NCBI RefSeq assembly: GCF_002210345.1
Contig: NZ_MWQI01000013.1
Span: forward strand, 1 to 52,325
DNA: 52,325 bases
Origin: Fibrobacter sp. UWB4
GTDB taxonomy: Bacteria > Fibrobacterota > Fibrobacteria > Fibrobacterales > Fibrobacteraceae
Direction: 5' to 3'
Shown here: piece by piece, positions 1 through 52,325 of the stretch
Layout of the letters: each line of letters begins with the position of its first letter
Position numbering within the stretch: the stretch's first letter is position 1
Notes under the pieces: generated by a model
What the model was told of the DNA's origin: nothing
What the model saw: the letters and a program-made list of their open reading frames with translations, nothing else
Databases searched by the model: none
Position numbers and translations under genes: made by a program

Positions 1-148
1 TAGAATTTTACGATGACTTTGCAAGGGGTAAAAGTAAAAAAAATTCACTTTTTTTTACTTTTTTCGCTAAAAACGGGATGTATTCCGTCGGTACTACACA
101 TTATTCACATTCTGTAAACAGAAATCTTTTTGGCCATAGGCAAGAATC

Positions 149-180
149 GACTGGACCCTTCACTTCGTTCAGGGTGACAA
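149..180 (+). repeat. dispersed palindromic repeat, family I, copy 1
   Basis: Reads ACTGGACCCTTCACTTCG then TTCAGGGTGACAAG: arms GGACCCT and AGGGTGAC around a short loop. Same layout as the other family I copies (ACTGGATCCTTCG...CAGGATGAC), with compensating changes in both arms (GGACCCT/AGGGT). Confidence 0.6.
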
Positions 181-234
181 GAGTGAAAAAAAGGCAATTC
201 CGGCACGGCGGCCGGGGTGACAAAAGCAAGAAAT

Positions 235-270
235 GACTGGATTCTTCGGCGATTCTCGCCTCAGAATGAC
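235..270 (+). repeat. dispersed palindromic repeat, family I, copy 2
   Basis: ACTGGATTCTTCGG...CTCAGAATGAC. Arms GGATTCT and AGAATGAC again covary relative to the GGATCCT/AGGATGAC form. Loop sequence differs (GCGATTCTCGCC). Confidence 0.6.
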
Positions 271-302
271 GCGCTTAGCATTCTTCCACCAAAATCCAAC
301 TA

Positions 303-341
303 AAAAAAAACGTCCCGGGAGTGGAGCTTCCGAGACGTTTT
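303..341 (-). terminator. terminator of the esterase gene
   Basis: AAAACGTC (307-314) pairs with GACGTTTT (334-341), with inner CGGGAG/CTTCCG pairing. The A-run at 302-310 becomes the U-tract on the minus strand. It sits 12 bp past the esterase stop. Confidence 0.75.
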
Positions 342-352
342 AAGCGAGATTC

Positions 353-1801
353 CTACTTTCGAATGACGACACGCCGTGGGTTTTCGCCTTGCACATGCAG
401 AAAATATACACCGTTGTTCACGCTAGAGAGCCAAACCGTCTCGCCCTTGGATGCTCGGCCCGAAAGTACGCGCTTTCCTTTCAAGTCAAACACGGCATAC
501 GCAACGTCACTATCACGGACAACTGTAAAGTTCAAGCCACCTTCACCCATAGAAATTATCGAGGGCCTAACCATAGCGAATACCGGGGATACCGCTGAAG
601 GCCCCTCCGCTCCAGGAATCAAACCAACGGCGAGCCTGTACAGGAAATCAAACGCCTTATTTTGTACAGAATCTGCAAAAACAATTTCCTTACCGTCTTT
701 ACCTGTACGAGTCGCATCGTAGAACTCGTGCTTCAACCCATAACCCTCAGGATTGTAGAATTCATGATAGACTTTGTTCTTAGTCAAAACGGAATCGATA
801 TAGTAGCTACCATAAAGCGTCGGCGTGTGGACCTCCAGATGAATAGCGCCTAAAACAATACTGTATTCATCCGAAATATTGTCGCGCATCATTTTATCGG
901 CCTCAGTCATAGCATAGCCCACCTTATACGGCATCACGTAATCGGAATCGCCATGCGCGAGGAATACAGGGACCTTGCTATTTTTGAGAATCGACGGATC
1001 GTGAATACCTCCCCAGAGTGCCACCACGCCATTTGCAACGCCACTTGCCCCTCTAGGCCCATACCTGTCCAGTCCACCTAGCGGAATGGTATCGTAGACA
1101 TACTTACTTTGTTCATCGGAATACATCTTGACGTATTGCGCACCTTCATTCAAATAACTCGGAAAATCCTTTTCGTCAAGAGCATAGATGTTTTCAAGGC
1201 CAAGCAGAGCACCGGCACTGTTTCCGAGTATATATATTTTATTCGTATCAATACGGAGAGCCTTTGCATTCGTCCTTAAATAACGGATAGCGGCATTCAC
1301 GTCCTGGACGCTTTTGTAGACCGTGCGCGCAAAATCCACACTATCAATAACAAATGTTTCTTTTCGGCTGGACATCAGGACACCCAGACGGTATTCCAGC
1401 GATGCCGTCACAAAGCCACGAGCAGCAAGAGAGTCCACATAGGCGACCGCCTTCTGGTCAAAAGAAGTCTTGGTCCCCGCCACAAAAGCGCCACCATGAC
1501 AAACTAACACCGCCGCCCTATTTTCAGCTTCATCGCCTTCAGGTTCATAAATATCCATCTCTAGCGGCCTGAAACTCACCCCCTCTTCACTGTACATATA
1601 GAACATCGGATGGACATTAAACATGTTCATCAGCGACGTCAATTCATTGTAGTACGACTTGTCCAGAAACGGAACACTATCGGCAACAGTCACCGTTGTA
1701 GGCAAGCTCGTTTCAAACAGGCGGTCTTTGTAGCGAACCCCATCTGCGGCAAAAGCATAAACACCGCACAGCAGTGCGGCCAAATACAGGTTGATTTTCA
1801 T
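353..1801 (-). CDS. secreted alpha/beta-hydrolase esterase with C-terminal sorting-type domain
   Basis: 482 aa. An N-terminal signal peptide (about residues 1-19) is followed by an alpha/beta-hydrolase of the carboxylesterase/HSL type. HGG at 102-104 is the expected oxyanion hole, GNSAG at 193-197 carries the nucleophile Ser195, and Asp287 (HGDSD) and His358 (KHEF) are plausible triad partners. The last 80 residues form a beta-rich domain ending in VYFLHVQGENPRRVVIRK, which resembles type IX secretion (T9SS type A) sorting domains; that points to export to the cell surface or medium. Substrate is unknown; acetyl or feruloyl groups on plant polysaccharides would fit the cellulase-rich context but are inference. 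Monocistronic, with its own terminator. Confidence 0.85.
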   Translation of the reverse strand: MKINLYLAALLCGVYAFAADGVRYKDRLFETSLPTTVTVADSVPFLDKSYYNELTSLMNMFNVHPMFYMYSEEGVSFRPLEMDIYEPEGDEAENRAAVLVCHGGAFVAGTKTSFDQKAVAYVDSLAARGFVTASLEYRLGVLMSSRKETFVIDSVDFARTVYKSVQDVNAAIRYLRTNAKALRIDTNKIYILGNSAGALLGLENIYALDEKDFPSYLNEGAQYVKMYSDEQSKYVYDTIPLGGLDRYGPRGASGVANGVVALWGGIHDPSILKNSKVPVFLAHGDSDYVMPYKVGYAMTEADKMMRDNISDEYSIVLGAIHLEVHTPTLYGSYYIDSVLTKNKVYHEFYNPEGYGLKHEFYDATRTGKDGKEIVFADSVQNKAFDFLYRLAVGLIPGAEGPSAVSPVFAMVRPSIISMGEGGLNFTVVRDSDVAYAVFDLKGKRVLSGRASKGETVWLSSVNNGVYFLHVQGENPRRVVIRK

Positions 1802-1869
1802 AGCCCCTCTCCTATTTTGACAGATTTTAGTAAGATTAAATTATCTTTTTGGCAAAGCAAAGTCAAGAA

Positions 1870-1898
1870 AAAAATCCCGCGATGCAAATCACGGGATT
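1870..1898 (-). terminator. terminator of GH45 gene A
   Basis: AATCCCGcGAT and ATCaCGGGATT form an 11-bp stem with one mismatch and a GCAA loop at 1873-1898. The preceding A-run supplies the U-tract on the minus strand. Confidence 0.8.
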
Positions 1899-1941
1899 CT
1901 CAAATTTTCCGATTCCGGCACATGTCCGGAATTACAGATCA

Positions 1942-3504
1942 TTAATTGGCAGGCTTGCAACCGTTCGGATATTCATCCGTGAGGCATTCCTGTTCTTCGA
2001 GCGGATCGCCTTCCTTGTAGGTGGACCAGTCATCGTGCCACTTGTAACGGTTATCCTTGGTCTTGTTGATACGCGTCATGTAATGGTCGATGAGGTACTG
2101 CGGGCATTCCACTTCTTCCCAGTGGTAGGTCGGATTGTCTGCGGCCATGTACCAGTCGGCAAACCAGTGGCAGCCGCGGAGCAAGTTCGGGAAACCGGCA
2201 TTTCCGAATGCGGCATCGCACATATCCTTTACGCATTCCTGATACTTTTCAAGAGTGTTGTCGTAACCGAGCTTGCTCTGGCATTCCGTGAGGAAGCCGC
2301 CAAAGCCTGCGCCCCATTTCACGTTAGCACCGTTTACCTGGACAGAGAGGGCATCGAACGCTCCAACACCGCCACCCGGCACCATCAAGTCGAACTGGCC
2401 AACTTCCACATCGTGACCGATGTTGGACGTCATCACGACAATGTGCTTGCCCTTGAGAGCCTTGTGCGTTGCCTTCGCTGCATTGTTAGCACTTGCGTCC
2501 TTGAAGCTACCATCGTACTGGAGATGGAAGCACTTGCCGCAGGTCGTCTGGGAACCAGGGCCAGCCACATAAGCGTAAGAGAGATTTTCATTTACAGCGA
2601 TAGGAGCCATGTCCGTGCAAGTGAACACGCCCTTTTCCTTAGCATTGCCGCAAGCGTTGTTCGTGCCTTCAAAGCCATACCAGTACTGCTGAACAGCATG
2701 GCCAAGCGTAAAGGTCGGGACTTCAACGTCGTGGATGTTGCAGTTACGGGCAGTCGTCATGCCCTTCTCATAGGATTCCTGTGTAGTCGTATCGGTCTTG
2801 CCTTCCTGACCATTGCTAATCCAGGAGCAGTGCGGCTTACAAGCATCCCAATAGCGGCTGTTCCAGCCCTTATTTCCGTTGCTCAAGATGTCCTTCGTGT
2901 ATTCCGCAGGAGGCGGGCCGTAAGATTCGATTGTCGGGAAACCATCGGGGCCAATTTCAGAATTGCCACTGCTAGAGCTTTCGGCAGCCGAAGACTCAGG
3001 AATTCCACTAGACATCGGATTTACAGACGAACTAGACAGAGCTGAATTAACACTGGAGCTGGACACCGGATTCGGACCAACAACAGAGCTTGAAGACACA
3101 TCAGAACCGCCACTTAAGCCAGTATCGGTAGAGCTCGATCCCGGATTCGATGCACCTGCACTAGAGCTGCTTTCGCCACCCGGAGTAAAGTTCGCTTCGC
3201 AACGCAGCAAAGCTTGAAGATCGACATTGGACAAAATAACTTCACCAGTGGTCAAATCCAAAATGTTACCGACGCCATCGTACGCGCCAACAACATTATC
3301 CACAACGTCCGTGACCTTGTTATCATCGCCAATAATCCAGTAGGAATTGCCCACTTCAAGGAGCCTGCCCGAATGGGTAAGCGTCATTGCAGAGCAAATA
3401 TCCGACGGGCCAGGACCTACTGGCGGCAGTGGATCATCAGAGCAGGCGCTGAACATCGAAAAAGCGCCCGCAGCAAGTAAAGAACTCGTTAAAATTTTTT
3501 TCAT
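1942..3504 (-). CDS. GH45 endoglucanase A (lipoprotein-like leader)
   Basis: 520 aa from the ATG at 3504, chosen over an upstream in-frame start at 3561 because AAAGGA lies just before it and a signal peptide begins there. The leader ends in FSAC, a lipobox-like site. One copy of an N-terminal beta module (see findings) precedes serine-rich linkers (about residues 100-180). The GH45 catalytic domain follows: RYWDACKPHC with Asp220 aligns with the catalytic base of fungal Cel45, and QFDLMVPGGGVG with Asp372 aligns with the acid; the HDV aspartate just before it matches the third conserved acidic residue. It carries a roughly 35-residue C-terminal extension absent from the two other GH45 enzymes here. 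Expected to cleave beta-1,4-glucan internally. The linker may span the cell envelope (inference). Confidence 0.92.
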   Translation of the reverse strand: MKKILTSSLLAAGAFSMFSACSDDPLPPVGPGPSDICSAMTLTHSGRLLEVGNSYWIIGDDNKVTDVVDNVVGAYDGVGNILDLTTGEVILSNVDLQALLRCEANFTPGGESSSSAGASNPGSSSTDTGLSGGSDVSSSSVVGPNPVSSSSVNSALSSSSVNPMSSGIPESSAAESSSSGNSEIGPDGFPTIESYGPPPAEYTKDILSNGNKGWNSRYWDACKPHCSWISNGQEGKTDTTTQESYEKGMTTARNCNIHDVEVPTFTLGHAVQQYWYGFEGTNNACGNAKEKGVFTCTDMAPIAVNENLSYAYVAGPGSQTTCGKCFHLQYDGSFKDASANNAAKATHKALKGKHIVVMTSNIGHDVEVGQFDLMVPGGGVGAFDALSVQVNGANVKWGAGFGGFLTECQSKLGYDNTLEKYQECVKDMCDAAFGNAGFPNLLRGCHWFADWYMAADNPTYHWEEVECPQYLIDHYMTRINKTKDNRYKWHDDWSTYKEGDPLEEQECLTDEYPNGCKPAN

Positions 3505-3597
3505 ATTTTTCCTTTTCACACCTTCGTCTAAAATTAGATTTTCTCGCAACAAAATGCACAAAAAAAAGCTTTTTGAAAGCAGATATGTGAGTTAGGA

Positions 3598-3630
3598 CAA
3601 AAAAAGGCCGCACTTACGTGCAAGCCTTTT
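3598..3630 (-). terminator. terminator of the purM transcript
   Basis: AAAAGGCcGCAC and GTGCaAGCCTTTT pair around a TTAC loop at 3602-3630, with further As upstream giving a U-tract on the minus strand. Confidence 0.7.
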
Positions 3631-3632
3631 GG

Positions 3633-3724
3633 TTATTAGCTATTAGCCAATAGTCATCAGCCTTAGTTAGGCGCCAAAGGCGCGATTACTTAAACCAATA
3701 ACCAATGACCAACTACTAATGACT
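3633..3724. repeat. heptad-arm element, family II, complete copy
   Basis: Left arm is rich in TTATTAGC/CAATAGTCA units, right arm in AATAACCAATGACCA/ACTAATGACTAG units (roughly inverted). Between them is the palindrome GCGCCAAAGGCGC at 3671-3683. The element ends exactly at the purM stop codon. The same arm-palindrome-arm architecture is at 46164-46280. Confidence 0.55.
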
Positions 3725-4748
3725 AGTCGCGGAACTTCACCTGCTTGGTGCCGGCGACGACTTCACCGATCTGAGTCCACTTTTCACCCTTAGCTTCGAG
3801 GTGAGCGACAACTTCAGCCTTGTCAGCCGGGTCGATGAAGATGAGCATGCCCATGCCCATGTTGAACGTGGAGTACATTTCGTCCTTTTCGACAGAGCCA
3901 GCCTGCTGGATGAGCTTGAAGATCATCGGAGGATCCCACGTGGTGCGATCGATAATCACATCGACATCGTCCGGGAGGATACGCGGGATGTTGCCCTGGT
4001 AGCCCGAACCCGTGATGTGGGCAAGGCCCTGGATCTTCTTCTTGTTGCAGAGGTCGATGAGGCTCGGGTAGTAGCTGCGGTGCGGAGTGGCGAGAGCTTC
4101 GCCGATGGACTTGTCCATGCCATCGACCATGGTGTCTACCTTATAGCCGGCCACGTCAAAGAGAACCTTACGGGCAAGAGAATAGCCGTTTGTATGGAGA
4201 CCCGTGGACGGGAGACCGAGGATGATCGTACCCGGCTTGATCTTCTTACCGTCGATGATGTTTTCGCGTTCCACGACACCCACGATCGTACCGGAGATAT
4301 CGTAGTCGCCCGGACCGTAGAAGCCCGGCATTTCAGCAGTTTCGCCACCGATCAAGACGAGGTCGTTTTCGCGGCAGGCCTTGGCCATACCGGCAACGAG
4401 CTTGTCCATGACACCCGGTTCCAAGCGGCCCGTAGCCACGTAGTCGAGGAAGAACAGCGGACGTGCGCCCTGAACGAGGATATCGTCACAGCAGTGGTTC
4501 ACGATGTCCTGGCCCGGCAGTTCGTGCGTGCCCATTTCGATATCGACCTTGAGCTTGGTGCCCACGCCATCGACGGAACTCACGAGGACAGGGTCCTTCA
4601 TGCCGAGGTGGTTCAGCGTGAACAGGCCACCGAAGTTGCCCACGTCGCCGAGAACGCCCTGGTTGAAAGTGGTACGGACGGACTTCTTGACACCGACCAT
4701 TGCCTCATCGGCACGTGCCAAGGAAACTCCTGCGTCTGCGTAATTCAT
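3723..4748 (-). CDS. purM: phosphoribosylformylglycinamidine cyclo-ligase (AIR synthetase)
   Basis: 341 aa, normal family length. PurM closes the imidazole ring of FGAM with ATP to make AIR, step five of purine synthesis, in the cytoplasm. Family motifs are clear: SSVDGVGTKLKVD near residue 58, CCDDILVQGARPLFFLDY near 86, and GGETAEMPGFY near 138. The start is preceded by AAGGA. It follows the cyclic-nucleotide-binding protein gene by 39 bp on the same strand, so it may share its transcript. No other purine gene is in the window. Confidence 0.97.
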   Translation of the reverse strand: MNYADAGVSLARADEAMVGVKKSVRTTFNQGVLGDVGNFGGLFTLNHLGMKDPVLVSSVDGVGTKLKVDIEMGTHELPGQDIVNHCCDDILVQGARPLFFLDYVATGRLEPGVMDKLVAGMAKACRENDLVLIGGETAEMPGFYGPGDYDISGTIVGVVERENIIDGKKIKPGTIILGLPSTGLHTNGYSLARKVLFDVAGYKVDTMVDGMDKSIGEALATPHRSYYPSLIDLCNKKKIQGLAHITGSGYQGNIPRILPDDVDVIIDRTTWDPPMIFKLIQQAGSVEKDEMYSTFNMGMGMLIFIDPADKAEVVAHLEAKGEKWTQIGEVVAGTKQVKFRD

Positions 4749-4787
4749 CTTTTTTCCTTTGCCCTACGAGCGGGCAGCGATTTGGCC

Positions 4788-5588
4788 CTATTTACGGGCA
4801 CTTTGTTTTTCATCAATATTTCTGAGCGCATCAAGGATGAGGCTTGTCGTATCCGTCATCTGGTTGATGTTTACTACATCGGGCATCACGTGCGTATCCA
4901 GCTTGAACAAGGTTTCGTCGCCCCACGAAAGCATCTTTTCGAGAGCGTCCGGGCCTGCAAGCTTGCCGCACTTGGCACAGCAAATTCGACCTTCCTGGAA
5001 GGCAATAAAGCCCGATTCTCCAGCACATTCGAAAATGACCGTCCCGGTGATATGGCTCTTTTCCATCGTCTGCGCAAAATCAATAAACGGAAGAACCTTC
5101 GCCGAAGCCAGAAGCGACAAACGTTCAAATTCATCGAACGCCTCGTTCTTTGCACGGAGGCGGTTCGCCATCACCTTGTAAAGGTAAACCACAACACTTG
5201 GATTCTTATCCAAGAACTTCACAAATTCCGCTTTCGGGATATGAAGCACCGTGCAATTGTCTTCAGCAGCAATAACCGTATTTGCAGTAGGCTCGTTACA
5301 CAGGATAGACATCTCGCCAAAACAGGAGCCGCTTTCCAAAGTCGTCAGCATGCTGTAATGGCCATCCGGCAAAATCTGTCCACAAATAATGGCGCGACCG
5401 CTCTGCAATACGCAGAAGCTGTCGCCTTCGACTCCACCCTGGAGAATGATCTCGCCAGCATCGTATTCGCGGATCTGCGCATTCAAAAGCAGAAAGTCCG
5501 CATAATCTCTCGGAACCAGTTGCAAGAACGGTACACCAAGATCATACTGAGCAGCGATCCAATCTCCAATACCTGTGTGTGACATCAT
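4788..5588 (-). CDS. cyclic-nucleotide-binding domain protein with DUF4388-like C terminus
   Basis: 266 aa, no signal peptide, probably cytoplasmic. Residues about 20-145 form a cyclic-nucleotide-binding fold: GEIILQGGVEGDSFCVLQSG, then GSCFGEMSILCNEPTANTV, the phosphate-binding cassette region. The usual cassette arginine seems to be replaced (NEPTANT instead of the common xxRxA), so cNMP binding is uncertain. Residues about 160-255 resemble a DUF4388/PATAN-type domain (GTVIFECAGESGFIAFQEG) found in signalling proteins. No DNA-binding domain is seen, so it is not a CRP-type regulator. It starts 3 bp after the substrate-binding lipoprotein stop and is probably co-transcribed with it. Confidence 0.8.
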   Translation of the reverse strand: MMSHTGIGDWIAAQYDLGVPFLQLVPRDYADFLLLNAQIREYDAGEIILQGGVEGDSFCVLQSGRAIICGQILPDGHYSMLTTLESGSCFGEMSILCNEPTANTVIAAEDNCTVLHIPKAEFVKFLDKNPSVVVYLYKVMANRLRAKNEAFDEFERLSLLASAKVLPFIDFAQTMEKSHITGTVIFECAGESGFIAFQEGRICCAKCGKLAGPDALEKMLSWGDETLFKLDTHVMPDVVNINQMTDTTSLILDALRNIDEKQSARK

Positions 5589-5591
5589 ACG

Positions 5592-6953
5592 CTAAAAATT
5601 ATAGATATTTCTGTACCATTTGTAAGTAGTGTCGATGGAATTTACCCCCGGAACCGTGCCTTTTATGCATTTCGTAAGATTCCACAGGAGTTCTGCCGGC
5701 CGCGTAATCGCCCCTTCGTAAAAATCGTTGCCTGTTCCGGGTCCCTTGCGACCGTCATTCTGGAAAACCTTCTTCTCCCTGAACGCCCTGATGTTTTTCA
5801 CACGAGGTTCAAGCGCGAGGATTTCATCTGCCGTTGCAAACATCGACGGATTGACCCAAACATCGACGCTATCGGCAAGCGCATAGACTTCTTCGAACGA
5901 GAACGTGAGTTCACGGGATGTATCGGATGCCCACACATAGCAGCCCCCCGCATCGCGGACCAGGTTCGCCGTAAAGCTGTTGCCGCCGGACGCATGCCAC
6001 ACACCGCCGTAGGACATGCCGGCGAGAACGCGAGGACAATGTTTAGTAGACGGTAGGAAGTTAGAAGTAGGAAGTGGGCTATGGGCTATGGGGTCGCGAC
6101 CTTCGGTCGCTTTGGGGTTTATGCTATCATTTGTGACAGAAGAGGCTATCAGTTTTTTCAGTGTTTCGTATTTATTCTTCTCTTGTTCGAAAATGGTATC
6201 GGCTTGAGCGCGGAGGCCGAACAGGATTCCGTACAACTTAATCCATTCCAGCTTTGCAAGCGGAGTATTCTCTTGCCACTCGGACGTAAGCATCAACGGC
6301 AAGTTCGTACGTGCAATTTGTTCATAGTTGTCATAGTCGCCGCCTGTCGTAAAGTCAAGCACCAAGTCTAGATTCAGCGCCATCAGCTTTTCCAAGGCGC
6401 CCGCATCATAACCGACACTGGCCACGGCCCCCTGTTTTGCACGTTCATACAGAACACTATCTACAATGTACTGTCCGTCCGAAACGCCGACAATGTTATC
6501 CCGGAGTCCAAGCCTGAGCATGTACCCCACCTGCGAAGTCGAGAGCGCCGCCACGCGCTTAAGCGGCACTCGCAGTACAACCGCCGCCTTCCAATCATCC
6601 GGGAATCCTCGACGGCGCAAATCCATCCCGAGAGAAGCCTCCGCAGAATCCATCATCACGTACTTGTGGACAAGCGTGTCTTTGCCGACCACGGAACGCA
6701 CAACCGCGACATCCACCCCGCACAGCTTACCCATCGAGAAAAAATCGCTTTCGACCGGTTCGAACAGGACATCCTTATCGCACTTCGCCCCCGACGATTT
6801 CACCTGCAAATCTTTCGACGCATCACGGCATCCCGATATCGTCAAGGCGCCATAAAGAACCACAAGAGGTAAAAAAACAAACCTCAGCCCTCGGAACGGA
6901 TGACTAAAAAGCCTTAATTCCTTGATTTTCAACAATCTATCGTAAAATTTCAT
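5592..6953 (-). CDS. iron/cobalamin-type ABC substrate-binding lipoprotein
   Basis: About 453 aa from the ATG at 6953 (a TTG two codons earlier is possible). The leader ends in LTISGC, a good lipobox. The rest fits periplasmic binding proteins of the FecB/BtuF class: RVAALSTSQVGYMLRLGL, then a domain-one segment ending LDLVLDFTTG, a long helix linker, and a second lobe with GGNSFTANLVRDAGG and a DVWVNPS segment. Such proteins hand siderophore-iron or corrinoid to an ABC permease, but no permease, ATPase or TonB receptor lies nearby. Residues about 280-303 are encoded by a family II repeat (6045-6112) and are probably a loop insertion. First gene of a run with the CNB-domain gene and perhaps purM. 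Confidence 0.82.
   Translation of the reverse strand: MKFYDRLLKIKELRLFSHPFRGLRFVFLPLVVLYGALTISGCRDASKDLQVKSSGAKCDKDVLFEPVESDFFSMGKLCGVDVAVVRSVVGKDTLVHKYVMMDSAEASLGMDLRRRGFPDDWKAAVVLRVPLKRVAALSTSQVGYMLRLGLRDNIVGVSDGQYIVDSVLYERAKQGAVASVGYDAGALEKLMALNLDLVLDFTTGGDYDNYEQIARTNLPLMLTSEWQENTPLAKLEWIKLYGILFGLRAQADTIFEQEKNKYETLKKLIASSVTNDSINPKATEGRDPIAHSPLPTSNFLPSTKHCPRVLAGMSYGGVWHASGGNSFTANLVRDAGGCYVWASDTSRELTFSFEEVYALADSVDVWVNPSMFATADEILALEPRVKNIRAFREKKVFQNDGRKGPGTGNDFYEGAITRPAELLWNLTKCIKGTVPGVNSIDTTYKWYRNIYNF
6045..6112. repeat. family II repeat inside the substrate-binding protein gene
   Basis: Micro-repeats GTAGACGGTAGGAAGTTAG/AAGTAGGAAGT/GGGCTATGGGCTATG are followed by the palindrome GCGACCTTCGGTCGC (about 6096-6110). 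It is read in frame on the minus strand and adds a low-complexity loop of about 23 residues. Confidence 0.6.
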
Positions 6954-7033
6954 GCACAAAACCCGAAGATAATGTATTTTATTGTTTGACTAAATATCTC
7001 TTTTTCTGAGATTCCTATTAGGAGAGAGCCTTT

Positions 7034-7885
7034 ATGAAGACAAAAATAGCCTCTTTGTGCTTAGCTGCGGTGTTTAGCATTCTTGCATTTGCCACAAATT
7101 CATCCGCTGCCGACGACGGTTTCTACGACAAGGAACACATCCGCGGTTTCGTTTCTTTAGGCGGAGATTTCCGTGGCATGCTCCCTGGATTCCACGACTA
7201 CATTAACGACGTTGCATTTGCCTACGGCTCGCTCAGATACAGATCGGACTCCACCATCTACCAACCGACCAAGGCCCCCAAATACAGCAAGTTCAACAAG
7301 TTCTATCCAGGACTCCAGTTCAATGTCGGTGCACAGTACAAGCAGTTCATGACCTGGATCAACTTTAACTTCATGTTGACGCAGATTTCTGAACGCCCGT
7401 CGTCTTCTATCACGGCCGTAGATACAAGCGGTAATGCGGTAAAATTCCCCCTCTACGATGCTCGCTGGTTCAGCTACGGCGCCGACTGGATGTTCGGCTG
7501 GAAGATTCTTGGCGAAGACGCGTTCTTCAACTTGATTCCGGCCGTAGGTATTGGCTTCAACATGATGAATATCCACTTTACATCCAACTACCTGCTTACG
7601 AGCCTCGATTCCAAGGAAGACGTCATCATGCGTGACCGCTATTACAGCACCATGTCTGCATCGTTCAATGCAGAACTTGAAGCCCGCCTTCAGTTTGAGC
7701 AGTTCTCCATCGGAATCTACGGCGGCTACCGCGCAGTGCGCTACAACGACATCAAAGTCGAAGGCACAAACCTCTATACAACATCATATGACACCGACAA
7801 CGATGGCGACACCTGGTTTGTGGGTCTCCGCATCGGCTGGACATTCTTAAGTCCCTGGGAAAAGAAGCAACTGGACAAGATCTAG
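7034..7885 (+). CDS. predicted outer-membrane beta-barrel protein, function unknown
   Basis: 283 aa with a clear signal peptide (about residues 1-25, ending SSAA) and a good ribosome site (GGAGAG). The mature part has alternating aromatic/hydrophobic strands such as FVSLGGDFRG, LQFNVGAQYKQF and FSIGIYGGYRAVRY, and ends with a strand FVGLRIGWTFL followed by a short basic tail. This suggests an 8- to 12-strand outer-membrane barrel. No ligand or enzyme motif was recognised. Transcribed alone, divergently from the substrate-binding protein, with a terminator directly after the stop. Confidence 0.7.
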   Translation: MKTKIASLCLAAVFSILAFATNSSAADDGFYDKEHIRGFVSLGGDFRGMLPGFHDYINDVAFAYGSLRYRSDSTIYQPTKAPKYSKFNKFYPGLQFNVGAQYKQFMTWINFNFMLTQISERPSSSITAVDTSGNAVKFPLYDARWFSYGADWMFGWKILGEDAFFNLIPAVGIGFNMMNIHFTSNYLLTSLDSKEDVIMRDRYYSTMSASFNAELEARLQFEQFSIGIYGGYRAVRYNDIKVEGTNLYTTSYDTDNDGDTWFVGLRIGWTFLSPWEKKQLDKI

Positions 7886-7900
7886 TCTAAACAAAAATTG

Positions 7901-8680
7901 CTAACCGAGCCTCGCCAACGCGGGGCTTTTTCTGTATCCGTTTTTCCCATAGCCAGTTTTCTCCTTATGCGCAACCGGTTCATCAAGCGAGGCCATGACC
8001 TTCTGCAAATACGTTTTCCAGATATTTGAATTTTCTGGTTGCGGATTATACGGCAACATGAACAAATTCTTTTCAGCGGCACGTTTGGGCGGATACATTT
8101 CGGCCACCTCTTCCATGGCGACATAATAACCGCTGAGTTCCCGAAGACCTGGATCCGTTTTCCAGTAAATTGGCGTATCCCCCTTCAAGTATTCAAAATT
8201 CCAGCCAAGAAGAAGCATTGGCACACCTTCCCTCTTGAGGCGTTCCGGCAACGTCGAATACTGCCCCTGCGTACTCAGCAGCACAAGGACATCGATCTTA
8301 TGGTAATAAGCATAAAGGTAAGCGTCTTCAACAAGCTGCATATTCGGCCCCATTTTATCGACATCCTTAGCCGCATTGTAATGCACTTCGAACCCCGCTA
8401 GCGTAAGCTGCTTTTCAAGGCGGTCCTGCCCATCGCCAAACGAGGACTCCGCTTTGTCGAGATGCCTCACGTATGGATGGTAGTAATGCGCCTCGACCTC
8501 GACAGGGCAGCCCTCCCTGCCCAAAAGCTTCATGGCATAATCGCGCACCCAGCCCTTGAGCGCCCTGAAGTCCAGGCGGGAATGGTACTTGTGGTGCTTC
8601 AGGTAATATTCATTGACCTTCTTAAGCGTGTAGCCATCCAAAAAGAATCCAACGCGCAATACTGATAGCTTGCTCGGCAT
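7901..8680 (-). CDS. NYN/PIN-like domain protein (LabA/DUF88 type), catalytic site altered
   Basis: 259 aa, cytoplasmic, with a strong ribosome site (AGGAGG) before the ATG. The N terminus VGFFLDGYTLKK matches the first acidic motif of NYN-type RNases (usually FxDxxN). A long helical segment with VEDAYLYAYYHKID and the strand DVLVLLSTQGQYS follow, then GVPMLLLG. In typical family members the strand reads SGDSDF, with two aspartates; here both positions look like glutamine (STQGQYS). So the fold is probably conserved but metal-dependent nuclease activity is doubtful. The C-terminal 60 residues are basic and low-complexity. Single gene, convergent with the barrel protein. Confidence 0.72.
   Translation of the reverse strand: MPSKLSVLRVGFFLDGYTLKKVNEYYLKHHKYHSRLDFRALKGWVRDYAMKLLGREGCPVEVEAHYYHPYVRHLDKAESSFGDGQDRLEKQLTLAGFEVHYNAAKDVDKMGPNMQLVEDAYLYAYYHKIDVLVLLSTQGQYSTLPERLKREGVPMLLLGWNFEYLKGDTPIYWKTDPGLRELSGYYVAMEEVAEMYPPKRAAEKNLFMLPYNPQPENSNIWKTYLQKVMASLDEPVAHKEKTGYGKNGYRKSPALARLG
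7907..7933 (+). terminator. terminator after the barrel protein
   Basis: AGCCTCGC pairs with GCGGGGCT (one G-U) around CAAC, followed by five Ts. It overlaps the 3' end of the convergent NYN-domain gene. Confidence 0.8.
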
Positions 8681-8793
8681 AAAACCTCCTGATATGTTAA
8701 AGAGCGTCTACTCTATTAACACGCTTTTTTGCCGAGTTTGGTCCCTATAATTTTGTAAAAAAATATAAACATATAATTAACGATAGTCAGAAG

Positions 8794-9820
8794 TTAAAAG
8801 CCCTCATTATCAATCCAAACAGAATCTGCTGTATTTAGTATAATTTGAATTCTCGCATCTGGATGTGGTTCAGAAAAAATAGATTTAATTTCTTCAGTGA
8901 CTTCAAAAGTACACGTTTGCCAATTATTAAACCAATCCAATACTGGTTTTGAGAAGTGGAAGGAACAAATTCTGAGGCGAATACACCAGAATCTTATTTA
9001 TAGAACTTAGATTTTCCGCCTTTACAAGAAGAGAATAGCTTTTCTTTGATTCAGTACCCACAATCTGATAATCATCAATATCATTCGATGTCATATAGGC
9101 TTTTACGGCGTCATTTGGCTTCAAAAGAGCAACCTTGTTTTCTAACGGATTAGAACAACAACCTTAGATACTTTCCAGAATCACTATCTTTATTTAAAAA
9201 GATTTCCGCTATAAAATAATTCTTATCTCCCATAGGGTAAACATTAATTGTAGAATTTAAGACATTACCATTTTCATCTATAACAGAAATGGGAACACTC
9301 GAACTTGAACTGGAAAAAGAGCCATAAATTTGCAGCCTGGATGTATGTGGTTCCACATAGATATTCGATGAATGAGAATTACTTACTACATTTTCACTAG
9401 CAATTTGTTCTTTTCCATAAGCATTTTAAATTTTTTCAGAGATGCATTATTCTTTTCTAATTTCAGCCAACCATCTGGTGAGTCAATCGAAATATACACC
9501 TCATCATCATGTGGATTTATCCCAGCATCTCCATACTCGTCATACAATCCATATATGTAATGCATCGATTCATGCAATAAATCACTAGCAGCTTCATAAG
9601 GCCTTTTACGACGATCATCTTTTTCAACTTCTATAAGATGATCATAATCAGAATAATTCAAAGCCCCCCCCATGATTAAACGCACCAACATTCGCATTGG
9701 GATGAATATCAAATTTTTTCCAATCAACAAATCGTTAAGTCGATGATTTCTTCTGTAGGAATCGGATTACTATTTTGATAAACCGCTCTAACAGTAGAAT
9801 ATGGAGATATACCCGCAAAA
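8794..9820 (-). pseudogene. broken HExxH zinc-protease gene with a CBM-like C-terminal segment
   Basis: Sensible protein sequence runs along the minus strand in at least four frame-shifted pieces. About 9815-9735 encodes TVRAVYQNSNPIPTEEIIDL. Another frame gives KKFDIHPNANVGAFNHGGG, shifted again at a run of seven Gs near 9666. Then about 9660-9386 encodes NYSDYDHLIEV and HESMHYIYGLYDEYGD, an HExxH zinc site. Later pieces are 9356-9150, with a serine-rich linker (FSSSSSSVP), and 9124-8927. The end (about 8945-8794) reads ARIQIILNTADSVWIDNEGF and stop, like a carbohydrate-binding beta module. No intact reading frame or start survives. AT-rich compared with its neighbours. Confidence 0.72.
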
Positions 9821-9938
9821 ATTACGGAAAATAGGGATAGAGAGAAAAAAAGTTATTATTTTACAACCAAAAGAATTACATTTTTTGATTGATATTTTTT
9901 TGCAATATTTTCATTTTTTGTTTATATATATTTTTTAT

Positions 9939-10568
9939 ATGATAAAAATTTTATTACAGTCGATTTTAGCGCTATCCATTGTTTGTCTTGCACAGACAAG
10001 TTCCAGTTCGACACCCAAAAGTTCTTCAGCAGCAGATTCTCAAATAAGTTGTCCTAATATAGAAACCCGAGGAATGCAAACAACTAAAAATATACCTTAT
10101 AGACCCGATAAAGATAGATGGATGTTGAATAAAATCAATATAGAGGGGATTATTGATTCCGTAGGTAAAGACACATTTTTCGTTGATGACAAATATGCAA
10201 TCCGTCACTTAGACTCAACTTCTATTGTTGCAAAAATCATCAGGATAAAAAATGTAAAACCAATTGACTCTGACAATGCAATGAAATGGGCTTTTGATTC
10301 GAATGCAGTTTATGTTCCCTTAGATCTAAATCTCGTCAAAGGTGATTCTATTTTTATCACAAATTATTCTGTAACTTTTTTCCTCGAATGTTACACACAC
10401 ACTAATTTAAGAGGGCGATTCATAGGGGAATTTTTTGTCAATTCACGCCCAACTACAATAATCCCTTATAAACCACGAAAAGCAAAAGTTCCCGCCACAA
10501 AAAAACGCAATAGAAACGCTGCGGGTAAATTTCTAAAAGATACTCCATCAAAAATAATCAAGTACTAA
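9939..10568 (+). CDS. secreted hypothetical protein
   Basis: 209 aa from the ATG at 9939, chosen because a signal peptide starts there (MIKILLQSILALSIVCLAQT); an upstream in-frame start at 9801 would add an implausible AT-derived tail. The mature protein begins with a serine-rich stretch (SSSSTPKSSSA), as in other exported proteins of this genome, followed by about 150 residues of mixed strand/helix and a basic C terminus (RKAKVPATKKRNRNA). No family recognised. It lies in an AT-rich patch between two pseudogenes, so it may itself be a recent arrival. Confidence 0.55.
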   Translation: MIKILLQSILALSIVCLAQTSSSSTPKSSSAADSQISCPNIETRGMQTTKNIPYRPDKDRWMLNKINIEGIIDSVGKDTFFVDDKYAIRHLDSTSIVAKIIRIKNVKPIDSDNAMKWAFDSNAVYVPLDLNLVKGDSIFITNYSVTFFLECYTHTNLRGRFIGEFFVNSRPTTIIPYKPRKAKVPATKKRNRNAAGKFLKDTPSKIIKY

Positions 10569-10608
10569 CATAAAATCACAATTCATTCTTGCTTTCCAGC
10601 AAACGCAA

Positions 10609-10762
10609 TTACTCATCGCAATCATATTTGGGACAGCCATCCCCAGAAAACCAATTGTAAAACAACATTATCTGTTCAGGATTAATCAGCTGAGCACGAA
10701 GAATTCGCAAGAGAATTCGTTTTTCCATCATAGGATAAATTGCGATAATATAATACCCTACT
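10609..10762 (-). pseudogene. C-terminal remnant resembling a phage abortive-infection protein
   Basis: The minus strand encodes about 50 residues with no start of its own family length: ADLRVGYYIIAIYPMMEKR, then RILRAQLINPEQIMLFYNWF, GDGCPKYDCDE and stop (10609-10611). The RAQL-NPEQ-LFYN pattern resembles the C terminus of proteins annotated as putative phage abortive infection proteins. The upstream part is cut off where the TPR gene ends at 10764. A short frame from the ATG at 10731 (about 40 aa) could still be translated. Confidence 0.45.
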
Positions 10763-10763
10763 C

Positions 10764-11699
10764 TTAAATCAGCTTGCGGTCGGTGAGGTCGTCAACGAGC
10801 GACCCGGGCATCCACTTCTTGAGCTTCTGGTAATCCGGGTCATCGAGCTTTTTGCGCTGTTCGGCGGACTTTGCTTCGTCTCCAGCGTCGTGGTAGATGC
10901 GGATGAGGTTCAGGACGGAGCACCAGTAGCGAATGGACTTGCCTGTGCGCTCGAGGTAATCGGCAGCGCTCTTCTCGTAAATGGAGGCGGCTTCATCGTA
11001 GCGCTTCAGCCTGTAAAGCATGTCGGCCTTGATCTGGAGCATTACCGGATGGTCCGGGGCCTTCTTGAGTCCGCGTTCAGCAAGCGAAAGCCCCGTCTTG
11101 TAGTCCTTGCGGTCGTAATGCATCCAGATGAGCGGCGTCAAGAAGAGCGGCCAGAACTTGGTCGAGCGCAATGAGCCGGAATCGAGAATCTTGAGGTAGG
11201 TCTCGCGATTGTCCGACTTGAACGGAAGCCAGCCGAAGCTGTTATCGACATAGTAGGCGTAAATCGCATAGAACGCTTTCGATTCATAATCCTTGGCATC
11301 TTCAAACTGGCTTGCGGCCGAGCGCGTCTGCATGGCACCCTTGACGGAGTGCCCCGTCTCCGTGAGTACATAGCCAATCTCAAAATTGCGGAGCGCATCC
11401 CAGAGGCCCTCGGCCTTGCAGGTTTCGAGATTCTTGGCGGCCACCTTGAGCGATGTGGTATCGCCCTTGTCGTCGTACATGCTCACGCGGATGATGTTCT
11501 GGAATACGCAGCCGACGCCATCGTTTTCAAGGCGAAGCTTGCGGGCCAGGTTGAATGCTTCAACGTAGTTGAGTTCCATCGTCTTCTGCGTCACCTTTTC
11601 GGCGAGTTCGTTCTGCGCCGGAGAAAGAGCAAAAGAAAGCTCGTCGGCAAACGAGATGCCGGCGACAAAAAAGATCAAGGCAAATAATCTAGATAGCAT
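10764..11699 (-). CDS. exported TPR-repeat protein, function unknown
   Basis: 311 aa from the ATG at 11699, where a signal peptide begins (MLSRLFALIFFVAGISFA); the open frame extends to 11831 but that part has no export signal. Helical repeat pairs cover most of the mature protein; the clearest TPR units are TGLSLAERGLKKAPDHPVML and the following LKRYDEAASIYEKSA. Probably a periplasmic scaffold or partner-binding protein. No catalytic motif. The promoter region (11700-11920) is AT-rich and shared divergently with the small gene at 11921. Its 3' end abuts the Abi-like remnant. Confidence 0.7.
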   Translation of the reverse strand: MLSRLFALIFFVAGISFADELSFALSPAQNELAEKVTQKTMELNYVEAFNLARKLRLENDGVGCVFQNIIRVSMYDDKGDTTSLKVAAKNLETCKAEGLWDALRNFEIGYVLTETGHSVKGAMQTRSAASQFEDAKDYESKAFYAIYAYYVDNSFGWLPFKSDNRETYLKILDSGSLRSTKFWPLFLTPLIWMHYDRKDYKTGLSLAERGLKKAPDHPVMLQIKADMLYRLKRYDEAASIYEKSAADYLERTGKSIRYWCSVLNLIRIYHDAGDEAKSAEQRKKLDDPDYQKLKKWMPGSLVDDLTDRKLI

Positions 11700-11920
11700 T
11701 AAAAGGTAATCTAGAAACTTTTGATACAGCGCACCACCTTCCACTTTGGAATATGGCAAAGCTTGTCTAATGATATAAAAAAATGTATAAATACAATAGA
11801 TGTTAATAGGAAGTAAACATTTTATTAACAATCTATCAAGAAATTTCTAGTTAAGTGGTTGTCAGAAGAGAAGTTACAAAAATTCAGGCGCCACAACTAC
11901 TTTTTTCGACGGAGGCCACC

Positions 11921-12130
11921 ATGAAGATGTTCCATAAAACTCAAACTGCGGCTCTCTACTATTTGCTCCATACAGGATTCCAGTCCTTCAAGGAGCGGAT
12001 CAAAGACGAGCTGACCTCCACTAGCGGCATCAACCTCGAAGACGTCATGGACGATTCGAACCTTTACGCTTATTACCAGCAAGGCGAATCGGCGGACTTC
12101 GTGGCGGCCTGCATCGCAGCGAACTGCTAA
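11921..12130 (+). CDS. small hypothetical protein (69 aa)
   Basis: Start at 11921 is set by an excellent ribosome site (GGAGGCCACC then ATG); the open frame extends to 11855 without support. The protein has no signal peptide or membrane span, is mildly acidic, and ends in AACIAANC. Its own terminator lies 40 bp downstream, which supports a real gene. No family recognised. Confidence 0.6.
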   Translation: MKMFHKTQTAALYYLLHTGFQSFKERIKDELTSTSGINLEDVMDDSNLYAYYQQGESADFVAACIAANC

Positions 12131-12171
12131 TTTCTCTCTCTAATCCGGATTTACCGGTCTTCCTCATAAAA

Positions 12172-12206
12172 AGGACCCTGGGGCTTAGCCACAGGGTTCT
12201 TTTTTA
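12172..12206 (+). terminator. terminator after the 69-aa gene
   Basis: AGGACCCTGgGGCT pairs with AGCCaCAGGGTTCT, followed by six Ts. Confidence 0.85.
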
Positions 12207-12228
12207 AAGCTTATGCAAATCAAGACTT

Positions 12229-12260
12229 AACTGGATCCTTCGCATTCGCTCAGGATGACA
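12229..12260 (+). repeat. family I repeat, copy 3
   Basis: AACTGGATCCTTCGCATTCG followed by CTCAGGATGACA. First of two copies in tandem, about 48 bp apart, each preceded by AAATCAAGACTT. Confidence 0.65.
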
Positions 12261-12277
12261 AGTGTAAATCAAGACTT

Positions 12278-12312
12278 GACTGGGTCCTTCGGGCTTTGCC
12301 TTCAGGACGACG
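12278..12312 (+). repeat. family I repeat, copy 4
   Basis: GACTGGGTCCTTCGGGCTTT then CTTCAGGACGACGAG, more diverged than copy 3. The preceding 12 bases (AAATCAAGACTT) are the same as before copy 3, so the pair may come from a local duplication. Confidence 0.55.
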
Positions 12313-12318
12313 AGTGCG

Positions 12319-14160
12319 TTACTTCTTTTTCTTGGACTTGGCGGCTTCCTTCGCCTTGTCCTGGCGTTCGCAAGCCGTCACGACTTCGAACTTGCCCTTC
12401 TTCACGGTTATAATCTTCGTATTGGCGTTTGCACCACGGCGGAACTTGATGTCACCGTAAATGCCCTTGAAGTCCTTGGTCGCATTAATGTAATGCGTCA
12501 TGTCGTCATCTTTGCCCGTGACAGCAGCAAGCGCAGTAAAGATGATGTTTGCAGCATCGTAGCTGAGACCGCTTACTTTATCTTCACCCGGTTCAACTCC
12601 CCAGCGCGCTGTAAAGTCCTTCACGAAGTTCGTGTAAGCAGTATTTCCTTTGTTCATATCGAGATCAGGAACACTGAAATAGGAGCCTTCGACAAGGCGC
12701 TTGCCCTGAATCAGAAGTTCACGGCCATACCAGCCAGAAGTTCCGAGGTACGTGCCGGAGACCTTGTTGAATGCGGCCTGGCTAACCATCGCGCCAGCAT
12801 CTGCCGGATTTGTCGCCGGGATAAAGAGGCCCGGGATTTCGACGGTCGAGTCGGCGAGGTAGAGCTTACGGTCACGCGGATTCACGGTATTCAAGTCGCT
12901 CAGGCCCTTAGCAATGTTGCGACGGCGGTTTTCCTGATTGAAGCGGACATCGCGCATGAGGTTGAATTCCGTCTTGTAGTCCGGGCGGCCTTCTTCGTAA
13001 TTGCGGAAGCCGACCACATCGCCGCCACGGCGTTCGACAGCCTTAGTAAAGCTTTCGGACATCGCCGTTCCAAAGTCACCAAGCGGGCTCATCACGCCAA
13101 ACTCGCGAATGTCGAGACACTTGATGGCAAAGTCTGCGATGGTCTGGGCGAGGATGTCCATAGTGAGGTTCACCTGGAAGATGTTCGGGCCAAGCTTTGC
13201 GATGCCGGCATCCGTTGCAGTCGGGGTAAGCATCGGCACATGCTGGAAGTTCGCACCAAGCCATGCGGCGACAGATGTTGCCGGAGCACTCATGATAGGT
13301 CCGATAATGGCGATGATGCTGTCCTGGTTCACAGCGCGCTGCGTACGCATGAGGGCAATCGCCGCATCAGCATGCGTGTCCTGGAAAATGATGTTCACCT
13401 TGCCCTTGAGGTCCGCCTGTTCATAGGCGAGGAGGGAACCCTGCACAGCGGCGGCACCGAATTCAGCGAAGTCACCAGAAAGCGGGGCAAGCACGAGCAC
13501 AGTCGGAAGACCTGCGCCAAGACCTTCAAGAGCGCTTATGCCTTTCTTGGCGGTCTTCTGCAAACTTTCGGAAGAAGTCGTCCTGAGGACCTTCTTGTAC
13601 CAGTACCTAGCAGCGCGGTAGCGCTTGGCATTCTGGCATTCTCGACCGATCTGGAGCTGCATCCAGCCCATGACTTCACGATCGACAGGATACTTTTCAA
13701 GGAGAGACTGGAGCTGGTCAGCCGTGAGGAGAGATGCCGCCAGAGTCTGGATGACGACGTCTTTTGCGCGGGACCTTGCGGCCGGGTTGGTCGAATAAGA
13801 AAGTACGCGGAGCATCGCTTCGACGCCATCGAACACGGAACCCTTTTCAACATCGATAACAGCGCGGGCAAGTTCCATGCGTTCGCGGTAAGCGGACTTC
13901 ACATGATATTCCAAGAAGCGGGAAGCGACATCGTAGGCATCGTCCTTCTTGTCTGCACGGAGATAGCACTCCGCAAGCATGACCGCAGCCTTTTCTCCTT
14001 CAATCTTGCGGAAAGAAGAGCTGTATATCTTTTGCAGCGGGGCAATCGCATCCGAGCAGCGGCCGCTCTTGACCACGGACTTTACCTTTTCGACATCGTC
14101 CTGTGCAAACGCCGCAGTAGAAATGACCGCAGCCAAAAATAGGGGAAACAAGCGATTCAT
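12319..14160 (-). CDS. TPR plus type 1 periplasmic binding protein (Leu/Ile/Val-binding-like)
   Basis: 613 aa with a signal peptide (residues 1-19, AFA). Residues about 25-205 are helical TPR-like repeats (GRECQNAKRYRAARYWYKKV). From about 215 a type 1 periplasmic binding fold begins: VLVLAPLSGDFAEFGAAAVQ, IIGPIMSAPATSVAAWLG, HVPMLTPTATD, and the lobe-two segment FGVMSPLGDFGTAMSESF. This layout recalls LpoA/LppC-type outer-membrane activators as well as branched amino-acid receptors, and no ABC permease is adjacent, so a signalling or envelope role is as likely as transport. Lysine-rich tail. Good ribosome site (GAGG). Last gene of the tmk transcript, 18 bp after the MNT gene. Confidence 0.82.
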   Translation of the reverse strand: MNRLFPLFLAAVISTAAFAQDDVEKVKSVVKSGRCSDAIAPLQKIYSSSFRKIEGEKAAVMLAECYLRADKKDDAYDVASRFLEYHVKSAYRERMELARAVIDVEKGSVFDGVEAMLRVLSYSTNPAARSRAKDVVIQTLAASLLTADQLQSLLEKYPVDREVMGWMQLQIGRECQNAKRYRAARYWYKKVLRTTSSESLQKTAKKGISALEGLGAGLPTVLVLAPLSGDFAEFGAAAVQGSLLAYEQADLKGKVNIIFQDTHADAAIALMRTQRAVNQDSIIAIIGPIMSAPATSVAAWLGANFQHVPMLTPTATDAGIAKLGPNIFQVNLTMDILAQTIADFAIKCLDIREFGVMSPLGDFGTAMSESFTKAVERRGGDVVGFRNYEEGRPDYKTEFNLMRDVRFNQENRRRNIAKGLSDLNTVNPRDRKLYLADSTVEIPGLFIPATNPADAGAMVSQAAFNKVSGTYLGTSGWYGRELLIQGKRLVEGSYFSVPDLDMNKGNTAYTNFVKDFTARWGVEPGEDKVSGLSYDAANIIFTALAAVTGKDDDMTHYINATKDFKGIYGDIKFRRGANANTKIITVKKGKFEVVTACERQDKAKEAAKSKKKK

Positions 14161-14178
14161 ATTTAAACCTCGCCGGTC

Positions 14179-14499
14179 TTACTGGAAGCTTTCGGCGGCC
14201 TCCTGGATGACAGAATGTTCTTTCTTGATTTGCTTTTGAAGAGATTCGGGGAGCTTAGACCAATCGACAACATCAACACGGAACGGAAGTCCGCTTTCGA
14301 CAAAAGCCTTTTCCACCGAAGTCATGTCATCAAGGGAAATAGGGGAATCCGAGATGACAGCCAATTCCAAATCCGTATCCGGGGTCAAATCCACTCCCGT
14401 GACACGCGTACCGTACGCCCAGACTTCAAAGCCCTCAAAATGGAGGCCAAGTATTCTCTGTACGGTTTCCAACTGATCCGTTTCTAAGCAAAGAGTCAT
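14179..14499 (-). CDS. MNT-type nucleotidyltransferase domain protein
   Basis: 106 aa. The core matches the minimal nucleotidyltransferase fold of the DNA polymerase beta superfamily: WAYGTRVTG (GSR-like motif) followed by DTDLELAVIS, giving the paired catalytic aspartates, and FRVDVVDW with the third acidic position. Such proteins are usually antitoxins that AMPylate or nucleotidylate a HEPN toxin encoded next door; here the neighbours are a phosphoesterase and a binding protein and no HEPN partner is seen. It is therefore an orphan or a housekeeping transferase. Fits into the tmk operon. Confidence 0.8.
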   Translation of the reverse strand: MTLCLETDQLETVQRILGLHFEGFEVWAYGTRVTGVDLTPDTDLELAVISDSPISLDDMTSVEKAFVESGLPFRVDVVDWSKLPESLQKQIKKEHSVIQEAAESFQ

Positions 14500-14542
14500 A
14501 GTTCCCTAAAATATAGTTAATGTATTTTGACACTGAATGACA

Positions 14543-15643
14543 CTACAGCCTATCAGGTACAAAACGGAGGAACCAGACCTCTGTATCGCTACCGATTCGG
14601 ACAGGAGGACCCCAGGAATCGACACCGCTGGAGACAAGCCACTTGACCTGATCCAGTTCACCAATACCGTAGGCGAGGCGCCAGAACCAGTCAATAAACA
14701 CCGTACCCGGAAAGAACTGGCCATTATGCGTGTGCCCGGACATGGCAAAGTCAGGACGGCGGCCAGGGTGGTCCTCTTCGATACCGCGCGGCTGGTGGTC
14801 GAGGAGGAGCCAGGGGAGTTTAGCATCTCCGGCCACAGGACGCATTTCAAAAAGCGGCTTACGTTCGACATCGCGCATCTTGGCAACGCTGTGGTCTATA
14901 CGGCCGGTAATACAGGCAAAAGGTGTGCAGACGGTGGAGTCTTCCAGCACGACGAAACCGTTGTTCTGCATCCACTTTTTAAAGTCGCTGCCCTCGCGTT
15001 CGAGGAACCCTTCGTGATTCCCGTCGATGGCAATGGCGGCCGTCTTGGCGGTTGCGGCAAGCTTTTGCACCAGGAAGTCGTATTCCCAGGCAGATAGCGT
15101 CGAATCCACAACATCCGAGAAGTCACCGCCAAATAGCACCAGGTCCGGATGGAGGCTATCGGATACATGCACGATGCGTTCCATCTTTTCGCGCTTGAAA
15201 AGCGGGTCGATGTGGAGGTCGCTAAAGAAGACCGCCGTAAATTCCTTTTCCGTCGGGACGGCAATCTTGAATTCGCGAACATGGAAATTGTCGTTTGCGC
15301 CTGTGCCTGCAATGCGGAAGATCACCGTCAGGAGTACAGATACAAAGAGCAAAAGTCTCGACACCGAAATTTCGATATGGCGGTCGAGCGGCTTTTTCAC
15401 GATTGCGCGACGGATTCCGCGGACAATCCACCAGAGGATATAAAAGAAAAGCGCCTCGGCAAGCCAGACAGCAAAGAAGGACATGCCAAGCGATGCAAAA
15501 TAACTTGTTCTAAACAAGAAGCAGACGGGGAGGAGGATCACCGAGATTCCGGCAATGACGCTTCCCTTGATTCCAGGTGCCACCATCCTGACGTTAAAGA
15601 ACAGGAAGAATACACCGAAGATGAGTATGAAGAAAAAAATCAT
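14543..15643 (-). CDS. membrane-anchored calcineurin-like phosphoesterase (YkuE-like)
   Basis: 366 aa. Four hydrophobic helices lie in the first 125 residues. The metallophosphoesterase domain follows: FFSDLHID (first metal pair), LVLFGGDFSD, IDGNHEGF (Asn-His), and near the end MSGHTHNGQF. All five metal-ligand blocks are present. Related YkuE-type enzymes act on phospholipid pyrophosphate or other membrane phosphoesters; the substrate here is unknown. Its start codon overlaps the tmk stop by 4 bp, so translation is probably coupled. Confidence 0.88.
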   Translation of the reverse strand: MIFFFILIFGVFFLFFNVRMVAPGIKGSVIAGISVILLPVCFLFRTSYFASLGMSFFAVWLAEALFFYILWWIVRGIRRAIVKKPLDRHIEISVSRLLLFVSVLLTVIFRIAGTGANDNFHVREFKIAVPTEKEFTAVFFSDLHIDPLFKREKMERIVHVSDSLHPDLVLFGGDFSDVVDSTLSAWEYDFLVQKLAATAKTAAIAIDGNHEGFLEREGSDFKKWMQNNGFVVLEDSTVCTPFACITGRIDHSVAKMRDVERKPLFEMRPVAGDAKLPWLLLDHQPRGIEEDHPGRRPDFAMSGHTHNGQFFPGTVFIDWFWRLAYGIGELDQVKWLVSSGVDSWGPPVRIGSDTEVWFLRFVPDRL

Positions 15644-16272
15644 TTCAGTTTCGCTTTAATAAGTGAAAGAACATCGTTGTGGACTTCGTCGGGAGTGCGG
15701 TCAGCATCGACGACGCTCACGCAATCGCTATAATCGCGGCCTGCGGCGAGGTAGCCTTCGCGGACGCGTTCAAAGAATTCCGCCTTTTCGCTTTCGAGGC
15801 GGTCGGGGGCGCCACCGCGAGTCGCCATACGCTTGCGGCTTGATTCGACGGTCAAGTCGAGGACTACGGTGAGTTCCGGGAAGCAACCGCCGCACGTAAG
15901 CTCCGTAAGGCGCTGGACTTTATCAGCACCGAGCCCGCGGGCGTAACCCTGGTAGGCAAAAGTGCTCCACGCAAAACGGTCGGCAATAACGATGTTCCCT
16001 GCATCGAGCGCGGGTTTTATGATTTCGTGAATCACCTGGGCACGGGCGGCATTGTACAGCAAAAGTTCGGTATCGTCTGCCATGATGCCCTTGAAAGCAG
16101 GGTCGAGCAAGAGTTCACGAATGCGTTCGGAAATTTTCGCTCCACCGGGTTCGCGCAGCCTTACGACCTTGTGGCCTTCGGATTCCAACACGCGGACGAG
16201 CATGTCAATTTGCGTGGACTTTCCGGAACCGTCAATGCCTTCGAGGCTGAAAAAATTCTTCGCAGTTTTCAT
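15640..16272 (-). CDS. tmk: thymidylate kinase
   Basis: 210 aa from the ATG at 16272 (an in-frame GTG at 16308 has no family support). It phosphorylates dTMP to dTDP in the cytoplasm. Key blocks: P-loop EGIDGSGKSTQ near residue 10, LLLYNAARAQ, the DRFAWSTFAYQG block and the LID region RGGAPDRLE. Normal family length. Head of a four-gene run (tmk, phosphoesterase, MNT protein, binding protein), separated from secA by a terminator. Confidence 0.96.
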   Translation of the reverse strand: MKTAKNFFSLEGIDGSGKSTQIDMLVRVLESEGHKVVRLREPGGAKISERIRELLLDPAFKGIMADDTELLLYNAARAQVIHEIIKPALDAGNIVIADRFAWSTFAYQGYARGLGADKVQRLTELTCGGCFPELTVVLDLTVESSRKRMATRGGAPDRLESEKAEFFERVREGYLAAGRDYSDCVSVVDADRTPDEVHNDVLSLIKAKLK

Positions 16273-16320
16273 AAGAACAAATATGCAAAAATTTTTTGGG
16301 GACCACACGCTTTAAAAAGG

Positions 16321-16347
16321 GGATGCCCGCTCGGCGGCGGGCATGAC
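16321..16347. repeat. CGGGCATGACA-type palindromic repeat
   Basis: GATGCCCGCTCGGCGGCGGG then CATGACA: a GCCCGC/GCGGGC hairpin followed by the ATGACA end seen in family I copies. A relative is at about 16437-16476 (GCCATCCCGGACTGG...CGGGACAGGGCATGACA). Confidence 0.5.
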
Positions 16348-16360
16348 AACATAAGCAAAA

Positions 16361-16389
16361 AACCTCGGCGGGAGAGCCGAGGATTTTTC
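16361..16389. terminator. bidirectional terminator between secA and tmk
   Basis: CCTCGGC (16363-16369) pairs with GCCGAGG (16376-16382) around GGGAGA, flanked by A-run and T-run. On the minus strand it ends the secA transcript. Confidence 0.85.
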
Positions 16390-16506
16390 AATTACGTTTT
16401 ATGCGGGAGTGCTCGCGATTCTTGGAAGGATATGCCCCGACTGCCATCCCGGACTGGTTCCGGGACAGGGCATGACAATTCCGAATTACGAACTCTTAAC
16501 TCCGAA

Positions 16507-19494
16507 TTATTCGACGTCCTTGCCGTGGCACTTCTTGTACTTGAGGCCAGAACCGCACCAGCAGAGGTCATTGCGGCCGAGCTTTGCACCAGCCTGCTGC
16601 TGGGCGCGTTTCACAGCGGCAGCAAGGGCAGCGTTAGCGGCAGCGGAGCGGTTCGGGCGAGTGCCCGGGAGTGCGCTCTGCGGCATCGGCTGTGCATGCT
16701 GATCCTCGGAAAGGGCGTTCGTTTCAGAAGAAGCTGCCTGACCGGCGAGACCTGCAGCCTTTGCGCCTTCGGCACTCAGCTGTTCAGAAGAAGCTTCACT
16801 GGATCCTTCGCTTTGCTCAGGATGACTTTCTGCATTAGCATCGCCAGCGTTACCTGCGGTAGCGGCAGCTTCTTCAGCGGCCTTGCGTTCGGCATCGATC
16901 TGTTCCTGGCTCTTGAGCTGGAGCTGGTCCGGAGAAACAGTCACACCGTTCGGGAGCGTGATGCGGATGTTCAAAATGCGGAGAGCCGTGAGCGTTGCAA
17001 TCTTTTCCATGCAGCTTTCGAACATCTTGAAGCCGTCATTTTTGTAGACCATCAGCGGATCCTTCTGGGCGTATCCGTGGAAGCGGATAGCATCCTTCAG
17101 CTGGTCCATAGCATACAAGTGTTCCTTCCATACCTGGTCAATCGTCATGAGGAGGAAGCGGCGTTCGATATTGCGGAAGTCAACATCCGGAATAATCTTC
17201 GTGAGCTTGTCATAACGCACCCTGCAAAGAGCGATGATTTCATCGAGCACCTGTTCCGGCGTCTTCGAAACAGCTTCATCAAGCGTGAGGCTGTATTCCA
17301 TGCCGAGCGTACGCTGCAAGTCTTCGTGCAAGCCTTCGAGGTTCCACTGTTCCGCATAGCTCTTTGCCGGGATGTAGTTGGAAACCTTGATATCGCAAGC
17401 GTCTTCGATGCGGTTCATGATTTCGTCACGGATATCTTCACCGTTCAAGATGCGACGGCGGAGTCCGTAAATCACCTTGCGCTGTTCGTTCATCACGTTA
17501 TCGTAGTCGAGCAAGTGCTTACGGATATCGAAGCTCTGGCTTTCGACGCGACGCTGTGCACCACGGATGGAACGGGAAACGATCGGGTGGGTAATCACTT
17601 CGTCTTCGCCCACGCCAAAACGGTTCATGAGGTTCTTGACGTTGTCGCCACCGAAGATACGCATCAGGTTATCGTCGAGGGAGAGGAAGTACTGGCTAGA
17701 ACCCGGGTCACCCTGACGGCCAGAACGACCGCGCAACTGGTTGTCGATACGGCGAGATTCATGACGTTCCGTACCGAGCACATGCAAACCGCCGAGTTCA
17801 GTCACTCCCGGTCCAAGAGCAATGTCAGTACCACGACCAGCCATGTTCGTTGCAATCGTCACCTTGTCCTTGTGACCAGCGTACTGGATGATTTCAGCTT
17901 CGCGGCCATGGTTCTTGGCGTTCAAGACTTCGTGCGGGATGCCTTCCTTTTCGAGCATGCCGTGGAGGATTTCGGACTTTTCGATGGAAGCCGTACCCAC
18001 GAGGAGCGGCTGGCCCTTCGCATGGCGTTCCTTGATTTCTGCAACAATGGCGCGCCACTTGGCATCTTCGGACTTATAAACGAGGTCCTGCAAGTCCTTA
18101 CGGATGCACGGCTTGTTCGTCGGAATGACCCACGTGTTCATGTTGTAGATCTTGATGAATTCCGTTGCTTCGGTTTCAGCCGTACCGGTCATACCGGAGA
18201 GCTTCTTGTACATACGGAAGTAGTTCTGGAACGTAATCGTCGCAAGCGTCTGGTTTTCGCGACGGATCTGCACATTTTCCTTGGCTTCGATGGCCTGGTG
18301 GATACCGTTAGAATAGCGGCGGCCTTCCATCAAGCGGCCCGTATTTTCGTCAACGATGATGATTTCACCGTCACGGACGATGTAATCGACATCCTTTTCG
18401 AAGAGGTACCAAGCACGGAGAGCGTTATCGAGGAAGTGAACCCAGTCGGCATGTTCGCCATAGAGGTTCGTAATGTGCATCAAGTCCTGGATGTGGAGCA
18501 CACCCTTTTCCGTAAACTGGATGTTCTTGTCCTTTTCATCGACAGAGAAGTCCTTGTTACGGACGAGCTGCTTTGCAATTTCGTTTGCCTTGGCGTACTT
18601 TTCGGTAGCGTCTTCAGCCGGACCACTGATGATAAGCGGCGTACGGGCTTCGTCAATCAAGATGGAGTCCACTTCGTCAACGATACAGAAGTTGAGTTCG
18701 CGCTGCACGAGCTGGTTCGGTTCAACTGCCATGTTGTCGCGGAGGTAGTCGAAACCGAATTCGTTGTTCGTGCCGTAAGTCACGTCGGAGTTGTAGCTTT
18801 CACGACGCTGTTCCGGATTGAGGCCAGCCACAATGAGACCGACCGTGAGTCCGAGGAACTTATAGACCATGCCCATCTGCTTGGCGTCACGGCCAGCGAG
18901 GTAATCGTTCACCGTCACCACATGCACACCGTGGCCAGAAAGACCGTTCAGGTAAACCGGGAGGGCGGCGGCAAGCGTCTTACCTTCACCGGTAGCCATT
19001 TCAGCGATGGCACCTTCGTGGAGCACGAGGCCACCGATCATCTGCACGTCGAAAGGCAACATGCGGAACGGCTTCACGGAATCCGGATAGAGTTCGCGAA
19101 CCTTAGCGTAGAGAGCAGCCGGGAGGTAGACTTCCCATTCATTCTTTCCGCTTTCGAGTTCAGCCTTCGCCTTGTTCACAGCTTCCTGGAGTTCCGGGCC
19201 GAGACGGCTAAAGTCAAAGCCAAATTCCGGCTTGAAAATGTTGAAGATACCGAGACGACGGTCGCAAGCTTCACGGCAAACGGCAAAGGCGTCAACCTTG
19301 ATATCGTCGAGGGTAGCTCCATTATTCAGTTTTTCACGGAATTCAGCGCTTTTTGCAGCAAGTTCTGCGTCATCAAGCAATGCGAGAGCCTTGCAGGCTT
19401 CGTGAATCTTTGCAATCACCGGGCGGAGTTGCTTCACCTTACGTTCATGAGGTGTACCAAAAATCTTATGGAGTACTGTATCTACAATGCTCAT
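16507..19494 (-). CDS. secA: preprotein translocase ATPase SecA
   Basis: 995 aa, the motor that drives unfolded proteins through SecYEG. Visible blocks: MATGEGKTLAAALPVYLNGL (Walker A), HVVTVNDYLAGRDA, IVDEVDSILIDEARTPLIIS (Walker B/DEVD), LLVGTASIEKSE, TNMAGRGTDI and RGRSGRQGDPG. The C terminus CWCGSGLKYKKCH is the zinc-binding SEC-C motif for SecB or ribosome contact. The linker before it is long and low in complexity and contains about 11 residues (SHPEQSEGSSE, near 890-900) translated from a family I repeat. Single-gene transcript with a terminator; divergent from the phosphatase gene. Confidence 0.98.
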   Translation of the reverse strand: MSIVDTVLHKIFGTPHERKVKQLRPVIAKIHEACKALALLDDAELAAKSAEFREKLNNGATLDDIKVDAFAVCREACDRRLGIFNIFKPEFGFDFSRLGPELQEAVNKAKAELESGKNEWEVYLPAALYAKVRELYPDSVKPFRMLPFDVQMIGGLVLHEGAIAEMATGEGKTLAAALPVYLNGLSGHGVHVVTVNDYLAGRDAKQMGMVYKFLGLTVGLIVAGLNPEQRRESYNSDVTYGTNNEFGFDYLRDNMAVEPNQLVQRELNFCIVDEVDSILIDEARTPLIISGPAEDATEKYAKANEIAKQLVRNKDFSVDEKDKNIQFTEKGVLHIQDLMHITNLYGEHADWVHFLDNALRAWYLFEKDVDYIVRDGEIIIVDENTGRLMEGRRYSNGIHQAIEAKENVQIRRENQTLATITFQNYFRMYKKLSGMTGTAETEATEFIKIYNMNTWVIPTNKPCIRKDLQDLVYKSEDAKWRAIVAEIKERHAKGQPLLVGTASIEKSEILHGMLEKEGIPHEVLNAKNHGREAEIIQYAGHKDKVTIATNMAGRGTDIALGPGVTELGGLHVLGTERHESRRIDNQLRGRSGRQGDPGSSQYFLSLDDNLMRIFGGDNVKNLMNRFGVGEDEVITHPIVSRSIRGAQRRVESQSFDIRKHLLDYDNVMNEQRKVIYGLRRRILNGEDIRDEIMNRIEDACDIKVSNYIPAKSYAEQWNLEGLHEDLQRTLGMEYSLTLDEAVSKTPEQVLDEIIALCRVRYDKLTKIIPDVDFRNIERRFLLMTIDQVWKEHLYAMDQLKDAIRFHGYAQKDPLMVYKNDGFKMFESCMEKIATLTALRILNIRITLPNGVTVSPDQLQLKSQEQIDAERKAAEEAAATAGNAGDANAESHPEQSEGSSEASSEQLSAEGAKAAGLAGQAASSETNALSEDQHAQPMPQSALPGTRPNRSAAANAALAAAVKRAQQQAGAKLGRNDLCWCGSGLKYKKCHGKDVE
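16798..16829 (+). repeat. family I repeat inside secA
   Basis: CACTGGATCCTTCGCTTTGC then TCAGGATGAC, read in frame on the minus strand as ESHPEQSEGSSE in the linker before the SEC-C motif. Confidence 0.75.
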
Positions 19495-19661
19495 GGTTGT
19501 CCTTGATTAAAAATTAAACGTGGTAAAAGTTAGCAAAAGATGTGCCAAACATATTTTTGTTTCAAGTTGAAATAGCGGCTAAAAGCACGTTTTTATGGGG
19601 ATTAGACGCTTTCCCATTTTACTTTACTCGCACCGCAACACCAATATATTATATTGGAGAC

Positions 19662-21107
19662 ATGAAAAAACTGGATTTTGCAAAAGGGATTTTTGTTCTC
19701 GCCGCGGGATTTTTCCTCGCTGCACCCGTGAACGCGCAAGTTAGCGATGCCGAGTTGGCAAAGCATCCGGAATTTACCTCCAGCAATTATTTGGCGTACC
19801 CGGAACCTGCAAATATTAGATATACCAAGGCACCTGCCGGATACAAGCCGTTCTATATCAGCCACTACGGACGCCACGGCAGCCGTTACCACCACGACTC
19901 CGACGAATATAAGTATCTCTACAAAACCCTTTCCAAGGCCGATTCCGCAGGCAAACTTACCGAAATCGGTAAGCAAGCGCTGGCGTATGCAAAAGTCCTC
20001 GCCACCGAAGCCGCCCCGCGCAAGGGAGACCTTACGCAAGTGGGCGTCAAGCAGCACGAAGGCATCGCCAACCGCATGCACAAGAATTTCGGAGAAATTT
20101 TCAAGGACTGGAATGTCGGCGGGAAAAAAGTCACGCCGCACGTCAAGGCTTACGCAAGTACCAGCGGACGCTGCATCGTGAGCATGGCCGCCTTTATCGG
20201 GGAACTCCGTTCGCTCAATCCGAAAATCAAGCCGGAACTTATTTCTGGCAAGAGCTACATGAAGTTCATCAGCGCCTTTGACTGGGGCAAGCTCGACTAT
20301 TCTAAAGTCAAGACGTACACGGACGAAAGCGACAAGCTCTGGCAACAAGTGAACCCGCAACCATTCCTGAAAAAAATCTTCGCCGACAGTAGTTACGTTG
20401 CAAAGAATATCGAAGCAGACAAATTCTACAACCGCTTCTTCGAAATCGCGACATCGCTTCAGGGCATGGACAAGCCGCTACTCGACAAAATCGCCCAGGC
20501 CGCCCAAGTGCCCGCCGACAGTTTCGTAAACTTGTTCACAACCGAAGAAAAGATTATCCGCTGGAAAGCGCAAAACGCCTGGTGGTACAGCCTCGAAGGT
20601 ACAAGCCCACTCATCAACCGCCCCGATGGCCTGAACTTCGCCAAGCCCACATTGCAGAACATCTTGGAAGAAGCCGACGAAGCAATTGCCGTTGATACCG
20701 CACACAGTCCAGCAGGTTCAAGTTCCATAACGCCGATTGCCGCCACGCTCCGCTTTGGCCACGACGCAACGCTCCTTCCGCTTGCAGCCCTCATGCAGTT
20801 GCCCATCGCAAATGCAAAAGTCTCGGACCTCTCCAAACTGCACGAACAGTGGAACGACTTTAAAATCATCCCGATGGCAGCAAACCTCCAGATGGTATTC
20901 TACAAGGCAAAAAATAAACCCGTCCTCGTGAAAATCCTGTACAACGAAATCGAACAGACATTGCCCGTGCCATGTGGCATAACAGACGAGAGACGAGAGA
21001 CAAGAGACGAAAGAACTAATCTAAAAGTCTCACAAAATTGCCCCGCCGCCCCGTACTACCGCTGGGATGATATCCGTAATTTCTATAGCGCCCTCCTCAA
21101 GAATTAA
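19662..21107 (+). CDS. secreted histidine acid phosphatase (phytase/MINPP-like)
   Basis: 481 aa from the ATG at 19662 (signal peptide MKKLDFAKGIFVLAAGFFLAA begins there; GGAGAC precedes it). Branch-two histidine phosphatase: YGRHGSRY carries the nucleophilic His in the RHG motif, and LRFGHDATLLPL supplies the C-terminal HD proton donor. Such enzymes release phosphate from inositol phosphates or other phosphomonoesters outside the cytoplasm; phytate from plant material is a plausible substrate (inference). Residues about 439-455 (TDERRETRDERTN) come from GAGACGA micro-repeats and look like a surface-loop insertion. The next gene starts 6 bp after the stop. Confidence 0.88.
   Translation: MKKLDFAKGIFVLAAGFFLAAPVNAQVSDAELAKHPEFTSSNYLAYPEPANIRYTKAPAGYKPFYISHYGRHGSRYHHDSDEYKYLYKTLSKADSAGKLTEIGKQALAYAKVLATEAAPRKGDLTQVGVKQHEGIANRMHKNFGEIFKDWNVGGKKVTPHVKAYASTSGRCIVSMAAFIGELRSLNPKIKPELISGKSYMKFISAFDWGKLDYSKVKTYTDESDKLWQQVNPQPFLKKIFADSSYVAKNIEADKFYNRFFEIATSLQGMDKPLLDKIAQAAQVPADSFVNLFTTEEKIIRWKAQNAWWYSLEGTSPLINRPDGLNFAKPTLQNILEEADEAIAVDTAHSPAGSSSITPIAATLRFGHDATLLPLAALMQLPIANAKVSDLSKLHEQWNDFKIIPMAANLQMVFYKAKNKPVLVKILYNEIEQTLPVPCGITDERRETRDERTNLKVSQNCPAAPYYRWDDIRNFYSALLKN
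20978..21025. repeat. heptad micro-repeat inside the phosphatase gene
   Basis: Successive units GACGAGA-GACGAGA-GACAAGA-GACGAAA at about 20987-21014, translated as TDERRETRDER. Same GAGACGA theme as in parB at 37012-37048. Confidence 0.65.
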
Positions 21108-21113
21108 CCTATC

Positions 21114-22193
21114 ATGAAAAAATCTATCGCTCTCATTTTCGCTCTTGCCGCAACATCGCTTTTCGCAGCGCCTAAAGCGACGTCAAACGCAGCAACCAAA
21201 GTCTCCAAAGCCGAGGCCGTGAAAAACCTTGTCGATCAAGGCGTACAGTTCCATGAGCAAGGCCAATACGACGAAGCCATCGCGAAGTACAAGGAAGCCG
21301 AAAAGAAGGACCCGAAAAACGCACTCGTCAAATACGAAATGGCATTCACCTACCATGCCAAGCGCGATCTGGACAAATCGCTCACTTACGCCAAGGCCGC
21401 CACAAAGCTGAAATCCGAAGGCATCGACGAAAATCTCTACAGCCTGCTCGGGACGATCTACGACGAGAAGGGAATGCCAGACTCCGCGCTTGCCGTCTAT
21501 CGTGAAGGTTTTATCAAACAGCCAAACTCGTTCAACATCCCGTACAACGCAAGCATCACATACATGCGCATGAACAACGCAGACAGCGCCTACGCCTGGA
21601 TCAAGCGGAGCATCAACAACTCGCGCATCCATGAAGGCAGCCACTATTACATGGGATTCCTGGCAAGCCAGCTCGGCAAGTGGCCACAATTCTACGCATA
21701 CACCATGTACTCCACGTTCATCAGCAAGAAGGCCGAAATCATCCGCGACAACCTTTCGAGACTTTACGGCCGGACAAAATCCTTTGTTCTAACGAAAGAC
21801 AACAAGGTCGAAATGAACACGCCGAACATCAAACAAAATGGAAGCGACTCAACCGTCAACAACGAATTTTTGCTCGCTATCCAAACGATGCTTCTTTCAG
21901 ATTCTCTCGGCAAGCGCAAGCTCTACGACCCGGATTCAAACTCGACGCAGCAAATGGAATTTTTAGTCCACGTCCTTGAAAAAACAATCAAGCTTGTCGC
22001 CTTCACCGACGAAATCGAAGACCCGATCCAGAGATTTTATCAGGGGCTTATCCGCGAAAGTCTCGTGGAAGCATTTATCTATACCATCTGTGAACCCATT
22101 GACCGCCCGACATTTGCGCAGTGGCTCATCAAGAACCGCAATGAACAAGGGCGACTTTACCACTGGTTCAACAAAGAATGGCTGATGCTGTAA
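21114..22193 (+). CDS. exported TPR protein, function unknown
   Basis: 359 aa with a signal peptide ending LFAA near residue 19. TPR units are clear from about 38: LVDQGVQFHEQGQYDEAIAK, LVKYEMAFTYHAKRDLDKSL, LYSLLGTIYDEKGMPDSALA and following. The C-terminal half is helical without recognised motifs. Sits between the phosphatase (6 bp gap) and the alcohol dehydrogenase (9 bp gap), so all three are probably one transcript. Its role is likely protein-protein contact in the periplasm. Confidence 0.75.
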   Translation: MKKSIALIFALAATSLFAAPKATSNAATKVSKAEAVKNLVDQGVQFHEQGQYDEAIAKYKEAEKKDPKNALVKYEMAFTYHAKRDLDKSLTYAKAATKLKSEGIDENLYSLLGTIYDEKGMPDSALAVYREGFIKQPNSFNIPYNASITYMRMNNADSAYAWIKRSINNSRIHEGSHYYMGFLASQLGKWPQFYAYTMYSTFISKKAEIIRDNLSRLYGRTKSFVLTKDNKVEMNTPNIKQNGSDSTVNNEFLLAIQTMLLSDSLGKRKLYDPDSNSTQQMEFLVHVLEKTIKLVAFTDEIEDPIQRFYQGLIRESLVEAFIYTICEPIDRPTFAQWLIKNRNEQGRLYHWFNKEWLML

Positions 22194-22202
22194 GGAGACA
22201 TC

Positions 22203-23393
22203 ATGCGATTTTACGTACCTACGGACATTTACGTTGAAAAGGAATGCGTGAAAAATCACGCGAAAGAACTGCTCGCCGTCGGAAAGCGCGCACTCGTCGT
22301 CACCGGGCACAGCTCCGCCAAAGTGAACGGTTCCCTGAACGACGTGACCGAAGTCCTGAACGCTGGGGGAGTCGCCTACAAGATTTTTGATGAAGTCGAA
22401 GAAAACCCGTCCACCGATACCGTGGGGATGGGCGCACAAATCGCACGAGAATTCGGCGCCGAATTCATCATCGGCATTGGGGGAGGTTCCGCTATCGATG
22501 CCGCAAAAGCCATGGCAATCCTCCTCGTGAATCCAAGCGTGAACGCCGATGAACTGCACAAAGCGCCGAGCCATCCGCTGAACCATGCGCCCGTTGTTGC
22601 CGTCCCGACCACTTGCGGAACAGGCTCCGAAGCGACCCCGGTCGCCATCATCACGAACCACAAAATCAACCTCAAGAAAAGCATCCCGCACCGGATTTTC
22701 CCAGTGCTTGCCCTCGTTGACGGAAAGTATCTCGCTTCTGCCAAAAAGCAGCTGATCGTGAATACCGCCGTCGATGCGCTTGCACACATGGTCGAAAGCA
22801 TCTTGAACATTCACTCGAACATGCTCAACCGCATGTGTCCCGAATACGGCCTCAAGCTCTGGGGTGAGTGCAAAGAAGCGCTTATTACCTCGGTCGCCGC
22901 AAACAATGCCACCGCGAAATGTGTTGTCGCTGGAAATGCAGCACAAGATGCCGCGCAAAATGCCTCAGAAAATGCCGCGCCGATTGATGCGAGTTTGTAC
23001 GAAAAACTGATGTACACCTCGACAATCGCAGGCATGTCCATCGCCATGACAAGCACCGCCGTACCACACGGCATGAGCTACGACCTCACGCTCAGCAAAG
23101 GCACACCGCACGGCCCCGCCGTCGGATACTTCCTTGCCACCTACGTCGAAGTCTGCCAGAAAAAAGTCCCGGCCGATGTCGAAAAGATCCTCTCGCTGTT
23201 GGGACTCAAAAACGTCGAAGAATTTGCAGCAATGCTCCGCAAGCTCATCGGCACATGCACCGTCTCCCGCGAATTGCGCGACAAGTTCGCCGCCGCCATG
23301 AAAGTGAACCACTCCAAGCTCGACCTTGTCCCTGGCGGCATCACCCCCGAAGAAGTCAAGTACATCTACGATAAATCACTAGTCGTTGAATAA
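22203..23393 (+). CDS. iron-containing alcohol dehydrogenase
   Basis: 396 aa, cytoplasmic, type III (Fe) alcohol dehydrogenase. GIGGGSAIDAAKAMA near residue 95 binds NAD(P), VAVPTTCGTGSEAT near 135 is the family signature, and metal ligands are visible in NTAVDALAHMVES (Asp and His) and VPHGMSYDLTLSKGTPHG (two His). Between about residues 240 and 263 is an alanine/asparagine-rich insertion (AGNAAQDAAQNASENAA) unlike the surrounding domain. Strong ribosome site (AAGGAGA). Aldehyde/alcohol interconversion fits a fermenter; the substrate is not predictable. Confidence 0.93.
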   Translation: MRFYVPTDIYVEKECVKNHAKELLAVGKRALVVTGHSSAKVNGSLNDVTEVLNAGGVAYKIFDEVEENPSTDTVGMGAQIAREFGAEFIIGIGGGSAIDAAKAMAILLVNPSVNADELHKAPSHPLNHAPVVAVPTTCGTGSEATPVAIITNHKINLKKSIPHRIFPVLALVDGKYLASAKKQLIVNTAVDALAHMVESILNIHSNMLNRMCPEYGLKLWGECKEALITSVAANNATAKCVVAGNAAQDAAQNASENAAPIDASLYEKLMYTSTIAGMSIAMTSTAVPHGMSYDLTLSKGTPHGPAVGYFLATYVEVCQKKVPADVEKILSLLGLKNVEEFAAMLRKLIGTCTVSRELRDKFAAAMKVNHSKLDLVPGGITPEEVKYIYDKSLVVE

Positions 23394-23408
23394 CGGTCTT
23401 TCATCTGT

Positions 23409-23440
23409 CATTCCCGCATCCGAGCGGGAATCTCCTTACA
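23409..23440 (+). terminator. hairpin after the alcohol dehydrogenase gene (repeat-type)
   Basis: ATTCCCGC pairs with GCGGGAAT around ATCCGA at about 23416-23437. It may end the phosphatase-TPR-dehydrogenase transcript, but the T-tract is weak. It also matches the widespread GTCATTCCCGC repeat type. Confidence 0.5.
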
Positions 23441-23494
23441 CATCCCAAAATTTTTATATTACTATACCGTAAATCGATAAAAAACGGAGTCACA

Positions 23495-24100
23495 ATGAAA
23501 AAAGCTTTAATCGCCGTCATCGTTGTCGTCGTCATCCTGCTCATCATCGTAGGGAAGGGCATCGGCACCTACAACAACATCATCGCCCTCGAAGAAGGCG
23601 TAAAGGCACAGTGGGCACAAGTCGAAAACACCTACCAGCGCCGCTTTGACCTCATCCCGAATCTCGTCAGCACCGTGCAAGGCGAAGCCAACTTCGAAAA
23701 GAGCACCCTCACCGAAGTCATGGAAATGCGCAGCCGCATGGGCGGAACCATCAAGCTCGACGAAAGCCTCATGAACGACGAAGCCGCCCTCAAGCGCTTC
23801 CAGGAAATGCAAGGCTCCCTCGGTGGCGCCCTCCAGCGCCTCATGGCCGTCTCCGAAAACTACCCGGATCTCAAGAGCAACAAGAGCTTCCAGGAACTTC
23901 GTGTGCAACTCGAAGGCGCCGAAAACCGCATCGCCGTCGAACGCAAGCGCTACAACGAAACCGTACAGGCATTCAACACCACCATTCGCCAGTTCCCGAC
24001 AAACATCGTCGCAGGTTTCGCAGGCGCCTCCCCGAAAGCCCTCTTCTCCGCTGACGCCGGCGCAAGTGCCGCACCAAAAGTGCAGTTTGATGTGAAGTAA
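23495..24100 (+). CDS. lemA: LemA family protein (first copy)
   Basis: 201 aa. One N-terminal membrane helix (residues about 4-26) is followed by the LemA coiled-coil domain: YNNIIALEEGVKAQWAQVEN, YQRRFDLIPNLVSTVQG, and near the end YNETVQAFNTTIRQFPTNIV. Function of LemA is not settled; family members are membrane-anchored and often next to M48 proteases or TPM-domain proteins, but this copy stands alone. A second LemA is at 45606-46163 next to an HtpX-like protease. Ribosome site ACGGAG. Confidence 0.92.
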   Translation: MKKALIAVIVVVVILLIIVGKGIGTYNNIIALEEGVKAQWAQVENTYQRRFDLIPNLVSTVQGEANFEKSTLTEVMEMRSRMGGTIKLDESLMNDEAALKRFQEMQGSLGGALQRLMAVSENYPDLKSNKSFQELRVQLEGAENRIAVERKRYNETVQAFNTTIRQFPTNIVAGFAGASPKALFSADAGASAAPKVQFDVK

Positions 24101-24111
24101 GAATGCAATAA

Positions 24112-24146
24112 ATATCGCACCTTATTTCATGAACATAGTGCGATAT
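24112..24146. repeat. inverted repeat at the edge of the AT-rich island
   Basis: ATATCGCAC (24112-24120) and GTGCGATAT (24138-24146) are a perfect 9-bp inverted repeat with a 17-nt spacer, just after the lemA stop and exactly where the sequence turns AT-rich. No T-tract follows, so it is a poor terminator; an operator or island boundary is possible. Confidence 0.45.
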
Positions 24147-24388
24147 AGCCTCACAAAATACAGCACAAATACTTTACAAATCGTAAACTTTTTCGCAGTA
24201 TTTCACTAATAAGTATCCACTTTTTATGTGAAAATAATTCAACCTCAATAATGAAAAATGTAAATTACTGTTATTAAGATAAATAGACCACACCTGCATG
24301 GCTTGTTTATAATCATAAAAGAGTATATTTTATAAAAAGTAGTAAAATAGCTATATATTATGTATATCACATATAAAGAGATAAACAA

Positions 24389-25717
24389 ATGAGTCTTGTA
24401 ATTAAAGCACATGATTTTTTTGCTGTAAAAAAAGCAGAAATTATCCTTGACGGAATGACCATCATTTCTGGTATAAATGGATGTGGCAAAAGTACTTTAG
24501 CAAGATCAACATACGAACTCCTCTTTGCAGCAATAAAATATGATGATCTCGTTTCCAAGAATATTCAAAGAGTTCTTAGAGAAATGAAACAATCTTTACG
24601 TTCTGCAATAACCCATCTATCAGGATTTATAAAACGTTCTGATGCAATAAAATTACAGCAAATGGCATATCGCAATTATCGAGATGATAATGATGAAAAA
24701 TATTGCGATTTTATCGACACTTTAATAAATATCTGTACTGAAATTTCACCACCTATACTTTCATCTAAAAGAAAATACTATGATTCCTTTTGTAGCATTT
24801 TAAGTAATATTATTGAAAAAAAATATGATATAAATGCTAAAGCTGAAGATTTACTAGAAGAATTCAAAAATAAGTATCTTAAAATAATCAGCAGTGCAGA
24901 TATTTATAAATCCGAACGAAAGACAAATATTTTTCAACATCAATGGACTGAATTATTCGGACAAAAATTAAATCCTTCTTTATTCAATGTTTTTGAGAAT
25001 AATATTCCTATTGTTGATTCAGATCGAAATATTGTCTTATTGCCAGACTCTGTAAAAAGAGTATTTTACATTGATACTCCAATGAGCTTGATGAATAGTA
25101 GTTTTTTCATTTTTGATGAAACAAGAAAACATTGGGAAGATTTAAACCAAGTTATTTGGCAATCAAAAAAACTGGGTGAACCATTTGATTTCAAACCAAC
25201 AGAAGCAGGAGGGCTTTTAAGTGGAAACTTCGATTGGAATGAAGACAAATCTACTCTATTATATCAAGCATCTAACGAAAGTCCTGCCTTCGATGTATTA
25301 AAGCAAGGTGCAACAGGATTAAAAACATTTGTCATAATGCAATCCCTTTATAGAGAAGGTTTAATTAATAAAAACACTTTACTGATTTTAGATGAACCTG
25401 AAGCTCATCTACATCCACAATGGATAGTTCATTATGCCAAATTCTTAATTATGCTTAGAAAAGAGACACGTTGTTCCTTTCTTATTTCAAGCCATAGTAC
25501 TGATATGATTAGTGCCCTCAAATTTATTGCAGAAAAGGAATTGGATAAAAAAGCACGATTCTATTTAGCCGACATAGAAGACGAAAAGAAACTTTTATAC
25601 AACTTTAAAGGATTGGATGATGATATTGAACCCATTTTTGAAAAATTCAATAAATCATTCAAAATAATGGACAAATATTCAGATATAGAAGAAAATATAG
25701 AGTCCACGATTTCATAA
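24389..25717 (+). CDS. AAA (OLD/RecF-like) ATPase, probable defence-system ATPase
   Basis: 442 aa, cytoplasmic. An SMC/OLD-like AAA ATPase: IISGINGCGKSTLA near residue 28 is Walker A, and LLILDEPEAHLHPQW near 331 combines Walker B with the D-loop. ISSHSTDMISAL near 370 is the switch histidine. The long middle (about 50-300) is helical and variable, as in ATPases of two-gene anti-phage modules. Codon use and AT content differ sharply from neighbours. A small PD-(D/E)xK-like protein gene follows 19 bp downstream. The upstream 290 bp is AT-rich and promoter-like, without a clear operator. Defence function is inferred from architecture only. Confidence 0.85.
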   Translation: MSLVIKAHDFFAVKKAEIILDGMTIISGINGCGKSTLARSTYELLFAAIKYDDLVSKNIQRVLREMKQSLRSAITHLSGFIKRSDAIKLQQMAYRNYRDDNDEKYCDFIDTLINICTEISPPILSSKRKYYDSFCSILSNIIEKKYDINAKAEDLLEEFKNKYLKIISSADIYKSERKTNIFQHQWTELFGQKLNPSLFNVFENNIPIVDSDRNIVLLPDSVKRVFYIDTPMSLMNSSFFIFDETRKHWEDLNQVIWQSKKLGEPFDFKPTEAGGLLSGNFDWNEDKSTLLYQASNESPAFDVLKQGATGLKTFVIMQSLYREGLINKNTLLILDEPEAHLHPQWIVHYAKFLIMLRKETRCSFLISSHSTDMISALKFIAEKELDKKARFYLADIEDEKKLLYNFKGLDDDIEPIFEKFNKSFKIMDKYSDIEENIESTIS

Positions 25718-25736
25718 TGGCAAATGGAGAAAAATA

Positions 25737-26252
25737 GTGCTTTACAATTTAGACAAAACAAAATTATTTGCCAATCAATGCAATACCAATACTGTTGACT
25801 TTCCCAATTTAATCATTAATGAAGGAGGCGGAACCGATTTAAGGAACTGTCCAAATCTTATTATAATTGATCATAATGGAACCAAATGCAGAACCGAATG
25901 TATTTCAGGTGATGCCTACGCAAGTAACCACAAAGCTGCAGGTCAAACTCAAAAATCAGGGGATGCACTTTTTGCAATAGATAAAGGAAAAGATTATCAA
26001 GTTGTCCTTACAGAAATGAAATTCAAATGCACTACAAAAGGTAGTTGCGAATCATTAGCTTCGGATATTATAAAAAAAACAACTTCTACCAAACTATTAT
26101 TTTGTGGTATATGTTTTTACAATGAAATATATATACTCGTGAATAGTAAGGAACAGCGCTTATTGAATACCCTGCAAAGACAACTTATTGCAAAAAAAAT
26201 CTATAAAGTTATAACATTATCTAATCTAGAAGATAAATTCTTTAAACCCTAA
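25737..26252 (+). CDS. small partner of the AAA ATPase, PD-(D/E)xK-like
   Basis: 171 aa with a GTG start, preceded by GGAGA at a good distance. No close family recognised. GDALFAI (Asp76), then after a strand LTEMKFK (Glu93, Lys95), matches the D...ExK spacing of restriction-endonuclease-like nucleases. A preceding GGGTDLRNCPNLIIID segment and a following helix SLASDIIKKTTSTKLLF fit that fold. Cysteines at 38, 51, 55, 98 and 104 are numerous. It probably acts with the AAA ATPase as sensor/effector; a nuclease effector is the leading guess but unproven. Confidence 0.65.
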   Translation: MLYNLDKTKLFANQCNTNTVDFPNLIINEGGGTDLRNCPNLIIIDHNGTKCRTECISGDAYASNHKAAGQTQKSGDALFAIDKGKDYQVVLTEMKFKCTTKGSCESLASDIIKKTTSTKLLFCGICFYNEIYILVNSKEQRLLNTLQRQLIAKKIYKVITLSNLEDKFFKP

Positions 26253-26352
26253 ATTTTTCACAAAAAACTCCTAATATTACAAATAAAGTACTTTATATAT
26301 AAAATTTACTCATCATATACAAGAAAAATTTTATCATAAAGCATCAAGTACA

Positions 26353-29058
26353 TTATAAACCATACAACAACTTTAACAAAGCCACATCTTTCGCCTTATT
26401 TTGCGGTTTAAAACTTTCTATAACCCTATTTTCCACTTCAGGAGACCAATAAATTTTTAAGTTCTTTCTAGCACGTGTAATTGCTGTATAGAAAATATTA
26501 TGTGTTATCTTTTCATCAACTTCATTTGATATAACAATTTTTACAGAATCATATTCCAAGCCTTGCGCTTTATGGATTGATATCGCATAAGCAACCTGGA
26601 ACGGAACCATATCTTCTAAGCGCTCATTGTCATTATCTGTACTACGATATTTCGACACTCTAATTCTTATAGTTGATGTTGTTGCTTCTGGTGTCGAGAG
26701 CAATTCAAAATCATACCCCCTTGCACTAATTTGGTCTATTGCAATTTCAAGAGCTATATCAAACAAATAGTTTTCTTTATTTTCCCACAATTTTAATATT
26801 CGACCTTTCATATTATTGTATATGAGTGGTGCAAATCGATTAGACTCGTTAAAAAGAACAGGATCCCCAACCTTATAAGTATTAACCCCTATTCTAATAG
26901 TTGCATTTCTATTTTGTCCTTGTAGAAAGGCATTAATGTTATTTATGCCGTATAATCCATCATAGTTAAGGCAAAGTACTATTTCATCTTCGTGATTGTA
27001 TTGAAAGTCAAAATCTTCTAATTTTTTCGACATATCGTTTTTATCCAGAACTTCTTGGATAGAATCTTCATAATTACGAACTCGGCTCCACAGCAACTTT
27101 AATTCATCATTTGAGCTACGGTAAGTATTCGTTAATTCATAAATACACGATGTAGGCAAAAATTTTTCCGCTATCGCAAACCAATTCCCAAAACGAATGG
27201 ACTCTATTTGATGAACATCTCCAACAAGAACAAGTAACTCCGTAGTAGATTTATTCAATATTTGAACCATTTGCTCGTTGCTAACGGTACTGCATTCATC
27301 TATAACTATTAAATCCCATTGACAACAAACCTGTTTGTTTTTTAAATACGACTCAATGGTCATATACACAGCATTGTTGTTTTGAGTTTTTCTTTTCAAG
27401 TTTTCTATTGCAGGATGTGTTACAGCCAGATATAACTTTATGGCATTTAAATAGTATTTTGAAATATGTCCAATTAAAGTTGATTTTCCTGTACCTGCAG
27501 CACCATAAATAAATGCAACTTTAGATGAAATAAATAGTTTCTTTAGAAGTTCAATCTTTTGCTCATCATCAATAGAATTAAGGGGATCATCCAGCCAGTG
27601 CCGAATTGCAGTTTGATACCCAATCACACCAGATTGTGCAAAAACCGACAACTTACGTAGAATTTCGGCGCAATAATCTGCATACTCCTTGATATAATAA
27701 TTTCCTTTTATTTCCTTGATTTTTCGATTTTCATGTTTGTAATAAAGAGCTCCATTAAAAGCCCTTACTAAAGCATCAATATTATCGAATTTTTTCAAAT
27801 CATCTTTCTTTGTAAATAGATTACCCTTTATTTCTGTTTCTACTTGAATACTCTTTACTAAGAACTCGTAATCTCGATTTTCTTGTGGTATGCAATCTAA
27901 GAGTTCGTAAATTCTCGGATTATGATTTCGTAATGCAGTACAGAATGGTTTTTCTTCAAAAGGAATGCATCCATTATCTAGAAATAAATTACATAGTCGA
28001 TTATTTTGAGCGCCCCATTGTCGCTTTATAATATCATTTCTCATTTTGTAAAGAAGATATCTCAAGATATTGCTTCCCGCCAATACATTGCAAATGATAC
28101 TACGACTTCTATCCAAAATATCAAATATGAAAGAATCTTGAGCTTTTGTGATAACACCTTGCTTTATATGGTTGTAAAAGTCATGTGAAGAGGTTACAAA
28201 TTCACATAAATTGAGATGGTATCTCGTGAGAAAACTCATCAGCATCTTATATTCAGGATCATCGCTTCTAATCTCAATATTTGATCCAAAAATATTCATA
28301 TAATTTGAAATTTCACAAGGGCGAATTGAAACACTCCAAGCATCGATTATATTTATTTTTATGGTATTCCCCATTACATTTATATATTCTTCTCTTTGAG
28401 AAAACTTCACAGAGTAATTGGGTAAAATATCATATTTTGTAAAAGCAATAACTCGATCAAATTTGCTTATATTGCTAAAAGCCATTGTAAATGTTACTTC
28501 GTAATAAATTTCCGAACCAACAAAAAATGGTTTTATTTTTTGGATGTAATATCTATTCTCATCTGATACTTTTGGTTCAATACCAGGCTTTGTTTCTTCA
28601 ATTTTTTGAGCCACGGCTTGATAATAAACATCTAAATCTTTATCTGTATTTATCGGAAAATCGGATATATTTCTTAAAATATCCAGATTACATTGTTCTT
28701 TTACAAATTTCTTTACTATCAAAAGATACTTGTAATATTTAATCATTAATCTTTCAGAACCATTTTCATCTATCGTATAATGAGATGCAGATTTTTGCAG
28801 TAGTTCATGAAACTTATATAAAGGGCGACAATTTCCACGAGTAGCTAAATTATTCAACGCTCGAGTTTTCTGTTCATAAGAATTTGGATTAATGAATTCA
28901 CCGACAAGACAAACCTTCATTGCAATATATTCAATGAGATTTCTCAATTGAGCCAATATATTTTGACTTAGCAAGCCTCGTTCTGTTTCGTCAAAATGCG
29001 ATATGTTTTTGCATATTACGGAGTCACAATCTAAAATCGACTTGTCAATAGATATCAT
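26353..29058 (-). CDS. SF1 (RecD-like) helicase with HEPN-like N-terminal domain
   Basis: 901 aa. The helicase core starts near residue 515: FIYGAAGTGKSTLI (Walker A), VIDECSTVSNEQM near 587 (Walker B), LVGDVHQIESI, ELTNTYRSS, and motif VI region YAISIHKAQGLEYDSVKIV near 829, then FYTAITRARKNL. The order matches SF1B/UvrD_C_2-type DNA helicases. The first 125 residues are helical, with LAQLRNLIEYIAMKV and CRPLYKFHELLQKSASHY; R78-x5-H84 fits the HEPN RNase motif spacing, though this is weak evidence. The middle 350 residues match nothing I know. AT-rich like the convergent AAA pair, suggesting joint acquisition. It could be a stand-alone defence helicase-nuclease. Confidence 0.8.
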   Translation of the reverse strand: MISIDKSILDCDSVICKNISHFDETERGLLSQNILAQLRNLIEYIAMKVCLVGEFINPNSYEQKTRALNNLATRGNCRPLYKFHELLQKSASHYTIDENGSERLMIKYYKYLLIVKKFVKEQCNLDILRNISDFPINTDKDLDVYYQAVAQKIEETKPGIEPKVSDENRYYIQKIKPFFVGSEIYYEVTFTMAFSNISKFDRVIAFTKYDILPNYSVKFSQREEYINVMGNTIKINIIDAWSVSIRPCEISNYMNIFGSNIEIRSDDPEYKMLMSFLTRYHLNLCEFVTSSHDFYNHIKQGVITKAQDSFIFDILDRSRSIICNVLAGSNILRYLLYKMRNDIIKRQWGAQNNRLCNLFLDNGCIPFEEKPFCTALRNHNPRIYELLDCIPQENRDYEFLVKSIQVETEIKGNLFTKKDDLKKFDNIDALVRAFNGALYYKHENRKIKEIKGNYYIKEYADYCAEILRKLSVFAQSGVIGYQTAIRHWLDDPLNSIDDEQKIELLKKLFISSKVAFIYGAAGTGKSTLIGHISKYYLNAIKLYLAVTHPAIENLKRKTQNNNAVYMTIESYLKNKQVCCQWDLIVIDECSTVSNEQMVQILNKSTTELLVLVGDVHQIESIRFGNWFAIAEKFLPTSCIYELTNTYRSSNDELKLLWSRVRNYEDSIQEVLDKNDMSKKLEDFDFQYNHEDEIVLCLNYDGLYGINNINAFLQGQNRNATIRIGVNTYKVGDPVLFNESNRFAPLIYNNMKGRILKLWENKENYLFDIALEIAIDQISARGYDFELLSTPEATTSTIRIRVSKYRSTDNDNERLEDMVPFQVAYAISIHKAQGLEYDSVKIVISNEVDEKITHNIFYTAITRARKNLKIYWSPEVENRVIESFKPQNKAKDVALLKLLYGL

Positions 29059-29171
29059 AAAAATAATTACTCCTATAATATTTTTAATTTATACTTAAAT
29101 ATCAGCAACAGATATCAAAGTATGTTTTTTGTAAAGTTCAATTAAATCTTTACGCAATTTTTTGCAATTTT

Positions 29172-29207
29172 CACTGGATCCTTCACGACGCGGCCGTTCA
29201 GAATGAC
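29172..29207 (+). repeat. family I repeat, copy 6
   Basis: CACTGGATCCTTCACGACGC then TTCAGAATGACGGG. Confidence 0.6.
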
Positions 29208-29312
29208 GGGGAGAGTAGGCGGGTGCACTCTCGACGCATTTTCCATCCGAGTTAATCCTCACTTTCATCCGGCATTCCGTGCAAAAGATCTTTAGAAATA
29301 ACTCTAGACCTT

Positions 29313-29346
29313 GACTAGATCCTTTCCCTTACGGCTCAGGATGACA
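29313..29346 (+). repeat. family I repeat, copy 7
   Basis: GACTAGATCCTTTCCCTTAC then GGCTCAGGATGACA. Confidence 0.6.
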
Positions 29347-29584
29347 ATGCAAAATGAATTTCACAAGATGGGGCTAAAGCCCCTAACCCTCGGCTCGGTT
29401 CAAAGAATATACAAACGCATTCGAAATTGTATGGATGGGGCTATGCCCCACCCTTTAGGTTCGGTCATGTCCATATAAATATGGCCGCGACTCTCGACGC
29501 AATTTCCAATTGACTTTAAGCGCTCTTTCGATTAACATCCCGCGAGCAGTCCATTCTACATTCTGCGACCATTCCCTCAAAACA

Positions 29585-30262
29585 TTACTCTTTTTCGCGG
29601 AGCATGTCGGCGGCGCGTTGAATATCGCGTTCACGGATTGCTTCATCGACACGCTTGCGGAATAGCGTCTCGGTGTGGTACTGGAAAAGTTCGCGTTCTT
29701 GAGCAATGTAGAACGTGAGGAATTTGATGTACAGACCGATGCTTGTCACAAAGAACAAATTCTGAATGACATTCAAAGCTGTCATATCGGAATTCTTGAA
29801 CATAAGTACCACGACTGCAAGCGTCGCGAAAAACCATGCCACCAAGAGCTTCTTCGGAAAACGACCTTTCAGGATGCCGCGTTCTTCCATGCATTTTTCC
29901 TGGCACCCGACCATGTCGTTGAAAATCCAAAAGTGCAGAACAAATCCAATAATCGGAATCAAGGTGAGTACGATGGCACCGATAGGCGAGAAATCAGGTT
30001 TCGTCAAAATACGCAAGTTCGCAATCGCGCGGTGAAGCCACGAGAAATAATAAACCAGGAACATCACCGAAGAAATTAAAAGGCCAAACCCGCAAACAAA
30101 ACCATAAGCGATATAGGCAACAGCAAGACCGACCGATTCTTGCCGCATACTTTTCATGGATTCCCCAAATGTGTTATTTGCAAAAAACAAAAAAATGAAA
30201 AGTACAAAAAGGACCTTCAACCAAAAAAGTGTTCTTTCGCCACGTTTTGTATTATCCTGCAT
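29585..30262 (-). CDS. multi-pass membrane protein (DUF4328-like)
   Basis: 225 aa with five or so hydrophobic helices and a strong ribosome site (GGAGG). FSWLHRAIANLRIL followed by PIGAIVLTLIPIIGF resembles the WLYRxxxNL...FIP pattern of the DUF4328 family. A charged helical tail (VDEAIRERDIQRAADMLREKE) faces the cytoplasm. Function unknown. Its promoter lies in the gap that may contain oriC. Confidence 0.65.
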   Translation of the reverse strand: MQDNTKRGERTLFWLKVLFVLFIFLFFANNTFGESMKSMRQESVGLAVAYIAYGFVCGFGLLISSVMFLVYYFSWLHRAIANLRILTKPDFSPIGAIVLTLIPIIGFVLHFWIFNDMVGCQEKCMEERGILKGRFPKKLLVAWFFATLAVVVLMFKNSDMTALNVIQNLFFVTSIGLYIKFLTFYIAQERELFQYHTETLFRKRVDEAIRERDIQRAADMLREKE

Positions 30263-30630
30263 AGAACCTCCACAGTGAAATATAATATTTGTACATCGAG
30301 CAAATGGTTCTTATAGAAAAAAATTGGTACCTTTCCACAAAAAACGTTGTTGATACACAGTTATTAAATAAATCATTCTATCAATATTTTAATTCCAAAT
30401 TTTACATATTATCCACAAAAATCAGTAACGTTTCACGTGAAACACTACAAATGTGATAAAACTTGTTCATTAACTATCAACATTAAAAATGATTTATTGG
30501 ATTATTTTTTGAATTTATTTTTTGAAGTTGATAAATCAAGCTCATTTTATCAACTATATAATATATGTTGTTTTAAAATTTAGAGCAACAACGCATGTCC
30601 AGGGAAACCTTTTTTCGAATTTTACGACAA
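30263..30630. other. candidate oriC-like region (DnaA boxes, parS, AT-rich tract)
   Basis: AT-rich spacer without a gene. It has a perfect DnaA box TTATCCACA (30409-30417) and near-boxes CTTTCCACA (30331-30339) and TGATACACA (30351-30359). A parS-like site follows at 30429-30444, and then about 170 bp of very AT-rich sequence (30445-30620) that could be an unwinding element. Nearby parAB and the switch of gene direction at about 31.75 kb support an origin, but dnaA is not in the window. Confidence 0.4.
30429..30444. promoter_or_regulatory. parS: parS-like site 1
   Basis: CGTTTCACGTGAAACA, one mismatch from the ParB consensus TGTTNCACGTGAAACA. Confidence 0.8.
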
Positions 30631-30631
30631 A

Positions 30632-30660
30632 AAAAATGCTGAGTTCACGGGGAACTCAGC
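30632..30660 (-). terminator. terminator of the PNPOx-like gene
   Basis: GCTGAGTTC (30638-30646) pairs with GAACTCAGC (30652-30660). The A-run just before it is the U-tract on the minus strand. Confidence 0.85.
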
Positions 30661-30703
30661 GGAAAAAAGGAAACGCCCAAAGATGGGCAACCCAAAGAGC
30701 CGT

Positions 30704-31102
30704 TTAGAACGTCACGGTGCGCGGAGGTTCAGTAAAACTGCAGAACGTAGCGGTTGCATCCTTGAAGTAGAGGACTTCGGTGTTTTCGTCATCCGGGGAA
30801 TACATGCGCTTGAGTTCGGGGTAGGCTTCGAGCATATGGACCTTGGGTTCACGGCGGTCATCGCGGACGAGTGTTCCGCTCAAACGGAGCCACTTATTGC
30901 CAGCCTTGTTCATAGCGCAAAGCTGGACCTTGCCATTTTTCTGGATCTGCTTCGAGACATTCTTGGACTTGCCCGTCTGAATGTAGAGCTTGCCTTCGAA
31001 AATTTCAATGGTCCCGAAGGGGCGTACTTTCGGTTCGTCGCCATCAACCGTTGCGAGGAAATAGGCGCCGCATTCCTTGATAAAGTTTTTGACTTCTTCC
31101 AT
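30704..31102 (-). CDS. pyridoxamine 5'-phosphate oxidase-like (FMN split-barrel) protein
   Basis: 132 aa, cytoplasmic. The sequence fits the short FMN-binding split-barrel proteins: AYFLATVDGDEPKVRPFGTI at the start, KLYIQTGKSKNVSKQIQKN (phosphate contact), and LRLSGTLVRDDRREPK. These bind FMN or F420 and reduce small substrates; the specific reaction cannot be told. It is too short for true PdxH. A terminator follows. About 90 bp upstream is the end of the macro-domain gene on the same strand. Confidence 0.85.
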   Translation of the reverse strand: MEEVKNFIKECGAYFLATVDGDEPKVRPFGTIEIFEGKLYIQTGKSKNVSKQIQKNGKVQLCAMNKAGNKWLRLSGTLVRDDRREPKVHMLEAYPELKRMYSPDDENTEVLYFKDATATFCSFTEPPRTVTF

Positions 31103-31195
31103 TATATACTCTTTAATGAAATTACAGTAGATAATATATAAAAAGAATAGGGTATTAAAGTGAGAATAATTTAATTTGCCGATGAAGCGTCCTTT

Positions 31196-31702
31196 TTACC
31201 GTACTTTCGTCACCTCAAGCTTGTAGATTTTTTCCATCTCCGCGCTGAAGCAGCAGAAGATGACCTTCTTGACATTCCGTGCGGGATATTCGCGGACCGT
31301 TTTCACGGCAATTTCGGTCGCCTCTTTCCAGGGATAGCCATAAACGCCGGTAGAGATAGCGGGGAAGGCGACAATCTCGCAGCCGTTTTCTTCGGCAAGA
31401 GCGAGGCAGTTTTTATAGCACGATTCCAAAAGTTTGGGTTCGCCATGCTGGCCGTCGCGATAAATCGGACCCGGGGTATGAATTACGAACTTCGCCGGGA
31501 GCCTGAACCCGGGAGTGATTTTAGCCTGACCCGTCTCACAACCGTTCAGGGGAATGCATGCTTGTAAAAGTTCCGGACCTGCCGCTCGATGAATCGCCCC
31601 ATCGACACCGCCGCCACCCAGCAGCGAACAGTTTGCCGCATTCACGATGGCATCGACTTTAAGCTTGGTAATATCACCCTGGATAATTTCAATATCGATC
31701 AT
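31196..31702 (-). CDS. macro-domain protein (O-acetyl-ADP-ribose deacetylase-like)
   Basis: 168 aa, a full-length stand-alone macro domain of the YmdB type. [20 protein letters not shown] and [19 protein letters not shown] form the ADP-ribose-binding loops, and [16 protein letters not shown] is the second phosphate loop. Expected to hydrolyse O-acetyl-ADP-ribose or remove ADP-ribose from proteins. Strong ribosome site (AGGAGG). Divergent from the VOC-family gene across a region with an inverted repeat and a parS site. Confidence 0.94.
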
Positions 31703-31715
31703 GAGGACCTCCTAT

Positions 31716-31756
31716 ATTTACCATTAAATATAATTCACTATATAATAATGGTAAAT
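31716..31756. promoter_or_regulatory. possible operator: inverted repeat over a TATAAT box
   Basis: ATTTACCATTA (31716-31726) and TAATGGTAAAT (31746-31756) are a perfect 11-bp inverted repeat. TATAAT (31741-31746) with TTTACC about 18 bp upstream gives a plausible promoter for the VOC gene, so a repressor could bind here and control one or both divergent genes. Confidence 0.5.
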
Positions 31757-31800
31757 AGGTCGCTTTTATGTATATTAATAAAGATTAAGAAACCCACTAA

Positions 31801-31816
31801 TGTTCCACGTGAAACC
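31801..31816. promoter_or_regulatory. parS: parS-like site 2
   Basis: TGTTCCACGTGAAACC, one mismatch (last base) from consensus; in the leader of the VOC gene, 24 bp before its start. Confidence 0.82.
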
Positions 31817-31839
31817 AATTGAGCTACAAAGGAGGTTTT

Positions 31840-32244
31840 ATGAAGATTGAACATATAGCTATTTGGGTTAGGGATATCGATAAGGTTTGTGAGTTTTACC
31901 GAAAATACTTCGGTGGGGTAGTCCAACCTCTTTATCACAATCCCACAAAACAGTTTACCAGCAGATTTATTACCTTCGACGATGGTGGCCGCCTGGAAGT
32001 CATGCATCGCCCTGATATAGATGTTGAACGAAATGTTGGGACTGTCGAGATGTTTCACGTGGAACATCTCGGATTTACCCATCTTTCCTTTTCCGTCGGT
32101 TCAAAAGAAGAGGTGGACCGTCTGACCCAGCAAATGTCTTCCGAAGGAATTACTGTTGTAGGTCAACCAAGAACTACCGGTGACGGGTATTATGAAAGTG
32201 TAGTCCTCGACCCCGAAGGAAACAGAATAGAGATTACAGTCTAA
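31840..32244 (+). CDS. VOC-family (glyoxalase/bleomycin-resistance-like) protein
   Basis: 134 aa from the ATG at 31840, set by AAAGGAGG directly upstream. Single-chain VOC fold: MKIEHIAIWVRDIDKVCEFY, FGGVVQP, then the second half GFTHLSFSVGSKEEVDRL and ESVVLDPEGNRIEITV. Metal-ligand positions His5 and the late Glu are present as in glyoxalase-like enzymes. Substrate unknown. A perfect parS site lies inside the gene and encodes MFHVEH. First plus-strand gene of the block leading to parAB. Confidence 0.88.
   Translation: MKIEHIAIWVRDIDKVCEFYRKYFGGVVQPLYHNPTKQFTSRFITFDDGGRLEVMHRPDIDVERNVGTVEMFHVEHLGFTHLSFSVGSKEEVDRLTQQMSSEGITVVGQPRTTGDGYYESVVLDPEGNRIEITV
32051..32066. promoter_or_regulatory. 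parS: parS site 3, inside the VOC gene
   Basis: TGTTTCACGTGGAACA, a full consensus-type match. The palindrome extends to 24 bp (GAGATGTT...AACATCTC). Conserving it constrains the codons for EMFHVEH. Confidence 0.88.
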
Positions 32245-32284
32245 ATCATCCTTGAGAGAGAATAGCATTGCTATATTTTCTAAT

Positions 32285-33430
32285 ATGAAAAAGACCCTAC
32301 TTATATTTGCCCTCACTGCATTAAACGCATATGCTCTCAATTGCGTCGAAACGGAATTTGAAATCCGTAAGAACGAGTACGATGAACACAAATACGATAA
32401 CTACATAAACCACAACGGATATTCAATAGGCGAAACCGATTACGTTTTCACAGGTTTCAATATACTAGATAAAGACACCCATAAAGAAATTTTTTATTAT
32501 ACTGGAAACCATTTAGACAGTTCATACTATTCTTTTTCAAATTCTGACTATACACAAAATATATGCTCAGCAACACAATGTCCAGAAAATAAAGTATGCC
32601 CACCAAGTAATTGCACTAGCACTTATACATCATCCCACTTCGGCTACAAATTTAAAGCTGAAACCAAAGAAGAACTTACATCCATTTTAAATGAATACCA
32701 CGCCATAATTAAATATGGGAACTCCACTAAATCTACTGGTGAAAATCCTAAAATAATTACCCGCCAATATTATGAATGTGATAAAGAAGTTTATTGTTCA
32801 GAAACAACATCAGTGGACATCTACCATATGAACCAGTTAGTGGAAAGAATTACATACAGTCCCATCGACGGTTCAAATAAAATTAAAGTTGTAAAGGAAA
32901 AATACGACAGCAACGGGGAGCTTATTTCCAAAATTCCTACCGAAGAATTATTCGAAAAAACAATCGAAAGTATTTCCGTGTATTATTCCAAAGACTCCGT
33001 TCACATGGAAAAAGAAAGTATTTCTTATAGCTATTTCAATGAAGAAGAAAATAAATACACTGAAAACACAACTCGAACAATGTACCTGAAAAACGATTCT
33101 CTTTATATATACGATGGTCGAAGCCAATATTTAGATGAAGCTATTTGCGTTCAAGATAAAGATTCAGAAAATCGTTGCCATTGCGGAGAAAAAGAGAATT
33201 TTTGGGAGACTTTTAAAATTGAAATGCACAACGATACACTTGTCAGAATTGATCAAGAAAACAAGTTTACAGACTCCTACTTCTATCTCCCTGTGAAAAA
33301 AGATTCCACCACATCCATTATTCCCAAGAAAATCTACCCGATTGCGCACTGGCGAAAATTCAAACAATTTGACCTTCTCGGTCGCCCTATTCCCGCCAAC
33401 GATAAATACATTATAAAGATTAATCGATAA
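32285..33430 (+). CDS. exported hypothetical protein
   Basis: About 381 aa from the ATG at 32285, where a signal peptide starts (MKKTLLIFALTALNAYA); no good ribosome site is seen and a TTG at 32252 is possible. The mature protein has many Asn/Tyr/Ser residues and several Cys pairs (CSATQCPENKVCPPSNC, then CHCG near the end), suggesting disulfides outside the cytoplasm. It ends in FKQFDLLGRPIPANDKYIIKINR, which resembles a short C-terminal sorting-type strand pair. No enzyme motif recognised. AT-richer than average. Confidence 0.6.
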   Translation: MKKTLLIFALTALNAYALNCVETEFEIRKNEYDEHKYDNYINHNGYSIGETDYVFTGFNILDKDTHKEIFYYTGNHLDSSYYSFSNSDYTQNICSATQCPENKVCPPSNCTSTYTSSHFGYKFKAETKEELTSILNEYHAIIKYGNSTKSTGENPKIITRQYYECDKEVYCSETTSVDIYHMNQLVERITYSPIDGSNKIKVVKEKYDSNGELISKIPTEELFEKTIESISVYYSKDSVHMEKESISYSYFNEEENKYTENTTRTMYLKNDSLYIYDGRSQYLDEAICVQDKDSENRCHCGEKENFWETFKIEMHNDTLVRIDQENKFTDSYFYLPVKKDSTTSIIPKKIYPIAHWRKFKQFDLLGRPIPANDKYIIKINR

Positions 33431-33434
33431 TACC

Positions 33435-33462
33435 AAAAGTCTCCTCTAAAGGGGACTTTTTT
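33435..33462 (+). terminator. terminator after the exported protein gene
   Basis: AAAAGTCtCC pairs with GGgGACTTTT followed by Ts (33435-33462). Confidence 0.75.
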
Positions 33463-33463
33463 A

Positions 33464-33479
33464 CGTTTCACGTGAAACA
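33464..33479. promoter_or_regulatory. parS: parS-like site 4
   Basis: CGTTTCACGTGAAACA, identical in its 16 bases to site 1. Confidence 0.82.
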
Positions 33480-33483
33480 GTCT

Positions 33484-33570
33484 ATAGCGAGTGTTGCGAC
33501 GGGGTGCTTGCACACCGGCATGACCGAGCATGAGACTGTAGGACTATAACGAAGTTATAGTCTCAACATT
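33484..33570. repeat. duplicated element, copy 1 (head plus hairpin)
   Basis: About 60 bp (ATAGCGAGTGT...GCATGAGACTGTAGGAC) are nearly identical to 34562-34622. The internal part GGTGCTTGCACACC can form a hairpin. It is followed by the hairpin ACTATAACGAAGTTATAGT (about 33544-33562), whose sequence differs from that of copy 2 but whose position is the same. Confidence 0.7.
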
Positions 33571-33592
33571 TTTAAACTGAAATATTCAAATC

Positions 33593-34324
33593 ATGTTTTC
33601 CAAAGTACTTATCATAATCCTCATCTTCATATCTTTTGTCTCTGCAAAGATATCTGCACTGGAAGATTCAGTGCAGGATTCCACTTTTTCTATAGACCTA
33701 AGTAACATCTATGAAAACAAATACAATCCTTTCCAGGTAATATTCCTAGGGGGGATAGGATATACATCTACTAAAAGATTTGAAGTGGATATATTTTGCA
33801 TGAGCGCTCAAGACATGGGGAGCAAACTTTTCGGCATCGACCGACTACTTGCTGACTATACATTTTTAAGATTTGACCGCAGGCTAGAAAAGACCGAAGG
33901 TGACAAGAAAATCGATGACTTATCAATCGGAAGTGCAGTATCGTTTATAGGATTTGGTTTTCTCGGAATGGCAGCTCCAAAAGAAAGTACCTTACGGAAA
34001 ATAGCACTTGGAGGAATGTGGTTTGCATCCGGAACAACAAAGTACATATTGTATGGAAATAATCTTTCCGGAGTTGCACTGGCCGAAAGTCATGCCATAG
34101 AATGGTTCCTTAGATCTGAAGGAAAAGACAACAAATATCATTATTCCGTTAAAGAGTTCGGATTCGTCGAAGAAGTAGGAATACAATTTGGGATTTTCTT
34201 AGCTCAGGTAACGGCAGGTGTTTCTTTTGAAATCACCAATAAGCAACACAACATTGGATGGTTCTTGAAAATGGTTACACTTCCGTTCTTCATAGAAAAC
34301 TTTTCGCGACAAGAACAAAAATAA
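33593..34324 (+). CDS. exported/membrane hypothetical protein
   Basis: 243 aa with a signal peptide or anchor (MFSKVLIIILIFISFVSA). Further hydrophobic stretches (IGSAVSFIGFGFLGMAA, GIFLAQVTAGVSFEI) suggest a membrane-embedded protein; a conserved-looking central ALAESHAIEWFLRSEGKD stretch is seen. No family recognised. It stands alone between two copies of the duplicated element. Confidence 0.55.
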   Translation: MFSKVLIIILIFISFVSAKISALEDSVQDSTFSIDLSNIYENKYNPFQVIFLGGIGYTSTKRFEVDIFCMSAQDMGSKLFGIDRLLADYTFLRFDRRLEKTEGDKKIDDLSIGSAVSFIGFGFLGMAAPKESTLRKIALGGMWFASGTTKYILYGNNLSGVALAESHAIEWFLRSEGKDNKYHYSVKEFGFVEEVGIQFGIFLAQVTAGVSFEITNKQHNIGWFLKMVTLPFFIENFSRQEQK

Positions 34325-34461
34325 AACCCTTTAACATTTTCTCAACATTTATCAAAATGTTATCAACATATATTTTATGAATTTTATAGGGCAGGGGAGA
34401 CAACTGTTTGTTTTCCAAAAAAGTTATGCTAAATTTCAATTCGGAACTTGATAATCACAAT

Positions 34462-34477
34462 TGTTCCACGTGAAACA
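34462..34477. promoter_or_regulatory. parS: parS site 5, upstream of rsmG-parAB
   Basis: TGTTCCACGTGAAACA, a perfect match to TGTTNCACGTGAAACA, inside a longer palindrome CAATTGTT...AACAATTG (34458-34481). Confidence 0.9.
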
Positions 34478-34561
34478 ATTGCAAACCGAGGAAGCGGCGG
34501 GAAACCTGTTTACCGACATTTCCGAGGTGCAGCAAGTTGGCTCCGAAGGAGCAAACATGCG

Positions 34562-34634
34562 ATAGCGAGTGTCGCGACGGGGTGCTTGCACACCGGCATG
34601 ACCGAGCATGAGAATGTAGGACACGCAGTGTCCA
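34562..34634. repeat. duplicated element, copy 2 (head plus hairpin)
   Basis: The head (ATAGCGAGTGTCGCGACGGG onward to GTAGGAC) matches copy 1 with about two mismatches. It is followed by hairpin GGACACGCAGTGTCC (about 34619-34633). Confidence 0.7.
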
Positions 34635-34663
34635 AACATTGACGATACTAAAAAAGAGAAAAC

Positions 34664-35341
34664 TTGAGTTACAGAACTAACAAAGCGCAGCAAAATCTTT
34701 TGAACCAGTTCCTTTCGGAACATGGTGTACAGCTGTCCGAAGAGACTCTCGACAAGCTTTACCAGTTTGCAGACTTGGTGGTGGACACCAAGGAATATGG
34801 CAACTTGATTTCAGCAAAGGATTCTGAAAAGTTTTTGAGCAGGCACATCGCCGACTCTCTTGTTCCCTTCGTGTTTATGGGGAAGTCACTGGATCCTTCG
34901 ACTTCGCCTAACGGCTCCGCTCAGGATGACAAACTCCGTTGGGCCGATATGGGCGCTGGTGCGGGTTGCCCGGTTTTCCCGCTCGCGATTGCCATGCCGA
35001 ATGTGCAGTTCTATGCTGTCGAACCGCGCCACATGCGCGTGAACTTTATGCAGATGGTCAAGGAAAAGCTCCACCTGGACAACTTGACCGTCGTCGGCAA
35101 GCGCTTTGAAACTTCCGGTCTCACTGACCTTGACTTTATCAGCTGCCGTGCCCTCTCGACTTTCGAAAACGACTGGGAACGCGCCCAGGCAGGTCTCAAG
35201 CGTGGCGGAACTTTTGTCACGCTGAAGAGCTTCAACAATATTGCCCATTTGGAAAACGATCCGAAAGTGCATATCCAGAAGTATGAACTTCCAGAAGAAG
35301 AACAGGTGTACGCTCTAGTCACCCGAGGTAATAATGAGTAA
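34664..35341 (+). CDS. rsmG: 16S rRNA m7G527 methyltransferase
   Basis: 225 aa, TTG start preceded by AAGAGAAAA. RsmG (GidB) methylates G527 of 16S rRNA using SAM. Visible: YGNLISAKDSEKFLSRHIAD near the N terminus, then the SAM-binding WADMGAGAGCPVFPLAIAMP and VEPRHMRVNFM, and FISCRALS. Between the first helix bundle and the SAM motif, residues about 75-89 (DPSTSPNGSAQDD) are translated from a family I repeat. It overlaps parA by 8 bp; rsmG-parA-parB is the usual oriC-proximal arrangement. Confidence 0.95.
   Translation: MSYRTNKAQQNLLNQFLSEHGVQLSEETLDKLYQFADLVVDTKEYGNLISAKDSEKFLSRHIADSLVPFVFMGKSLDPSTSPNGSAQDDKLRWADMGAGAGCPVFPLAIAMPNVQFYAVEPRHMRVNFMQMVKEKLHLDNLTVVGKRFETSGLTDLDFISCRALSTFENDWERAQAGLKRGGTFVTLKSFNNIAHLENDPKVHIQKYELPEEEQVYALVTRGNNE
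34888..34931 (+). repeat. family I repeat inside rsmG
   Basis: CACTGGATCCTTCGACTTCG, a middle CCTAACGGCTCCG, then CTCAGGATGACA. Read in frame on the plus strand as LDPSTSPNGSAQDD. Confidence 0.75.
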
Positions 35342-36119
35342 AATTATCGCCATATGCAACCAAAAAGGTGGCGTCGGTAAAACTACAACGGCCGTGAACT
35401 TGGCCGCGAGTTTTGCAGCCCTTGAAAAGAAGACACTTCTTTTAGACATGGACCCGCAGGGTAATGCCTCTCAAGGTCTCGGTTTCATGGAATCCCAGGA
35501 TATGGATATCCACGAAATTCTGGACATGGCTGGTAATCCGGACAATCTCACGCTCGAAAACATCAAGCCCGCCATCTTGGACACGTCGCTTGAATACCTC
35601 AAGGTCATCACTTCTGGACCTGACCTCGCTGTCATGGAAATTGAACTTGTCAACGCCATGAGCCGCGAACGCAGACTCGAACGCGTGATGAACGTTCTCA
35701 AGCAGGAGTTCGATTTCATCATCATCGACGCTCCTCCGAGCCTGAACTTACTCACAATTAATACACTGACGGCCGCAACGAGTGTGCTCATTCCGGTGCA
35801 GTGTGAATATTATGCATTGCAGGGTATGACCGAACTTTTCAAGACCATCCGTGAAGTCCAGAAAAATCTGAACTCCAACTTGAAAATCGAAGGCGCCCTC
35901 CTCACGATGTACGATTCCCGTCTGAGCCTTTCGAAGCAGGTTGCTGAAGAAGTTCGCGAAAACTTGAGCGACACCGTTTTCCAGACGATGATTCCGCGCA
36001 ACGTGAAACTCTCCGAAGCTCCGTCTCACGGAAAGCCGGTCATTCTTTACGATGTGCAGAGCACAGGTTCGCAGTCGTACATGAAGCTCGCCGAGGAAAT
36101 ATTGAATAAGGAAAAGTGA
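35334..36119 (+). CDS. parA: chromosome-partitioning ATPase ParA (Soj)
   Basis: 261 aa, cytoplasmic Walker-type ATPase. AICNQKGGVGKTTTAVNLAA near residue 6 is the deviant Walker A, LLLDMDPQGNASQGLG is the A' motif, and FIIIDAPPSLNLLT is Walker B. No N-terminal HTH, so it is of the chromosomal Soj type. It binds nucleoid DNA and is stimulated by ParB at parS to move origins apart. Starts within the rsmG 3' end; parB follows after a repeat-filled 174-bp gap. Confidence 0.97.
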   Translation: MSKIIAICNQKGGVGKTTTAVNLAASFAALEKKTLLLDMDPQGNASQGLGFMESQDMDIHEILDMAGNPDNLTLENIKPAILDTSLEYLKVITSGPDLAVMEIELVNAMSRERRLERVMNVLKQEFDFIIIDAPPSLNLLTINTLTAATSVLIPVQCEYYALQGMTELFKTIREVQKNLNSNLKIEGALLTMYDSRLSLSKQVAEEVRENLSDTVFQTMIPRNVKLSEAPSHGKPVILYDVQSTGSQSYMKLAEEILNKEK

Positions 36120-36122
36120 CGA

Positions 36123-36164
36123 AGTCATCCTGACCCTAGAACGAAGTGATAGGGGAAGGATCCA
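36123..36164 (-). repeat. family I repeat, copy 9 (reverse orientation)
   Basis: GTCATCCTGACCC...GGAAGGATCCAGG. It faces copy 10 head to head across about 12 bp, so the pair could form a large cruciform between parA and parB. Confidence 0.65.
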
Positions 36165-36176
36165 GGCAACAACTTC

Positions 36177-36220
36177 ACTGGATTCTTCGACTTCGCCTAA
36201 CGGCTTCGCTCAGAATGACA
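36177..36220 (+). repeat. family I repeat, copy 10
   Basis: ACTGGATTCTTCGACTTCGC, middle CTAACGGCTTCG, then CTCAGAATGACA. Its loop matches that of the rsmG copy (CGCCTAACGGCT). Confidence 0.7.
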
Positions 36221-36227
36221 CTTGCAT

Positions 36228-36292
36228 AAACTTTTAACTAATAACCATTGACTACTAACTATTGACTAGTAACTAATAACTAGGAACTAAAA
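36228..36292. repeat. family II heptad arm before parB
   Basis: Repeated units ACTAATA/ACCATTG/ACTACTA/ACTATTG/ACTAGTA/ACTAATA/ACTAGGA run up to the parB start codon. The last unit (ACTAGGA) seems to supply the parB ribosome site (AGGA). Confidence 0.65.
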
Positions 36293-36293
36293 A

Positions 36294-37295
36294 ATGGGTA
36301 AACAAGCACTTGGTCGCGGTCTCTCTGCAATTTTTAAGGCACACGATGTTCTCGGCAACTCTGTCGATAACGCTATCAACAATTCCGCAGCTCCAGAAAA
36401 TGCTGCGACGGACAATCAGAAAATTGTCGAAATCAACATCGACTTGATCGACCCGAACCCGTTCCAGCCGCGTAAGTTCTTCGACGACGATGAACTTGTC
36501 GAACTTGCTGAAACCATCGAAAAGCACGGACTTATCCAGCCGATCGCTGTCCGCAAGGTGGGCGACCGTTACCAGATCATCAGCGGTGAACGCCGTACCC
36601 GTGCATCAAAGCTTGCCAACTGCCAGACCATCAAGGCCCAGATTTACGAAAATCTCGACGACAAGACCATGAGCGAATGGGCTTTGATCGAGAACATTCA
36701 GCGTGTGGACCTGAACCCGATCGAAGTGGCGCAGTCTTACCAGCAGTTGATCGACAACCATAACTATACACACGACGACTTGGCCAAGACGGTCGGCAAG
36801 TCCCGTTCCGCCATCACGAACGCACTTCGTCTCTTGAAGCTCCCGAACCAGGTTCAGGCCTGGATCCAGGAAGGCAAACTTGCAGGCGGTGCCGCCCGTG
36901 CTCTTTGCAGTGAAAAAATTGCAGACCCGGAAGCTCTTGCAAAGCGTGTCATCGAAGAAGGTTTGAACGTCCGCCAGATCGAAGCGATCGCCCGCGGCGA
37001 AGATCCGTTTGCTCAGACGAGAGACGAGAGCGGAGAAACGAGAGAAGCTGAACCTGAAAATGTCGCAGCCGCTCCCGAAGAAGATGAAATGCCGGAAGTC
37101 CATGGCAGTGAACCGAGACCGAAGATAGAACTCAGCGCCGATCTCAAGAACTTCGAAAACAGGCTCGAAACGTTCTTTGGCACAAAGGTCGCACTCAACC
37201 CGAGCGCCAAGGACCAAACCAAGGGCACCATCGTCATCAACTACTATTCCATGGACGACCTGACAAGAATCCAGGAAATCATGGAAAACCGCTAA
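36294..37295 (+). CDS. parB: chromosome-partitioning protein ParB (Spo0J)
   Basis: 333 aa. N-terminal MGKQALGRGLSAIF is the ParA-stimulating peptide. NPFQPRKFFDD and HGLIQPIAVR followed by ISGERRTRASKLANC form the CTP-binding domain (GERRxRA motif), and YTHDDLAKTVGKSRSAITNALRLL-type sequence is the HTH that reads parS. Residues about 240-252 in the following linker (TRDESGETREAEPE) are encoded by GAGACGA micro-repeats. A C-terminal dimerisation domain ends the protein. It should load on the parS sites listed here and spread as CTP-bound clamps. Confidence 0.96.
   Translation: MGKQALGRGLSAIFKAHDVLGNSVDNAINNSAAPENAATDNQKIVEINIDLIDPNPFQPRKFFDDDELVELAETIEKHGLIQPIAVRKVGDRYQIISGERRTRASKLANCQTIKAQIYENLDDKTMSEWALIENIQRVDLNPIEVAQSYQQLIDNHNYTHDDLAKTVGKSRSAITNALRLLKLPNQVQAWIQEGKLAGGAARALCSEKIADPEALAKRVIEEGLNVRQIEAIARGEDPFAQTRDESGETREAEPENVAAAPEEDEMPEVHGSEPRPKIELSADLKNFENRLETFFGTKVALNPSAKDQTKGTIVINYYSMDDLTRIQEIMENR
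37012..37048. repeat. heptad micro-repeat inside parB
   Basis: GACGAGA-GACGAGA-GCGGAGA-AACGAGA units, translated in frame as TRDESGETRE in the linker between the HTH and the dimerisation domain. Confidence 0.65.
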
Positions 37296-37305
37296 CGGTA
37301 AAATT

Positions 37306-38106
37306 GTGAGTCGTAAGTTCTACACTATCCAGATTATTCCGGAAAACACGACCGGTTCAAAAAAGTACCGCATATCGAGCAAGCAATTTTACTTGTTCCA
37401 TATCGGTCTTGTCCTGGTCGCTATCATCCTCATTTTGTTCATTGTCCACATTGCAAGGATCAACAAGACCCTCATCAGCTACGAAAAGATGCGTGTATAC
37501 AATGCGCAGCTCGTAAAGCAGAACGCAAACTACGAAGAACTCTTCTCGAGACTTGATTCACTGTGGATCATGGAAAACCGAATCCAGAATATTTTTGAAA
37601 CGTTCCTCGAAAACGACTCCAACAAGATCAACAGCATCATCGAGCGCAACCGCTTTGCGCATGTCCCCTCTAGCAAGAACAGTATCGATTTCGAAGGTAT
37701 CCACAACTGGCTCACGACCGACGAAAAAATCCGCCTGGAAAGAATCCCGAACGTGATCCCGGCTGTGGGCATCATCAGCAAGAAGTTCTCTTACGAAAAC
37801 AAGCACCTGGGAATCGACATCTCGGCTCGCAAGGGAAACCCGGTATTTGCATCGGGTAGCGGCAAGGTAACATTCGCGGGCAACAGTGGCGATCTTGGAA
37901 ACACCGTAGTCATTGACCATCAGAACGGATACAAATCCAGCTATTCACATCTCAAAAGCCTAAGGACCCGAAAAGGATCCAATATCACAAAAGGCGACGT
38001 GATTGGATATGTCGGCGACACCGGCAACACGAGTGGTCCGCACTTACACTATTCTATTACCAAGAACAATATACCTCAGGATCCAGAAACCATATTTACA
38101 TACTAG
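37306..38106 (+). CDS. M23-family peptidoglycan endopeptidase
   Basis: 266 aa, GTG start 10 bp after parB. One membrane helix at about residues 30-50, a coiled-coil (55-110), then the LytM/M23 domain from about 145: KHLGIDISARKG gives the HxxxD metal site and GPHLHY the HxH site, so it should be active, cleaving peptide cross-links in the periplasm. Followed 9 bp later by a bactofilin gene; M23-bactofilin pairs control cell shape in other bacteria (for example Csd1/CcmA of Helicobacter). Confidence 0.92.
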   Translation: MSRKFYTIQIIPENTTGSKKYRISSKQFYLFHIGLVLVAIILILFIVHIARINKTLISYEKMRVYNAQLVKQNANYEELFSRLDSLWIMENRIQNIFETFLENDSNKINSIIERNRFAHVPSSKNSIDFEGIHNWLTTDEKIRLERIPNVIPAVGIISKKFSYENKHLGIDISARKGNPVFASGSGKVTFAGNSGDLGNTVVIDHQNGYKSSYSHLKSLRTRKGSNITKGDVIGYVGDTGNTSGPHLHYSITKNNIPQDPETIFTY

Positions 38107-38115
38107 GGGAAAATC

Positions 38116-38460
38116 ATGGCGAGCAAAAACGAACAGGAATTCACCCAAATCGGAAGAAGCGTTCAAGTTAACGGAAGCATTACTGGGAAAACGGATTTGC
38201 GAATCGCCGGAAAAGTTTATGGCAATGTCTCCATAGATGGAGAACTGATTCTGGAAAAATTTGCCCTCATAGAAGGCGACGTCAAATGTGGCGCCGCTAT
38301 TCTTGCAGGTTCCATAAAAGGCGATGTGGATTGCAAGAGAAAACTAGTTCTTCAGGACAACGCGAAAATCATCGGGAACGTAAAGGCAGAACAGCTTATC
38401 ATTAACGAAGGAGCCATCTTCCAGGGTTCCTGTGAAATGTCCACCACTACTATTAAATAA
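38116..38460 (+). CDS. bactofilin (polymer-forming cytoskeletal protein)
   Basis: 114 aa. A right-handed beta-helix made of short hexad-like repeats: GSITGKTDLRIAGKVYGNVS, IDGELILEKFALIEGDVK, AGSIKGDVDCKRKLVLQDNA, IIGNVKAEQLIINEGAIFQG. Bactofilins polymerise without nucleotide and form membrane-associated scaffolds. Directly downstream of parA-parB-M23, so it may connect segregation with cell-wall shaping, as bactofilins that organise ParABS in Myxococcus do (known family fact; the role here is inference). Confidence 0.93.
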   Translation: MASKNEQEFTQIGRSVQVNGSITGKTDLRIAGKVYGNVSIDGELILEKFALIEGDVKCGAAILAGSIKGDVDCKRKLVLQDNAKIIGNVKAEQLIINEGAIFQGSCEMSTTTIK

Positions 38461-38802
38461 TACTAGATATATTTATATATAGGAATTGATAATTAATATA
38501 GTGAATAGTGGATAGAATTTTTACTGTTCGAACGTAACTCTATGATAATCAATGAGATACGAAAATAAGCCAAATGTGGATTAATGTTGAAAATTTAAAA
38601 TCTATTCACTTTCTTCAATGTTGATAGGTGTTGAACCCAAGTTTTCAATGTCAATTCACGAAATGGTCACAAAAGTATGTTGAAGATTGTGTGATGAAGT
38701 TCACAAAAGTACGTTGTTCATCGCAAAAAGTACGAAAAACTGGATAAACTTTTCATTTTTAAGTCTCAATAGCTATATTCTAATAAAGTCTACACAAGCT
38801 GT
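38461..38802. other. AT-rich spacer with three short direct repeats
   Basis: No gene. TCACAAAAGTATGTTG (38667-38682), TCACAAAAGTACGTTG (38701-38716) and TCGCAAAAAGTACGAA (38721-38736) are spaced 34 and 20 bp apart, about 70 bp before the phosphoesterase gene. They could be regulator sites or iteron-like. No DnaA box seen. Confidence 0.5.
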
Positions 38803-39540
38803 ATGGAAAAAAAAGTACTAAAGATAGGTCAAATAACGGACACCCACATCGGTGGTGATGCGAGTCCTGTCCAGGGTATTGACGTTCGCAAGAACTTTCT
38901 TACAGCCTACAATTCCGAGACCATGAAAGGTCTGGACCTTTTGGTGCTATCCGGGGACTTGGCCGACGACGCTTCGCCGGAAGCATATTCCTATATTGCC
39001 GGCATCCTGAAGGACTGCAAAGTCCCTGTCTGCATCATCCCGGGAAACCATGACGACCTCGGTATCATGGAAAGGTATTTTGACCTGGAAGGCAAAATCA
39101 GAAACGGCAAGTGCTATTACCGTTATGATATTGATGGCCGTTCCATTTTTTTCCTGGATAGCGCTGATGGAACTGTTTCGAGTGAACAGCTTTCGTGGCT
39201 CGAAAATGAAACTGCAAAAGTGGATGACGAAGTCTTGCTGTTCATGCACCATCCGCCATGCCATTGCGACCATAAGTTTATGGATTCGAGATATGCGCTG
39301 AAGAACATCGAGGAAGTCCAGACGACGCTTTTGAAGATAGGGAATATCAAGCGTATTTTTGTGGGGCATTACCATAGCGAGATGGAAGAGAGGATTGGAG
39401 ACAAGATTGTGTATGTCACTCCATCGACTCAGATGCAGATCGATCCAAACGCTTCTGACTTTTCCAGGACTCCTAAGGGACCGGGCTGGCGCGTAATTGA
39501 ATGGGGCGAAAATTTCTTAAAAACAAATGTTTATTTTTAG
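38803..39540 (+). CDS. calcineurin-like phosphoesterase (CpdA-like)
   Basis: 245 aa, cytoplasmic. All metallophosphoesterase blocks are present: QITDTHIGG, LVLSGDLADD, IIPGNHDDLG, LFMHHPPCH and VGHYHSEME. The GNHD form and size match 3',5'-cAMP phosphodiesterase CpdA and relatives; a cyclic-nucleotide-binding protein at 4788-5588 makes a cNMP substrate conceivable, but this is inference. Single gene ahead of tRNA-Met. Confidence 0.9.
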   Translation: MEKKVLKIGQITDTHIGGDASPVQGIDVRKNFLTAYNSETMKGLDLLVLSGDLADDASPEAYSYIAGILKDCKVPVCIIPGNHDDLGIMERYFDLEGKIRNGKCYYRYDIDGRSIFFLDSADGTVSSEQLSWLENETAKVDDEVLLFMHHPPCHCDHKFMDSRYALKNIEEVQTTLLKIGNIKRIFVGHYHSEMEERIGDKIVYVTPSTQMQIDPNASDFSRTPKGPGWRVIEWGENFLKTNVYF

Positions 39541-39587
39541 AAGACCCCTTGAATTTCCAAATCACTTTTACTAAATTTGGAGTCAAT

Positions 39588-39659
39588 GGCGGTTTAGCTC
39601 AGCGGTAGAGCACTGGAATCATAATCCATTGGTCCGGGGTTCAAATCCCTGAACCGCTA
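39588..39659 (+). tRNA. tRNA-Met (anticodon CAT)
   Basis: 72 nt cloverleaf: acceptor GGCGGTT/AACCGCT, D arm GCTC...GAGC, anticodon loop ATCATAA with CAT, T arm CGGGG-TTCAAAT-CCCTG, discriminator A. CCA is not encoded. The top pair of the anticodon stem is a C/T mismatch. Elongator Met is most likely; a lysidine-modified Ile-tRNA is an alternative. It lacks the usual initiator features. Confidence 0.92.
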
Positions 39660-39665
39660 TTACAA

Positions 39666-39732
39666 AAAAAAAGAGGCGAGTATGTCAAAAAAAATTCTAG
39701 TAATTTCTCTTTTGGCAATCGCCTCTTTTTTT
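39666..39732 (+). promoter_or_regulatory. long hairpin enclosing the lipoprotein start; T-tract in the coding region
   Basis: AAAAAAAGAGGCGA (39666-39679) and TCGCCTCTTTTTTT (39719-39732) are a perfect 14-bp inverted repeat. The left arm contains the GAGG ribosome site and the loop contains the ATG (39682). The right arm, with its T-run, encodes Ile-Ala-Ser-Phe-Phe. It can act as a terminator for the tRNA transcript and as a lid on translation. Confidence 0.6.
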
Positions 39733-40107
39733 GTTTCCTGCTCTGACAAGCAGCCGGAAGCGAAGCCTGCAAAGCAGGTTGTGCTGCCGCAGTCGCAGCC
39801 GATTGTTCCTGTGCTTCCGTTCATGGCTCCTGCAAAATCCACGATTACCGTCGAAAAGGCTACTACCTATGCAAAGGCAAGCAATGGGCTTGTCGAGCTT
39901 GGCGTGAAGTGGTCTGAACGTATTGACAACGCTAAGGATTTTGAAAAGATCCAGATTCTCAATGCATACAATGTGGCACGTGACCAGCTCTGTGCCCGCG
40001 TAGGCTTGCAGGGCGGCATTGCTGAATTCGACTGGATTACCAATGTGGCCATGAAGAATCCGGAAAACAGGAATGCTTTCGAAAAGGCCGGATTTAAGGT
40101 AAAGTAA
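39682..40107 (+). CDS. small lipoprotein, function unknown
   Basis: 141 aa. The leader MSKKILVISLLAIASFFVSC ends in a lipobox cysteine (VSC). A proline-rich stretch follows (about 25-50), then a helical domain with LVELGVKWSERIDNAKDFEK and YNVARDQLCARVGLQGG. No family recognised. It is 22 bp downstream of tRNA-Met, and its start region is inside the hairpin described at 39666-39732. Own terminator at 40162. Confidence 0.75.
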   Translation: MSKKILVISLLAIASFFVSCSDKQPEAKPAKQVVLPQSQPIVPVLPFMAPAKSTITVEKATTYAKASNGLVELGVKWSERIDNAKDFEKIQILNAYNVARDQLCARVGLQGGIAEFDWITNVAMKNPENRNAFEKAGFKVK

Positions 40108-40146
40108 TTTAGTTAGTTAATAGTTCTAAGTTACTAGTTATTAGAA
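40106..40146. repeat. family II heptad arm after the lipoprotein gene
   Basis: Units TTAGTTA/GTTAATA/GTTCTAA/GTTACTA/GTTATTA, heptad-like, between the stop codon and the terminator. Confidence 0.55.
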
Positions 40147-40161
40147 AAGTTGAATGAAATG

Positions 40162-40183
40162 CCGCGAAAAATCGCGGTTTTTT
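40162..40183 (+). terminator. terminator of the lipoprotein gene
   Basis: CCGCGA pairs with TCGCGG around AAAA, followed by six Ts; it lies just beyond the 3' end of the convergent glycosyltransferase gene. Confidence 0.85.
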
Positions 40184-40185
40184 AT

Positions 40186-41466
40186 TTATTGCTGAAGGCG
40201 CTTATAGACTTCAATCTGGCGTTCGATAATACCGTCCCAGGTGAAGCATTCTTCGATGCGTTTACGGGCGCCGGCGAGGAGTTTCTGGATCAGTGTTGCA
40301 TCTGCTTCGAGACGCTTGAAGGCTTCGGCGAGCGCGACAGGGTCTTTCTCGGGAACGAGAATTCCTGATTTTCCATCGACAACGACATCCGGGATGCCGC
40401 CGACATTGCTTGCGACAATGGGCAGTCCAAGTTCCATCGCTTCGATGAGGACAACTCCGAGTCCTTCGGTGTCACCCTTGTGATCGACGATGGCCGGGAG
40501 CACAAAGACGTTCGCCGTCTTGTATTCGTTTGCGAGATCTTCAGGAGAAAGCTTGCCTGTGAAGATGATATCTGCTGGTTGATTTCCTTGACTGGATCCT
40601 TCGCTTTCGCTCAGGATGACGCTTTGCATTGCTTCGGCTTGCGCTTTAAGCTGTTCGGTCAAGTCGCCGATGCCGACGATGCGGATTTCGAATTTGTCTC
40701 TGGGCAAATGCTTTGCGGCTTCGATGAGGTAGCAGATTCCCTTGCGTTCGATGTGCCGCCCGACAAAGAGAATCTTGAACTTGCCGTTCACTGGATGCGG
40801 AACAATTGTGACTGGATCCTTCGACTTCACTACGTTTCGCTCAGGATGACACGAAGCATTACTCTCGTCTTTATTAGTCTCAAGAGTTGTTCCGTACGGA
40901 CTCCATTCGACGTCCACATTGCGGAGCGCCTTGATTTTTCCGGCAGTGAAACTTGAGTTTGCGAAGATCGCCTGCGCCTGTCCGATGGCGAATTTCAGGA
41001 GCGGCTTGACCCATTTCTTTTTGCGGATGAGCAGGAGTTCTGCCCCGTGGAAATTCAGCACCAGCGGGATTCTAAAAAGCTTTGCTGCGCCAAGCGCGAT
41101 GTAGGCATGCGGGAACGGCCAGTGTGCGTGGATCACGTCGGGGCGCCATTTGCAGCAAATCCTGATGCACTGGAAAAATCCGTTGATGATGTAGGGTATG
41201 GCGAGCAGCTGCAACCACGGCTTGGAGGCCATCTTGCTTGGGGCGCCTTCCTCGTGCGTGAGGATTTCCCAGTTTGCAGGTGCGTATCGGAAACGGTTGA
41301 CGTGTGTGCCGTCTATGTCGTGGCTCTTGAGGCCTTTGTACGCGGGGGCGAGAACCTGTATTTCGACGCCTGCTTTTTTAAGATGTGCGACAGAGGTGCG
41401 CAGCCACGGAACTTCGGCGTCTTCTTGGAATCTGGGGTAGACAGAGCCTATGACGAGGACTTTCAT
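40186..41466 (-). CDS. GT4-family glycosyltransferase
   Basis: 426 aa, GT-B fold. N-terminal Rossmann part with VLVIGSVYPRFQEDAEVPW and HAHWPFPHAYIALGAA; C-terminal part with ILFVGRHIERKGICYLIEAA, IIFTGKLSPEDLANEY and EGLGVVLIEAMELGLPIVAS, the donor-binding E-x7-E region. It transfers a nucleotide-activated sugar, probably to a surface glycan; acceptor unknown. Two family I repeats are translated inside it, at residues about 205-219 and 282-292, both between core strands and so likely loops. Its start overlaps the end of the upstream GGDEF-like gene by 4 bp. Confidence 0.93.
   Translation of the reverse strand: MKVLVIGSVYPRFQEDAEVPWLRTSVAHLKKAGVEIQVLAPAYKGLKSHDIDGTHVNRFRYAPANWEILTHEEGAPSKMASKPWLQLLAIPYIINGFFQCIRICCKWRPDVIHAHWPFPHAYIALGAAKLFRIPLVLNFHGAELLLIRKKKWVKPLLKFAIGQAQAIFANSSFTAGKIKALRNVDVEWSPYGTTLETNKDESNASCHPERNVVKSKDPVTIVPHPVNGKFKILFVGRHIERKGICYLIEAAKHLPRDKFEIRIVGIGDLTEQLKAQAEAMQSVILSESEGSSQGNQPADIIFTGKLSPEDLANEYKTANVFVLPAIVDHKGDTEGLGVVLIEAMELGLPIVASNVGGIPDVVVDGKSGILVPEKDPVALAEAFKRLEADATLIQKLLAGARKRIEECFTWDGIIERQIEVYKRLQQ
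40591..40621 (+). repeat. family I repeat inside the glycosyltransferase gene (first)
   Basis: ACTGGATCCTTCGCTTTCGC then TCAGGATGAC. Read on the minus strand as SVILSESEGSSQ, a different frame from the other copy in this gene. Confidence 0.75.
40811..40851 (+). repeat. family I repeat inside the glycosyltransferase gene (second)
   Basis: ACTGGATCCTTCGACTTCAC, middle TACGTTTCG, then CTCAGGATGACA. Read on the minus strand as SCHPERNVVKSKDPVT. Confidence 0.75.
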
Positions 41467-41927
41467 TGTGCCTGCTTTGCGACTTCTTGCGCCTGGATAT
41501 CCTGGATGCAGGCCGGATAGACAATGGGTTTGACGATCTTGTCAAGCACGAGTTTCATAATTTCGAAATCGTGCTTGCTTGCCGTGCGGATAAAGCGGCC
41601 TACAAGGCGGTTCCATCCGTTGAGTTTTGAATCCAGAAGCAAAAGCCCGATTCCGCTTTCGTGTTCCAGAAAACCGAGAATGTCGCTCCCGCGCTTGTTT
41701 TGGGAAAGCGTTTCCATGAATATATTCCAGAACTGCTGGGAGTTGCTCTCGTTGCCGAGGGTTGCATTGATGGATTCGAAATCAAATTCAATGTACACGA
41801 AGGAACTCTTATCCTCGTCACTGCGGATAATTTCTTCCTGACAACGTCTCTCAAAAATATCTTCGGTATAGATGGAGATATTGTATTGATGTTTTTTTAT
41901 CAAGTTGAAGAGCTCTTCCTTCATCAT
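41463..41927 (-). CDS. degenerate GGDEF-like domain protein
   Basis: 154 aa, cytoplasmic. Secondary-structure pattern and spacing follow a GGDEF domain: ERRCQEEIIRSDEDKSSFVYIEFDFESINATLGNE resembles the start of the family in two parts, then SQNKRGSDILGFLEHESGIGLLLL where GG(D/E)EF would be. Here the motif reads EHESG, so cyclase activity is unlikely. It may bind nucleotides or act as an adaptor for the glycosyltransferase, whose gene overlaps its stop. Tentative. Confidence 0.5.
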   Translation of the reverse strand: MMKEELFNLIKKHQYNISIYTEDIFERRCQEEIIRSDEDKSSFVYIEFDFESINATLGNESNSQQFWNIFMETLSQNKRGSDILGFLEHESGIGLLLLDSKLNGWNRLVGRFIRTASKHDFEIMKLVLDKIVKPIVYPACIQDIQAQEVAKQAQ

Positions 41928-41955
41928 TGCCCCTAATTTAGTCTATTTTTTAACC

Positions 41956-43824
41956 ATGCAGCGATTGTTAAAATTGAAAAAAGCGCTGAAGAGCAGTGTT
42001 TTGGCTACTTCGGTCGAAAATTTTAAGGCCATTAGGTCAGCGACTGGCAAGTACCGTCCGATGACGGCCTTCGAGATACAGATTCTTGAAAAAAACGGGA
42101 ACAGTTGCGACGACTGGTCGAAGGTGCTGGTCGAGCCGGACTTTGACCCGAACCGCATTTTCCGCTCGAGTTTTATGGGCGATGTGCGCCTCCCGAAGTT
42201 CTTTGGTACGCTCCTCTTGCCGGGCGATGTCTCGGTCGCTACAGGTATTTATGACTGCATGGTCCACAACTGCATTATCGAGAATGCCTTGATTTACAAG
42301 GTCTCGACATTGAGCAATGTGCTTGTGCGCAGTAGTGCGGTCGTGCAGAATGTTGGCACTCTTGTCAGTAGCGGCAAGATCAACTACATGGTCGGCTCGA
42401 CGATTAACGTGGGTAACGAGATGGGCGGCCGCGAAGTGCTGGTTTTCCCGGAACTCACGACGGAGCTTGTCGACTTGCAGCTGTTCCACAAGACAGAACA
42501 GAGTGTGCAGGATTCGTTTGCCGAAATGCTCAGCGCCTACAGGTCTGAACTTGCACTTCCGTTTGGAATCGTAGGGAAGGGCGCGGTCGTATCGAATACG
42601 AACATTATCCGCAACAGCTGGATTGGTGCGCATGCCCGCATCGAGGGTGCCGCAAAGATTCGCAATTCCATCATCATGAGTTCGCTCGAGGAATCGAGCC
42701 ATGTTTATGATTCCGTGATTCTTGAAAATACGAATGTGCAGATGGGCGTTAAGGTGCATACGGGCGCCGAGGTCCAGAGTTCCGTGCTGATGGGCCGCTG
42801 CAAGGTCGGCTGCAAGGCGATTGTGAAGTCTTCTATCATTGCACCGTGCTGCCATATCGAAGAGGGCGAAGTCAACAGTTCCTACATGGGACCGATGACG
42901 CAGATGCACCACCACTCGCTTTTGATTGCGGCGCTCTGGCCGGAAGGCTGTGGCAATTTGGGCTATGGCGCAAATGTTGGCAGTAACCACACGGGCCGCA
43001 TGCCTGACCAGGAAGTGATGCCGGGCCAGGGGATGTTCTTTGGACTTGGCGTGAACATCAAGTTCCCGTCGAATTTCCGCGAGTCTCCGTTTACCTTGAT
43101 TGCAAGCGGGCTTACGACTTTGCCACAGCGGCTCAAGTTCCCGTTTTCGCTGATCCATGCGGGAGACCCGCAGCTGGTGGGTGTTGCTCCGCGCTTGAAC
43201 GAGATTGTGCCGGGCTGGAACTATGCAAAGAATGCGTATGCGCTAGACCGCAATGCGTACAAGTATTCCATTCGCGGCAAGGGCCTTGTGCCGTCAACAT
43301 TCTACTCGATTTACAATCCTGAAACGGCTCGCCTGGTGTTCGATGCGTACAACCGCTTGCAGGTGGTGAAAATCAAGGACGTTTATACGAAATCTGATAT
43401 TGACGGGCTTGGTGAAAACTTCTTGCGTGAACGCGTACGCCAGAGTGCAGTCAAGGCGTATGGTGAGTATCTGGAACGCTATGTACTTGACTTGATGCTT
43501 GCGCTGGTGGAAGGCGACGAGTCGCTCTCGAAGCAGTCTCCGCGCGAGTTACGCAAGCTGCTGGGTGAAACGAACAAGGAAATTGCACGTGTCGTGACGC
43601 TTCCCGAGACGATGGACGATCTGGTCAAGCGCTACAGGCAGCTTGACAAGGAATGGTTTGATAGCGTAAGTCATGGCCTGGATCGCGATAATCAACGCGG
43701 CCGCGAGATCTTTGACGATTACGATAGCGCCCATCCGGTGGACAAGGGATTCATGGAATGGGAAAAGGCCCGCTTTGAAGAATCGGTAAAACGCTTGAGT
43801 GCGTTCGTGAAGAATCTCGCTTAA
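41956..43824 (+). CDS. DUF4954-type left-handed beta-helix protein
   Basis: 622 aa from the ATG at 41956 (an earlier in-frame start at 41905 is inside the divergent gene). YRPMTAFEIQILEKNGNSCDDW near the start and long runs of hexapeptide-like repeats (IENALIYKVSTLSNVLVRSS, NSWIGAHARIEGAAKIRNSI, NTNVQMGVKVHTGAEVQSSV) give a beta-helix as in sugar-nucleotide acyl- or uridylyltransferases. It then shows GPMTQMHHHSLLIAALWPEG and a helical C terminus (about 480-622). The family is common in Bacteroidetes-related phyla; reaction unknown, with nucleotidyl- or acyltransfer to a sugar as a guess. Confidence 0.8.
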   Translation: MQRLLKLKKALKSSVLATSVENFKAIRSATGKYRPMTAFEIQILEKNGNSCDDWSKVLVEPDFDPNRIFRSSFMGDVRLPKFFGTLLLPGDVSVATGIYDCMVHNCIIENALIYKVSTLSNVLVRSSAVVQNVGTLVSSGKINYMVGSTINVGNEMGGREVLVFPELTTELVDLQLFHKTEQSVQDSFAEMLSAYRSELALPFGIVGKGAVVSNTNIIRNSWIGAHARIEGAAKIRNSIIMSSLEESSHVYDSVILENTNVQMGVKVHTGAEVQSSVLMGRCKVGCKAIVKSSIIAPCCHIEEGEVNSSYMGPMTQMHHHSLLIAALWPEGCGNLGYGANVGSNHTGRMPDQEVMPGQGMFFGLGVNIKFPSNFRESPFTLIASGLTTLPQRLKFPFSLIHAGDPQLVGVAPRLNEIVPGWNYAKNAYALDRNAYKYSIRGKGLVPSTFYSIYNPETARLVFDAYNRLQVVKIKDVYTKSDIDGLGENFLRERVRQSAVKAYGEYLERYVLDLMLALVEGDESLSKQSPRELRKLLGETNKEIARVVTLPETMDDLVKRYRQLDKEWFDSVSHGLDRDNQRGREIFDDYDSAHPVDKGFMEWEKARFEESVKRLSAFVKNLA

Positions 43825-43856
43825 GTGTGTATTGAACTGCGCGGAATTTTTCTGTT

Positions 43857-44417
43857 ATGTTGTTATATATTTTACTTTGTCTAGAAATTGTCTTGCGGAC
43901 GCTTCTTGAAATTCGCGAACGCAGGCTCACGCAGTTGCGTGGCGGCGTGTTTGCCGTGTTGCGGTTGATTCCGCTGGTGAACGATATTGTTCCGCTCCCA
44001 GAAAACCGCAGCGAAGTGCATGAGTCGAAATTTGTGAAGCTGCACGAAGAAGGGCACAAGGTGCTGCATCATGCGGTGTTGCGCAACTTGATGAAAATCG
44101 CCTTTTGGATGGTTGCTGTGTGGTTCATGGCTGCAATGATGGTGCGCTGGAACGCAAGCTTTATCGAAGCTGTGCTGTGGCTCCATTTGGCGGCAATTCC
44201 GTTCCGCATGCTGTTTCATTTTTACTGCTGGAACCAAGAATACGAATGCGATAGGTATGCGCTAGAAAAGACGGATAAGAAAGTGGCAAAGGCCGCATTG
44301 CGCGAACTTGCTGCATGCGAAATTCCATACACCGCCTTGTTTGCGCTCGTGTATCGTGAACACCCGACTGCCGTGTTGCGCAGTCAGAGAATACTGAATA
44401 AGGTAATTAGTGGTTAG
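43857..44417 (+). CDS. short M48-like membrane zinc peptidase
   Basis: 186 aa. An N-terminal membrane helix, LHEEGHKVLHHAV with the HExxH zinc site near residue 64, two hydrophobic helices (about 80-125), then WNQEYECDRYAL near 131, which matches the third-ligand glutamate segment NxExxxD of M48 proteases. At under 190 residues it is about half the length of HtpX, with the same motif order. Likely a membrane-embedded endopeptidase. It starts 32 bp after the DUF4954 gene and precedes a BatD-like gene. Confidence 0.65.
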   Translation: MLLYILLCLEIVLRTLLEIRERRLTQLRGGVFAVLRLIPLVNDIVPLPENRSEVHESKFVKLHEEGHKVLHHAVLRNLMKIAFWMVAVWFMAAMMVRWNASFIEAVLWLHLAAIPFRMLFHFYCWNQEYECDRYALEKTDKKVAKAALRELAACEIPYTALFALVYREHPTAVLRSQRILNKVISG

Positions 44418-44494
44418 TCAATAGTCATTGGTCAGTGGTTGTTTGTTAATGCGTCTCCGTCATCCCGAGAAGCAAAGCGACGAGGGATCCAGTA
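44404..44494. repeat. family II heptad arm followed by reverse family I copy
   Basis: 44404-44452 has GTTAGTC/AATAGTC/ATTGGTC/AGTGGTT units. Immediately after, 44459-44493 has a reversed family I copy (GTCATCCCGAGAAGC...GAGGGATCCAGT). The two repeat families are thus side by side here and between parA and parB. Confidence 0.6.
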
Positions 44495-44581
44495 ATTTTC
44501 AATTGATAGATATTGGCTGGCGGAACTTGTGATGTTTGTTTAAATTTTCATTTTTTTGTATATTCACTTTCGAGGTTTAAA

Positions 44582-45520
44582 ATGTCTCGCTTTACTTCAT
44601 TGAAAAGTTTCAAATTCCTTTTTTCGATTGCGCTACTTTCGGTTGTTTCCGCGTATTCCTTTGACTTGACTGTCAAGGCGAATGTCGATAACGCCCAGGT
44701 CTTTATTGGTGACAAGTTCAATTACGAAATTCAGGTGACGGCGCCTGAAAATGCGATTGTCGATTTGCCGAGCTTTGTCGGGAACCTTGGCAGCTTTGAA
44801 GTCAAGGAAATGAAGAACGAGAAAATAACCGAGGGCATGCCCAAGGGCACGGCGAAGTTTACCTGGCTTGCAACACTCAATACATTTGTGAGTGGCGACT
44901 TTTTGATTGCCCCGCAAGAAGTGAACGCCGTTGTCGGAACGGATACGGTCAAGACGCACACGGACCCGGTTGCAGTCAAGGTTTCCAACCGCACGACTGG
45001 CGAAGAAGCGGATATCCTCGAAGTGGAAGACCCGCTGAGCGACCCGAGGCTCCCGCAGTGGCTTTATGTACTGTTTGCCGTTCTTGGCGTTGCATTGCTC
45101 GTCTTTATTGGCTGGTTCTTGCACAAGAAATTTGCAAAGCGTGGCGAGGCCCCGCAGCTACCGCCGTACGAAGAGGCAGTCCTTGCTCTCAAGGACTTGC
45201 GCAACAGGAATTACCTTGCCGAAGGCAACCAGGGCGATTACTTCATGTCGCTTGGGTTCATTACCCGCCGTTACATCGAGCGCCGTTTTGAAGTCGATAT
45301 TCTCGATGCGACAGTCGCCGAACTCAAGAAGCGCATGTCGCATGTGGCAGGGCTCCCGCAGGCTTACAAGGAATCCGTGGTGACGCTTGCTGAAGAAACG
45401 GAACCGGTGAAGTTCGCGAAGATGAAGCTTGAAGGTGAACGCTGCAAGTTCTGGGACGAATGGGCAGACCGCCTGCTCGAAGACACCAAGCCGATGCCGG
45501 AAGACGAAAAGAAAAAGTAG
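44582..45520 (+). CDS. BatD-like membrane protein
   Basis: 312 aa from the ATG at 44582, where the signal peptide begins (MSRFTSLKSFKFLFSIALLS). An exported beta-sandwich domain (DLTVKANVDNAQVFIGDKFN, VTAPENAIVDLPSF, KFTWLATLNTFVSGDFLIAP) is followed by a membrane helix (about 190-212, LPQWLYVLFAVLGVALLVFI) and a cytoplasmic helical tail with YFMSLGFITRRYIERRFEVD. This layout resembles BatD/DUF4381-type proteins of Bat (aerotolerance) operons; no BatA/BatB is in view. Followed by LemA and HtpX-like genes. Confidence 0.7.
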   Translation: MSRFTSLKSFKFLFSIALLSVVSAYSFDLTVKANVDNAQVFIGDKFNYEIQVTAPENAIVDLPSFVGNLGSFEVKEMKNEKITEGMPKGTAKFTWLATLNTFVSGDFLIAPQEVNAVVGTDTVKTHTDPVAVKVSNRTTGEEADILEVEDPLSDPRLPQWLYVLFAVLGVALLVFIGWFLHKKFAKRGEAPQLPPYEEAVLALKDLRNRNYLAEGNQGDYFMSLGFITRRYIERRFEVDILDATVAELKKRMSHVAGLPQAYKESVVTLAEETEPVKFAKMKLEGERCKFWDEWADRLLEDTKPMPEDEKKK

Positions 45521-45605
45521 AACTTAGAAGTTACCAGTCTGCCAACTTTATTTTCTTATTGCAACATTTCTTATTATATTTCTTGATAAGAATTAAGGAG
45601 AAAAT

Positions 45606-46163
45606 ATGACCGTAGTTATCGTTGTCGCCGTTGCCTTTATAATTATCGCTCTGTTCATTTCTATGTACAACGGGCTTGTGAAGCTCCGCAATAATCGCGA
45701 GAATGCCTTTGCAAATATCGATGTCCAGCTCAAGCAGCGTTTTGACCTTGTGCCGCAGCTTGTCTCGACGGTCAAGGGTTACGCAACTCACGAAAAGCAG
45801 GTGCTTGAAGAAGTGACTGCCGCCCGTGCGGCTGCCATCAATGCTAAAACCATTGACGAGAAGGTTGCTGCCGACAAGTCGCTTTCTGCGGCGCTTACAG
45901 GACTTAAGGTTTCGCTTGAAGCTTATCCGGAGCTTAAGGCGAACCAGAATTTTTTGCAGTTGCAGACGGAACTTTCGGATATTGAGAACAAGCTTGCTGC
46001 TGCCCGCCGCTTCTTCAATTCTACAACTCGCGAATACAACAATGCATGCGAGGTCTTCCCGAGCAATATCATTGCCGGCATGTTCCACTTTACCCGTGCG
46101 ACCATGTACGAGGCGACTGAAAACCGTGAAACGCTAAACAAGGCCCCTGAGGTGAAATTTTAA
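45606..46163 (+). CDS. lemA: LemA family protein (second copy)
   Basis: 185 aa. N-terminal membrane helix, then LemA signature MYNGLVKLRNNRENAFANID, LKQRFDLVPQLVSTVKGYAT and FNSTTREYNNACEVFPSNII. Good ribosome site (AAGGAG). Next gene is an HtpX-like M48 protease, the common LemA-HtpX pairing. Compared with the first copy (23495-24100) it lacks the long Gly/Ala tail. Confidence 0.93.
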   Translation: MTVVIVVAVAFIIIALFISMYNGLVKLRNNRENAFANIDVQLKQRFDLVPQLVSTVKGYATHEKQVLEEVTAARAAAINAKTIDEKVAADKSLSAALTGLKVSLEAYPELKANQNFLQLQTELSDIENKLAAARRFFNSTTREYNNACEVFPSNIIAGMFHFTRATMYEATENRETLNKAPEVKF

Positions 46164-46280
46164 TGAGTAGACAGTAGGCAGTAAACAGTAAAATAATGGC
46201 GCGACTGGTGTCGCGCGTTTAATTAGCGCCTTTGGCGCATTTTTCTCTGTCTACTTACTACTTCAAACTTCCTACTGCCT
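46164..46280. repeat. heptad-arm element, family II, complete copy
   Basis: Left arm AGTAGACAGTAGGCAGTAAA and right arm ending TACTTCCTACTGCCT-type units; AGTAGACAG (about 46167) and CTGTCTACT (about 46247) are perfect inverses. In between are two palindromes, GCGCGACTGGTGTCGCGC (about 46200) and GCGCCTTTGGCGC (about 46226). It fills the whole lemA-htpX gap and ends at the htpX start codon. Confidence 0.65.
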
Positions 46281-47330
46281 ATGCGTTACGTTGGTCTCCA
46301 GACTCAAATCTGGCGGAATAACCGCAATACGGTGATTCTGCTTTTTATGTTCCCGGTGATTTTGCTGGGGATGGTGTTTCTGGTCATCCTGGGGCTTGAT
46401 TTTTTCGGCCTGCTTTGCGATATTGTCGAGGGTGGATGTCCTCCTGAACATGCATCGCGTATAAGGTATGGGACTATGCACTGGCCTGAAATATGGCATT
46501 GCTTCAAGGTCGTGATTCCTTATACATTGCAGATTGTGGGCGTATGGTTCATTATCGCCTATTGCGCAAATACATCCATTATCCGCCATGCGACTCATGC
46601 AAAGCCGCTTGAACGCAAGGAAAATTTGCGCGTCTACAATATTGTCGAGAACCTTTGTATTGCTGGTGGCATCGAGATGCCGCAAATCAATATTATCCAG
46701 GATTCTGGAATGAACGCTTTTGCAAGCGGTATCGATATTCCTTCGTTTACCATTACCCTCACGACGGGTCTGATCGAAAAACTGGATGATAGGGAGCTTT
46801 CGGCGGTCGTGGGTCACGAGCTGACGCACATCAAGAATCGCGATACGCGTCTTATGGTGGTATGCATTGTGTTCGTCGGAATTTTTGCGACAATCCAGAC
46901 GGTCTCCCTGAAGTTGATAAGCGCTATGTTCCGTAATCCGCGTAGGTCTAGGCGTAGCCGCAATGGCGGAAGTGCCGATATGTATATCCTCCTGGTTTTA
47001 TTGCTTGTGTTTATATGGAGTTCCGTTGGTTATGTGTTCACCTGGTTCACGCGGCTTGCTATTTCACGCAAGCGAGAGTATGTAGCCGATGCCGGTGGTG
47101 CCGAGCTTTGCGGGGACCCTCTTGCACTTGCGTCTGCGCTGAGGAAAATTTCCAAGGATCCGGGCCTTGTGAGTGTGCAGAGAGACGATATTGCACAGCT
47201 TTACGTGATTCATCCTGATGAGGAATTTGACAATAATGCAGGCTTGAAAGGCTGGGTGGCGAAGGCCAATGTTTTGTTCTGCACACATCCAGATACGCCA
47301 GAGCGTATTCTGCTGCTGGAACAGTTCTAA
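46281..47330 (+). CDS. htpX: HtpX-like M48 membrane metalloprotease
   Basis: 349 aa. Two N-terminal membrane helices (about 15-45 and 75-95), then the peptidase domain: VVGHELTHIKNRDTRLM near residue 177 has the HExxH zinc site, two more helices follow, and SRKREYVADAGGAEL supplies the third ligand Glu. HtpX-type proteases degrade damaged membrane proteins. The start follows repeat element 46164-46280 directly, with no clear ribosome site, so translation may depend on lemA coupling or a leader in the repeat. Stop overlaps the end of the convergent XRE gene. Confidence 0.92.
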   Translation: MRYVGLQTQIWRNNRNTVILLFMFPVILLGMVFLVILGLDFFGLLCDIVEGGCPPEHASRIRYGTMHWPEIWHCFKVVIPYTLQIVGVWFIIAYCANTSIIRHATHAKPLERKENLRVYNIVENLCIAGGIEMPQINIIQDSGMNAFASGIDIPSFTITLTTGLIEKLDDRELSAVVGHELTHIKNRDTRLMVVCIVFVGIFATIQTVSLKLISAMFRNPRRSRRSRNGGSADMYILLVLLLVFIWSSVGYVFTWFTRLAISRKREYVADAGGAELCGDPLALASALRKISKDPGLVSVQRDDIAQLYVIHPDEEFDNNAGLKGWVAKANVLFCTHPDTPERILLLEQF

Positions 47331-47671
47331 TGTTCGGACTGCTTTTCCGGGTTTTTGCCCAGGATCGTTTTGTTGATATAGTTTATGCCTTTTGCCTTGT
47401 CGGCGGCGGCAGGTGTCTGGAGCTGGATTTGCTCCAGTATTAAGGCTTCGAGCTTTGCCATCAGCTCTGTAGCAGAGCAGCCGAAAGCGTCTGCGAGATC
47501 ACAAAACGATTTGACGGAAAGGCTGCGCTTGCCTTTTGCGACCAGTCCGAGATGCTGACGACTAATCCCGCTATCTAAAGCGAGCTTTTTCTTCGTTAAG
47601 GAAGTCGCTCCCTGCATCTGTGCTAAAAGTTCAATTTCAGCTTTTCGGATGACGTCAATGTCATATCGCAT
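47327..47671 (-). CDS. XRE-family helix-turn-helix regulator
   Basis: 114 aa. Residues about 20-75 form a Cro/C1-type HTH: TKKKLALDSGISRQHLGLVA, then GKRSLSVKSFCDLADAFGCSA. The C-terminal 40 residues are helical and probably dimerise. Target unknown. Convergent with htpX with a 4-bp overlap. Confidence 0.85.
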   Translation of the reverse strand: MRYDIDVIRKAEIELLAQMQGATSLTKKKLALDSGISRQHLGLVAKGKRSLSVKSFCDLADAFGCSATELMAKLEALILEQIQLQTPAAADKAKGINYINKTILGKNPEKQSEH

Positions 47672-47763
47672 CCTTCAATTTTATGAATCTGCCTCAAATA
47701 TCGTGCAAACTTTAGTTTCCATAATTTCGAGAATTTTTGATTCTGTACGATATAATCATAATC

Positions 47764-47794
47764 AAAAAAGCACTCTTTGGCAGAGTGCTTTTAT
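47764..47794 (-). terminator. terminator of GH45 gene B
   Basis: AAAGCACTCT pairs with AGAGTGCTTT around TTGGC; preceding As give the U-tract on the minus strand. Confidence 0.85.
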
Positions 47795-47826
47795 AAGTTG
47801 CTTCTATAGCAGTTGTCTTTTTTAGA

Positions 47827-49554
47827 CTAGAATTGGGCCTTGAGGGCTGCCGGGCATTCGACTTCTTTATAGGTGTGGTTCGGGTTGCCTGCAGCTTCCA
47901 TCCATGTGGCAAGGAAGAGGCAGCCTTCCTTAGCCTGGGTGTCACTTGCGAATGCTCTGTTGCACTTTTCAGTGAGACATTCCTTGCGCTTGGTTAGGAG
48001 GTCGCCACTGTATCCGACTTCCTTTTCGCAGTCAGAGAGGAGGCCGCCGTAGGTTGTGGTGTTTTGCGGGATGTTCCAGCCCATCTGGCTGCAACCATTG
48101 AAAGCGCCGAATCCGCCACCCGGGATCATCACGTCGAACTGACCGCCTTGCACGTCGTAACCGATGTTCGATGCCATCACGACGAGAGTCTTGCCAGCAA
48201 GAGCCTTGTGGTTTGCCTTGGTTTCGTACTTGCCTGTGCCGGTGAAGGTGAGGGCGAAGCACTTGCCGCATGTAGCGTCGTTACCCGGAGTTGCTGCGAA
48301 TGCGTAGGCGAGCTTGTCGCTCACGATTATAGGAATCTGGCTTGTGCAGGTAGTGCCCTGGCCACCGGAGCAGATGCTACCGTTAGTGTTGCCGATCGGG
48401 GTCTTGCCCTTGGCATCGCAAGTTTTAGCGGCACCGCCGTGTTCCGGCCAGGAGCAGTGGGGCATGCAGCAGTCCCAATAACGGGTTGCGAAGCCCTGCT
48501 GTCCACCGGCACCTGCGTTGAGGTACTTGGCTTCTTCGGCAGATGCGTTCGGATTGTCTATTTTGGACGAAGAAGACTTAGCCTGGCTGCTAGAGGACTT
48601 GGCCTGGGACGAAGAGGATTTCGCCTTGCTGCTGGAAGACTTCACCTGGGACGAAGAAGATTTGGGCTGGTCCTGCTTCTGGCTTGAAGAGGACTTTGTT
48701 TCCTGGCTGCCGTTTCCGCTTGTCACGTTCAATGTGAGTGTTATGCTTTTGCCGTCGGCCATCCATGTTTCAGTGACTTCGCCAACCTGGAATCCTCCAG
48801 GGACGGTGGCGGAAATGGTAAACGTCTTTGCGCTTGCATCGTATTTGCAGTCGCTGTCCTGGATGAACCAGGCGTTCCAGGACTGTCTGGTTGGCTGGCT
48901 ATTGACACCCGAGACTGTGACAGGGGTGATTGCCTTGCCTTGTGCGACGGTCTGTGTGAGAGAACCTGCACCACCGTTACCTGGCTGTTCCTGCTTTGCA
49001 GAAGAGCTTTCCGGTTTCGGTTGTTCTGTTTTCTGCGATGACGATGAAACGACGGGATTGACTTTAGCGGAGCTGGAGCTTGCTACCGGAATCCCTGGAG
49101 TATATACAGAAGAGCTGCTTACAGCGATGACCGCGCTGGAATTCGGCGTACCTTCACCAGGAGCGGAAACGATTTCGCCTTCAGGTGTCATTACGTAGCC
49201 GTTAGGATAGGTGATGGTTCTACCGGGATTTACAACCGGAAGGGAGCTAAGGTCTACGACAATTGGTGCTGCACCGTCTATAATGATGCTGCTGGTTGCG
49301 ACATCGAATGTTCCGACGGGAACGCTGTATTCGTTAGTCACGGTATACGTGCCTGTCCCGTTGGGAATAATGAAATAGATTGCTGTACCGGTATTTACCA
49401 TAAAGCAGTGCTGATCGACGTCGAAAGCAGCTTTTGGCTGGGTTCCAGGAAGTTCCGATGTGTGACCCGGTACAGATGCTGGGTCTCCAGAGCAGTTCCA
49501 TGCGATAAAGGAAAGGCCGAAAATGGCGAGGGTTGTGAATAGTTTGTTCTTCAT
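47827..49554 (-). CDS. GH45 endoglucanase B
   Basis: 575 aa. A hydrophobic leader ends in FIAWNCSG; the Cys is a lipid-site candidate although Asn before it is unusual. One copy of the N-terminal beta module (about 45-120), a Ser/Pro linker, an Ig-like domain (about 190-275, ending SITLTLNVTSG), a strongly repetitive Lys-Ser linker (KSSSSQAKSSSS units, about 285-325), then the GH45 domain: TRYWDCCMPHCSW with base Asp361 and QFDVMIPGGGFGAFNGC with acid Asp474. Many Cys pairs suggest disulfides. Cleaves cellulose or other beta-1,4-glucans. Tandem with enzyme C but with its own terminator and 213-bp leader. Confidence 0.93.
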   Translation of the reverse strand: MKNKLFTTLAIFGLSFIAWNCSGDPASVPGHTSELPGTQPKAAFDVDQHCFMVNTGTAIYFIIPNGTGTYTVTNEYSVPVGTFDVATSSIIIDGAAPIVVDLSSLPVVNPGRTITYPNGYVMTPEGEIVSAPGEGTPNSSAVIAVSSSSVYTPGIPVASSSSAKVNPVVSSSSQKTEQPKPESSSAKQEQPGNGGAGSLTQTVAQGKAITPVTVSGVNSQPTRQSWNAWFIQDSDCKYDASAKTFTISATVPGGFQVGEVTETWMADGKSITLTLNVTSGNGSQETKSSSSQKQDQPKSSSSQVKSSSSKAKSSSSQAKSSSSQAKSSSSKIDNPNASAEEAKYLNAGAGGQQGFATRYWDCCMPHCSWPEHGGAAKTCDAKGKTPIGNTNGSICSGGQGTTCTSQIPIIVSDKLAYAFAATPGNDATCGKCFALTFTGTGKYETKANHKALAGKTLVVMASNIGYDVQGGQFDVMIPGGGFGAFNGCSQMGWNIPQNTTTYGGLLSDCEKEVGYSGDLLTKRKECLTEKCNRAFASDTQAKEGCLFLATWMEAAGNPNHTYKEVECPAALKAQF

Positions 49555-49720
49555 GATACAGTAAGCCCTTGTAATTATATCACACCCTGTATTCCAATCA
49601 TCCGCGCTAAAAGATAAAATCTTCTTCTCTGAAATGCTCGTAAATAAGAGTAAAAAGAACTATACAATAAGTTTTTGTGAACTTACGCACAACTTATTTA
49701 TTATCAAAGACTTACAAAAA

Positions 49721-49746
49721 AGAAAAACGCCCCGGTTTGGGGCGTT
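49721..49746 (-). terminator. terminator of GH45 gene C
   Basis: AACGCCCC pairs with GGGGCGTT around GGTTT; preceding As are the U-tract on the minus strand. Confidence 0.85.
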
Positions 49747-49767
49747 CAGTTCCGTTTTAGACCTTTT

Positions 49768-51453
49768 TTAGTACTTGGCCTTGAGAACTTCGGGGCATTC
49801 CACTTCGACGTAATCGTGCAACGGGTTGCCTGCGCCGCTCATGAAGTTGGCGAGGAACAAGCAGCCCTTCTTGGCTTCGCTGTCGCTAGAGAATACGCTT
49901 TCGCATTTGTTTTTATAGCACTTGAGAGTTGCAGTGGGCTTGTAGTTGCTTTCCTTTTCGCAGTCGGAAAGGAGGCCACCGTACTGTTCGCCTTGCGGAC
50001 CCCAGCCCATGGAGGAGCAGCCGTTGAACATGCCCACGCCACCGCCTGGAATCATGATATCAAACTGGCCCTGCTGCACATCGCCACCGATATTCGTTGT
50101 CATGATGATGAGCTTCTTGCCCTTGATGGATCTGTGGTTGTCGTCTGTTGAATACTTACCCTTGCCGGTGAAAGTGAGCTGGTAGCACTTGCCGCAAGAG
50201 CCGCCGTCGCTTGCAGGCACAGCCGCGAAAGCGAAACCCATTTCATTACAGCCGTCGATTGTAAATGGAATCTGGCTTGTGCAGGTCATGAGGCCGCCGC
50301 CACTGCAAACGCTGCCGCCACCCCAGTCGGTGCTTTCGTTCTTGCCCTTGTTGGTGCACTGTCTAGAGTAGTTGCCGTTTGCGTGTTCTGGCCAGGAGCA
50401 GTGAGGCTTGCAGCAATCCCAGTAACGGGTTGCCCAACCGGAACCGCTCTTGCCGCCGCTTTTCACCTTGATCGACGGGCACTGTCCGGTTACAGGTGCA
50501 GAAGAGCTGCTCTTTGGCTGGGAGCTGCTGCTGCTCTTGACCTGGGAACTGCTGCTCTTGGGAGGATTAGCACTGCTGCTGCTCTGGACCGGCGGAACGT
50601 ATGCAGAGGAGCTGCTGACTATAGGAGGAACGTATACGCTTGAAGAAGACGGGATCACGGGAGGAATGTAGTACGCACACTTTGAGTCCGGTGTCAGAAG
50701 CGGGAGCTTCGAGAGGTCGGCCTGCGTGATCGTAGCGCCGTTGGCCTTCGACTTGATGGTTCCTGTGGCAATGTCGAAGGAACCGACAAGATTGCCGCTT
50801 GGATCTGTCACGGAAAGGTCGGAATAAATGAGGTAACGTCCCGTGTTGTCGATATGGAGGAATGCCGGTTCGGTGATGGTGTAGAAGATTCCGTCACCTG
50901 AAATGATTGGCAAGCTTGTCAAGTTGATGTTGTTGACGAGCAGGTTGCCGGACAAGTCCGAGATAAAAATCGTTGATGTCGAGTTCGGAACGAAATTCCA
51001 GATACCGGCTGTGGCGCCTGCTTCGTCTGTCACGGTGTAATCATCGTAGATAAGGAAGTTCTTATCGGCGGCCAGGTACCAGGCGTTGACGCAAGATGTA
51101 ACTTGAGTGCTCGGGGGTACTACAGAGCACTTGGTCGGATCGCCAGGGAGCGTTTTGACTCTCTTCGGATCGGAAAGATCAACCTGGTTGACCAAGTTGA
51201 CTTGGTTCAGGTCTTTGATGATGACGTAGTTTGTGAACTGGACAGGGTAGGCTGTGCCCACCTGGTTTCCGTTAATGTCGGTTACTCTGAAGTCCTGAAG
51301 AATGATGTAGCCTTCTTTGATCAGGTACAGTGCATCTTCGCAAGGCACAAAAGAGACTTCGCCATCTTTATTGGTAGGCGATTTTTCAGAGCAAGAACAT
51401 GCTAAACCAATTGTCCCAAGCGCAAGCAGGGACTTCAAAAGGGGGTATTTCAT
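49768..51453 (-). CDS. GH45 endoglucanase C
   Basis: 561 aa. The leader ends GLACSCSEK (lipobox-like LACS-C). Three consecutive copies of the N-terminal beta module (about residues 38-110, 112-180 and 185-260; signature VTDxxGNxVG) precede the Ser-rich linkers (VPPIVSSSSAYVPPV). The GH45 domain follows: TRYWDCCKPHCSW with base Asp346 and QFDIMIPGGGVGMFNGC with acid Asp465, and the helper Asp in GGDV. It ends like enzyme B (EVECPEVLKAKY), so B and C are likely tandem duplicates that diverged in module number. Single gene; a long AT-rich spacer precedes it. Confidence 0.94.
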   Translation of the reverse strand: MKYPLLKSLLALGTIGLACSCSEKSPTNKDGEVSFVPCEDALYLIKEGYIILQDFRVTDINGNQVGTAYPVQFTNYVIIKDLNQVNLVNQVDLSDPKRVKTLPGDPTKCSVVPPSTQVTSCVNAWYLAADKNFLIYDDYTVTDEAGATAGIWNFVPNSTSTIFISDLSGNLLVNNINLTSLPIISGDGIFYTITEPAFLHIDNTGRYLIYSDLSVTDPSGNLVGSFDIATGTIKSKANGATITQADLSKLPLLTPDSKCAYYIPPVIPSSSSVYVPPIVSSSSAYVPPVQSSSSANPPKSSSSQVKSSSSSQPKSSSSAPVTGQCPSIKVKSGGKSGSGWATRYWDCCKPHCSWPEHANGNYSRQCTNKGKNESTDWGGGSVCSGGGLMTCTSQIPFTIDGCNEMGFAFAAVPASDGGSCGKCYQLTFTGKGKYSTDDNHRSIKGKKLIIMTTNIGGDVQQGQFDIMIPGGGVGMFNGCSSMGWGPQGEQYGGLLSDCEKESNYKPTATLKCYKNKCESVFSSDSEAKKGCLFLANFMSGAGNPLHDYVEVECPEVLKAKY

Positions 51454-52147
51454 AGAAGTTCCTCGAAATTAACCCCAAACACCGGATATTAAAGATAGAA
51501 ATAATGTATATAATGTGTTGTAAAAAAACTTTTCATGTTGAAGAATGTGTATGAATTTGAAAATCAGTTGATAGTCGTTGATCGCAAGTTAGTTTGGTCG
51601 ATGTCCGTTTGTGCGTTTTCGTTTTTTTTCGGGCGCCGAAAAAATCCTGTTTTTAATATGAAGACGTTCCTTAGAATACAAATGAAAAAATCTCAAGATC
51701 TTGAAAGTCAATGTGTTGAACGACCCTAAAAACGAAAAACTTTGTAAAATTTTGTAATGTAAAAATCTTTTTACATTCAAGAACGAAGACTGTTGATTCA
51801 CTTTTCGGCTGTTTACGTGAATTGTTTATAAAATGTTGAAAAAGTGGTTTTATACTTGAAACAAAATATTGAACCTTTGATTTTTGAGCGAAAAAGGGCA
51901 TTTCCATCCCTAGAAATAAGCGCGTTTTCAACGGCCCGGAAACACCCCGAAAAACTGTGGATAAGTCCGAAAATCCGCATTTTTAGCGCAATTTCAAAAG
52001 AAAAATACTTGCAAATTACCTAGCATTTATTAAATTTGTGTTCCAATTTCGCAGAGTACCGCTTCCTATGCTTTGCGAAAATACGGGGAACTCGTGTAGT
52101 TCTCTTGAACTTGAAGCGATAAACCTTCTGCTGAAGAAGAGGAAAAA
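51454..52147. other. 694-bp divergent spacer between GH45 gene C and tuf
   Basis: No gene. Palindromes TCAAGATCTTGA (51693-51704) and ATGTAAAAATCTTTTTACAT (51757-51776), and one DnaA-box match TGTGGATAA (51956-51964). A possible tuf promoter has TTGCAA (52009-52014) and TAAATT about 16 bp later. The last 90 bp is the tuf leader, with AGAGGAAAAA before the ATG. Confidence 0.55.
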
Positions 52148-52325
52148 ATGGCAAAAGAACATTTTGACAGAAGCAAGCCGCACTGCAACATTGGCACCAT
52201 CGGCCACGTTGACCACGGTAAAACCACTTTGACCGCTGCAATCTGCACCACCCTTGCTGCTAAGGGTCTTGCCGCTGCAAAGCGTTTCGATGAAATCGAC
52301 AACGCTCCGGAAGAAAAGGCTCGTG
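52148..52325 (+). CDS. tuf: elongation factor Tu (5' part only)
   Basis: The window ends after 59 codons. [20 protein letters not shown] and [17 protein letters not shown] are the classic EF-Tu start with the G1 P-loop (GHVDHGKT). It carries aminoacyl-tRNA to the ribosome. The start has a good purine-rich ribosome site (AGAGGAAAAA). The frame is open to the window edge. Confidence 0.97.

Follow-up and report, generated by a model that had tools for sequence, protein, structure and literature searches.

A small N-terminal, predicted all-beta module in one to three copies on lipoprotein-like GH45 enzymes of Fibrobacter

Three GH45 enzymes (A, B and C) encoded in a 52,325-nucleotide stretch of Fibrobacter sp. 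UWB4 (contig NZ_MWQI01000013.1; hereafter the window) carry an N-terminal module of about 62 residues. It is an accessory module, new and specific to its lineage, and not a new kind of system. The module is tentatively interpreted as a surface-proximal interaction or stand-off domain on a lipid-anchored, surface-exported GH45 enzyme, a reading to which we give slightly less than even weight. The sequences of all three enzymes showed the same domain order, in which a hydrophobic signal peptide with Cys at its end is followed by the module or modules, a Ser-rich linker and the GH45 domain (Table 1).

Table 1. Positions of the three enzymes and of their features in the window
Feature	Position	Strand	Basis or remark
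Enzyme A, GH45	1942-3504	minus	1 module copy
A lipoprotein-like signal peptide (...FSAC-SDD)	3442..3504	minus	sequence
A module	3190..3390	minus	leave-out profile
A GH45 catalytic domain	2083..2868	minus	PF02015
Enzyme B, GH45	47827-49554	minus	1 module copy
B lipoprotein-like signal peptide (...IAWNC-SGD)	49492..49554	minus	sequence; comparison with relatives
B module	49222..49428	minus	leave-out profile; AlphaFold fold alone
B extra (fourth) beta-hairpin 3' of module, TITYPNGYVMTPEGEIVS	49165..49218	minus	strands in AlphaFold model
B second undescribed domain, residues 197-278 (GSLTQTV...LTLNVT)	48721..48966	minus	profile search of loci
B GH45 catalytic domain	47842..48495	minus	PF02015
Enzyme C, GH45	49768-51453	minus	3 module copies
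C lipoprotein-like signal peptide, to second Cys (...LACSC-SEK)	51391..51453	minus	sequence
C module copy 1 (C1)	51151..51351	minus	leave-out profile; six strands in AlphaFold model
C module copy 2 (C2)	50899..51099	minus	leave-out profile; AlphaFold model
C module copy 3 (C3)	50689..50886	minus	leave-out profile; AlphaFold model
C Ser-rich linker, about residues 268-322	50488..50652	minus	sequence
C GH45 catalytic domain	49771..50442	minus	PF02015 = 49939-50442; remainder from alignment with B and A

The catalytic domains of A, B and C matched PF02015 with E-values of 9.5e-21, 3.2e-29 and 5.6e-31 and scores of 75.1, 102.8 and 108.6 bits, respectively, all above the Pfam cut-off of 27 bits. 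Residues D346 and D465 of C were invariant across the three enzymes and lie in a YWD and an FDxMxPGGG motif, whose aspartates we take to be the two catalytic residues of GH45. All 10 solved relatives of C at E 0.001 fell on its GH45 part and were named as endoglucanases, a cellulase and GH45 proteins. Pfam and PDB searches with the second domain of B, which the original prediction had not mentioned, produced no strong match. Among 32 single-module relatives, about 19 had, as judged by eye, tails like the extra hairpin that follows the module of B. Around B and C, promoter-like and terminator-like sites occurred at about the frequency found in shuffles.

The original prediction had proposed the module from five segments with the pattern VTDxxGNxVG followed by (D/N)LSxLP. 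The pattern was common to the five segments but loose in its literal form. The first part reads VTNEYSVPVG in B, VTDVVDNVVG in A and VTDEAGATAG in C2, while the second is exact in B and C3 only and reads NLTSLP in C2, DLSDPK in C1 and DLQALL in A; the DNA form of the literal motif had no match in the window. A profile of C1 to C3 scored B at 10.3 and A at 10.2 bits, below the 13.4 bits of the best of 6000 shuffled N-termini. Profiles of four copies scored the fifth at 10.2 bits for B (best shuffle 7.9) and 13.5 bits for A (best shuffle 10.4), and a profile of A and B scored C3 at 11.7 and C2 at 3.7 bits (best shuffle 7.5), with no hit to C1. The five window copies were rejected as sole proof, their scores being too near those of shuffles, and relatives were therefore brought into the profile test. 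For each copy, a profile was made from 36-70 of 116 relatives' modules, all less than 35% identical to the tested copy, with the caveat that the 116 had been recruited with a profile having the window copies among its seeds. All five copies were recovered, with E-values of 3.8e-6 (C1), 1.3e-11 (C2), 6e-11 (C3), 1.4e-4 (B) and 4.6e-7 (A), and the best shuffles reached 7.7-10.1 bits. The predicted module, with one copy in A, one in B and three in C, is thus real.

The three-module region of C was modelled by AlphaFold with a pLDDT of 92.5 and a pTM of 0.63, showing six strands per module, and the single B module alone with a pLDDT of 87.0 and a pTM of 0.76, the extra hairpin being present. The predictions support an all-beta fold for each module, a small domain whose six strands form three hairpins. 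In many copies a D-x-x-G turn occurs in two of the three hairpins, with D at 78% and G at 78% in one turn and D at 49% and G at 82% in the other, both placed between strands in the model. The module is acidic, with a charge of about -5.6 per 62 residues, 3% K+R and 12% D+E over 176 copies. The structure searches (PDB, BFVD) do not establish a new fold. Foldseek returned no match at E 0.001 or better for either model against the PDB or for the single module against BFVD, and its weak rows, which include SH3/tudor-like chains and the Tubby-like 1zxu, are not evidence. The best VIA Z scores, 4.3 and 4.1, both came from one stretch of sialidase NanJ (residues 481 to 535/536) and were too low to use. 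Sequence comparison with solved structures gave best E-values of 0.0053 (module profile A2) and 0.0056 (module profile A5), from short turn matches only.

The claim that the domain was undescribed in GH45 enzymes held for the window copies, the N-termini of A, B and C having no Pfam or NCBIfam match. A match to an existing family, which would speak against the claim, was found at the edge only: one divergent Fibrobacteraceae GH45 protein reached the 24.8-bit cut-off of DUF3659 (PF12396), and the beta-flower matches were weak. That the module is simply a diverged DUF3659 or beta-flower domain, and so of a type already described, is in our judgement improbable, and would be compatible with each of the functions considered below. 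Among the weak Pfam matches DUF3659 was the most frequent (8 of 45 copies, best E 0.0015; 10 of 102 copies, best E 0.017) and a frame over its cut-off occurred in 3 of 41 genomes of the window's family, but A, B and C had no match to it at E 10 and the sole match in the window's genome (E 0.133) lay outside them. The beta-flower models PF21784 and PF21785 (cut-offs of 25 and 38 bits) likewise had no match in A, B and C at E 10. PF21784 matched 2 of 45 copies (best E 0.11), the best relative reached 17.9 bits with PF21785, and the best beta-flower E-value was 0.0028. The D-x-x-G turns of the module resemble and fit the [DNEQ]XXG hairpin-tip motif that the available text of PMC10584680 gives for beta-flowers, but these are described as closed barrels of 8, 10 or 12 strands, against six strands in the module (in B perhaps eight with the extra hairpin). 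Membership of either family would give no function.

In the searched genomes the module family was confined to one bacterial family and was nearly dedicated to GH45. Module profile A1 at E ≤ 0.1 was found in 79 of 101 genomes of the window's family, and profile A2 at E ≤ 0.001 in 91 of 167 genomes of the phylum, covering 5 of 40 genera, all within that family. The 107 module matches in 26 genomes of the genus divided into 101 in GH45 frames and 6 in short frames (126-190 aa) without GH45, and no other enzyme carried the module at E ≤ 0.001. A module was present in 71 of the 105 GH45 frames of these genomes (one frame read through a stop counted) and was not detected in 34. The search of the three-module region of C against plasmids by tblastn gave no match at E 0.1, and the available text of the open-licence literature, including five Fibrobacter papers, held no description of the module.

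Beyond the five copies of the original prediction, a sixth was found in the window's genome outside the window; the protein that carries it has 125 aa and no GH45. Only 6 of the 26 genomes of the genus had a detected stand-alone form. The match at genomic locus C2:278244 had been considered as antisense noise, which was rejected; it is a conserved small gene. Five stand-alone proteins, two of them from further genomes, were lipoprotein-like, with SES at the signature and no acidic pair. Ten pairs from five genomes gave dN/dS values of 0.08-0.14, with dS up to 2.1, which indicates purifying selection. Beyond a signal peptide and one module the protein contains little, and its constraint suggests a module with a binding function of its own and not a passive spacer.

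Of 86 module proteins that were 5'-complete in their loci, 80 had a recognised lipoprotein start, with a median distance of 25 residues (range 15-115) between Cys and module. Of 174 module-GH45 ORFs, 148 had a recognised start, and 98 of these 148 had an acidic pair at +3/+4. The pair was also present in 6 of 14 GH45 ORFs that lacked the module and in 4 of 34 ORFs of other kinds, the rows being redundant in all these counts. Asparagine preceded the Cys in 102 of the 148 and in 8 of the 14; N at -1 is not known as a residue of the standard lipobox. Since both the acidic signature and this residue also occurred in module-less GH45s, they are features of the enzymes and not of the module. Only A in the window has the acidic pair (SDD), B (SGD) and C (SEK) being without it and showing the signature only in part, and two close relatives of C have ACSC-SDD at the corresponding Cys. 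The sequences S-D-D-D-D and S-D-D-F-E are described in the available part of PMC5080379 as consensus export signals for B. fragilis and F. johnsoniae, functional in C. canimorsus. Because a surface-export signature like that of Bacteroidota occurs in many module enzymes, the presumed lipidated N-terminal Cys is the likelier anchor. The module, suggested as a surface anchor in the original prediction, adjoins it, and that prediction's interpretation was supported in part. Judged by their sequences, the three window enzymes are probably cellulases and surface lipoproteins. For the possible GH45 counterparts in F. succinogenes S85 (Fisuc_1425, Fisuc_1426 and Fisuc_1473), the accessible text of the S85 genome paper gives the signal peptide of Fisuc_1425 and Fisuc_1426 as 'No' (PMC3079729), that of a later paper gives FSU_1893 (Fisuc_1425) a signal peptide at residues 1-19 (PMC6851124), and that of PMC4668043 lists Fisuc_1426 in the extracellular medium. 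Fisuc_1426 is possibly the counterpart of B or C.

For the preferred reading as a surface-proximal interaction domain, the GH45 enzyme would be lipidated at its N-terminal Cys, and a Bacteroidota-like signal, which many relatives have as C-S-[DE]-[DE], would bring it to the outer face of the outer membrane. The module, separated from the lipid by about 25 residues, would touch a partner at the cell surface and set the reach of the tethered catalytic domain. Counting against this reading are the missing acidic pair in B, C and the stand-alone proteins, the 'No' entries for signal peptides and the extracellular listing of Fisuc_1426, the 34 GH45 frames in which no module was detected and the small number of genomes with the stand-alone form. 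Such export signals were shown in Bacteroidota, a phylum other than that of the window. It is unlikely that the module is instead a new carbohydrate-binding module (CBM) targeting GH45 to cellulose or another plant glucan. The layout of module, linker and catalytic domain is that of a CBM, but the module adjoins the probable lipid and the long linker is on the enzyme side. In favour of a CBM, the available text on F. succinogenes S85 reports none of 31 cellulases with CBM1, 2 or 3 and most without a recognisable CBM (PMC3079729), with a similar statement in the part seen of PMC6291624. One position is aromatic in 97% of copies and others in 77% and 60%, but these lie within strongly hydrophobic strands and may be core. 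The constrained stand-alone protein also suits a CBM, whereas the acidity of the module does not, and the fold searches brought out no solved structure as a clear match, though they exclude nothing.

We rate as quite unlikely a purely passive spacer role, in which the module would raise the enzyme clear of the membrane and of surface polysaccharide and copy number would give the reach. Copy numbers of 1-3 between paralogues, the identity of merely 32% for C2 and 29% for C3 to C1, and the membrane-proximal position would all fit, but a constrained module-only protein without cargo is hard to explain by a spacer, and at E ≤ 0.001 no other enzyme in the 26 genomes carried the module. A broader form of the interaction reading, which we regard as doubtful, is that a new three-hairpin family, arisen in Fibrobacteraceae and dedicated to GH45, would hold lipid-anchored enzymes to a specific surface partner or directly to cellulose. 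It would take the place of the cellulosome and of CBMs for crystalline cellulose, both of which this non-cellulosomal organism manages without, and the stand-alone protein would belong to the same adhesion or degradation system as a component in its own right.

F. succinogenes is a prolific rumen cellulose degrader, yet according to the available text its 31 predicted cellulases all lack a CBM for crystalline cellulose (PMC3079729), and the part seen of PMC6851124 states that no typical surface anchoring domain had been demonstrated for its degradative enzymes. The module is a small, confidently predicted domain, almost only on one cellulase family and adjoining a probable lipid anchor, and it may contribute to positioning the enzyme on the cell surface, which is a poorly understood step in cellulose digestion. 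Both the module and the natural module-only protein look easy to express and to test for binding, so that the question of how Fibrobacter keeps its cellulases at the interface is open to direct experiment.

Among known systems, DUF3659 (61 profile positions) is similar in length and weakly similar in sequence, but it matches only copies outside A, B and C, and weakly. The beta-flowers, placed with the Tubby C-terminal domain in clan CL0395, share short beta-hairpins, and some have lipoprotein motifs (available text of PMC10584680); they differ in hairpin number, with 4-6 in each domain compared with three in each module (in B possibly four), and Pfam scores were far below cut-off. CBMs joined to GH45 are also small beta domains with a low-complexity linker to the enzyme, whereas the module matches no CBM family and is on the membrane-proximal side. 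FPm-1, or basic terminal domain (BTD), of F. succinogenes is likewise a lineage-specific paralogous module on plant-cell-wall enzymes, with a suggested role in surface attachment (available parts of PMC3079729 and PMC6851124). It is C-terminal and basic, with a pI above 9, and overlaps type IX sorting signals in some proteins (PMC6851124, same parts), whereas the module is N-terminal, acidic and behind a lipoprotein-like signal. Finally, the Bacteroidota LES surface lipoproteins share the Cys, polar residue and acidic pair with two thirds of the module-GH45 ORFs counted above, but differ from the window's B and C, which are without the pair, and from the module enzymes in general by the frequent N before the Cys and by the host, here a member of the Fibrobacterota in which the signal is recognised from sequence.

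The original prediction held that an N-terminal beta module is common to three GH45 enzymes of the window, A, B and C, with one copy each in A and B and three (C1, C2 and C3) in C. Alignment of the five segments showed six invariant columns. A profile of the three C copies scored 10.3 bits on B and 10.2 bits on A, the top score among 6000 shuffled N-termini being 13.4, and four-copy profiles searched against the left-out fifth gave 10.2 bits for B (best shuffle 7.9) and 13.5 bits for A (best shuffle 10.4). By themselves, the window copies provided repeat evidence near the detection limit. The shared module was borne out by profiles of relatives, from which the target and all copies at least 35% identical to it had been removed (36-70 of the 116 relatives' modules per profile). 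These recovered all five window copies, at E values of 1.4e-4 to 1.3e-11 (best shuffles 7.7-10.1 bits), in a test strict on similarity and not on recruitment, as the window copies had helped to seed the profile that brought in the 116 relatives. A sixth copy in the window's genome, on a stand-alone protein without GH45, was recovered at E 5.1e-13 with a profile of 78 of the 116 relatives (best shuffle 9.2). We concluded from these comparisons that the five segments share a common origin and are members of a larger family.

The window is one entire contig (C13, 52,325 bases) of a 3.58 Mb genome. All three enzymes showed the order of signal peptide with terminal Cys, module(s), Ser-rich linker and GH45, and they matched 76 loci in named assemblies (Fibrobacter 70, Fibrobacteraceae 3, other phyla 3). 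The second domain of B was present in 39 ORFs of the fetched loci, a redundant set, some of them GH45s without the N-terminal module; a search with 22 members produced no strong match in Pfam or PDB. A further GH45 in the window's genome (contig C10, 120458-121504; loci L004 and L173) lay in a 475-aa frame in which the module was not detected. Enzyme A is adjoined by an esterase-like protein at 353-1801 (-) with a BD-FAE match (E 2.1e-23); its match to a type IX C-terminal sorting signal was weak, at 22.2 bits against a cut-off of 27. At 52148-52325 (+) the contig end interrupts a gene whose first 31 protein letters read as elongation factor Tu; a duplicated tuf, if real, could be the reason why contigs of several relatives stop near the C-type gene.

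Positions of the module-bearing proteins and of the second domain of enzyme B
Feature	Position	Strand	Description
Enzyme A	1942-3504	-	start is an ATG within the listed TTG ORF; GH45 domain at end
Enzyme B	47827-49554	-	GH45 domain at end
Second undescribed domain of B	48721-48966	-	~82 aa, flanked by two Ser-rich linkers
Enzyme C	49768-51453	-	GH45 domain at end
Stand-alone protein	locus L169:6107-6484 (contig C2 of the genome, ~278.1-278.5 kb)		125 aa, lipoprotein-like start, little beyond one module

The five-copy profile matched 79 of the 101 genomes of the family Fibrobacteraceae at E ≤ 0.1, and GH45 was found in 98 of them at E ≤ 0.001. A 45-copy profile, run at E ≤ 0.001 on 167 genomes of the phylum Fibrobacterota, matched 91 of them; these belong to 5 of the 40 genera, every one in the window's family. 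A genus sample of 26 genomes with at least 98% completeness contained 107 module matches and 105 distinct GH45 frames (42 extra rows were second pieces of the same frames). The module matches were distributed over GH45 frames (100), a GH45 read through a stop (1) and short frames of 126-190 aa (6). In total, 71 of the 105 GH45 frames carried the module: 44 had one match, 22 had two, 4 had three, and the interrupted frame had a single match. Enzymes other than GH45 gave no module match in the 26 genomes at E ≤ 0.001.

As to the module being undescribed, this held for A, B and C: apart from GH45, their only Pfam match at E 10 was a chance-level one to DUF1122 in the C-terminal part of A, and NCBIfam gave no match. 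It held less well among relatives, where a divergent GH45 protein of Fibrobacteraceae reached the DUF3659 cut-off. DUF3659 was the most frequent weak match among module copies, and 3 of 41 genomes had a frame above its cut-off. The sole match in the window's genome (E 0.133) lay away from the modules. Weak DUF3659 matches carry little meaning, since 9 of 14 control genomes also gave matches under the cut-off. Beta-flower models produced weak matches only. By the thresholds of those families, the module is outside both DUF3659 and beta-flower. Structure prediction gave a pLDDT of 92.5 and pTM of 0.63 for the three-module region of C (61 aligned sequences), and 87.0 and 0.76 for the single module of B (102 sequences). 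Each module was modelled as six short strands forming three hairpins, one B strand being just two residues long. The B model had an additional hairpin C-terminal to the module, and similar tails were judged by eye in ~19 of 32 single-module relatives. Fold searches with both models returned no solved structure that stands out. Among 176 dereplicated copies, D-x-x-G was found at turns two (D 78%, G 78%) and three (D 49%, G 82%), similar to the motif described for beta-flowers in the available part of PMC10584680. A distant kinship with DUF3659 or beta-flowers is possible.

The stand-alone gene in the window's genome is flanked by a TolB-like gene on one side and an RNA-methyltransferase-like gene on the other (by reading translations). 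Five versions were compared, three of the six found in the 26-genome sample (G000, G055 and G034) and two from genomes outside it (G087 and G088); the start of the G088 version, which sits within a longer open frame, was picked by script. All share the WNC-SES start and were 71-90% identical. The dN/dS was 0.08-0.14 in 10 of 10 pairs, the ratios being rough as dS exceeded 1 in 8 pairs. The protein is kept under purifying selection in the five genomes.

A lipoprotein-like start was called by rule in 80 of 86 module proteins intact at the 5' end, in which a median of 25 residues separated the Cys from the first module. From the last module to GH45 the median was 109 residues, with 28% Ser and in some proteins the second domain included. 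Among the module-GH45 ORFs whose start was recognised, 98 of 148 had an acidic pair at +3/+4, compared with 6 of 14 GH45 ORFs lacking the module and 4 of the 34 other ORFs taken from these loci; N at -1 to the Cys was found in 102, 8 and 0, respectively. These counts are indicative, with redundant rows and small comparison sets. The residues after the Cys were of the acidic pattern in A (SDD) and partial in B (SGD), C (SEK) and the stand-alone protein (SES). The pair is similar to the export signals given for B. fragilis (SDDDD) and F. johnsoniae (SDDFE) in the part of PMC5080379 available. The unusual Cys context of the GH45 ORFs, seen with and without the module, suggests a LES-like surface lipoprotein signal in Fibrobacterota.

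Homology, distribution, GH45 linkage and a stand-alone form under constraint are established for the module, and the lipoprotein nature and fold of its proteins are predicted. The module enzymes would be placed at the outer cell surface, where the module may act as an interaction or stand-off element. Interaction is modestly preferred to a purely spacing role because constraint is seen on the stand-alone form, which has no cargo. Binding of a partner is likewise preferred, to a modest degree, to a CBM role, because the module is on the membrane side, is acidic and has its conserved aromatics within hydrophobic strands.

No description of the module was found in the open-licence Fibrobacter literature searched, as far as available in part. 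In F. succinogenes, a typical surface anchoring domain of degradative enzymes was never demonstrated according to the authors of PMC6851124 (excerpt), and the available part of PMC3079729 reports a crystalline-cellulose CBM as absent from all 31 cellulases of strain S85. Excerpts of PMC6851124 give FSU_1893 (Fisuc_1425) a signal peptide at 1-19 and a 1.36-fold increase on cellulose in the cell-envelope proteome, and Fisuc_1426 is in the extracellular medium list of PMC4668043 (excerpt). Four GH45 genes are reported for S85 in PMC3079729, including the neighbouring-numbered Fisuc_1425 and 1426 (signal peptide 'No') and, 47 numbers further on, Fisuc_1473 (signal peptide 'Yes'). By gene numbering alone, this order of Fisuc_1425/1426 and 1473 recalls the C/B pair and A of the window.
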